Source of the DNA: Wenzhouxiangella sp.
GTDB lineage: Bacteria > Pseudomonadota > Gammaproteobacteria > Xanthomonadales > Wenzhouxiangellaceae
DNA length: 44,190 nucleotides
Assembly (NCBI GenBank): GCA_007131235.1
Contig: SLQY01000011.1
Location: 1 to 44,190, forward strand
Reading direction: 5' to 3'
In this document: piece after piece, positions 1 through 44,190 of the stretch
Layout of the letters: the number at the start of each line of letters is the position of its first letter
Position numbering within the stretch: position 1 is the stretch's first letter
The notes under the pieces: generated by a model
The model's database searches: none
The model's input: only the letters and a program-made list of their open reading frames with translations
What the model was told of the DNA's origin: nothing
Program-made: the position numbers and the translations under genes

Positions 1-323
1 CCAGTTTCTTTGGTTCGTGCGCGGTTGTCGGTTAGTGCTCTTGTTTAGGATTTGAATGGGTGTGTCGGTAGGGGCATCGTGTGGTATCCGCCAGCTGCGA
101 GGGTTGCGAGGAGGTGGGTGGTTGGGCTGTTTTCGAGGAATTCCCAAGATTCTGGCGAAGGATTCAGCATGGACCCCGGCCGCACGCACAGTCGGCTTCC
201 GTGATAGCGCTTCTTGCCTTCGGCAAACCGCACCATCCCTCCAGCCTGTGCTGGGCAGGGCTACGATGGCTGTAGTGCCGACTAACCGAATGGAGGATTA
301 GTAGGGAGTTTCGCAGGCGGCGA

Positions 324-1238
324 TTAATCGCCGACAGCAAACAGTCGCTTGGGCGACAGGCGGCCGTGGCCGTCGGTTTCGGTGATGCCGAGGAAGGTGT
401 GCTGGTGGTAGGCGCGGATCAGGCCCGCTGGCATGGGCTCGAGGCCGGACAGGCGTTGGCCCTGGCGCAGGCGGGTGGCCTGGGTGGTGTCAAGTTCTAC
501 GGCGGGTAGGTGGGACAGTGCCGTGTCGGCAGGGCGTAGCAGGCCTCGGCCGGCGGCCTGGTCCAGGGTATTGAGTTCGTCCAGGGTGGTGGCATCGACA
601 AGCTGGAACGGGGCGCTGTAGGTGCGGCGCAGGGCGCTTAAGTGGGCGCCGCAGCCCAGGGCCTGGCCGATGTCGCGGACCAGGGAGCGGATGTAGGTGC
701 CCTTGGAGCAGCGCACTGCCAGGCCCAGTTGGGGGGACTCGAAGCTGGTCAGGGTGAGCTCGTGGATGGTGACCGGGCGCGGCGGCCGTTCGACCTGCTC
801 GCCGCGGCGGGCGAGTTCGTACAGGCGTTGGCCCTTGTGCTTCAGGGCCGAATGCATCGGCGGCACCTGTTCAATCGGGCCACGAAAGCGCTCCAGAACC
901 GTCTCGATATCCTCGATATCGAGATCCGGCACCGCGTGGCGCGCCGTCACCTCGCCCTCGGCGTCCTCGCTATCGGTAACGACACCCAGGGTGGCCTCGG
1001 CCAGGTAGGTCTTGTCGGCATCGAGCAAAAATCCGGCCACCTTGGTGGCCTCGCCGAAGCACAGCGCCAGCAGGCCGGAGGCCATGGGATCGAGAGTGCC
1101 GGTATGGCCGGCCTTGCGAATACCCAAGACCCGCTTGGCCCGGCCCAGCGCCGCGTTCGAGGTCACCCCAGGGGGCTTGTCCAGCAGCAGAATGCCGGAG
1201 CCACTGTCGCTCGAATCGGGATGCACTGACCCGCTCAT
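324..1238 (-). CDS. truB: tRNA pseudouridine(55) synthase TruB
   Basis: 304 aa [17 protein letters not shown] and [16 protein letters not shown] catalytic motif typical of TruB. Confidence 0.96.
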
Positions 1239-1240
1239 GG

Positions 1241-2677
1241 TCAGCTAAACGCGCTGACGCACAGGCTGATCAAGCCACCTGAGAAGATGCCCAGGCCCAG
1301 GACGGCCAGGCCGTTGACAGTCAGCACGGCGCGGAAGTCGACCGGGGCCGAGATCGGGGCTTCCTGGTCGGGCTCGTCGAAGTACATCAGCTTGACGATG
1401 CGAAGATAGTAAAAAGCGCCGGCCACGGCAGCGAGCACGGCCAGCACGGACAGTCCGACAAAGCCGGCCTGCAAGGCCGCGGCAATGACTTGCCACTTGG
1501 CAAAGAAACCGAGAAAAACCGGGATGCCGGCCAGTGAAAACAGGATCATCAGCATCAGGAACGCCTGCCAGGGATTGCGCCGGGCCAGACCCTTGTAATC
1601 CTCGATCTGGTCGGCTTCGCGACCGTCGACCGACAGCATGATCACCACCGCAAAAGCCCCGGCTGACGTGATCGCATAGGCAATGGCGTAGAACATCGCT
1701 GCTGCATAGCCTTCCGGCGTACCGGCCAGAATACCGAGCAACAGAAAGCCCATGTGGGAAATGGTCGAGTAAGCCAGCATGCGCTTGATGTTGGTCTGGG
1801 CAATGGCAATGACATTGCCCAGCACCAGTGACAGGGCGGCCAGCACCACCAGCATGCCCTGCCAGTCCGAGTGCAGGCCGATCAGGCCATTGTCGAGCAA
1901 GCGGATAGCCAGGGCCAGGCCGGCCAGCTTCGGCACCGAGCTGATGAACAAGGTGATGGCCAGCGGTGCCCCGTGGTAAACATCGGGCACCCACATGTGG
2001 AATGGCACGGCACCCAGCTTGAAGGCAATACCAATGACGACGAACACCAGGCCAAAGGTCAGCAACATGGAATCACCGACCCCATCGCCCAGTGCGGCAC
2101 TGACTGCGGCCAGGTCGAGCGAGCCGGTTGCACCGTAAATCAGGCTCATCCCATACAGCAGCATGCCTGAAGCCAGCGAGCCCAGGATGAAATACTTCAT
2201 CGCCGCTTCCGAACCGTAACGAGAGTCCCGATCAAGCGCGACCAGGGCATAGGTTGACAGCGCCAGCAATTCAAGCCCCAGGTAGACCGTAATCATGTTG
2301 CCGGCAGAGATCATGACCATGACACCGAGCAAGGCAAACAGGGTCAGGGTGTAGAACTCGCCCTTGAACAGGTTGAACTGGCGCAGGTAGTGCTTGGCAT
2401 AAACATAGACGCCGGCCAGGATGATGTAACTGAACACCTTGAGCACATCACCAAAACGGTCGCGCACGAAAGTGCCGGAAAACGCTACCAGCACTTCACC
2501 TGGCGGCAACATGACGCGCAGGGTCAGGATGGTGGCGAAAACCAGGGTCAGCACCGCCAGCAGGTGGGTCAGGCCGCGCCGTTCATCGGAGATGAACAGA
2601 TCGGCCAGCAACACCACACAGGTCATGCTGAGCACAAAGATCTCGGGAAGGGCCAGTTGCAGTTCTGCGATAGTCAT
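1241..2677 (-). CDS. nuoN: NADH-quinone oxidoreductase subunit N
   Basis: 478 aa multi-TM proton-pumping subunit; last gene of the nuo series; follows nuoM. Confidence 0.96.
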   Translation of the reverse strand: MTIAELQLALPEIFVLSMTCVVLLADLFISDERRGLTHLLAVLTLVFATILTLRVMLPPGEVLVAFSGTFVRDRFGDVLKVFSYIILAGVYVYAKHYLRQFNLFKGEFYTLTLFALLGVMVMISAGNMITVYLGLELLALSTYALVALDRDSRYGSEAAMKYFILGSLASGMLLYGMSLIYGATGSLDLAAVSAALGDGVGDSMLLTFGLVFVVIGIAFKLGAVPFHMWVPDVYHGAPLAITLFISSVPKLAGLALAIRLLDNGLIGLHSDWQGMLVVLAALSLVLGNVIAIAQTNIKRMLAYSTISHMGFLLLGILAGTPEGYAAAMFYAIAYAITSAGAFAVVIMLSVDGREADQIEDYKGLARRNPWQAFLMLMILFSLAGIPVFLGFFAKWQVIAAALQAGFVGLSVLAVLAAVAGAFYYLRIVKLMYFDEPDQEAPISAPVDFRAVLTVNGLAVLGLGIFSGGLISLCVSAFS

Positions 2678-2693
2678 GATCCGTATCTCATGT

Positions 2694-4223
2694 TCAGCCA
2701 GGCAGCTTGCTGTTCATGATGTGCTCGACCAGGTTCTGGACCGAGACTTCCATCATGTTGAGCAACGGCCAGGGCCAGACGCCGACACCCAGCACCAGGA
2801 CCGCCAGGGTGACCATCAAGAGCCACTCCCGACCGCTCAGATCCTTCAGCGCAGCCACGGCACTGTTGCCGATCTCGCCGTAGAACACGCGCTTGACCAG
2901 CCACAGGCTGTAGGCTGCGCCCAACAGCAGCGTGGTACCGGCCACAAAGGCAAACCAGAAGTTGGCATGAAAGGCAGCCAGGATGACCATGAACTCTCCG
3001 ACGAATCCGGATGTGCCGGGCAAACCCGCATTGGCCATGAAAAACAAGACGGCAAACATGGCAAACCACGGCATGGTGTTGGCAACACCGCCATACGACG
3101 ATATTTCCCGGCTATGCACCCGGTCGTACAGCACGCCCACAGCGAGGAACATGGCACCCGAGATAAAGCCGTGAGAAATCATCTGCACCATGGCACCACT
3201 GATTCCCAGGCCAGCACCGGTCACCTCGCCGGTATTGCGGACAATGGCAAAGGCCAGGAACAGGCCCAGGGTCACGAAACCCATGTGCGAAATAGAGCTG
3301 TAGGCAATCAGCTTCTTCATGTCGGACTGGGCCAGGGCGACAAAGCCGATGTAGGCAATGGCGACCAGCGACAGTCCGATCACCAGCCAGTCCAGTGCGG
3401 CGGCGGCATCGGGCACGATGGGCAAGGAAAACCGGACCAGGCCATAACCACCGATCTTGAGCATGATCGCCGCCAGCACCACCGATCCACCGGTTGGCGC
3501 CTCGACGTGGGCATCGGGCAACCAGGTGTGGACCGGCCACATTGGCACCTTGACCGCGAAGGCGATCAGGAAAGCCAGGAAAATCCAGACCTGTGCATTC
3601 AGGTCTATGGTCTGCTGGTGCAGGTCCAGGATCGCGAAACTGCCACCCTGCAGGTAGAGCCAGATCAGGGCGATCAGCATGAACACCGAACCGAAGAAGG
3701 TGAACAGGAAGAACTTGATCGTCGCGTAAATCCGGTTGGGCCCGCCCCAGATGCCAATGATCAGAAACATCGGCACCAGCATGGCTTCGAAAAACACGTA
3801 GAACAGCAGCGCATCAAGGGCTGCGAACATGCCGGTCATCAAGCCCTGGAGCAGGAGGAAGGCGGCAAGGTACAGATGTGGGCGCTCACCGATCTGCCAA
3901 CCGGCAATCACGATCAGCACACCGATCAGCGTGGTCAGAAGAATCAGCGGCAGGGACAGTCCATCAACCCCGAGATGGTAGTGAATGTCAAAAGCCGCGA
4001 TCCAGACCAGGCGCTCCTCGAACTGCATCATTGAGGTACCGGCATCGAAGCCCGACCACAGCACCAGCGACAGGGCGAAGGTCACCAGCGTGGCAACCAG
4101 GGCCAGCGGACGAACCAGGCCAGGCTGGTTCTGACCCAGGACGGCAAGACCGACCGCGGCAGCGATCGGCAGCCAGACCAGCAGGCTCAGCAATGGCCAT
4201 TCAGACATCAGACTTTCCATCAA
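2694..4223 (-). CDS. nuoM: NADH-quinone oxidoreductase subunit M
   Basis: 509 aa; WPVHTWLPDAHVEAPTGGSVVLAAIMLKIGGYG motif typical of NuoM. Confidence 0.97.
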   Translation of the reverse strand: MMESLMSEWPLLSLLVWLPIAAAVGLAVLGQNQPGLVRPLALVATLVTFALSLVLWSGFDAGTSMMQFEERLVWIAAFDIHYHLGVDGLSLPLILLTTLIGVLIVIAGWQIGERPHLYLAAFLLLQGLMTGMFAALDALLFYVFFEAMLVPMFLIIGIWGGPNRIYATIKFFLFTFFGSVFMLIALIWLYLQGGSFAILDLHQQTIDLNAQVWIFLAFLIAFAVKVPMWPVHTWLPDAHVEAPTGGSVVLAAIMLKIGGYGLVRFSLPIVPDAAAALDWLVIGLSLVAIAYIGFVALAQSDMKKLIAYSSISHMGFVTLGLFLAFAIVRNTGEVTGAGLGISGAMVQMISHGFISGAMFLAVGVLYDRVHSREISSYGGVANTMPWFAMFAVLFFMANAGLPGTSGFVGEFMVILAAFHANFWFAFVAGTTLLLGAAYSLWLVKRVFYGEIGNSAVAALKDLSGREWLLMVTLAVLVLGVGVWPWPLLNMMEVSVQNLVEHIMNSKLPG

Positions 4224-6181
4224 CGTAACAAGACAAAGGACGCCACGATCGCCACCAGGCCGATGATCATGGCGAACGCGTAGTGGAACAGGAACCCGGA
4301 CTGGATCTGGCGCGCCACCCCGGCCAGCCTGCCTACCAGCCTGGCCGTGCCATTGACGATCACCCCATCAATCAGGAACCGGTCGCCGCCGCGTGACAAG
4401 CCGTCGGCAATCCTGAGCCCGCCACCAGCAAACACGCGCTGGTAGAGCTCATCGAAGCCATACTTGCGGTCAAGAATCGTCCAGACCAGCCCCAGGCGCT
4501 GCCTGATACGCTCGGCCAGCGCCGGATTGAACAGGTAGATGTAGGTTGCCAGCCCAACACCGAGCATGGCCAGCCAGAACACCAGGGTGACGAAACCATG
4601 CAGGGCAAAGGCAAACGGGCTGGTCACCTTGTCGGCCAGGGCGGCCACCACATCATGCGCTTCGCGCACATGGATGGCATCGGCCAGGGCGCCTCCGAAC
4701 AGCAAGGGCTGGACCGTGAAATAGCCAATCAGCACCGACGGGATGGCGAGCAGAATCAGCGGGATGGTGACGACCAGCGGTGACTCGTGGGCGTGCGAAC
4801 GGGTGTCTTCATCCATGCGTGTCGGCCCGTGGAAGGCCAGGTATAGCAGCCGGAACGAGTACAGCGCGGTAATGAACACGCCAGCGTACACGGCAAAGGT
4901 AGCGAAAGCCACGCCGGGTCGGTCGGCCAGCTTCACCGCCTCGATGATCAGGTCCTTGGAGTAGAAGCCGGAAAAGAACGGAAACCCGATCAAGGCCAGC
5001 GAACCCAGCCAGGCCGTGACCGTGGTGATTGGCATGTAGCGGGCCAGGCCGCCCATCTGCCGCATGTCCTGCTTGTGGTGCAGGGCCATGATCACCGAAC
5101 CGGCGGCCAGGAACAGCAGGGCCTTGAAGAAAGCATGGGTCATCAGGTGGAAGATCGCCGCCGAATACGCCGACACACCCAGGGCCACGGTCATGTAGCC
5201 CAGCTGAGACAAGGTGGAATAGGCAATGACCCGCTTGATATCGTTCTGGACAATCCCGACCAGGCCCATGAACAACGCGGTGATCGCGCCGATGACAAGG
5301 ATGAAGCTCAAGGCGGTCACCGAGGTTTCAAACATCGGTGACAGCCGGGCCACCATGAAGATACCGGCCGTGACCATGGTGGCGGCATGAATCAAGGCCG
5401 AGATCGGCGTCGGGCCTTCCATGGAATCGGGTAACCAGACATGCAGGGGCACCTGGGCTGACTTGCCCATCGCACCGATGAACAGGCAAATGCAGATAAA
5501 GGTCATGACCTGCCATTCCATCTGGCCGAGGATGGCGATGGTCTGGCCCTCGACGGCAGGCGTGGCCGCGAATACCTCGGCGTAGTCCAGCGAACCCATG
5601 TAGAACAGCACTGCGGCAATGCCGAGCAGGAAGCCAAAGTCGCCCACCCGGTTGACGAGGAAGGCCTTGAGATTGGCCCGAACCGCCGAATCTTTCTTGA
5701 ACCAGAAGCCGATCAACAGGTACGAGACCACGCCGACGGCTTCCCAGCCGAAAAACAGCTGCAGGAAGTTGTTCGCCATCACCAGCATCAGCATGGCAAA
5801 GGTGAACAGGTTGATGTAGGCGAAGAATCGCTGGTAGCCGTCGTCATCGTGCATGTAACCGATGGTGTAGATGTGCACCATCAACGACACGAAGGTCACC
5901 ACCACCATCATCAAGGCAGTCAGACTGTCGATGAGAAAACCGATCTCGAAGCGTATGCCATCGGTGACGGCCCAGGTGTAGACCGAGTAGTTCAATACCG
6001 GGAGATCGTTGTAGAACACCTCCCAGGCCACGTAGGAAGACAGCAGCAATGACCCCGCTACCGCCAGGATGGTCACCCAGTGCGCCCCGGCTCGTCCGAT
6101 CAGAGCGCCGAACAGACCCGCGGTCAGGCAACCGATCAGCGGCAGCAGCGGGATCAGAAGGATAAGGCTTTGGATAGTCAC
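4220..6181 (-). CDS. nuoL: NADH-quinone oxidoreductase subunit L
   Basis: 653 aa; VPLHVWLPDSMEGPTPISALIHAATMVTAGIFM signature; 4-bp overlap with nuoM. Confidence 0.97.
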   Translation of the reverse strand: MTIQSLILLIPLLPLIGCLTAGLFGALIGRAGAHWVTILAVAGSLLLSSYVAWEVFYNDLPVLNYSVYTWAVTDGIRFEIGFLIDSLTALMMVVVTFVSLMVHIYTIGYMHDDDGYQRFFAYINLFTFAMLMLVMANNFLQLFFGWEAVGVVSYLLIGFWFKKDSAVRANLKAFLVNRVGDFGFLLGIAAVLFYMGSLDYAEVFAATPAVEGQTIAILGQMEWQVMTFICICLFIGAMGKSAQVPLHVWLPDSMEGPTPISALIHAATMVTAGIFMVARLSPMFETSVTALSFILVIGAITALFMGLVGIVQNDIKRVIAYSTLSQLGYMTVALGVSAYSAAIFHLMTHAFFKALLFLAAGSVIMALHHKQDMRQMGGLARYMPITTVTAWLGSLALIGFPFFSGFYSKDLIIEAVKLADRPGVAFATFAVYAGVFITALYSFRLLYLAFHGPTRMDEDTRSHAHESPLVVTIPLILLAIPSVLIGYFTVQPLLFGGALADAIHVREAHDVVAALADKVTSPFAFALHGFVTLVFWLAMLGVGLATYIYLFNPALAERIRQRLGLVWTILDRKYGFDELYQRVFAGGGLRIADGLSRGGDRFLIDGVIVNGTARLVGRLAGVARQIQSGFLFHYAFAMIIGLVAIVASFVLLR

Positions 6182-6242
6182 AGGCTTTGAGATTCCCCGA
6201 AGCAGGCGCGGCTGTCGATCTGTGCTTTCATGTCTGCCTCCA

Positions 6243-6548
6243 TCAGCCCTTCAGGTCCGCCAGGTCCTCGACATCGATGGAACCTCGATTACGGAACAGA
6301 ACAACCAGAATGGCCAGACCAATCGCGGCCTCGGCGGCCGCCACGGTGAGAATGAAAAACACGAACACCTGGCCGTCGTAGTTATCGAGAAAGCGCGAAA
6401 AGGCAACGAAATTCATGTTCACCGCCAACAGCATCAATTCGATGCACATCAGCAGAATCAGAACGTTCTTGCGGTTCAGAAAGATGCCGGCCACGCCGAT
6501 GCAGAACAGCACCGCGCCCAGGGTCAGAAAGTGGGCCAGGGTGAGCAT
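6243..6548 (-). CDS. nuoK: NADH-quinone oxidoreductase subunit K
   Basis: 101 aa; [34 protein letters not shown] typical of NuoK. Confidence 0.97.
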
Positions 6549-6550
6549 GC

Positions 6551-7153
6551 TCAGTTCTCCTCGCCGTCGGCAGACATCTTGACCAGCCGAACGCGTTCTT
6601 CGCGTCTGACCTTGACCTGCTGCCCCGGATCCTGCGCCTTGGTGCCGGGACGACGCCGATGGGTCAGTGCAATGGCGGCAATAATGGCTACCAGAAGAAT
6701 GACCGCGGCGATCTCGAAGGCATACAGATAGTCGGTGTAGAGCAAGCGACCAATCTCACTGGTATGGCTGTAGCCAACCGGGCGTGGCTCGGGCATGGGC
6801 TGGGTTTCCAGGCCGCGGGTCCAGATCACCAGAAACATCTGCACGGCCATGATCAACATGACCAGCAGGCCAACCGGCAAGTAGGCGGCAAAACCGCCGC
6901 GCGGCCTGACGGCACTGACATCCAGCATCATGACCACGAACAAGAACAGCACCATCACTGCACCGACATAGACCAGGACCAGGACGATGGCCAGGAATTC
7001 GGCCTGCAACAGCAGCCAGATGCAGGCTGCCGAAAAAAACGAAAGCACCAGGAACAGGGCCGCGTACACGGGGTTCCCGACAGTCACCACGCTCAACGCC
7101 GAGCCAATCAGCACCGCGCTGAACAGGTAAAAGATTATTTCAATGATAGGCAT
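6551..7153 (-). CDS. nuoJ: NADH-quinone oxidoreductase subunit J
   Basis: ORF 6551..7180; likely start at internal [32 protein letters not shown] typical of NuoJ. Confidence 0.94.
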
Positions 7154-7255
7154 GCCTGACTGTTCCTTGGGACGGGACATCGAGGCGGGACCACGGCCAG
7201 CAGGAAGCCGACAAGCTTCCCTTCCTGCCCTGTTCCCACCCTGCCCGCGCTCTCC

Positions 7256-7753
7256 TCAGCGATAAGCCGCGTCCTGCTGCCGGGCCGCCGCAATGCGCGC
7301 TTCATAGCGATCGCCGATGGCCAGCAACTGTTCCTTGGTGACGATATTCTCACCGCGGTTTTCAAAGTGATACTCGCTGATATCCGTTTCAACAATGGAA
7401 TCGACCGGGCAGGACTCCTCGCAGAACCCGCAGTAGATGCACTTGAACAGGTCGATATCGTAACGCGTCGTGCGGCGGGTGCCATCGTCACGCTGGTGCG
7501 AATCGATGGTGATCGCCAGCGCCGGGCATACTGCCTCGCACAGCTTGCAGGCAATGCAGCGCTCTTCGCCGTTGGGGTACCGTCTCAGCGCGTGCAGGCC
7601 ACGAAAGCGCGGCGACTTCGGTGTTTTCTCTTCCGGGTAGTTGAGCGTTTCCTTGGGCGCCTTCCAGTAGCGGAAGGTCAGCGCAAGTCCCTGCATCAAC
7701 TCCAGCAGCAGCAGCGACTTGAAATAGCGTTGGACGGTTTGCATGATGGTCAT
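7256..7753 (-). CDS. nuoI: NADH-quinone oxidoreductase subunit I (2x [4Fe-4S])
   Basis: [12 protein letters not shown] and [12 protein letters not shown] ferredoxin motifs; start placed at [10 protein letters not shown], overlapping the nuoH stop (ATGA). Confidence 0.95.
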
Positions 7754-8769
7754 CCTCCGTACCATCCAAGCACCCGGAACACGCCGGCGACCATGATCCA
7801 GACGATGGTGATCGGAATGAACACCTTCCAGCCCAGGCGCATGATCTGGTCGTAACGATAGCGCGGAAAGGTGGCGCGAAACCACAGGTACAGGAAACAG
7901 AACACGGCGGTCTTGAGCAGGAACCAGTGAATTCCGCCTGCGCCAAGGAAGGTGTCGCCCAACACCGGCCAACCCTGGAACGGACTTAGCCAACCGCCCA
8001 GGAAGAGCAGCGCGGCCAGGGCCGATATCAGGATCATGTTGGCGTATTCGGCGAGGAAGAATACGGCAAAGGCCGAGCCGGAATACTCGGTGTGAAAACC
8101 AGCGACAATCTCCGACTCACCCTCGGCCACGTCGAACGGGGCGCGGTTGGTTTCGGCCACGCCGGAGATGAAATAGATCACGAACAAGGGCAGCAGGGGC
8201 AGCCAGAACCAGGACAGCACACTGCCGGACTGGGCCTGAACAATGCCGCTGAGGTTGAGCGTCCCCGACAGCACGACCACGCCAACCAGGGCAAAGCCCA
8301 TGGCAATCTCGTAAGACACGGTCTGGGCTGCCGAGCGCAGACCGCCGAGTAGCGCGTATTTCGAGTTCGATGCCCAGCCGCCGATCAGAATGCCGTAGAC
8401 GCCCATGGAGGTCAGCGCCAGGACGAACAACAAGCCGGCATCGATATCAGCCAGCACCAACCAGTCGTCGAACGGAATCACGGCCCAGGCGGTCAGGGCC
8501 GGCGCCAGGGCCAGCACCGGTGCCAGCAAAAACAGGAAGCGACTGGCGTTGGTCGGGATGATGATCTCCTTGAACAGCATCTTGAACACGTCGGCAAACG
8601 GCTGCAGCAAGCCCATCGGACCCACCCGGTTGGGCCCGCGCCGCACCTGCATGTAGCCAATCACCTTGCGTTCGAAGAACGTGAAATAAGCCACCGCGAT
8701 GGTGATCGGCAAGACAATCATCATGATCTTGGTCACGGTCCAGATCAGGGTCAGCAGTTGCTCGATCAT
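7750..8769 (-). CDS. nuoH: NADH-quinone oxidoreductase subunit H
   Basis: 339 aa; [26 protein letters not shown] and [24 protein letters not shown] signatures. Confidence 0.97.
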
Positions 8770-11129
8770 GATGCCGCCTCGACCGATACAGCACCCCAGG
8801 CCGGCCCGAGAAGCCGCGTCTGGGGCGTTGCGCTGGGCAACCAGACCGCGCCCGGCGCAATCCGGGCATCGGCCTGCCAGGGCAGCTCAATCGCAGCTTC
8901 GCCCTGGCGGATACGCACTGGCTCATCCTCGACCAGGCCAAGCTCGGCGACGCTGGCCGGATGCAGACGAACAATGGTCGCATCGGCGTGGGTGGTGGCT
9001 TGCAACGGCGCCGAGCGGCGCTGCAGGCCATCACCGGCGTACAGGGGCACATCACCGATCCGTCCCAACGTGTCTTGATCTGCATCGTTGACAGCCGGGT
9101 CAAGCGACCAGGCAACATCGGTTGGCATTGCCGCCGGCTCGCGCTTGGCGACCGCCTCGAGATTGACGAAATCGAAGCCCGGAAGCTGATACAGCTCGCC
9201 CAGGCGCCGCAGAATCTTCCAGCCCGCGCGGGCCTCGCCCGGTGGACGAACAACGGCGCGAAAGTCCTGGCGCTGGCCGTCCAGGTTGAGATAGCTGCCG
9301 TCGGTCTCCTGCAGGGCAGCAAGCGGCAGCAGCACATCGGCGTGCCGGTCCAGCAACTGGCAGCGAACACTGGCAACGGCGACGGTGAACTCGGCCGCGG
9401 CCAGCGCCCGTGCAGCCAGCGCCGGATCGGCAAGGTCCAGGTCCGGCTCGAAGTCCCAGAGCAGGTAGGCCGCTCGCGGCGACGCGAGCATTGCCTGCGC
9501 ATCAAGGCCTTGTGGCCCTGGCACGCAGCCGGCGCGCCAGGCACCTTCGCTGTTGGCTGGTCCGGGCAGAATACACAGGGCGGCATCGACACTGGCCGCC
9601 AGCCAACTGGCCAGCTCGCGCAGCCAGCTGCCCCGGGTGTGATTCAGAGCACCGTCGCCAAGCACGATCGCCGGGTTTTGGCCGGCACGGAGCAAGGATG
9701 CGATGCGCGTGCTGCTCTGGTCTGCTTCGGCATGGGCCAGCAACTCACCCAAGCGACCGTCTGGCGCTTGCAAATCGCCAAGCTCAAGGGCCGCGCGACA
9801 GATCCGGGCCAGGGCATCAACCATGGACTGCGGAGCGACGGTGACCCGTTCGGCCAGATCGAAGTGGAAGTCGTAGGCGACAGGGTTGAGGTCCATGATC
9901 TGCGCATCGTTCAGACGCCATGCGCTGCGCAGACGGTGACCCAGCAGGGGCTGGTCGTGGCGGATATTGCCGCCGACCAGGAATATCGCATCCCGCGTCG
10001 CCAGCTCGCGACTGGGAATGTCCATGTGGGCCAGGCCGGCACGCGGATGACGCAGATCGCCCAGGCGCAGGCGATGGTCGAGGTTCTCCGAACCCAGGCC
10101 ACGGGCAAGATCTGCCAGCAACCGATGCTCCTCGCAGGTTGCACGCGGGGATACCAGCATGCCCAGGCTTTCGCCGCCGGCGGCAGCCATTGAACGGGCC
10201 AGGCCATCGCGCACAGCGTCCAGGGCCTGGCCCCAGTCGCAGCTTTGCCACTGACCATCGATCTTGATCATTGGCGAGGTCAAGCGGTCATCGCTGGCCA
10301 GGCCAAAGTGACTGTAACGATCACGATCCGACAACCAGCACTCGTTGATCGCCTCGTTGTCACGCGGCACGGCACGCATGATGCGCTGGCCGCGTACATG
10401 GTAGAAAAGATTGGCACCCAGGCAATCGTGCCCGCCGATGAACGGGCGGGCCCGCATTTCCCAGGGTCGGGCAGAGAACCGGAACGGCTTGTTGGTCAGC
10501 GCGCCGACCGGGCACAGGTCAATGATATTGCCTGACAGTTCGGAGTTGATATTGCGCTCGACGAAGGTCGAGATCTCGGTGTGCTCGCCGCGCCCGATGC
10601 CGCCGAGCTCGGCGGTTCCGGCGATCTCTTCAAGAAAGCGAACGCAGCGCGTGCAGTGGATGCAGCGGGTCATGTCGGTAGACACCAGCGGGCCCAGGTT
10701 CTTGTCCTTGACCACGCGCTTGCGTTCGGTGAAGCGCGACACCGATCGGCCGTACCCCATGGCCAGATCCTGCAGCTCGCATTCTCCGCCCTGGTCGCAG
10801 ATCGGACAGTCCAGCGGGTGATTGATCAGGAGAAACTCCATCACGCCGCGCTGGGCATCAACGGCCCGTTTCGACTCGGTAAACACCTTCATGCCGTCGG
10901 CCACCGGTGTCGCGCAGGCCGGCAGCGGCTTCGGCGCTTTCTCGACATCGACCAGGCACATCCGGCAGTTGGCCGCAATCGAGAGCTTGTGGTGGTAGCA
11001 GAATCTCGGAATGTCGATTCCGATTCGGTCAGCCGCCTCGATGATCATCGAGCCCTTCGGCGCCTGCACCACCTGGCCATCAATCTCTATCGAAACCAGG
11101 TCGGTCTGTGGTCGCTCAAGCGTCGCCAT
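8766..11129 (-). CDS. nuoG: NADH-quinone oxidoreductase subunit G
   Basis: N-terminal [2Fe-2S]/[4Fe-4S] motifs ([33 protein letters not shown]); start placed at [10 protein letters not shown], inside the 8766..11321 ORF. Confidence 0.95.
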
Positions 11130-11196
11130 CACTTCACCTTGCCCGGCCGGCGCGTTGTCATCGCGCCAGCCTGCCTGATCGTGCTGCCGGTCTGGC

Positions 11197-12492
11197 TCAT
11201 GCCGCCTCTCCCAGTTTCTCGGCGACGATGGAGCGGCCATGCTGGATGAAGTACTCGAACTCATGGCGGTAATGACGCAAAAAGCCCTGCACCGGCCAGG
11301 CCGCGGCCTCGCCAAAGGCACAGATGGTATGACCCTCGATCTGACCGGCAGCCGAAATCAGCAGGTCAATATCTTCCATGCGACCCTTGCCGTCCATGAT
11401 CCGCTTGAGCACGCGGTACATCCAGCCGGTACCCTCGCGACACGGCGTGCACTGGCCGCAGGACTCGGCGTAGTAGAAGCGGGCGATTCGCGTACAGGCA
11501 GCCACCATGCAAGTCGTCTCGTCCATGACGATGACGGCACCGGAACCCAGTCCCGAGCCGGCTTTCTGGATCGAGTCGTAATCCATGGTCAGCTCCATCA
11601 TGGTTTCGGCTGGCAGCACCGGCATCGACGAGCCACCCGGGATGACTGCCTTCAGCGCGTTGCCATCACGGACCCCGCCGGCCATGTCCAGCAAATCGGC
11701 AAACGGCGTGCCCAGCGGGATTTCGAAATTGCCTGGCTTGTTGACGTGCCCGGAGACCGAGAAGATCTTCGCGCCACCGTTGTTCGGACGCCCCATGGCA
11801 AGAAACCACTCCGGCCCATTGCGCATGATGGCCGGCACCGAGGCCAGGGTCTCGGTGTTGTTGATGGTGGTCGGCTTGCCGTACACGCCGAAGTTGGCCG
11901 GGAACGGTGGCTTGAATCGAGGCTGCCCTTTCTTGCCCTCCAGCGATTCCATCAGCGCGGTCTCTTCACCGCAGATATAGGCACCGGCACCGAGCACGTT
12001 GTGAATATCGATATCGATGCCGGATTGCATGACGTCGCGGCCCAGGTAACCGGCCTGGTAGGCCTCCTCGCGAGCAGCCTCGATACGCTCGAAAGGCTCG
12101 TGGTGGAACTCGCCGCGCAGGTAATTGTAGGCAACCGTTGCGCCCATGGAATAAGCGGCAATGGCCATGCCTTCAAGCAAGGCATGCGGATTGAAGCGCA
12201 GGATGTCCCGATCGTGGCAGGTGCCCGGTTCGGACTCATCGGAATTGCACAGCAGGTACTTCTGCCCCGGCGCCGAGCGCGGCATGAACGACCACTTCAG
12301 GCCGGTCGGAAATCCAGCGCCCCCGCGTCCGCGCAAGGCCGACTTCTTGACCGCTTCGATAATCTCTTCCTGGCTCGTCTTCTCACGCACGATCCGCTCC
12401 CAGGCCTGCCAGCCGCCGTGCCGACGATAGGCCGCCAGCGACCAGCACTGCTCGTCGTCCAGGTGGGTGAATACGACATGGTGATCAGACAT
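11197..12492 (-). CDS. nuoF: NADH-quinone oxidoreductase subunit F
   Basis: LRGRGGAGFPTGLKW (NADH/FMN site) and SCGQCTPCREGTGWM Fe-S motif; start at MSDHHVVFTH. Confidence 0.96.
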   Translation of the reverse strand: MSDHHVVFTHLDDEQCWSLAAYRRHGGWQAWERIVREKTSQEEIIEAVKKSALRGRGGAGFPTGLKWSFMPRSAPGQKYLLCNSDESEPGTCHDRDILRFNPHALLEGMAIAAYSMGATVAYNYLRGEFHHEPFERIEAAREEAYQAGYLGRDVMQSGIDIDIHNVLGAGAYICGEETALMESLEGKKGQPRFKPPFPANFGVYGKPTTINNTETLASVPAIMRNGPEWFLAMGRPNNGGAKIFSVSGHVNKPGNFEIPLGTPFADLLDMAGGVRDGNALKAVIPGGSSMPVLPAETMMELTMDYDSIQKAGSGLGSGAVIVMDETTCMVAACTRIARFYYAESCGQCTPCREGTGWMYRVLKRIMDGKGRMEDIDLLISAAGQIEGHTICAFGEAAAWPVQGFLRHYRHEFEYFIQHGRSIVAEKLGEAA

Positions 12493-12503
12493 CAGCAATC
12501 TCT

Positions 12504-13031
12504 CTAGTCCAGGCCATCCAGAATTTCGTCGATCTTCTCCGGCGTCAGATGCTCGAAGTAATGACCGTCGACGATCATCATCGGGGCGCCAGTGCAGGCG
12601 GCAACGCACTCTTCCTCGATTTTCAGGAAGATGCGACCGTCCGGCGTGGTTTCGCCAAGCTTGATGCCAAGCTTGTCTTCAACCTGTGCCACGACCTTGT
12701 CTGCACCGCACAGCATGCAGGAGATATTCGTGCAGATGGAGATCGAGTGACGCCCGACCGGCCGGGTCTCGAGCATGGAATAGAAGTTGGCCACCTCGTA
12801 GGCCCACACCGGTGGCACGTCCAGGTAGTCGGCCACGGCATCCATCAGTTCCGCGCTGAGCCAGCCCTTGTTTTGCTGCTGGGCCGCGAACAAGGCCTGG
12901 ATCAGGGCGGAGCGCCGCCCTTCCAGGCCTTCCGGAAACTTGGTCAGCCAATGGTCGATGGCAGCCCTGGTCGTTTCCGACAGCAGGCTGGCCTTTCCTG
13001 CAACCACTCGTCCGGTCGCCTGAATACTCAT
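12504..13031 (-). CDS. nuoE: NADH-quinone oxidoreductase subunit E
   Basis: 175 aa; thioredoxin-like [2Fe-2S] subunit with [11 protein letters not shown] and [14 protein letters not shown]. Confidence 0.96.
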
Positions 13032-14281
13032 CGGTCGATTTCTCCGAAGACAATGTCCTGCGTTGCGATCAGCGCCGGAATATCGGCGAGCATGTGGCCC
13101 GCGGCCATCTCGTGCATGGCCGACAAGTGGGCGAATCCGGGCGCGCGCAGGTGGACGCGAAACGGCTTGTTGGCTCCGTCGGACACGAGGTAGCAGCCAA
13201 ACTCACCCTTGGGAGCCTCTACCGCAGCATACGTCTGCCCTTCCGGCACACAGTAGCCTTCGGTGAACAATTTGAAGTGATGGATGAGCGCTTCCATGTC
13301 ATCCTTCATTTCTTCCCGAGTCGGTGGGCTGACCTTGAAATTGCGCAACATGACCGGGCCGGGATTGTCTCTGAGCCAGGCCACGCACTGCAAGACCATG
13401 CGCGCTGACTGGCGCATCTCCTCGATCCGGACCAGGTAGCGGTCGTAGCAATCGCCGTTGCTGCCAACCGGGATATCGAAATCCAGCTCGCGGTACTTCG
13501 CGTAAGGCTGCTTCTTGCGCAGATCCCAGGCCACGCCACTGCCCCGCAGCATCGGCCCGGTGAACCCGAGTTGCAGCGCGCGCTCGGCGCTGACCACGCC
13601 AATGCCAACCGTGCGCTGCTTCCAGATACGATTGTCGGTCAGCAGCGTTTCGTAGTCGTCGACCTTGCCAAAGAAGTCCTCGCAGAACGCTTCCAGGTAA
13701 TCAAGCAGACTGCCATGGCGCCATCGATTCATGCGCGCCAGGTCCTTGCCCTTGCGCCAGCGACTTTCGGCGAGCTTTGGCATCTGGTCCGGCAAATCAC
13801 GGTACACGCCGCCCGGCCGGTAGTAGGTCGCATGCATGCGAGCCCCGGATACCGCCTCGTAAGTATCCATGAGGCTTTCACGTTCCCGGAACGCATACAG
13901 AAAAGCGGTCATGGCACCCAGGTCCAGCGCGTTGGAGCCCAGCCACATCAGGTGGTTGAGTATCCGCGTGATCTCGTCGAACATGGTGCGGATGTACTGG
14001 GCCCGATCAGGGGGCTCGATACCCAGCAGCTGCTCGATGGCGCGAACATAAGCATGTTCATTGCACATCATGGAAACATAATCGAGCCGGTCCATGTAAC
14101 CGATGGACTGGTTGTAGGGCTTGGACTCGGCCAGCTTCTCAGTCGCTCGATGCAACAGGCCTACATGTGGGTCGGCCCGTTCGACCACCTCGCCGTCGAG
14201 CTCAAGAATCAGGCGCAGAACGCCATGGGCGGCTGGATGCTGCGGCCCGAAGTTCATCGTGAAGTTCTTGATTTCACTCAT
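13028..14281 (-). CDS. nuoD: NADH-quinone oxidoreductase subunit D
   Basis: 417 aa; [23 protein letters not shown] and the 49-kDa subunit C-terminus. Confidence 0.97.
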
Positions 14282-15006
14282 CGGGCGTCACCATTGTCGA
14301 GCTTTTCGTCCACGTAGCGACTGTCGCGACGAACAACCCTGGGTACCAGGACGCGCGGCTCGATTTCCACCGGCTCATACACCACACGGCCCTTGTCCTG
14401 GTCGTAACGGACACTGACGTTGCCGATCAGCGGAAAGTCCTTGCGGAACGGATGGCCCATGAAGCCGTAATCGGTCAGGATGCGGCGCAGATCGGGATGG
14501 CCTTCAAAGACGATTCCGAACAGGTCGAAGGCCTCGCGCTCGTACCAGCTCACCGAGGCCCAGACCTCGATCAGCGATGGCAGCAGCGGTAGCTCATCGT
14601 CAGGCGCAAAGCAACGCAGCCGCAGGCGGCGGTTGTGCCTGAGACTGAGCAGGTGAACGACCACGGCGAATCGATGCTCGATCTCGGCCGCTTCCGGACG
14701 CTCCTGCCAGGAAAAGCGACCGGGACCCAGCGCATCGACGCCGCGCGAGAAACCGCTTCCCGATGCCTCGGCCGTTTCCCACTCGTCATCACCGTAGCCG
14801 AGGAAGTCGATGCCGCACAGGTCCACCAGCTGTTCGAAGCAAAGCTGCGGTTCGTCGCGCAACTGCCAGGCCACGTCCAGCCAATGCTCGGCCGGGATAT
14901 CCGCGGTCAACTGGCCACGATGCTCATCCAGGCGTTCAACCTTGCTGCCGAGGACATCTTCCAGCGCTCTGGCCAGGGCCTGGTTGGCTCGAGAGGTCGC
15001 TGTCAT
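14278..15006 (-). CDS. nuoC: NADH-quinone oxidoreductase subunit C
   Basis: 30-kDa subunit signature [39 protein letters not shown]; start at MTATSRANQ overlapping nuoB stop. Confidence 0.95.
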
Positions 15007-15569
15007 GACCCACCAATCGAGTGGGTGCGGCGGATTTTCTTCTGCAGCTGCAGGATGCCGTAGACCAGTGCTTCGGCGGTTGGCGGACAACCCGGCACGT
15101 AGATATCAACCGGAACGATACGATCGCAGCCTCGGGTCACGGCATACGAGTAATGGTAGTAGCCACCGCCGTTGGCGCACGACCCCATCGAGATCACCCA
15201 CTTGGGGTCGGGCATCTGGTCATAAACCTTGCGCAGTGCCGGCGCCATCTTGTTGCACAGTGTGCCGGCGACAATCATGACGTCCGACTGACGCGGGCTG
15301 GGCCGAAAGATGACGCCGAAGCGATCGATATCGTAGCGCGAGGCCGCCGAATGCATCATTTCAACCGCGCAGCAGGCCAGACCAAAGGTCATTGGCCACA
15401 TCGAGCCGGTCCGAGCCCAGTTAATCAGGGCATCGGCGCTGGTCGTGACCCAGCCGCGCTCGAGCAGGGGGTTGTCGGCGTGGGGCCGCAGAATGTCATC
15501 GACCTCGCCGTCGACCAGCGGGTTGTGCAGGATTTCGCTCACTCCCATTCCAGGGCCCCCTTCTTCCAT
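15003..15569 (-). CDS. nuoB: NADH-quinone oxidoreductase subunit B
   Basis: 188 aa (start could be internal MGVSEIL at 15548); [31 protein letters not shown]. Confidence 0.96.
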
Positions 15570-15895
15570 TCGTAGACAAAGCCGATCACCAGGATCAGCA
15601 AAAAGATGCCCATCGCCACCAGACCGGTCATGCCGATCTCGTCGAGCACGACGGCCCAGGGAAACAGGAAGGCGATTTCAAGGTCGAAAATGATGAACAG
15701 AATGGCAACCAGGTAAAAGCGCACGTCAAACTTCATGTGAGAGCCTTCGAAGGCCTCGAAGCCGCACTCGTAAGCCGAGAGTTTTTCACTGGAGGGGTTG
15801 CGTGGGCCGAGAATGCCGCCCACGAGCAGCAGGACCGCGCCCATACCCGCGGCGACGCCCAGGAAAATCAGAATTGGAAAATATTGGGCAAGCAT
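15539..15895 (-). CDS. nuoA: NADH-quinone oxidoreductase subunit A
   Basis: 118 aa; [44 protein letters not shown]. Confidence 0.96.
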
Positions 15896-15999
15896 TGTGT
15901 TCGTTTCGTCTCCGATTCATTGGTCGATCGGGAAACAAGTCGAACGGTCCGGAAAGCGAAAACTACCGAACCCACATGGATCCCGGAACCCTCCAAAAA

Positions 16000-16084
16000 T
16001 GGTGCCGAAGGCCGGACTCGAACCGGCACGGCTTTCGCCACTGCCCCCTCAAGACAGCGTGTCTACCAATTCCACCACTTCGGC
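16000..16084 (-). tRNA. tRNA-Leu (anticodon GAG)
   Basis: Minus strand reads GCCGAAGTGGTGGAATTGGTAGACACGCTGTCTTGAGGGGGCAGTGGCGAAAGCCGTGCCGGTTCGAGTCCGGCCTTCGGCACCA: acceptor stem, class II variable arm, GGTTCGAGTCC T-arm, encoded CCA. Confidence 0.95.
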
Positions 16085-16122
16085 AAATTTTAGAGGGGCC
16101 ACACCAAGAGCTCGTGAAGAGC

Positions 16123-16506
16123 TTAGTCCTGGGGCGGCTCCGGGATGAATTCGTCTTCTTCTTCAGGCAGGAAGATGAACTCTTCCTGCTCTGCTTCGAC
16201 CTGCTCGGCGGCAGGCGGCGCTTGCAGCCCGGCAGCAATGCCGAGATCGTCGGGCGATTCGATCATGCCGCCGGAACGGGCCACGATCACGGCCATCGAC
16301 AGGCTGATGGCGAAAAACGCCACGCCCAGCCAGCTGGTGGTCCGGGTCAGAAAGCTGGCCGAGCCACGGGCACCGAACACGGTGCCGGAAGCGCCCGCGC
16401 CAAAAGCGGCACCCATGGTGGCACCCGGGCCGCGCTGGACCAGCACAATGGCGATCAGGCCAGCGGCCAGCACGACATGAAATACGATCAGAACTGTGTA
16501 AAGCAT
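16123..16506 (-). CDS. secG: Preprotein translocase subunit SecG
   Basis: 127 aa; LIVFHVVLAAGLIAIVLVQRGPGATMGAAFGAGASGTVFGARGSASFLTRTT; acidic C-terminal tail; between tpiA and tRNA-Leu. Confidence 0.94.
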   Translation of the reverse strand: MLYTVLIVFHVVLAAGLIAIVLVQRGPGATMGAAFGAGASGTVFGARGSASFLTRTTSWLGVAFFAISLSMAVIVARSGGMIESPDDLGIAAGLQAPPAAEQVEAEQEEFIFLPEEEDEFIPEPPQD

Positions 16507-16531
16507 TTGTTTTTGAAAACCGGTTCAGTTG

Positions 16532-17284
16532 TCATCCAGCCGCCTGGTAAATGGCCATAAAGCCATCGGCCGACAGCGATGCGCCTCCAATCAGGCCACC
16601 GTCGATATCTTCGCAATCGAGCAGTTCAGCGGCATTGTCCGGCTTGACACTGCCACCGTACAAGATTCGCAGTCGGCCGGCTATTGTAGCATCTTCTTCA
16701 GCCAGGTGCGCTCTGATCATGGCATGAACCGTTTGCGCCTGGTCCGGCGTGGCCGATTGGCCGGTACCGATTGCCCAGACCGGCTCATAGGCCACAACCG
16801 CCCTGGCAAAAGCGGCGATCCCGCAGGCTTCCAGCACGGCGTCGATCTGGGCCCGAACCACTTCGTCGGTTTGCCCGGCCTGACGCTCTTCCAGGCTCTC
16901 ACCCACACACAAAACGGGCTGCAGGCCAGACGCCTGGGCGACCGCGAACTTGGCCGCGACCAGTGCGTTGTCTTCGCCATGCAGGCTGCGACGCTCGGAG
17001 TGGCCGACGAGCACGTGACTGCAGCCCACGTCTGCCAGCATCCGACCGGCAACCTCCCCGGTGTAGGCCCCGCTGTCGTGGCGACTGAGATCCTGGGCGC
17101 CAAGCAGAACGGGGGTATTTTCCAGCAGGGAATTGACCAGCGGCACGTAGGGATAGGGCGGCAACACCAGCACGTCGCTGGATTGACCGGCATCCAGACG
17201 CGACAGGATGCCGGCGATCAGCTCCCGGACCATCGGCTTGCTGCCGTTCATTTTCCAGTTGCCAGCGATCAACTTGGTGCGCAT
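16532..17284 (-). CDS. tpiA: Triosephosphate isomerase
   Basis: 250 aa; AGNWKMNG, VLVGHSERR, AYEPVWAIGTG, ILYGGSVKPDNA. Confidence 0.97.
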   Translation of the reverse strand: MRTKLIAGNWKMNGSKPMVRELIAGILSRLDAGQSSDVLVLPPYPYVPLVNSLLENTPVLLGAQDLSRHDSGAYTGEVAGRMLADVGCSHVLVGHSERRSLHGEDNALVAAKFAVAQASGLQPVLCVGESLEERQAGQTDEVVRAQIDAVLEACGIAAFARAVVAYEPVWAIGTGQSATPDQAQTVHAMIRAHLAEEDATIAGRLRILYGGSVKPDNAAELLDCEDIDGGLIGGASLSADGFMAIYQAAG

Positions 17285-17355
17285 CGGGTGGCTCCCCCGC
17301 TTGATTCAAACGCGATAGGATAAGATGCCTGACCTCCACAGGCAACCACAGAATC

Positions 17356-18171
17356 ATGGCCGCACGACCGCTTGCACTCATCACCGGCGCCTCGGCAGGC
17401 ATCGGTGCCGAATTCGCCCGTCAAATGGCGGCTGGCGGCTACGACCTGGCCTTGTCAGCGCGCCGCCGGGAACGACTCGACAGCCTGGCCGAACGCCTGC
17501 GCACCGAGCACGGCTGCGAATGCCTGGTGATACCCGCCGACCTGGCCGAACCAGGGGCACCGCAGGCAATCTGCGAAGCCGTGGCCGAGCAAGGGCGCAC
17601 GATCGATGTCCTGGTCAACAATGCCGGGTACGCCATCGCCGGGGTCTACCACCAGACCGAGTGGGATGACCAGGCGCGCTTCCTGCAGGTCATGGTCACC
17701 GCCGTGGCCGAACTGTCGCATCGCGTGCTGCCCGGCATGCGCAACAGCGGCAATGGCGGCATCATCAACGTTGCCTCACTGGCCGGCATCGTGCCCGGCT
17801 CATCCGGACACACGCTTTATGCGGCAGTGAAGTCCTTCATGATCTCGTTCTCCGAATCACTGGCGATGGAAAACGCCCAGCGAGGCGTTTGCATCCAGGC
17901 CCTGTGCCCGGGCTTCACCTACTCCGAGTTTCACGATGTGGTCGGGACCCGCGACATCGTCTCGAAGATGCCTGATTACATGTGGATGCAGGCCGAAGAG
18001 GTCGTGCGCATCAGCCTTGCCCGATTTGGCAAGCCCGGGGCGCCGGTCATGCTGGTACCTGGTCGGTTCAACCGATTCCTCGCCACGCTGTCGCGCAAAT
18101 TGCCCTACCGGGCCGCCTTCGCCCTGGTCAAACAGCGCAGCGGAAACTTCCGCCGCCAGGAAACCGACTGA
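17356..18171 (+). CDS. SDR-family NAD(P)-dependent oxidoreductase
   Basis: 271 aa; ITGASAGIGAEFAR, VNNAGYAIAG, catalytic S..YAAVK. Confidence 0.9.
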   Translation: MAARPLALITGASAGIGAEFARQMAAGGYDLALSARRRERLDSLAERLRTEHGCECLVIPADLAEPGAPQAICEAVAEQGRTIDVLVNNAGYAIAGVYHQTEWDDQARFLQVMVTAVAELSHRVLPGMRNSGNGGIINVASLAGIVPGSSGHTLYAAVKSFMISFSESLAMENAQRGVCIQALCPGFTYSEFHDVVGTRDIVSKMPDYMWMQAEEVVRISLARFGKPGAPVMLVPGRFNRFLATLSRKLPYRAAFALVKQRSGNFRRQETD

Positions 18172-18266
18172 CCAGTTCGGTGGTCATTCACGCGCCACAA
18201 GCGCAAGGTGACCGACACTGCCCGACCTTCACTCAAACTGGCCTTGGGCCAAAAGGAGACAACGAA

Positions 18267-18866
18267 ATGATTCGCCAGCTGATCGCTGCAGCATTCCTCG
18301 CCACGGCAAGCACCGTCGCCCTGGCAGACGACCAGGCTGAAGGCAATGGCAGTGTCGAGCACTACCTGATCGACACCCGTGGCGCCCATGCCTTCATCCA
18401 GTTCAAGATTTCGCACCTGGGCTTTTCCTGGCTGTACGGTCGCTTCAACGACTTCGAAGGCGAATTCACCTTCGATCCAGCCGACCCCGCCAACTCAAGC
18501 GTAGAGGTCACCATCCAGACCGGCAGCGTCGATTCCAACCACGAGCGTCGGGACAACCACCTGCGCAACGAGGATTTCCTGAGCGTCGAGGATTTTCCCG
18601 AAGCGCACTTCCGCAGCACTTCGTTCCGCCACATCGAGGGTGAGCGCTACCATATGGTCGGCGAATTCACCTTGCTGGGTCATACCCGGACGCTGGAGTT
18701 CGAGGTCGAGCACGTCGGCGCCGGCACCGATCCATGGGGCGGCTACCGGCGCGGGTTTACCGGCCGGACCACCTTTGCCCTGGCCGACTTCGGCATCGAT
18801 TACGATCTTGGTCCAGAAGCCGAAGTCATCGAGATCATCCTCGATGTGGAAGGCATCCGCCAGTAA
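18267..18866 (+). CDS. YceI family periplasmic protein with signal peptide
   Basis: 199 aa from ATG 18267 after AAGGAG RBS; signal peptide MIRQLIAAAFLATASTVALA; HAFIQFKISHLGFSWLYGRFNDFEGEFTFD typical of YceI. Confidence 0.9.
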   Translation: MIRQLIAAAFLATASTVALADDQAEGNGSVEHYLIDTRGAHAFIQFKISHLGFSWLYGRFNDFEGEFTFDPADPANSSVEVTIQTGSVDSNHERRDNHLRNEDFLSVEDFPEAHFRSTSFRHIEGERYHMVGEFTLLGHTRTLEFEVEHVGAGTDPWGGYRRGFTGRTTFALADFGIDYDLGPEAEVIEIILDVEGIRQ

Positions 18867-18915
18867 GGTCGCGCTTGAATTCCGGGCACAGCAGCGGGCA
18901 ACGGATGGTCCGGGC

Positions 18916-20265
18916 TCAGGATTGACCGGCCACCATCATCTGCTCGATCAACAGTGATCCGGTCTGGATATTGCGGCGGGTATCGATATCGGTACCTGCC
19001 GCCACCACACCTTGCAGCATGTCACGCAGGTGGCCGGCAATCGTGATTTCCTCGGCCGGCCAGGCCAGTTTGCCGTTCTCTACCCAGAAACCTGCCGCAC
19101 CGCGCGAGTAATCCCCGGTGACCAGGTTCACGCCCTGCCCCATGACCTCGGTGACTACCAGGCCGGTACCCATCTCGGCCAGCAACTGGTCGAAGTCAAG
19201 ACCACCACCCAGCACGGCCAGGTTGCGCACGCCACCAGCGTTGGCTGTCGTCTGCAGGCCGAGCCGGCGGGCCGAGTAGTTGCTCAACACGTAACGCAGC
19301 AGCTGACCATCGGCGACCAGGGCCGACTCACGCGTCGCTACGCCATCGCCGTCATACCAGCCGGATGAAGCTCCGCCGATCAGACGCGGCCTTTCAACCA
19401 GCGAGACCCATTCCGGCAGCACCTGCTGGCCAACCGCGTCGAGCAGAAAACTGGCGCGCCGATAGAGACTGGAACCGGATACGGCCCCCACCAGGTGACC
19501 AATCAAGCCACGCGCCACTTCGGGCGTGAAAAGCACCGGCACCTTGCCGGTAGGCACGCGCCTGGCACCCAGTCGGCGAACGGTGCGACTGGCTGCGCCG
19601 GCACCGGTCAGCGCTGGCTCGGCCAAGTCGGTGAATCGGCGCCGGCTGTCCCAGTCATAATCACGCTGCATGCCGGCCTCATCGGCGGCAATCAGCACAC
19701 AACTCTGGGAATAGCTGGTGCCGCGACTGCTGCCAAAAAAGCCGTGGCTGTTGGCGTAGACCGAGACCGCGGCCTCGGTGCTGACACTGGCACCTTCGGA
19801 GTTGCTGATTCGATCATCGGCCTGGCGCCCGGCATCCTCGATGGCGCGGGCGCGGGCCAGCAAGTCACTCATCTCCAGGTCCACTGGATGCCACAATTCC
19901 AGGTCGACGGCCTGGTCAGCCATCAGTGACACGTCGGCCAGGCCAGACGATGGATCAGCCTGGGTATGGCGGGCAATGGCCAGGGCCCGGTCCACGCATT
20001 CATCGACGATTTCGGGGCGCAAGTCACCGGTCGAGGCCGAGCCGCTGCATTGACTGCGAAAAACAGTTACCCGGATGCCGCGATCGCGCGCTTCTTCCAG
20101 CACATCGACCTCGCCCAGGCGAACCGCCGCTTCGCGGGCCAGGCTGGAAGACACCGAAACCTCGGCCTGGTCGGCACCACCCTGGCGGGCGCGATCCAGC
20201 ACCCGTTGCGCCAGTTGCTGAAGTTGTTCGATTTCGCGTTCCGGGCGGTCGAGAAAGTCGCTCAT
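18916..20265 (-). CDS. pmbA: Metalloprotease PmbA/TldE
   Basis: 449 aa; adjacent to tldD; PmbA-like C-terminus (GAAGFWVENGKLAWPAEEITIAGHLRDMLQ). Confidence 0.93.
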   Translation of the reverse strand: MSDFLDRPEREIEQLQQLAQRVLDRARQGGADQAEVSVSSSLAREAAVRLGEVDVLEEARDRGIRVTVFRSQCSGSASTGDLRPEIVDECVDRALAIARHTQADPSSGLADVSLMADQAVDLELWHPVDLEMSDLLARARAIEDAGRQADDRISNSEGASVSTEAAVSVYANSHGFFGSSRGTSYSQSCVLIAADEAGMQRDYDWDSRRRFTDLAEPALTGAGAASRTVRRLGARRVPTGKVPVLFTPEVARGLIGHLVGAVSGSSLYRRASFLLDAVGQQVLPEWVSLVERPRLIGGASSGWYDGDGVATRESALVADGQLLRYVLSNYSARRLGLQTTANAGGVRNLAVLGGGLDFDQLLAEMGTGLVVTEVMGQGVNLVTGDYSRGAAGFWVENGKLAWPAEEITIAGHLRDMLQGVVAAGTDIDTRRNIQTGSLLIEQMMVAGQS

Positions 20266-21698
20266 CAGGCCGTACCCCCGACGGTCAGCCCATCGACACG
20301 CAAGGTCGGCTGGCCGACGCCCACCGGCACGCTCTGGCCTTCCTTGCCGCAGACACCAACGCCACTGTCGAGCTTCAGGTCGTTGCCAACCATGCCAACC
20401 CGGGTCAGCACATCGGGGCCGTTGCCAATCAGCGTGGCCCCCTTGATGGCAGCCCCAAGCTTGCCGTTCTTGATGCGGTAGGCTTCGGATGCGGCGAAAA
20501 CGAACTTGCCCGAGGTGATGTCAACCTGGCCACCGTTGAAGTTGACCGCGTAAATGCCGTCGGCGACCGAGGCGATGATCTCGGCCGGGTCGTGTTGGCC
20601 GGGCAGCATATAGGTATTGGTCATTCTCGGCATGGGCAGGTGGGCAAACGACTCGCGCCGGCCATTGCCGGTCGGCGCCACGCCCATCAGGCGGGCATTG
20701 AGCTTGTCTTGCATGTAGCCGACCAGGCGGCCGTTTTCGATCAGGGTGGTGCAGCTGGCCGGCGTACCCTCATCGTCAATACTCAGGGAACCACGGCGCC
20801 GCTCCAGGGTGCCGTCATCGACGATGGTGCAACCCGTGCTGGCCACTTGCTCACCGATGCGATTGCTGAAGGCCGAGATTCCCTTGCGATTGAAGTCCCC
20901 CTCCAGGCCATGACCGATGGCCTCGTGCAGCAGCACGCCCGGCCAGCCCGGCCCGAGCACCACGGTCATGTGACCGGCCGGTGCATCTTCTGCGGTCAGG
21001 TTGACAGCGCCCTGACGGACGGCCTCGCGGGCCATCTCCTGCCAGGTCTCCGGCTGCATCAGCTCGGCCAGTTCAAAACGACCGCCGCCGCCGGCGAAGC
21101 CTTGTTCGCGCCGGGTGCCATCTTCCATCAGCACGCGAATATCCAGTCGCACCAGTGGCCTGACGTCGCCGGCCAGGACGCCGTCACTGGCAGTCACCAG
21201 GATCGCCTCGAAGCTGGCCGACAGGTTGACCGTGACCTGGGTGACCCGCGCATCCAGTGAGCGAGTATAGGCATCCACCGTCCGCAGCAACTCCACCCGG
21301 TCGCTGGCCTGGCCGGTGGCGGTCGGATCGTCGGCCGCGTAACGATGCTTCGCCTGCACCGCCTGGCCGGCCTGCACCCGCCCCGATTGCCCGGAGCGGG
21401 CAATGGCCCGGGCGCTGCTGGCCGCCTGCATCAAGGCCGGCAGATGCAGGGAGTCGGCATAGGCAAACCCGGTCCCGGTGCCGGCCACGGCGCGCAGGCC
21501 AACGCCCTGGTCCACGTCCCAGCTGCCGCCGCGCACGCTGCCGTCTTCCAGCATCCAGCTCTCGCGAACCCGGCGCTGAAAATAGGCTTCGCCAAGGTCC
21601 ACGCCCGGACCACACAAGCGCGCCAGTATTCGCTCCAGGTCGTCTTCACCCAGGCCAGCCGGTTGCAGCAGGTGTCCTCTTGCCAGCTCAAACATCAT
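20265..21698 (-). CDS. tldD: Metalloprotease TldD
   Basis: [16 protein letters not shown] zinc motif; likely start at [16 protein letters not shown] inside ORF 20265..21743. Confidence 0.95.
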
Positions 21699-21830
21699 GT
21701 CTTGTTCATCCAGGTTCCTTGGGGCTTCTGCCCGTCTCGCCAAACCAGGCTCGCACGGGGAAGCGTGATGATAGGGAAAACGGCGATGCGCCGTTGTAAT
21801 CCACCGATATGCCGACGAACGCGCCGGCTT

Positions 21831-24800
21831 TCAATCGACCGGCGCAGGCGGCCCGATGATGGCCTCTTCGCCAGCTTCGTCAGTCACCCGGGCCTGGACC
21901 AGCTCGATGAGCGGGTCATCCCAGGAACCGGTGACGGAATAGCGCGCCTCGGCAATGCCGCGCAACGGGCGCTCGAGCAGGGTTCGCAAGACCAGTCCGG
22001 CGGCCGCACCGGCCGGACCACCGGCCAGCACCCCGATCAGCGGCAGGGTTGCGCCGAGACCGGGCTCGACCACGATGATCTGATCATACTCGCGCGCTGC
22101 CATGTCGGTGTCACCGGTGATCGTGATATTGGCCGCCGGCGCCGTAATTTCCAAGCCATCGGTGCGCGCGAAACCTGCCGCCAGGTCGAACCGGCCTTCA
22201 ATCTGGTCGAACTTGAAGCCGGCGCCAAAGACATCGCGAAAATCAAGCATCAGCCGGCGCGGAATGGCGGTAAAACTGGCCAGCCCGAGCAAACGACCCG
22301 CCCCGGGTCGGGCCTCGGGAATGGCGCCATCGTTGATCCGGAGATCCAGGCTGCCACTGAGCCGACCGAGGGAAAAATCCATCGGCGCACCCGGCCAGCG
22401 CACGTCCAGATCCACCTGGGCACGGCTGGCCAGGAGTCCGGATTCGTAGCCCGCCGACTGCAGCAGACCACTGAGATCGGCAGTACTCAGGCGGCCGTGA
22501 AATTCACTCTGGAGACGCTGTTCGCGCTCGACCCAGCGGCCACGACCGTGGAGGCGCAGATCCGGGCCGGAAATATCGATCAGCTCGACTTCCATACCGT
22601 CGACGGCGGCATGCGCCTCCAGGCGCGCGCGTCCAAGGTCAAGCTCCCCCCAGCGCAGGGATTCGATGAACAGATGCAGCGGCGGCAGGCCAAGCGGACT
22701 GCGGGTCGAGGTCTGGGCACTGAGCGGTTGCAGCCCCAGCTCGGCGGCAACGGGCTCCGGATCGACAGGTGCCAGGCGCAAGCGCTCGAGGTCGGCGACC
22801 AGGACGCGGCCCGAATCCAGCGGCACCGGCACGGTGATCCGGCCGGCCATACGCTCGCTGTCGAGCAACAGCTGCCAGGCCAGCTCATCCCGGTCGAGAG
22901 ACAGGGACAGGTCATCGAGTTCCAGCCCGAGTGCCTCTACCCGGTCAAGCTGAAGCTGGATATCGACGCTGGCGGCAGCCCCGGGGTGCGCCTCGTTCTC
23001 GCCCAGCAGCTCGAACCAGTCGGTCAAGGCCAGCTCGGCCAGGCGACCGCGCACGATCAGGCCATTCGACGCCGGCAGATCCGGCACGGCATGATCCAGG
23101 CCAATGGCCAGGGCCCAGTTTCCGTCCGCCAGTCGCCAGTTCGCATCGGCCATGGATTCGATCTCCAGGCTTCCTGCCTGACCGTTTTCATCGACCAGCA
23201 CCTGCAGGGCCAGCGGCCATGCTTGCGCGGCCGGCTTGGTCATCGGTGCTGGAAGATCGAGCGCCAGGCCGCGCAGGTCACTGGACAAGCTGATGCCAAG
23301 TCCACCACCATCACGACCAGTCACCAGCAGCTCGAAACGGCTCTGGCCGCTGGCATGCAAAGCCTGCTCGGCCAGTCCGGGGAACCACGGCAGCGGGTTG
23401 ATGGTTCCGACCAGGCGCAGCCAGGCCGGTGCATCGAACGCTGCCTCAAGCGCCATCGGCCAGGATTGATCGCCAACTTGAACTTCTAGTTCATCTGCGC
23501 TCAGGCGCCGGCGATCGAACTCGGCCCTGCCGCTCAGCCCATCCACGCCCAGGCCCACGCCTGGCAGCGCCAGGCGCGTTCTGTCGAGGTCGACGATGCC
23601 GTCCATCGACCAGGTCTCCATATCGCGGAAAGGCAGGCCCAGATCAAGCGCAATGGCGGCCGGACCGGACCAGCGCGTCGTCTCGATAACGCCGGTGAAG
23701 CCATCCACCGGCATCTCTGCCAGCAGCGCAGCGACCTCGGCTGCCTCGGCCCGCGATGCCACCAGGGACAGCGCCAGGGTCGGTTCGGTCAGGTCCGGAA
23801 TATCCAGATCAGCCCGGTCAACGGCGACCGCGCCCAGGCTGGACTGCTCGAGCTGGGCCGATAGCGAACGCCCCAGAAACTGGGCCTGCCCGGCCAATCC
23901 GCCGGCCCTGGGCCAGTCCGGCCAATAGTCGATGTCCACGCCCTCGAACGCCACCTCGGCCTGGAAGTCACCGGGTTGGATATCGCGTGCCAGTTTGCCG
24001 GCGCGCATGTGCAAAACAACATACCCGCTCGCCTGCTCGACCCAGCCCAGCGACTGCTCCAGCCAGTCCATCGCGGCCTCGGGAACAAAGCGAGGCGGCA
24101 AGTAAGGCCTTGGATCGACCTCGGCCACGCGCTGCGCGTCAATGGAAAAATCAAGAAAGGGCCGGCCCTCCCAGAGCAGAATCCAGCCGTCGACGCTGCC
24201 GCTGGCAAAAGCCGTCTGAATACTGACCTGGTCCAGCTCCATGGCCTGGGGCGACAGCAATATTCGACCACCGATCGCCTCCAGCGCTACCGTGGGCTCG
24301 AACAGTATCGGCCAGACCACCTGGGGCTGCCCGCCCGGCATCAGCACGGCACGGTCACCGGACAGCGCCAGTGCCAGGTCCAGGCCGGTCAGCTGAGGCA
24401 ACGGATCCGGAAGTTCGAGCGACAGCCCCTGGATTTCACCGCGCAAGGCGTGCAGGCTGCCGTTGGGCTGCAATGCCAGTTCCAGGTCGACCACGCGGCC
24501 ATCGGCATGGGTCGGCATGGCCGGCCAGCGTGCCAGCCAGGGCAGAACAAGCGCGTGCAGGGCGCCAAGATCCAGCTCGTCGACGGCCAGGGCGATGACC
24601 GAGTCTTTCAACCCCAAGGCAACACCACGGGCCAGGCTGACCGCCTCGTCCCGGCCCGTGTAAAGGCGCACCAGCTCGATCTGATTGATCTCCGATGCGC
24701 TGCTCAGCACCAGCTCGGCCCCAACCCGATCGCTGCCCAGGCCCGCATCCATCAGCGACAAGTCGAGATCAACCCGAGCACCTTCGTCCACCGACCACCT

Positions 24801-25574
24801 GGCCCACCCTTCAACCGAAGCGCGGGCCGACTCAGGCAGGCCATCGGCACCCAGCCACTGCGACGGCACCAGTTCATCGCCAAGCAGCCAGGCTCGGGCT
24901 TCACGCCAGCGCCCGTCGGGATGGTCGACACCCAGGGCAAAGCGAAGGCCGGGCCCGGACTCTTGATCGGGCTCGAGCAGCCCCTGAACCTCGGTACGCG
25001 GCCCGCGTCGCCGGATTTCCCCTTCAACCAGGCGGGCGCCAAACGCGGGCTGATTGGCCGGCCTGACGGTCAGGCTGGCATCCCGGACCAGCAAGTCACC
25101 CGCTGGCACGACGTCACGGCCGTTGCGCTCACCCAGTGCGGCACCCCCTTCGAGCTCCAGACCCCAGTTGCCCTGTTGATCCTGGACCAGGACCAGGTCC
25201 AGGCCAAGCACCACGAGGCGAAACGGGTTGCGATCACCGCGCAATAAGTCGGGCAGGTGCAACTCCAGGCGAGTCTCGTCGATTTCCAGCAAGGCGGCAT
25301 CGGTTGGGCCCACTTCCAGGCCGAACAGGTGGACTTGCGGAGTCAGCCTCGGCCACTGGGCCTCGATCCTTTCAAGACGCACTTCCTGGCCGATGCGCTC
25401 GCCGATATGTAACGCCAGCCAGGGCCGCATTTCATCGGCATACGGGATCAGGGCGCGACCGATACCGACCAGCACGGCCGCGAGAATGATCACCACGGCG
25501 ATGGCCGTCAACAGCACGGCTCGCAGCGAGCCGAGCAGGGCACGAAAGCGGGAACGAGATGCTTGACCAGTCAA
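21831..25574 (-). CDS. yhdP: YhdP family (AsmA-like) envelope lipid-transport protein
   Basis: 1247 aa; N-terminal TM then repeated AsmA/DUF3971-like beta segments; adjacent to rng and tldD as in many gammaproteobacteria. Confidence 0.85.
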   Translation of the reverse strand: MTGQASRSRFRALLGSLRAVLLTAIAVVIILAAVLVGIGRALIPYADEMRPWLALHIGERIGQEVRLERIEAQWPRLTPQVHLFGLEVGPTDAALLEIDETRLELHLPDLLRGDRNPFRLVVLGLDLVLVQDQQGNWGLELEGGAALGERNGRDVVPAGDLLVRDASLTVRPANQPAFGARLVEGEIRRRGPRTEVQGLLEPDQESGPGLRFALGVDHPDGRWREARAWLLGDELVPSQWLGADGLPESARASVEGWARWSVDEGARVDLDLSLMDAGLGSDRVGAELVLSSASEINQIELVRLYTGRDEAVSLARGVALGLKDSVIALAVDELDLGALHALVLPWLARWPAMPTHADGRVVDLELALQPNGSLHALRGEIQGLSLELPDPLPQLTGLDLALALSGDRAVLMPGGQPQVVWPILFEPTVALEAIGGRILLSPQAMELDQVSIQTAFASGSVDGWILLWEGRPFLDFSIDAQRVAEVDPRPYLPPRFVPEAAMDWLEQSLGWVEQASGYVVLHMRAGKLARDIQPGDFQAEVAFEGVDIDYWPDWPRAGGLAGQAQFLGRSLSAQLEQSSLGAVAVDRADLDIPDLTEPTLALSLVASRAEAAEVAALLAEMPVDGFTGVIETTRWSGPAAIALDLGLPFRDMETWSMDGIVDLDRTRLALPGVGLGVDGLSGRAEFDRRRLSADELEVQVGDQSWPMALEAAFDAPAWLRLVGTINPLPWFPGLAEQALHASGQSRFELLVTGRDGGGLGISLSSDLRGLALDLPAPMTKPAAQAWPLALQVLVDENGQAGSLEIESMADANWRLADGNWALAIGLDHAVPDLPASNGLIVRGRLAELALTDWFELLGENEAHPGAAASVDIQLQLDRVEALGLELDDLSLSLDRDELAWQLLLDSERMAGRITVPVPLDSGRVLVADLERLRLAPVDPEPVAAELGLQPLSAQTSTRSPLGLPPLHLFIESLRWGELDLGRARLEAHAAVDGMEVELIDISGPDLRLHGRGRWVEREQRLQSEFHGRLSTADLSGLLQSAGYESGLLASRAQVDLDVRWPGAPMDFSLGRLSGSLDLRINDGAIPEARPGAGRLLGLASFTAIPRRLMLDFRDVFGAGFKFDQIEGRFDLAAGFARTDGLEITAPAANITITGDTDMAAREYDQIIVVEPGLGATLPLIGVLAGGPAGAAAGLVLRTLLERPLRGIAEARYSVTGSWDDPLIELVQARVTDEAGEEAIIGPPAPVD

Positions 25575-27043
25575 AGTAAAACGACGTCGAACTGTTCCTG
25601 ACCGTATTGTTCTTCTGGCTGAAACTGGATGCTGGTACCCAGTAGCTCGGTCAACTCGGCGATCGAGCGATGATGATCTTCGAGCATGCGATCGACCACG
25701 CCCGGCGCCGCCATGACCCGCAGCTGCCCGGTTTCGAACTGGCGCACGGCGCGCAATATCTCCCGGAAGATTTCCGAGCAGACGGTTTCGATGCTCTTGA
25801 CCCGGCCGCGCCCGTCACAGACCCGGCAAGGCTCGCACAGGCGATGCTCCAGGCTTTCGGTGGTGCGTTTGCGGGTCATCTCAACCAGGCCCAGCGGCGA
25901 AATCTCGGAAACCGAGCTGCGAGCATGGTCGCGGGCCAGCGCCCGTTGCAGGGTTCTGAGCACCTGGCGCTTGTGGTCGGCCTCGGTCATGTCGATGAAG
26001 TCGATGATGATGATGCCGCCGAGATTGCGCAGCCTGAGCTGGCGGGCGATGGCCTGGGCGGCCTCGAGGTTGGTCTTGTAGATGGTTTCTTCGAGATTGC
26101 GGAAACCGACGTAGGCACCGGTATTGACATCGACCGTGGTCATCGCTTCGGTCTGGTCAATCGACAGGTAGCCACCCGACTTGAGCGGCGTGGTGCGACT
26201 CAAGGCACGGTCTATTTCCTGCTCAACCCCGTAGAGATCGAACAGCGGCCCGTCGCCATCGTAGTACTCGATGCGCTCGACCCAGTCCGGGAAGAAATCG
26301 CTGGCAAACTTGCGGGCGCGCTGCCAGGTGGTGCGGTCATCGATGCGCACCTTGTCAATGCCTGCATGCATCAGGTCGCGCAGGGATCGATACGGCAGGG
26401 ACAAGTCCTCGTAGATGCATTGCCCAGCCTCGGCCGCCTGCATGGCCTGCTCGATACGAGACCACAGCCGACGCAGGTAATCCAGATCCTTGGCCAGGGC
26501 TTCGGCGACCACGCCCTCGGCATTGGTGCGCAGAATGAAACCGGCCCGGGTGGTTTCGCCGATCATCGCGCGCAGCATGTCCTTCAGGCGCTGCCGCTCT
26601 TCCTCGGCCTCGATTCTGACCGACACGCCCAGGCTGTCGACTTCCGGCAGCAGTACCAGGTAGCGGGACGGCACGCTCAGCTGAGTAGTCAGGCGCGCAC
26701 CCTTGCTGCCAAGCGGATCCTTGATCACCTGGACCAGCAGTTTCTGGCCCTGCCTGAGCAAATCGGTAATGGCCGGAGCCGGGGTCGGCTCGCCGTCTTC
26801 GCCCAGCTCCGGCTGACGTGGGGTAATGTCGTTGGCATGCAGGAAGGCGGTGCGCTCCAGCCCGACATTCACGAACGCGGCCTGCATGCCCGGCAACACC
26901 CGCTCGACACGGCCCATGTAGATGTTGCCCACGTAGCTGACATCGTTCTCGCGCTCCAGGTAAAGTTCCTGCAGCAAGCCGTTTTCAACCACGGCCACGC
27001 GGCTTTCGGTCAGGGTGACATTGATAAGAATTTCGTCGCTCAC
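25571..27043 (-). CDS. rng: Ribonuclease G
   Basis: 490 aa; VGNIYMGRVERVLPGMQAAFVNVG S1 region, GGIIIIDFIDM, CEPCRVCDGRGRVKS zinc link. Confidence 0.95.
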   Translation of the reverse strand: MSDEILINVTLTESRVAVVENGLLQELYLERENDVSYVGNIYMGRVERVLPGMQAAFVNVGLERTAFLHANDITPRQPELGEDGEPTPAPAITDLLRQGQKLLVQVIKDPLGSKGARLTTQLSVPSRYLVLLPEVDSLGVSVRIEAEEERQRLKDMLRAMIGETTRAGFILRTNAEGVVAEALAKDLDYLRRLWSRIEQAMQAAEAGQCIYEDLSLPYRSLRDLMHAGIDKVRIDDRTTWQRARKFASDFFPDWVERIEYYDGDGPLFDLYGVEQEIDRALSRTTPLKSGGYLSIDQTEAMTTVDVNTGAYVGFRNLEETIYKTNLEAAQAIARQLRLRNLGGIIIIDFIDMTEADHKRQVLRTLQRALARDHARSSVSEISPLGLVEMTRKRTTESLEHRLCEPCRVCDGRGRVKSIETVCSEIFREILRAVRQFETGQLRVMAAPGVVDRMLEDHHRSIAELTELLGTSIQFQPEEQYGQEQFDVVLL

Positions 27044-27140
27044 GGGCCTGTCTGAAAATCAATCCGGGCAAGCATAGCACTTCATCAAGCGCTACCATTG
27101 ATAACCCGGCTCAGACCCCGAAACCCTGGCAGGATTCCCC

Positions 27141-27701
27141 TTGATACTAGCTTCCGCCTCACCGCGCCGCCGCGAGCTGCTGACCGTCTTCGACATCCCG
27201 TTTCGTGTGGTACCTGCCGATATCAACGAAGATCGGCTGGCTCAGGAATCCGCCACCGACTACGTCAGGCGCATTGCACTGCAAAAAGCGCTGACCGTGG
27301 CCACAACCCACCCCGGCGAATTCGTCCTGGGCTCGGACACCGCGGTCGTGGTCGACGGCTCCCCCCTGGGCAAACCCGCCGACGCCGACCAGGCTCGATC
27401 CATGCTGCGCACCTTGTCGGGACGCTGCCATGACGTCCTGTCCGCGGTTGCCCTGGTCTGTCCCAACGGTCGCCACCTGCAGCGCCTGAGTACCACCGAG
27501 GTCGAGTTCAACCAGCTACCAGAGGGCTGGATCGAAAGCTACATCGCCTCCGGCGACCCGATGGACAAGGCCGGTGCCTACGGAATACAGAACCAGGCCG
27601 GCATCTGGATCCGCCGCATCAGCGGCAGCTACAGCGGCGTCGTTGGCCTGCCCCTGTTCGAAACCGGCGCCCTGCTCCGCGAAGCCGGTTTACTGGACTA
27701 A
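27141..27701 (+). CDS. Maf family nucleoside triphosphate pyrophosphatase
   Basis: 186 aa from TTG start; LASASPRRRELL, GSDTAVVVDG, YSGVVGLPLFE. Confidence 0.92.
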   Translation: MILASASPRRRELLTVFDIPFRVVPADINEDRLAQESATDYVRRIALQKALTVATTHPGEFVLGSDTAVVVDGSPLGKPADADQARSMLRTLSGRCHDVLSAVALVCPNGRHLQRLSTTEVEFNQLPEGWIESYIASGDPMDKAGAYGIQNQAGIWIRRISGSYSGVVGLPLFETGALLREAGLLD

Positions 27702-27742
27702 CAAACCGAAGCCTGGCGCACGGGCGACAAGACAAAAAACCT

Positions 27743-27830
27743 GGGAACCACCGAAGACACCGAAAACACCGAATTGATTTTTTCCTCCTTCGGTGTCTTC
27801 GGTGTCTTCGGTGGTTCCCTTGTTTTTTCA
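27743..27830. terminator. Probable bidirectional Rho-independent terminator between convergent maf and rlmH, built from 9-mer repeats
   Basis: 31-nt arms 27743-27773 (GGGAACCACCGAAGACACCGAAAACACCGAA) and 27789-27819 (TTCGGTGTCTTCGGTGTCTTCGGTGGTTCCC), one mismatch; TTGTTTTTT follows on plus, GTTTTTTGTC on minus. Confidence 0.75.
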
Positions 27831-27873
27831 GCAGTTGGCCAGCTAACGGAGCCGAAGCTTCTGCAAGAAAAAC

Positions 27874-28335
27874 TCACGCCCGGTGGTAAGGATGCCCGGA
27901 CAGGATGGTGGTGGCGCGGTAGAGCTGTTCGGCGACCATGATTCGGATCAGCATGTGGGGAAAGACGGCCGGGCCGAATGACCAGCGCTGACGGCTGCGG
28001 TTCAATAGGTTGGCGTCCAGGCCATTGGCGCCGCCGATGACGAAGCAGACCGGATCGCCATCGTGCTGCCAGTCGGCCAGGTGTTTGGCCAGGTGTTCGG
28101 TGGACCAGGACTTGCCGCCGCCGTGCAAGGCGATCAGCCGGGCGCGTTCAGGCAGCCTGGCGAGCAGGCGTTCGGCTTCGACTTTGGACTCCTGACCCGG
28201 ATGAGAGCGCCCGGCCACCGGTACTTCAACGAGTTTCAGCGGCAGGTGCGGCGGCATGCGCCGGGCATACTCGTTCCAGCCAGCAGCCACCCAGTCGGAC
28301 ATGCGCGTGCCAACGCCGGCAACGACCAGATCCAC
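27874..28335 (-). CDS. rlmH: 23S rRNA (pseudouridine1915-N3)-methyltransferase RlmH
   Basis: FVIGGANGLDANLLNRSRQRWSFGPAVFPHMLIRIMVAEQLYRA; GTG start at 28335 inferred just after the rsfS stop. Confidence 0.93.
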   Translation of the reverse strand: MDLVVAGVGTRMSDWVAAGWNEYARRMPPHLPLKLVEVPVAGRSHPGQESKVEAERLLARLPERARLIALHGGGKSWSTEHLAKHLADWQHDGDPVCFVIGGANGLDANLLNRSRQRWSFGPAVFPHMLIRIMVAEQLYRATTILSGHPYHRA

Positions 28336-28345
28336 TGCGCAACGC

Positions 28346-28711
28346 TCAGGCCTGGGCCGAACGCGTGGCTGGTGGCGCACTCCAGAGCTTTTCGAGGTTG
28401 TAGAAGGCCCGGGTTTGCGGCAGCATCAGGTGCACGACCACATCGGCCAGGTCAACCAGGACCCATTCGGCCTCCCGGTCTCCCTCGACACCGAGCGGCT
28501 TGACGCCAGCCGCCTTGGCCCGCTCGACCAGTCGATCGGCCATGGCCTTGACCTGGCGGGTCGAATTGCCGCTGGCAACCAGCATGAAATCGGCGAAGCT
28601 GGACCGATCGCGAAGATCGATAATCTGAATGTCCTCGGCTTTTGCATCTTCGAGGACGGCGTGGGCGAGATCCCGGAGTGATCCGGATTCGACAATCGTG
28701 GATTCGTTCAA
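28346..28711 (-). CDS. rsfS: Ribosome silencing factor RsfS
   Basis: 121 aa; DIQIIDLRDRSSFADFMLVASGNSTRQVKAMAD...WVLVDLADVVVHLMLPQTRAFYNLEKLW. Confidence 0.95.
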   Translation of the reverse strand: MNESTIVESGSLRDLAHAVLEDAKAEDIQIIDLRDRSSFADFMLVASGNSTRQVKAMADRLVERAKAAGVKPLGVEGDREAEWVLVDLADVVVHLMLPQTRAFYNLEKLWSAPPATRSAQA

Positions 28712-28742
28712 GTATCCGTTCTAAGGGTGACCTGCCGCTAGT

Positions 28743-29408
28743 CTATACCTTTTTGCGGCGGCTTTCATTGCAGCCATAAAGTCCGTGCTTGCGGATGTAG
28801 GCCAGCACAGTGGCCGGCAACAGGAATCGGGGATCGCGACCGACCGCCAACTGGCGCCGGATATCGGTGGACGAAATGGCCAGCTGGGTCACTTCGACGT
28901 GGCGCACGCGCCCGGCCGGTTGCCCCATCAGGTCGCGGGTCCGCTGCACCCGCCGTTCCTTGAACATCTCGCCAAGATCGTTCGGGTAGCGCGGACGACT
29001 GCGCGGACGAGTCATCACCACCAGGTGGGCCAGGTCGAACAGTTCGCGCCAGCGGTGCCAGCGGTTCAGACCATTGGCGGCGTCCTGACCCAGGCACAGC
29101 AAAATAGGCGCATCGCCCACTTCGGCCCGGATGCTGGCCAGCGTGTCGACCATGAACGACGGCCCGTCCCGGCGCACCTCGCGCTCGTCCACGGTCAGGT
29201 CCGGGTATGGTGCCAGGGCCAGCTCCAGCATGGCCAGACGATGGTAGGCATCGGCCCAGGTACCCTCGCGATGCGGCGGATGCCCGGCCGGCAACAGGCG
29301 AAAATCGCTGACCTTGAGTCGCTCCGCGACCTCGGCGGCGGCGCGCAGATGGCCGTAGTGCACCGGGTCGAAGGTGCCGCCGAAAACGGCAACGGCCCGG
29401 TTCTTCAT
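28743..29408 (-). CDS. nadD: Nicotinate-nucleotide adenylyltransferase
   Basis: FGGTFDPVHYGHLRAA, ISSTDIRRQL; start at MKNRAVAVFGG, overlapping the holA stop. Confidence 0.95.
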   Translation of the reverse strand: MKNRAVAVFGGTFDPVHYGHLRAAAEVAERLKVSDFRLLPAGHPPHREGTWADAYHRLAMLELALAPYPDLTVDEREVRRDGPSFMVDTLASIRAEVGDAPILLCLGQDAANGLNRWHRWRELFDLAHLVVMTRPRSRPRYPNDLGEMFKERRVQRTRDLMGQPAGRVRHVEVTQLAISSTDIRRQLAVGRDPRFLLPATVLAYIRKHGLYGCNESRRKKV

Positions 29409-30424
29409 GCGGCCACCCGGCCGGGCCGACCGGCCAGATCGACGCACAAACGCTCCAGGTTGAGCCAGAATTCATCGCGCTGATTTGATTTTGACATGCG
29501 ATCCAGGTCCGACAAACGAGCCAGCGCCTGGCGCACGCGCGCCGGGCCAACCCGGCCCGCGGCCGACTCCAGGCCCTGGCGGCGGCTAGGCCAGACCTTG
29601 AGCTTTTCCATCGCGCGCTGAGCCGGCATCTGACGGCACAGGGCCTGGAAGGCCTCGACCTGCATCAACTCCCTGGCCAGGGCACCCACGACCAGCGGCA
29701 TCGGCGTGGCGCCATCATCCAGGCCGCGAATGCAGCGCACGCTGGCTCCAGCCTGTCCGCTCATGACCAGTTCGACCAGGCGGAAAGCATCGAATCGGGC
29801 GCTGTCAGCCACGGCCTCCTTGAGCTGGGCCAGGTTGAGCTGACTGCCGCGACCGTAAAGCAACGCCAGGCGCTCGACCTCCTGCGCTGCGGCCAGCAGA
29901 TTGCCTTCGAGGCGATCGGCCATGAAGGCCGCGGCGGCATCGTCTGCGCTGATGCCGCGCGAGCGCATCCGGGCCCGAATCCAGGCCGGCAGGCGATGCG
30001 GCTTGATGCTCCAGCAAGGGACAAACACGCCGGCTTTTTCGACATCGCGAAACCAGGCCGTTTTTTCACTGGCCATTTCCCAGGCCTGGCACTTGATCAG
30101 CAGAATGTCGTCGTGCTGGCCGGCCGCCCACTCACGCAAGGCCGCCCCGCCCTCGCGCCCCGGCTTGCCACTGGGCAGACGCAGTTCGATCAGGCGGCGG
30201 GTTGCAAACAGCGACAGGTTGTCGCTTGCCGACCCAAACTGGCTCCAGTCATAGCGCCCATCAGCATCGATCACGACCCGTTCAGCGACGTCGGCCGAGC
30301 GCGCTGCCCGGCGGATGGCATCGCAGGACTCTTCGACCAGCAACAGCTCGGGTCCGGCCACCAGGTAGATCGCGTCGACACCCTTGTCCAGGTGGGCCGC
30401 CAGCTTTTCCGGGAACAGTTTCAT
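29405..30424 (-). CDS. holA: DNA polymerase III subunit delta
   Basis: 339 aa HolA-like; position between lptE and nadD. Confidence 0.92.
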   Translation of the reverse strand: MKLFPEKLAAHLDKGVDAIYLVAGPELLLVEESCDAIRRAARSADVAERVVIDADGRYDWSQFGSASDNLSLFATRRLIELRLPSGKPGREGGAALREWAAGQHDDILLIKCQAWEMASEKTAWFRDVEKAGVFVPCWSIKPHRLPAWIRARMRSRGISADDAAAAFMADRLEGNLLAAAQEVERLALLYGRGSQLNLAQLKEAVADSARFDAFRLVELVMSGQAGASVRCIRGLDDGATPMPLVVGALARELMQVEAFQALCRQMPAQRAMEKLKVWPSRRQGLESAAGRVGPARVRQALARLSDLDRMSKSNQRDEFWLNLERLCVDLAGRPGRVAA

Positions 30425-30431
30425 CGCCCTG

Positions 30432-30910
30432 TCAGATCGACTCCAGGCGTCTGAGCATGCGGGCTGCCATGGCCTGGCGCAGGTCGTTGCGAAGAAACTC
30501 CTCTTCCCGACTCGCGGCCAGGATTTCCTGCTCGTCGAAGCTGTACTCTCGGGTCAGGCGCAGCGTCTCGCGAGCAATCAACACCTCGCCATCGCCGTCC
30601 AGCAGTTCGAATTCGACATCGAAAATCAGCAGGAACTCGCGGACCCGGGCCCCGGCCGCGATGGTCAGCGCCTCGCTACGCAGTCGCTCGGCGTGGATGC
30701 GCAGTTCAGCCGCGCCGTCAACGGGGGTGCTGTGCAGATCGACCCCATTGGCTCTCAGCACCAGGCCCAGTTCGCGAATGAAGGCGGTGCTGTCGTCCGC
30801 TGTCACCAACCAGGTCTGGTCCATCACCGGCGGCAGGCGTGCATCACCGCGCAGCTGGAAGCCACAGCCTGCCAGGCTGACAATCAAGATACCCAGGATC
30901 AGCGCGCGCA

Positions 30911-30911
<1 letters not shown>
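30432..30911 (-). CDS. lptE: LPS-assembly lipoprotein LptE
   Basis: 159 aa; lipobox VSLAGCGFQLRG; between leuS and holA. Confidence 0.93.
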
Positions 30912-33595
<2,684 letters not shown>

Positions 33596-34120
33596 TTAGT
33601 CGGTTTCGTCGTCTTCGTCTTCGCTGAATTCGACCTCATCGAGCTCGCGCCAGGCCGCTTCAGCCTGTTCCCGCAGGGACTTGGTTGCTTCACGCGCTTC
33701 GGCCCAGGCATCCTCGGTAAAGTCGCTGGCCTCTTCCCAGGCCATGGCAGCACGATCACGGGCGCGCTCGGCAGCTTCGCGGGATCGCTCCCAGGCATCG
33801 CGGCTGCCGCTCTCGGCCGCTTCAGCGGCCTGTTCGGCCAGTTCGCGAGCCTCGCGGGCCAGACGTTCTGCCCGTTCCCACAGCCGCTCGACGCCGCTGT
33901 CCATCTGTTCGGTCCCATCGGCCAGGAGATCAGCGATCTCGGCCTCGGCTGCTTCGGCCTGTTCAGCCGCGTCCTCGAACACGTCGGTCATGTCATCTTC
34001 AACGGCCGCAGCGCTGTCATCGACCGCTTCGTCCATATCGGTGGCATCGTCATCGCGCTGGCAACCGGTCAGGACCAGGGCCATCAACATCACAAGCAAA
34101 ATCAGATAACGCATGGTCAA
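33596..34120 (-). CDS. Acidic, Ala/Glu-rich predicted lipoprotein with coiled-coil character
   Basis: 174 aa; lipobox LVLTGCQRDDD; A/E/R-rich helical repeat; acidic C-terminus. Confidence 0.7.
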   Translation of the reverse strand: MTMRYLILLVMLMALVLTGCQRDDDATDMDEAVDDSAAAVEDDMTDVFEDAAEQAEAAEAEIADLLADGTEQMDSGVERLWERAERLAREARELAEQAAEAAESGSRDAWERSREAAERARDRAAMAWEEASDFTEDAWAEAREATKSLREQAEAAWRELDEVEFSEDEDDETD

Positions 34121-34345
34121 CTCCTAGGCTGAATGCAGGTCTTGGAACTCGCCATTATGCCCAAAAGCCGGTCGGGTGAGCCGAGGAATAACGCGATTGG
34201 CCGGGAACCGGAACACTTCTCGGTTGCTCGCGGGGCTGGACGCTGGCTGTTCCAGCTCGACAGACAAGCTGCCGGCGCAAGGACCTGGATGGTCACACCG
34301 GCGTTGTTATACTCGGATGCGTTGGTATTCATCAGGCTTTTTGAA

Positions 34346-35044
34346 ATGAACATGATCATGAATGGCAAATATTTGCTTCAGATCGTCGCGTTGCTGGTCG
34401 GCATGGCCTGGCTCGCCGACGGAATGGCACAGGCCAGGGCTGCCGGCTACGCCGAGCATACGCCGGGCTATCGCTACCATGTCGATGCCACGCGCTCCTA
34501 CCATGCCGGGCAGTTTGCCAGCGCCAAGTCAAAGTTCACCGCCGCGGCACGCTGGGCCGACAAACTGGCGCAATTCAATCTTGGCGTCATGAATTACCAC
34601 GGCCACGGCGTGCGCCAGGACTGGGCGCGCGCCTGGGCCTGGTTTGCGCTGTCGGCCGAGCGTGGCTACCCGGAAATGGTCGAAATGGCCGAGATCGTCT
34701 TCGATCAGCTCACCGAGGCCCAGAAAGCGCGGGGTCAGCGCATCCTGGAAAACGAATTGCTGCCCGAGTTTGGCGATGCCGTCGCCATCGAACGCACCGC
34801 GACCCGGATGGAGCGGGAGCGCCGGCGTGCCACGGGTTCACGCACCGGCTTTGTCGGCAATCTCGTGGTGATTGATCGCTCGGGCCGCAACCGCAGCGGC
34901 GATGAATTCTTTCGCGCCGAGGCCTGGGATTTTCGCCAGATCGTTGAGCTGGAAACTCGGATTTTCCGGGCCCTGGCCAGCGGTGGGGTCACCTTGCGCG
35001 ATTTCGAAATCATAGAAGAGGACGATGATGCCGCCGAGAACTGA
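34346..35044 (+). CDS. Sel1-repeat-like exported protein
   Basis: In-frame start inside ORF 34133..35044; signal-like N-terminus MNMIMNGKYLLQIVALLVGMAWLADG; Sel1-type QFNLGVMNYHGHGVRQDWARAWAWFALSAERGYPEM. Confidence 0.75.
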   Translation: MNMIMNGKYLLQIVALLVGMAWLADGMAQARAAGYAEHTPGYRYHVDATRSYHAGQFASAKSKFTAAARWADKLAQFNLGVMNYHGHGVRQDWARAWAWFALSAERGYPEMVEMAEIVFDQLTEAQKARGQRILENELLPEFGDAVAIERTATRMERERRRATGSRTGFVGNLVVIDRSGRNRSGDEFFRAEAWDFRQIVELETRIFRALASGGVTLRDFEIIEEDDDAAEN

Positions 35045-35633
35045 AAATCCGGCGTCGATGATCGGTCGCCTGTCCAGGACCTTCAGCCTGGTCCTGGCCC
35101 TGGCGCTGCTGTCAGGTTGCGCGGCCCGGGAACTGCAGGATAACCTCGCCGGTGCCACCGCCCAGCGCCTGGTCACCTACGCCATTGAAGACCTGGTCTC
35201 GCAGATTCCCGAAGCCGACTTCGCCCCCTACCGAGGCCAGGCCATGCGCCTGGACAGTCATTTCATTGCCGAGGACAAGCTGCGTAACTACGCCGACCAG
35301 CGCCTGGCCCGGGAATTGCTGCAACGCTTCGATATTCGCATTGTCGACCCGCTGGACCCTGAAGCCAGATTCAGCCTGAGCGTCTTCTACACGGCACTGG
35401 GCACAGACCAGGGCCTGCTCGGCTTCTACCTGCCCCTGGGCGCTGTTCCCGGCATGGACGACAACACCCGCATCAACCTGATTTCCCTGGAGCAGTTCCA
35501 CGGCGTAGCCGAGATGTTTTACTTCATCGACGGCGAAGACATGACCAGACAGGGTCCGCGCCTGCTTGGCCGCACCCGCACCGATGCGCTCGGCCTGCCG
35601 ATCATCACCATTCCGATTTCCAGCCTGGATTGA
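35025..35633 (+). CDS. Predicted lipoprotein of unknown function
   Basis: 202 aa; lipobox LALLSGCAAR after internal start region; overlaps the preceding ORF by 20 nt. Confidence 0.7.
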   Translation: MMPPRTENPASMIGRLSRTFSLVLALALLSGCAARELQDNLAGATAQRLVTYAIEDLVSQIPEADFAPYRGQAMRLDSHFIAEDKLRNYADQRLARELLQRFDIRIVDPLDPEARFSLSVFYTALGTDQGLLGFYLPLGAVPGMDDNTRINLISLEQFHGVAEMFYFIDGEDMTRQGPRLLGRTRTDALGLPIITIPISSLD

Positions 35634-35651
35634 ATCCAGTCACGGGGCTGA

Positions 35652-37136
35652 TCAGTCGCGCATGCCGCGATTGGTCAGGTCCAGCCAGTCATCGAAATCC
35701 GGTTCACCCCGTTCGGCAAGCGCCGTGTTGAAACGGGCCGCCAGGCGCTTGCCCTCTTCAACCCCCCACTGGTCGAAGGGATTGATTGACCACAGCACCG
35801 ACAGGGCAAATACGGCATGCTCGAAAGAAGCCAGCAAAAAGCCCAGTGATCGCGCATCCAGTCGCCGGGCCATGAGAACCATCACCGGCCGATTGCCCGG
35901 CAAGCGCCGACAGGGTCGCTCATCATCTCGACCACGCGCCATTGCGGTTGCCTGGGCGAGCAGATGCGACAGTTGCACCCGGTGCCAGTCGTCACGACCG
36001 TGTCCCGGTTCCAGCACCCCGGCCAGGATCAAGGGATGAGAATCGGGCGCCTGGTGCAAGGCCTGGAAAATCGAATGCTGCAGATCCGTACCTCGGCCAC
36101 CAAACACCAGCGGCGAGGTCGACTGTCGCAACGGAACATCCTCAAGATCCACGCCCTTGCCAAGGCTTTCCATGACCAGCTGCTGCAGAAAGTCTCCCAA
36201 CAGCGCCAGGCGCGGATCATAGGCCACGATGCCGAGGCTGGGCGCGCTGAGGTCGCGGCGCAGAAAGTGCATCAGCAAGGCCAGGTGCAGCGCCAGCGAT
36301 TGATTCCGATCCGGGCCAGAGAAGCAGAGGTCCGCCGCGGCCGCTCCGCGCAGCAGCTCCCTGAAGCAGGCGCGCCCCAGTCGGGCAGCCGCGCTCACGC
36401 CAACCGAAGACCAGAGCGAAAATCGCCCACCCGTCCATTCCGGAAACGGCAGCACATGAGCGCGATCGATGCCGAAATCCGCGGCCCGTTCAGGCATGGC
36501 GGTTGCGGCCCAGGCCTGGCTGGCAAATCGCTCTCCCAGCCATTCGCGCAGCGCCCTGGCCTGGAGCAGGGTTTCCTCAGTGGAAAATGACTTGGAAGCG
36601 ATCACCACGCCGGTTCGAGCAGGATCGAGCTCGGCCAGCAGGCGGTCCAGGCGTCGTGCATCCACCGTCGACAGCCAGTGCACGCGCACCGCCGACTGAT
36701 CAACATCCAGCGCATCGCTGACCAGGCGCGGCCCCAGGTCCGAACCACCGATGCCAACATGGATCAGGTCGGTCAGACCGCGGTCGCCATTGAACAACGA
36801 TTCGGCCAGGGCAAGAAAACCATCGCGATCCCGGGCCAGGCATTGGTCGGGGTCGGCACCGGGAAAGCTGGACGGATCGTCCGCTCGCAGCGCCATGTGC
36901 AGGGCCGGGCGACGCTCGCTGGGGTTGACAATTTCTCCGCCGAACAGGTTTGCTACGGCCGCCTCGAGGCCGGCGTCGCGGGCCAATTGCTGAAGCTGAC
37001 CATAACCATCCCCGGTCAGCGGCAGCCGCGAGTAGTCGAGCAGCCAGGCCTGATCAAGCAGAGAGAATTGACGTATGCGCTGCGCGTCTTCGGCAAACAG
37101 CGTGGCGACGTCGGGGGTGTGGTTTTTTCCCAACAC
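35652..37136 (-). CDS. pgi: Glucose-6-phosphate isomerase
   Basis: 494 aa; IHVGIGGSDLGPRLVSDAL, SKSFSTEETL, GGRFSLWSSVG, INPFDQWGVEEGK. Confidence 0.96.
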   Translation of the reverse strand: MLGKNHTPDVATLFAEDAQRIRQFSLLDQAWLLDYSRLPLTGDGYGQLQQLARDAGLEAAVANLFGGEIVNPSERRPALHMALRADDPSSFPGADPDQCLARDRDGFLALAESLFNGDRGLTDLIHVGIGGSDLGPRLVSDALDVDQSAVRVHWLSTVDARRLDRLLAELDPARTGVVIASKSFSTEETLLQARALREWLGERFASQAWAATAMPERAADFGIDRAHVLPFPEWTGGRFSLWSSVGVSAAARLGRACFRELLRGAAAADLCFSGPDRNQSLALHLALLMHFLRRDLSAPSLGIVAYDPRLALLGDFLQQLVMESLGKGVDLEDVPLRQSTSPLVFGGRGTDLQHSIFQALHQAPDSHPLILAGVLEPGHGRDDWHRVQLSHLLAQATAMARGRDDERPCRRLPGNRPVMVLMARRLDARSLGFLLASFEHAVFALSVLWSINPFDQWGVEEGKRLAARFNTALAERGEPDFDDWLDLTNRGMRD

Positions 37137-37150
37137 CTGCCCGCCAGCGA

Positions 37151-37531
37151 TCAGGCAGCCTGGGCCGGAATATGCCCGGCAGTGCGCAAGATGCGATTAT
37201 TGCCATCGGGGTAGACCAGGCTGGGACTGTAGCTGGCAGCCGCCGCCGCATCCATGGCACCGTAGGCGGCGATGATGACCAGGTCGCCCGGCGAGGCCTT
37301 GTGGGCTGCGGCACCGTTGATGCTGATCACGCCGCTGTCGCGTTCGGCGCGAATGGCGTAGGTGACAAACCGCTCGCCATTGTTGATGTTGTAGATATGT
37401 ATTTGTTCGTACTCGAGAATTCCCGACGCCTCGAGAAGCGCCTCATCAATGGCGCAGGAGCCTTCATAGTCCAGCTCGACTCGTGACACCGTGGCCCGAT
37501 GAATCTTGGCCTTGAGCATATTGACCTGCAT
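37151..37531 (-). CDS. panD: Aspartate 1-decarboxylase
   Basis: 126 aa; [25 protein letters not shown] (Gly-Ser self-cleavage site), [20 protein letters not shown]. Confidence 0.96.
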
Positions 37532-37569
37532 GTTACTGATACCTCAAGCTTTCCTGACCGTGCTCAATC

Positions 37570-37600
37570 AAAAAAAAACCCCTCCCCTGTCGGGGAGGGG
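37570..37600 (-). terminator. Rho-independent terminator (minus sense), about 40 bp upstream of panD
   Basis: Minus strand: CCCCTCCCC GACA GGGGAGGGG followed by 9 T; perfect 9-bp GC stem. Confidence 0.85.
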
Positions 37601-37601
37601 C

Positions 37602-37913
37602 AATTTGTCGGAGTGATGTACCTCGCTTCGCGCCCTGCGACCTTGCCTAAACGTTGCGGTTTCGTCAAGGTTGGTGGTAAGTCTACCACAGGCTTGGCCT
37701 TCTTGCCAACTGACTTTTCACAATCGGTTGCGCGTCGGCCACGTCTACTGAGAGCTCACCGACGGCAACAAGTTCCTCCGCCCGGCCTCAAACTCATCGC
37801 CGATGAAAATGACTGTTCACAGCTGTTTCACCGACCAGATTGCACCATTGGCCCCGTATTCGGAGCGGACCCTCCAAGGCCCTGACTCCCTCCCCCGTTC
37901 CGGGTACGAAGCA
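37602..37913. other. Candidate structured RNA region (panD leader or small RNA), strand undetermined
   Basis: No convincing CDS; several local inverted repeats (37673-37688 GTGGTA/TACCAC, TTGGC/GCCAA near 37695, interrupted 11-bp stem 37727-37769); flanked by two strong terminators. Confidence 0.45.
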
Positions 37914-37951
37914 AAGCCCCTGACCAAGGCTCCCGGTCAGGGGCTTTTTTT
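37914..37951 (+). terminator. Rho-independent terminator (plus sense)
   Basis: AAGCCCCTGACC AAGGCTCCC GGTCAGGGGCTT then a T-tract; perfect 12-bp stem. Confidence 0.85.
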
Positions 37952-37960
37952 ATTCTAGGA

Positions 37961-37988
37961 TTCAGTGTTCAGGGTTCAGTGTTCAGGG
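37961..37988. repeat. Short heptamer tandem repeat (TTCAGTG TTCAGGG)x2
   Basis: TTCAGTGTTCAGGGTTCAGTGTTCAGGG read directly. Confidence 0.9.
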
Positions 37989-38053
37989 GGGCGACGTTTT
38001 TTTTCTGGTGTGGTGGGTACAATTTGGGCCTTGGTACTACAGGTAGAAACGAG

Positions 38054-38488
38054 ATGAACCCACGATCGACGCATACCGTTCGTATTCTGGGCTGGGCCGG
38101 ACTGCTGCCGTTCGCCTTTCTGCCGCTGATCGCGGCGATCGATACGGCCGAATGGCTGCAGCGGCTGCTTTTGACCTACGCCGTGATCATCCTGGCCTTC
38201 ATGGCAGGCACGCTGTGGGCCCGGCTTCTGCTCGCCGATGATCCCGGGCGGTTTCGCCTGATTGCCAGCAACGTGCTGGCCCTGGCCGCCTGGCCGGCGG
38301 TACTGCTGGACCTGCACTGGGCAGCGTTCTGGCTGACACTGGTATTTGGTGCCCACCTGCTGCTCGATGAACCCTGGCGCTCGCACGATCTGCCCGGCTG
38401 GTACCGGCGCCTCAGGCTCGGCCTGAGCAGCTCGGTGATCGGGCTGCTCCTGCTGACCGGACTGATCGGGGCCGGGCGTGTCTTCTGA
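38054..38488 (+). CDS. DUF3429-like small membrane protein
   Basis: 144 aa from internal ATG 38054; several TM segments; WARLLLADD..., LLLDEPWRSHDLPGWYRRLRLGLS. Confidence 0.75.
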   Translation: MNPRSTHTVRILGWAGLLPFAFLPLIAAIDTAEWLQRLLLTYAVIILAFMAGTLWARLLLADDPGRFRLIASNVLALAAWPAVLLDLHWAAFWLTLVFGAHLLLDEPWRSHDLPGWYRRLRLGLSSSVIGLLLLTGLIGAGRVF

Positions 38489-39158
38489 ACCTGTCCTCCA
38501 GGCCATTGGCGTGGGCCGGCATTTCAGTGTTGGCGCAGAGACCATTTCGATTCTCGATGGCCTGGACCTGAGCCTGGAACGCGCCGAGCGGGTCGCCATC
38601 ATGGGCGCGAGCGGTTGTGGAAAAACCACGCTGCTCCACTTGATCGCCGGCATGGACCAACCCAGCCAGGGTTCTATCCATTTAGCCGGCACCGATCTCG
38701 GCCAGCTGGCCGAGCCGGCCCTGACGCGCATGCGGGCGCGTCGCATCGGTCTGATCTTCCAGGACTTCAACCTGATAGACAGCCTGACGGTGGCCGAAAA
38801 CATCACCCTGCCGCTGTGGCTGAATCGCTTGCCGCAACCCACCGAATTTCTCAATGAGCTTAGCGATACACTGGCCATCCAGCCCCTGCTGGATCGCATG
38901 CCGACCACCTTGTCCGGCGGCGAAAAACAGCGCGTGGCCATTGCACGCGCGCTGATCCACCGACCTTGTCTGATTCTGGCCGATGAACCTACCGGGAGCC
39001 TGGACGAAGCCACGGCGACCCGGGTCATGGACCTGTTCGACCAGGCCATCAAGCGCAGCGAAGCTACCTTGCTGATGGTGACCCACAACCGCGAAGCAGC
39101 CGGGCTTTGCGAGCGCCGGTTGATGCTGCGCAACGGGTCCTTGCAGCCTGCCGAATGA
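38478..39158 (+). CDS. ABC transporter ATP-binding protein (LolD/AttE-like)
   Basis: 226 aa; Walker A GASGCGKTT, signature LSGGEKQRVAIARAL, Walker B LILADEPTGSLDEAT. Confidence 0.93.
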   Translation: MSSEPVLQAIGVGRHFSVGAETISILDGLDLSLERAERVAIMGASGCGKTTLLHLIAGMDQPSQGSIHLAGTDLGQLAEPALTRMRARRIGLIFQDFNLIDSLTVAENITLPLWLNRLPQPTEFLNELSDTLAIQPLLDRMPTTLSGGEKQRVAIARALIHRPCLILADEPTGSLDEATATRVMDLFDQAIKRSEATLLMVTHNREAAGLCERRLMLRNGSLQPAE

Positions 39159-41581
39159 ACCCGCTGCTGCAGTTTTCCAGGCGCTTTTTGTATCGCCACC
39201 CCGGCCAGCTGCTGTTGGCCCTGGTCGGCATTGCTGCCGGCGTCGCCGTGGTCACCGGGGTCGCCCTGCTCCGCGACGTGCTGATCCAGTCACTGGACCT
39301 GGCCAGCGACGCCATCGCCGGGCGCGACAGCCTGCGTATCGAACATCCCGCGGGCAGGCTTGCCGAGTCGGTCTACGTTGACCTGGCCACTCGCGCCGGA
39401 TCGCCCGACCTTGTCCCGGTCTTGCGTGCCCGCGTCCGTCACCAGGGAGAAAGCCTGGAAATCCTTGCCCTTGACCCCCTCGCAACCAGCACCGGCCCGA
39501 TGGGCCTGAGTGGTCCGGCCACCGCTCCATTGCTGGGGTCTGCGCGCGGCGTCATGCTCAGCCAGGCCACCCTGGATCGCCTGCAGGCCAGTGCCGACGA
39601 GCCGCTGGTGGTGCGGGTTGCCGGCCGCAGTGCAACACTCGATATTGTCGCCGTTCTACCCAACCGCCCGGAAATCGACCAGCGCCTGATCATGGACCTG
39701 GCCAATGCCCAGGATCTGCTCAACCGGCGCGGCGAACTTTCCTGGATCGACGCCCCGATCGGGGCCAGCGCATGGCTGAGTCAACATTTGCCAGATGACC
39801 TTCGGTTGACCAGTGCCGATCAGCGACGTGACAGCGCCGCCAGACTGACCGCCGGGATGCGCACCAACCTGGCCGCGATGAGCCTGCTTGCCTTCGCCGT
39901 AGGCCTGTTCGTGGTTCATGCCGTCCTTGCTTTTTTGCTGGTTCAGCGACGTGGCCAGATCGGCATGCTGCGCGCCATCGGCGTGACCCCGGGACAGCTG
40001 CGCACCGTGCTTGCCGCCGAAGCCTTCGTCTTGACCGGCTTTGGTGCCTTGCTCGGCCTGGTTCTGGGGACGGTGCTGGCCGATGGCTTGCTTGACCTGG
40101 TCCGGGCGCCGGTCGCCGAAGTCTACGGACTGGTAACGGCCGGGACGGTTCGCCCGACCCTGCCGCTGTACCTGGCAGTCTGGAGCCTGGCAGTGGCCCT
40201 GGGACTGGCCAGCGTGGCCGGCGTGCTGCGCTCGGCCATGCGCATTGCTCCCGGTGAGCTGAGCCGCGATACGGACTCGCCGGCCGCGCTGTCAGATCGC
40301 ACGCTGGCGCTGATCGCACTGGTCCTGGCGCTGGTCGGCAGCATGAGCCTGGCGATTGAACGCGGCCTGGAGCTGGCACTGGCCGGGCTGTTGATGTGGC
40401 TGACAGCCGTTGCCTTGCTGGTGCCCGCCGCCGGCATGGCCCTGCTGGCTGGCTGGCAACGCCTGCGCCCGGCCAGTTTATCGGGTCGCGCCGTCGGCAT
40501 GCTGCGCCAGGCCCGGACGAGGCTGGCGCCGGCACTGGCCGCACTCAGCCTGGCCCTGGGCCTGAGCGTCGGTATGGCCATGATGGTGCTGGGATTCAGG
40601 GCGGCCGTGGACGACTGGGTAGAGCGGCTGTTGCGGGCGGATGCTTATCTGACGGTCAGCGCCGGACAAATCGACGATGACTTGCTTGCCGAGGTCGAGG
40701 CCTGGCCGGAGGTCGTTTCGATCTCCAGCGCCCGGCAACGCGAGCTACCGGATGGAAAACGGCTCGTCGGCTTTGACCTGCCCGCGCCGGCCTGGGCCGG
40801 TTTCGACTGGCTGGCCGGGGACTCGGCGACGGCCCGTCCCGACTTTCTGGCGGGCCGGGGCGCACTGATCAGCGAACCCATGGCGCGCCATGGCCAGCTC
40901 GCGGTCGGCGACAGCGTGAGCTTCATGACCCCTGGCGGCGAGCAGCGCTTGCCGGTGCTGGCGGTCTACCGTGACTATGGCAGCGATCGCGGAGTGATCG
41001 CGATTGACGGCAGCTTCTACCGGCAGTGGTTCGACGACCGACGGCGCGACAGTCTGGGCCTGTACCTGACCGATCCCGAGGCGTCGCTGGAGCAGCGCCT
41101 CGCGACCCTGCCGGTCGAAGCCGCACTGACTACCCGTGGCCAGGTCCGCGCCCAGACCCTGGCCATTTTCGATCGCACCTTCAGGATTTCCTGGGCATTG
41201 GCCCTGCTGGTTGGCCTGATCGCCCTGGTCGCCCTGGTCAGCGCCCTGCTCGCCCTGGGGCTGGAGCGCGGCCGTGATTACGCCACGCTGCGGGCCCTGG
41301 GACTGACCCGTTCCGGCCTGCTGGCCTGGGTCATCACCCAAACCACCGCGCTGGCTGCTGCCGCCGCCGTACTGGCCATTCCAATCAGTTTCGGCATTCA
41401 TGCCACGCTGTCGCTGATCATCCAGCCGCGGGCTTTTGGCTGGACCGTTCCGCTGAGCCTGCCGCTGACGCCCTGGCTCCTGATGCTCCCGCTGGCCCTG
41501 CTGGCCGGCGCCCTGGCCGGCCTGTATCCGGCCTGGAGCATCACCCGGCGCAACCCGGCACCGCTGCTCCGGAGTCGCTGA
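39155..41581 (+). CDS. ABC transporter permease, FtsX-like (MacB/AttFG-like)
   Basis: 808 aa from MNPLLQFSRR overlapping ABC stop; GQIGMLRAIGVTPGQLRTVL and DYATLRALGLTRSGLLAWV FtsX-type segments. Confidence 0.9.
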   Translation: MNPLLQFSRRFLYRHPGQLLLALVGIAAGVAVVTGVALLRDVLIQSLDLASDAIAGRDSLRIEHPAGRLAESVYVDLATRAGSPDLVPVLRARVRHQGESLEILALDPLATSTGPMGLSGPATAPLLGSARGVMLSQATLDRLQASADEPLVVRVAGRSATLDIVAVLPNRPEIDQRLIMDLANAQDLLNRRGELSWIDAPIGASAWLSQHLPDDLRLTSADQRRDSAARLTAGMRTNLAAMSLLAFAVGLFVVHAVLAFLLVQRRGQIGMLRAIGVTPGQLRTVLAAEAFVLTGFGALLGLVLGTVLADGLLDLVRAPVAEVYGLVTAGTVRPTLPLYLAVWSLAVALGLASVAGVLRSAMRIAPGELSRDTDSPAALSDRTLALIALVLALVGSMSLAIERGLELALAGLLMWLTAVALLVPAAGMALLAGWQRLRPASLSGRAVGMLRQARTRLAPALAALSLALGLSVGMAMMVLGFRAAVDDWVERLLRADAYLTVSAGQIDDDLLAEVEAWPEVVSISSARQRELPDGKRLVGFDLPAPAWAGFDWLAGDSATARPDFLAGRGALISEPMARHGQLAVGDSVSFMTPGGEQRLPVLAVYRDYGSDRGVIAIDGSFYRQWFDDRRRDSLGLYLTDPEASLEQRLATLPVEAALTTRGQVRAQTLAIFDRTFRISWALALLVGLIALVALVSALLALGLERGRDYATLRALGLTRSGLLAWVITQTTALAAAAAVLAIPISFGIHATLSLIIQPRAFGWTVPLSLPLTPWLLMLPLALLAGALAGLYPAWSITRRNPAPLLRSR

Positions 41582-42696
41582 TGCGCCTTGACCTGGCCAT
41601 ACTTGTCCTGGTCGTGACCGCCTTGGTTGCCTGGCTGGGCTGGCAAACGCGAACAACCGAGCCAGGCGTCGAAGCGATCGGTCTGGCCCAGGTACTGGGC
41701 GACGCACCAGCCCACTTCCGGCGCGTCACCGAACCGGTGGCGCTGGAATTCCCGCGCGATCACGGCGCTCATCCTGATTACCGCAGTGAGTGGTGGTACT
41801 TCACCGGTAATTTCGAAACCGCTGATGGCCAGCGCCTCGGATTTCAGTTCACCCTGTTTCGTTTCGCCCTCAACGAGGCCCAGACCGCGCAGTCGGACTG
41901 GGCCACCGATACGCTGTGGATGGCGCACCTGGCCCTGAGCGACGGGCGATCAAGGCGTTTCTTTCAGGCCGAACGCTTCGCCCGCGGGGCGCTTGAACTG
42001 GCCGGCGCCACTGAATCTCGCTGGTGGTTGCGCGACTGGGTAGTCAATGCCACGCCCAGCGGCTGGCACCTTGTTGCCGATGGCGGCGACTTCGCCCTTG
42101 AGCTGAACCTGGACCAGGTGCGGCCGCTGGTTCTGCAAGGCGATAGTGGCTACAGCCGCAAGGGACCCGAGCCGGGCAATGCCTCGCGCTACTACTCGGC
42201 CACCCGGCTTGAGGCCAGCGGACGCATCCGCCTGGACCAGCAATGGCTGGAGGTCACCGGCCTGGCCTGGCTGGACCGCGAGTGGGGATCGAACCAGCTG
42301 TCGGAGACCCTGGCCGGCTGGGACTGGTTTGCCCTGCACCTGGACGATGGACGCGACCTGATGGTCTACCGCTTGCGCGACCATGATGGCAATGCTTCGC
42401 CCTGGTCTGCCGGCGCGCTGGTCGAGCGTGACGGCAGCTCACGCACCCTGCAGCACACCGATTTCACTGCCGATGCGCTGACATGGTGGCGCGATCCCGA
42501 TGGTCAGCGCTGGCCCCTGTCCTGGCGCATCCGGGTACCCGACGCGGGCCTGGATCTGACCACCAGGCCGTTGTTCGAAGACCAGCTCTGGACGCGGTCG
42601 GTGCGTTACTGGGAAGGCATGATCGACGTCATCGACAGCGCCAGCGGCCAACCCCTCGGGCGCGGCTATACCGAGCTCAGCGGCTACGCCGAGTAA
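41581..42696 (+). CDS. AttH/CrtC-type lipocalin-like (carotenoid 1,2-hydratase fold) protein
   Basis: 371 aa; FPRDHGAHPDYRSEWWYFTGNFETADGQRLGFQFTLFR and WLDREWGSNQL; coupled (TGATG) to the permease. Confidence 0.88.
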   Translation: MRLDLAILVLVVTALVAWLGWQTRTTEPGVEAIGLAQVLGDAPAHFRRVTEPVALEFPRDHGAHPDYRSEWWYFTGNFETADGQRLGFQFTLFRFALNEAQTAQSDWATDTLWMAHLALSDGRSRRFFQAERFARGALELAGATESRWWLRDWVVNATPSGWHLVADGGDFALELNLDQVRPLVLQGDSGYSRKGPEPGNASRYYSATRLEASGRIRLDQQWLEVTGLAWLDREWGSNQLSETLAGWDWFALHLDDGRDLMVYRLRDHDGNASPWSAGALVERDGSSRTLQHTDFTADALTWWRDPDGQRWPLSWRIRVPDAGLDLTTRPLFEDQLWTRSVRYWEGMIDVIDSASGQPLGRGYTELSGYAE

Positions 42697-42700
42697 GCGT

Positions 42701-43678
42701 TCAATGCGCGGCCAGCGTGTCGACCGGGGACAACGGCGGCCCAGACGGGGACTGATAGGAAGGCTGGGAAATCCGTTTGCCACTGCGAATGCCGAGCAAG
42801 CGCTCGACATCACCGACCGCAACACCACGCTTGAGGAGGTGGGCGGCAAAACTGTTGCGCAGGGTTGCGGCCGAGACACTGCCGCCTATCCCGGCCTGGC
42901 GGGCTGCTGACTCGATGATCTGGCGCCCTTCCGGCTCCGGCAGATGGCAGCGCAGGACCGGCCCATCGGGCCTGCCCGGCTCACCCATGTAAGGTCCGGG
43001 AAACAGAAACTGCCACATCCAGCTCCTGGCCGTGGCAGGGGCCGCGCGCAGGCCTGCCGGTAGCTGCGCGCCACCGTAGCCCTCGGCCAGCTCACGAATA
43101 TGCCTGAGCTTGAGCTCTTCCTGGTGGGCACGGATGGGATCACGCACCCTGGCCGGCAACAAGGTCTCGCGCAGCAACCGCCCATTGGTATCGCGCACCA
43201 GGATGCGATCCGGCTCCAGATCCCGAATGCGCAGACGCACACACTCCATCAAGCGCAAGCCCGAACCATAGACCAGCGAAGCGAGCAGCCAGTCGCTGCC
43301 GGTCAGGCAACCGAGCAGCTGCTGCACCTGCGAGGGGGTCAACAATAGCGGACCAGACTCACGCTGGAGCCGTTCAGCAATGGCGTCAAGGCCGTCCAGG
43401 CTGAGCACAAGCACGTGGTCGAGCAGAAACCGCACGGCCTTGAAAGCCTGGCGGCGCGCACCCGCCGAGAGCTGGCGGCGCTGGTCCAGTGCGGCCAGGA
43501 ACGCCTCGACGTCGGGCTCACTAAGCGCGTCGACCGGGCGATTCAAGTTGAATTCGAGAAACTGCCGGGCCCAGTACAACCAGGCCTTGCGAACGTTTTC
43601 ACTCATCTCTTCGCCGTCCAGCCGCGCCTGCATGCGGCTGATCAGTGACGATGAATCCATGCTGGGACTGCCATCCAT
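42701..43678 (-). CDS. Tyrosine recombinase, integron-integrase-like, with degenerate active site
   Basis: 325 aa; YGSGLRLMECVRLRIRDLE, WMWQFLFPG (IntI-type W.WQF.FP patch), ATLRNSFAAHLLKRG, LLGIRSGK, SPVDTL end; compared from memory with IntI1. Confidence 0.8.
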   Translation of the reverse strand: MDGSPSMDSSSLISRMQARLDGEEMSENVRKAWLYWARQFLEFNLNRPVDALSEPDVEAFLAALDQRRQLSAGARRQAFKAVRFLLDHVLVLSLDGLDAIAERLQRESGPLLLTPSQVQQLLGCLTGSDWLLASLVYGSGLRLMECVRLRIRDLEPDRILVRDTNGRLLRETLLPARVRDPIRAHQEELKLRHIRELAEGYGGAQLPAGLRAAPATARSWMWQFLFPGPYMGEPGRPDGPVLRCHLPEPEGRQIIESAARQAGIGGSVSAATLRNSFAAHLLKRGVAVGDVERLLGIRSGKRISQPSYQSPSGPPLSPVDTLAAH

Positions 43679-43741
43679 GCCATCACCCTTACCGTGATGG
43701 ATATCACACTAATAGTCCGGGTGCCTGGCTGTCAAGGACAT

Positions 43742-44190
43742 TCATCTCGGAGGCAGAAAAACCCGTCCGTCACGCATGACAAACTGCACGGCCGAGAGCT
43801 GGCTGACGTCACTCAAGGGATCTTCCGGCACGGCGATCAGGTCGGCCAGAAAGCCTGGTGCTATGCGCCCGAGCTCCTGCTCGAGACCAAGCAGCTCGGC
43901 GCCATGGAGGGTGGCGCTGCGCAGTGCATCGGCCGGTGACATGCCGGCCTCGACCATGTACTCGAACTCGCGGGCATTGCTGCCGTGCGGACACACGCCG
44001 CAGTCGGTGCCGAACGCGATCCTTACCCCGGCGGCATGGGCGCGCGCAAAAGTGCCCTGGATCAGGGGACCGATCTCGGCCGCCTTGGCTGCCACCACCG
44101 GGGGAAAGTAATCGTCGATGGCCGCCTTGTCGGCAACGAAGCGGCCGGCTGAAATGGTCGGCACATACCAGGTCTGGTGCTCGATCATCA
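43742..44190 (-). CDS. Amidohydrolase-family protein, C-terminal part (5' end beyond window)
   Basis: AGVRIAFGTDCGVCPHGSNAREFEYMVEAGMSPADALRSAT...GRIAPGFLADLIAVPEDPL; ORF open at window edge. Confidence 0.88.
   Translation of the reverse strand, partial: MIEHQTWYVPTISAGRFVADKAAIDDYFPPVVAAKAAEIGPLIQGTFARAHAAGVRIAFGTDCGVCPHGSNAREFEYMVEAGMSPADALRSATLHGAELLGLEQELGRIAPGFLADLIAVPEDPLSDVSQLSAVQFVMRDGRVFLPPR

Follow-up and report, generated by a model that had tools for sequence, protein, structure and literature searches.

Two probable divergent small RNA genes, proposed to act by base pairing, in the intergenic region upstream of panD in a Wenzhouxiangella relative

Which RNAs are made from the long intergenic region upstream of panD, and do they serve panD? 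In the window, by which we mean the whole stretch of 44,190 nt analyzed here, panD (PF02261, ATG at 37531) and its neighbor pgi (PF00342) are located on the minus strand, and genes for a DUF3429 protein (PF11911), an ABC ATPase and an FtsX-type permease are located on the plus strand. The closest relatives of this panD are those of Wenzhouxiangella. The initial annotation had offered two readings of this region: panD might have a regulated leader, or the region might encode one or two small RNAs. Our data strongly supported two small RNA genes, while a panD-specific leader was not supported. We consider it likely that the region harbors two divergent sRNA genes, for RNA A on the minus strand and for RNA B on the plus strand, and propose that both RNAs act in trans by base pairing.

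The two terminator-like hairpins that had been noticed in this region were indeed present. The minus-sense hairpin with its T9 tract ends 38 nt before the panD ATG, and the T tract of the plus-sense hairpin extends to 37951. It was also correct that no adjacent gene in the window needs either terminator. A pattern scan from 36900 to 38700 revealed five terminator-like sites, compared to 1.5 +/- 1.3 expected. A known housekeeping RNA, considered as a possible outcome in the initial annotation, was not found: apart from tRNA, no Rfam family reached its threshold in the window with strict or permissive settings, or in 15 relatives with strict settings. Weak matches to NsiR1, BcKCsr2 and sX13 remained below the cut-offs and largely reflected the terminators.

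Our genome samples comprised 43 genomes of the family, 399 of the order and 320 others drawn across the class; many of them are metagenome-assembled genomes (MAGs), and several absences may be assembly gaps. The search with the intergenic DNA resulted in matches in 36 of the 43 genomes of the family. In most of these the conservation was concentrated in two separate blocks and was low in between; the blocks are located at 37570-37691 (roughly 72-92% identity in the family) and at 37853-37951 (roughly 78-89% identity). Conservation and covariation in relatives were found for both RNAs. The small-RNA option was thereby strongly supported: there are two separate, covarying RNA genes, each with its own conserved promoter motif and an intrinsic terminator.

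RNA A has a predicted length of about 100-105 nt (~37571-37675, minus strand) and is supported by conservation in the family and the order, by its fold and by covariation; the start sites of both RNAs were deduced from the positions of the -10 elements. The alignment of the first block showed a promoter with CTTGGCA and an extended -10 element (TGTGGTAGACT), followed by a 5' stem, a near-invariant core and a terminator with compensatory changes in its stem. In the window the promoter comprises TTGGCA, a spacer of 18 nt and TAGACT (37680-37709, minus strand), and TGGTAnnnT was retained in nearly all relatives inspected. RNA A would be transcribed from this extended -10 promoter near 37673 and end at the terminator before panD. 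The 5' stem-loop ACCTTG...CAAGGT (37640-37671, minus strand) has a variable loop, and four of its six pairs were changed on both sides among 36 sequences. The terminator (37570-37601, minus strand; stem of 9-10 bp) consists of the hairpin CCCCTCCCC-GACA-GGGGAGGGG (37579-37600) and T9 (37570-37578), with 7 of 10 pairs changed on both sides. In 58 of 59 distinct sequences CCT, mostly as CCCTC or CCTCT, is present in or near the 5' arm of this terminator, while the remaining stem varies. The conserved CCT could pair with AGGG of the invariant core or could represent a second seed.

The core of RNA A (CAGGGCGCGAAGCGAGGTACATCACTCC, 37610-37637, minus strand) follows the near-invariant pattern CAGGGCGC...GGTA...TCACTCC. 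Both CAGGGCGC and TCACTCC were identical in 36 of 36 sequences of alignment A5; these represent several families of one gammaproteobacterial order and share 15 identical positions in the core. Further matches beyond this alignment had small changes in the core, e.g., CAGGGCGT. The mean unpaired probability of the core was 0.52-0.59, compared to 0.44 for the whole RNA, and the core is likely to serve either as a seed for pairing or as a binding site for a protein. RNA A folded better than shuffled sequences (z = -3.0). In the 36 diverse sequences 91.2% of the cells were paired, and 11 of 16 pairs were changed on both sides. The covariation score of 0.370 was reached by none of 500 shuffles, which do not control for relatedness, and the slid-partner controls, which do, reached at most 0.184; an excess over these controls is partly expected, since the structures of both RNAs were derived from the same sequences.

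Model R2 detected RNA A in 127 of the 399 genomes of the order, under eleven family labels, and in only 2 of the 320 genomes sampled elsewhere across the class, with E-values that are rough due to a shortened calibration. One of the two matches outside the order (L250, G403:C169:11188-11306; 46 bits) has GGTAATCGTCACTCC; this A-like RNA may have arrived by transfer or may reflect misbinning. The named panD loci of Lysobacter and Luteimonas gave no match to RNA A, and the named panD loci with a match belong to two 'Lysobacterales' MAGs and one Proteobacteria MAG. Within the family of the window, only three MAGs, which are 63-85% complete, lack RNA A or a recognizable form of it. L248 (around 2501-2629, in the panC-panD interval) and its relative kept an A-like promoter and terminator and lost the core. 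Nearly every genome having RNA A has a single copy at one locus. RNA A appears to represent an sRNA family that has not been described before, at an almost constant position next to panD or pgi. In the literature, we found nothing relevant on sRNAs at panC-panD in Xanthomonas, on the core sequence or on small RNAs of Wenzhouxiangella.

The gene order at the locus is pcnB-panB-panC-[A]-(panD)-pgi, with panB and panC absent beside RNA A in the genus of the window, and RNA A reads toward pgi wherever pgi is present. Alternatively, RNA A could control panD-pgi in cis, as an attenuator or a riboswitch-like leader in which a ligand or protein on the core prevents the terminator from forming. RNA A is indeed found upstream of one of these two genes in most genomes. 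The panD start is commonly located 30-80 nt behind the T tract in relatives and often has no room for a promoter of its own. The core AGGG could also pair with CCT or CCCT in the 5' arm of the terminator in those 58 of 59 distinct sequences; this candidate antiterminator pairing, however, comprises only 3-5 bp. In addition, RNA A is not always upstream of panD or another gene of the pathway. Beside RNA A, panD is absent at eight loci of the genus of the window (L096, L098, L099, L135-L138 and L140) and also in other families. At these eight loci the next gene after RNA A is pgi. In three genomes (G014, G018 and G032) only a distant panD homolog was found elsewhere, so the supply of beta-alanine may differ there. 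In four genomes of three other families RNA A has no identified co-directional gene downstream: it is followed by a convergent gene for a HerA-like ATPase at L236 and L298 and by a convergent murB-like gene at L285, and no co-directional gene was identified downstream at L242. RNA A has a single locus per genome, whereas members of a riboswitch class are usually found at several genes, and RNA A did not match any Rfam riboswitch. We regard such a leader function as unlikely. As RNA A is retained without panD, without panB and panC and without any co-directional gene, it has a role that is independent of the downstream gene, and a role solely as panD leader was rejected.

The initial annotation had also suggested that the minus-sense sequence GGGGAGGG (complement of 37888-37895) could compete for the 5' arm of the terminator as an antiterminator. 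The predicted start of the transcript on the panD side is about 200 nt further 3', so this sequence would not belong to that RNA; it is the complement of the C-rich loop of RNA B. Independent of this, the panD start in the window is so close to the terminator of RNA A that a full panD promoter would not fit in between, and panD probably relies on readthrough. A leaky terminator of RNA A would probably supply panD-pgi.

A second promoter-like motif is present further upstream of RNA A. The sequence GGAACTT, 16 nt and TCTCA (37749-37776, minus strand) fits GGAACTT-N16-TCNNA, which we take to be a promoter of the sigma-E (RpoE) type from what is known of ECF sigma factors. Of 26 distinct regions upstream of RNA A in the genus, 21 had the motif GGAACTT with a spacer of 15-17 nt and TCNNA; the spacer was exactly 16 nt long in 19 of them, and the motif was usually located 83-90 nt before GTGGTA. 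Mononucleotide shuffles predicted 0.009 matches per set. The motif was absent in the other genera inspected and therefore looks like a lineage-specific addition. The GTTGC...GCAAC hairpin at 37727-37769, reported in the initial annotation, does exist in the window; it was not seen upstream in relatives and overlaps the sigma-E-like promoter. Transcription from the sigma-E-like promoter would extend RNA A by about 65-70 nt at the 5' end. Its presence in most Wenzhouxiangella genomes suggests that envelope stress may induce RNA A. A literature search on a sigma-E motif in Xylella gave nothing relevant.

RNA B is a putative sRNA of about 97 nt (37855-37951, plus strand; model R3 matched 37855-37952 with 106 bits) and folded better than shuffled sequences (z = -4.5). 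The alignment supports a hairpin of 12 bp that carries a C-rich loop and a terminator hairpin of 11 bp. The C-rich loop (CCCTCCAAGGCCCTGACTCCCTCCCC, 37870-37895, plus strand) had a mean unpaired probability of 0.80, and CTGACTCCCT within this loop was identical in 16 of 16 sequences of alignment A2. The invariant CUGACUCCCUCC of this loop sits on the long covarying hairpin. The intrinsic terminator (37913-37951, plus strand) consists of the hairpin AAAGCCCCTGACC-AAGGCTCCC-GGTCAGGGGCTTT (37913-37947) and the T tract; the loop of this hairpin, GGCTCCC, is C-rich as well, and 5 of the 11 pairs were changed on both sides. For RNA B as a whole 99.2% of the cells were paired, with nine pairs changed on both sides. 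The covariation score of 0.428 was reached by none of 500 shuffles and the slid-partner controls stayed at or below 0.124, to be read with the same limits as for RNA A. In distant relatives much of the outer stem was replaced, and pairing and loop were kept. RNA B was found only in the family of the window, and the weakest R3 matches outside the family (L276 and L278) appeared to be plain terminators where inspected.

It could be argued that both elements are mere transcription terminators or chance hairpins of the spacer, as strong terminators are common between genes and account for much of the weak Rfam matches. The conservation, however, reaches beyond each terminator by about 100 nt on the 5' side, peaks in parts predicted to be unpaired and includes the promoters, and the genes next to them in the window have no need of these terminators. 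We consider this explanation extremely improbable.

Transcription of RNA B would begin near 37855, downstream of a direct repeat that would serve as an activator box. This box, GTTCAC-N5-TTTCACC (37815-37832, plus strand), is located at the place of a -35 element, and CACCAT (37843-37848, plus strand) is, by its position relative to the box and the RNA start, the probable -10 element despite a weak match; relatives have GATACT, CATACT or CATTAT. The pattern TTCAC-N6-TTCAC-N8-11-ATACT had eight exact matches in the 43 genomes, all directly upstream of RNA B, also for B genes that belong to another genus and a different locus, and no control matches. Other B genes have the repeat with a different -10 element, as in the window. 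With up to two mismatches allowed, the box had 49 matches in its own genome versus 20 for the reversed control. The only other exact GTTCAC-N5-TTTCACC in this genome (L152, C210:7769-7786) lies at a contig end, with TAATAC at -10 distance. Between the terminator of RNA B and DUF3429 a short repeat of TTCAGTGTTCAGGG was seen at 37961-37987.

An 11-bp repeat at the -35 position resembles sites of the OmpR/PhoB family. TTCAC-N6-TTCAC was absent from about 350 nt before 10 pstS genes of 10 genomes, which makes PhoB an unlikely regulator of RNA B, and this candidate was dropped. Several of the pstS upstream regions showed GTCATG...TGTAAC-type sites by eye. A literature search on TTCAC repeats bound by a response regulator returned nothing relevant. 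As the box is nearly private to one gene, its regulator should be identifiable.

In the genus of the window RNA B is located between RNA A and the DUF3429-ABC operon, and in the other genera inspected between mnmG and this operon. Wherever the context was readable, RNA B was upstream of the operon. An attenuator leader of the DUF3429-ABC-FtsX operon, instead of a free sRNA, would explain why a DUF3429 or ABC gene follows RNA B at every locus inspected and at two different genomic sites. The operon, however, has its own -10-like hexamer behind the terminator of RNA B at 13 of 16 loci and exists without RNA B in several genomes (L095, L097, L100, L132, L089, L090 and L094), and the loop conserved in RNA B is what a pairing seed typically looks like. 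We judge a leader function of RNA B to be quite unlikely. Independence from the neighboring genes is clear for RNA A; for RNA B it is supported by the change of locus and the separate operon promoter, although the operon always follows.

Returning to two sRNAs that would both act in trans, the sequences point to possible targets. The core of RNA A (its complement in the window is GGAGTGATGTACC) would pair with a conserved set of targets, at or near their ribosome-binding sites. The 3' half of the core is complementary to ribosome-binding sites of the GGAGTGA type, none of which was found in the window. The near-invariant core and the nearly fixed locus provide a strong handle for finding pairing partners. 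In RNA B, CUGACUCCCUCC and GGCUCCC of the terminator loop are complementary to the Shine-Dalgarno-type sequences GGAGGGAG and GGGAGCC. Since CUCCCUCC of RNA B resembles an anti-Shine-Dalgarno sequence, it would block binding of ribosomes to mRNAs with GGAGGGAG-type sites.

A more far-reaching and rather doubtful idea is that RNA A is dual-purpose, being both an order-wide trans-acting sRNA and a terminated panD-pgi leader, and that the regulator of RNA B has essentially one target promoter. If true, a dual-purpose RNA A would tie coenzyme A and glucose-6-phosphate metabolism to one RNA and in Wenzhouxiangella would also tie in sigma-E envelope stress.

How do the two RNAs compare to known systems? 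RNA A shares with riboswitch or attenuator leaders a conserved core upstream of an intrinsic terminator, in many cases immediately ahead of panD or pgi; unlike those leaders it persists where the downstream gene is lost, and a conserved antiterminator was not established. Among sigma-E-dependent sRNAs, the MicA and RybB class is well known. RNA A shares with this class a GGAACTT-N16-TCNNA promoter and a short RNA with seed and terminator. It differs in that a housekeeping-type start exists as well, with the lineage-specific sigma-E-like promoter as a second one about 65-70 nt further upstream, and in having no sequence similarity to any Rfam family.

RNA B is similar in outline to sX13 (RF02232): both have about 100-115 nt, stable hairpins, exposed C-rich loops and an intrinsic terminator. 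For sX13 of Xanthomonadaceae, which is always located downstream of polA, the C-rich-loop mechanism is established and acts on G-rich motifs near translation starts (PMC3771888). RNA B has two stem-loops instead of three, with two C-rich loops on stable stems, and is located upstream of DUF3429-ABC, after mnmG or beside RNA A. It scored 14.4 bits with the sX13 model at a cut-off of 50, and no sX13 was found in its own genome. By score and locus we rejected membership in sX13; RNA B at most works like sX13, probably by blocking Shine-Dalgarno sites in the same way. A C-rich-loop sRNA of Agrobacterium may offer a lead to a similar style of action (PMC6234868); it belongs to an unrelated lineage and is likened to RNA B by this style, not by sequence. 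RNA B appears to be a C-rich-loop RNA at the family level, a proposed sRNA distinct from sX13. Its likeness to sX13 in outline, together with the differences in sequence and locus, suggests that loops blocking Shine-Dalgarno sites arise repeatedly.
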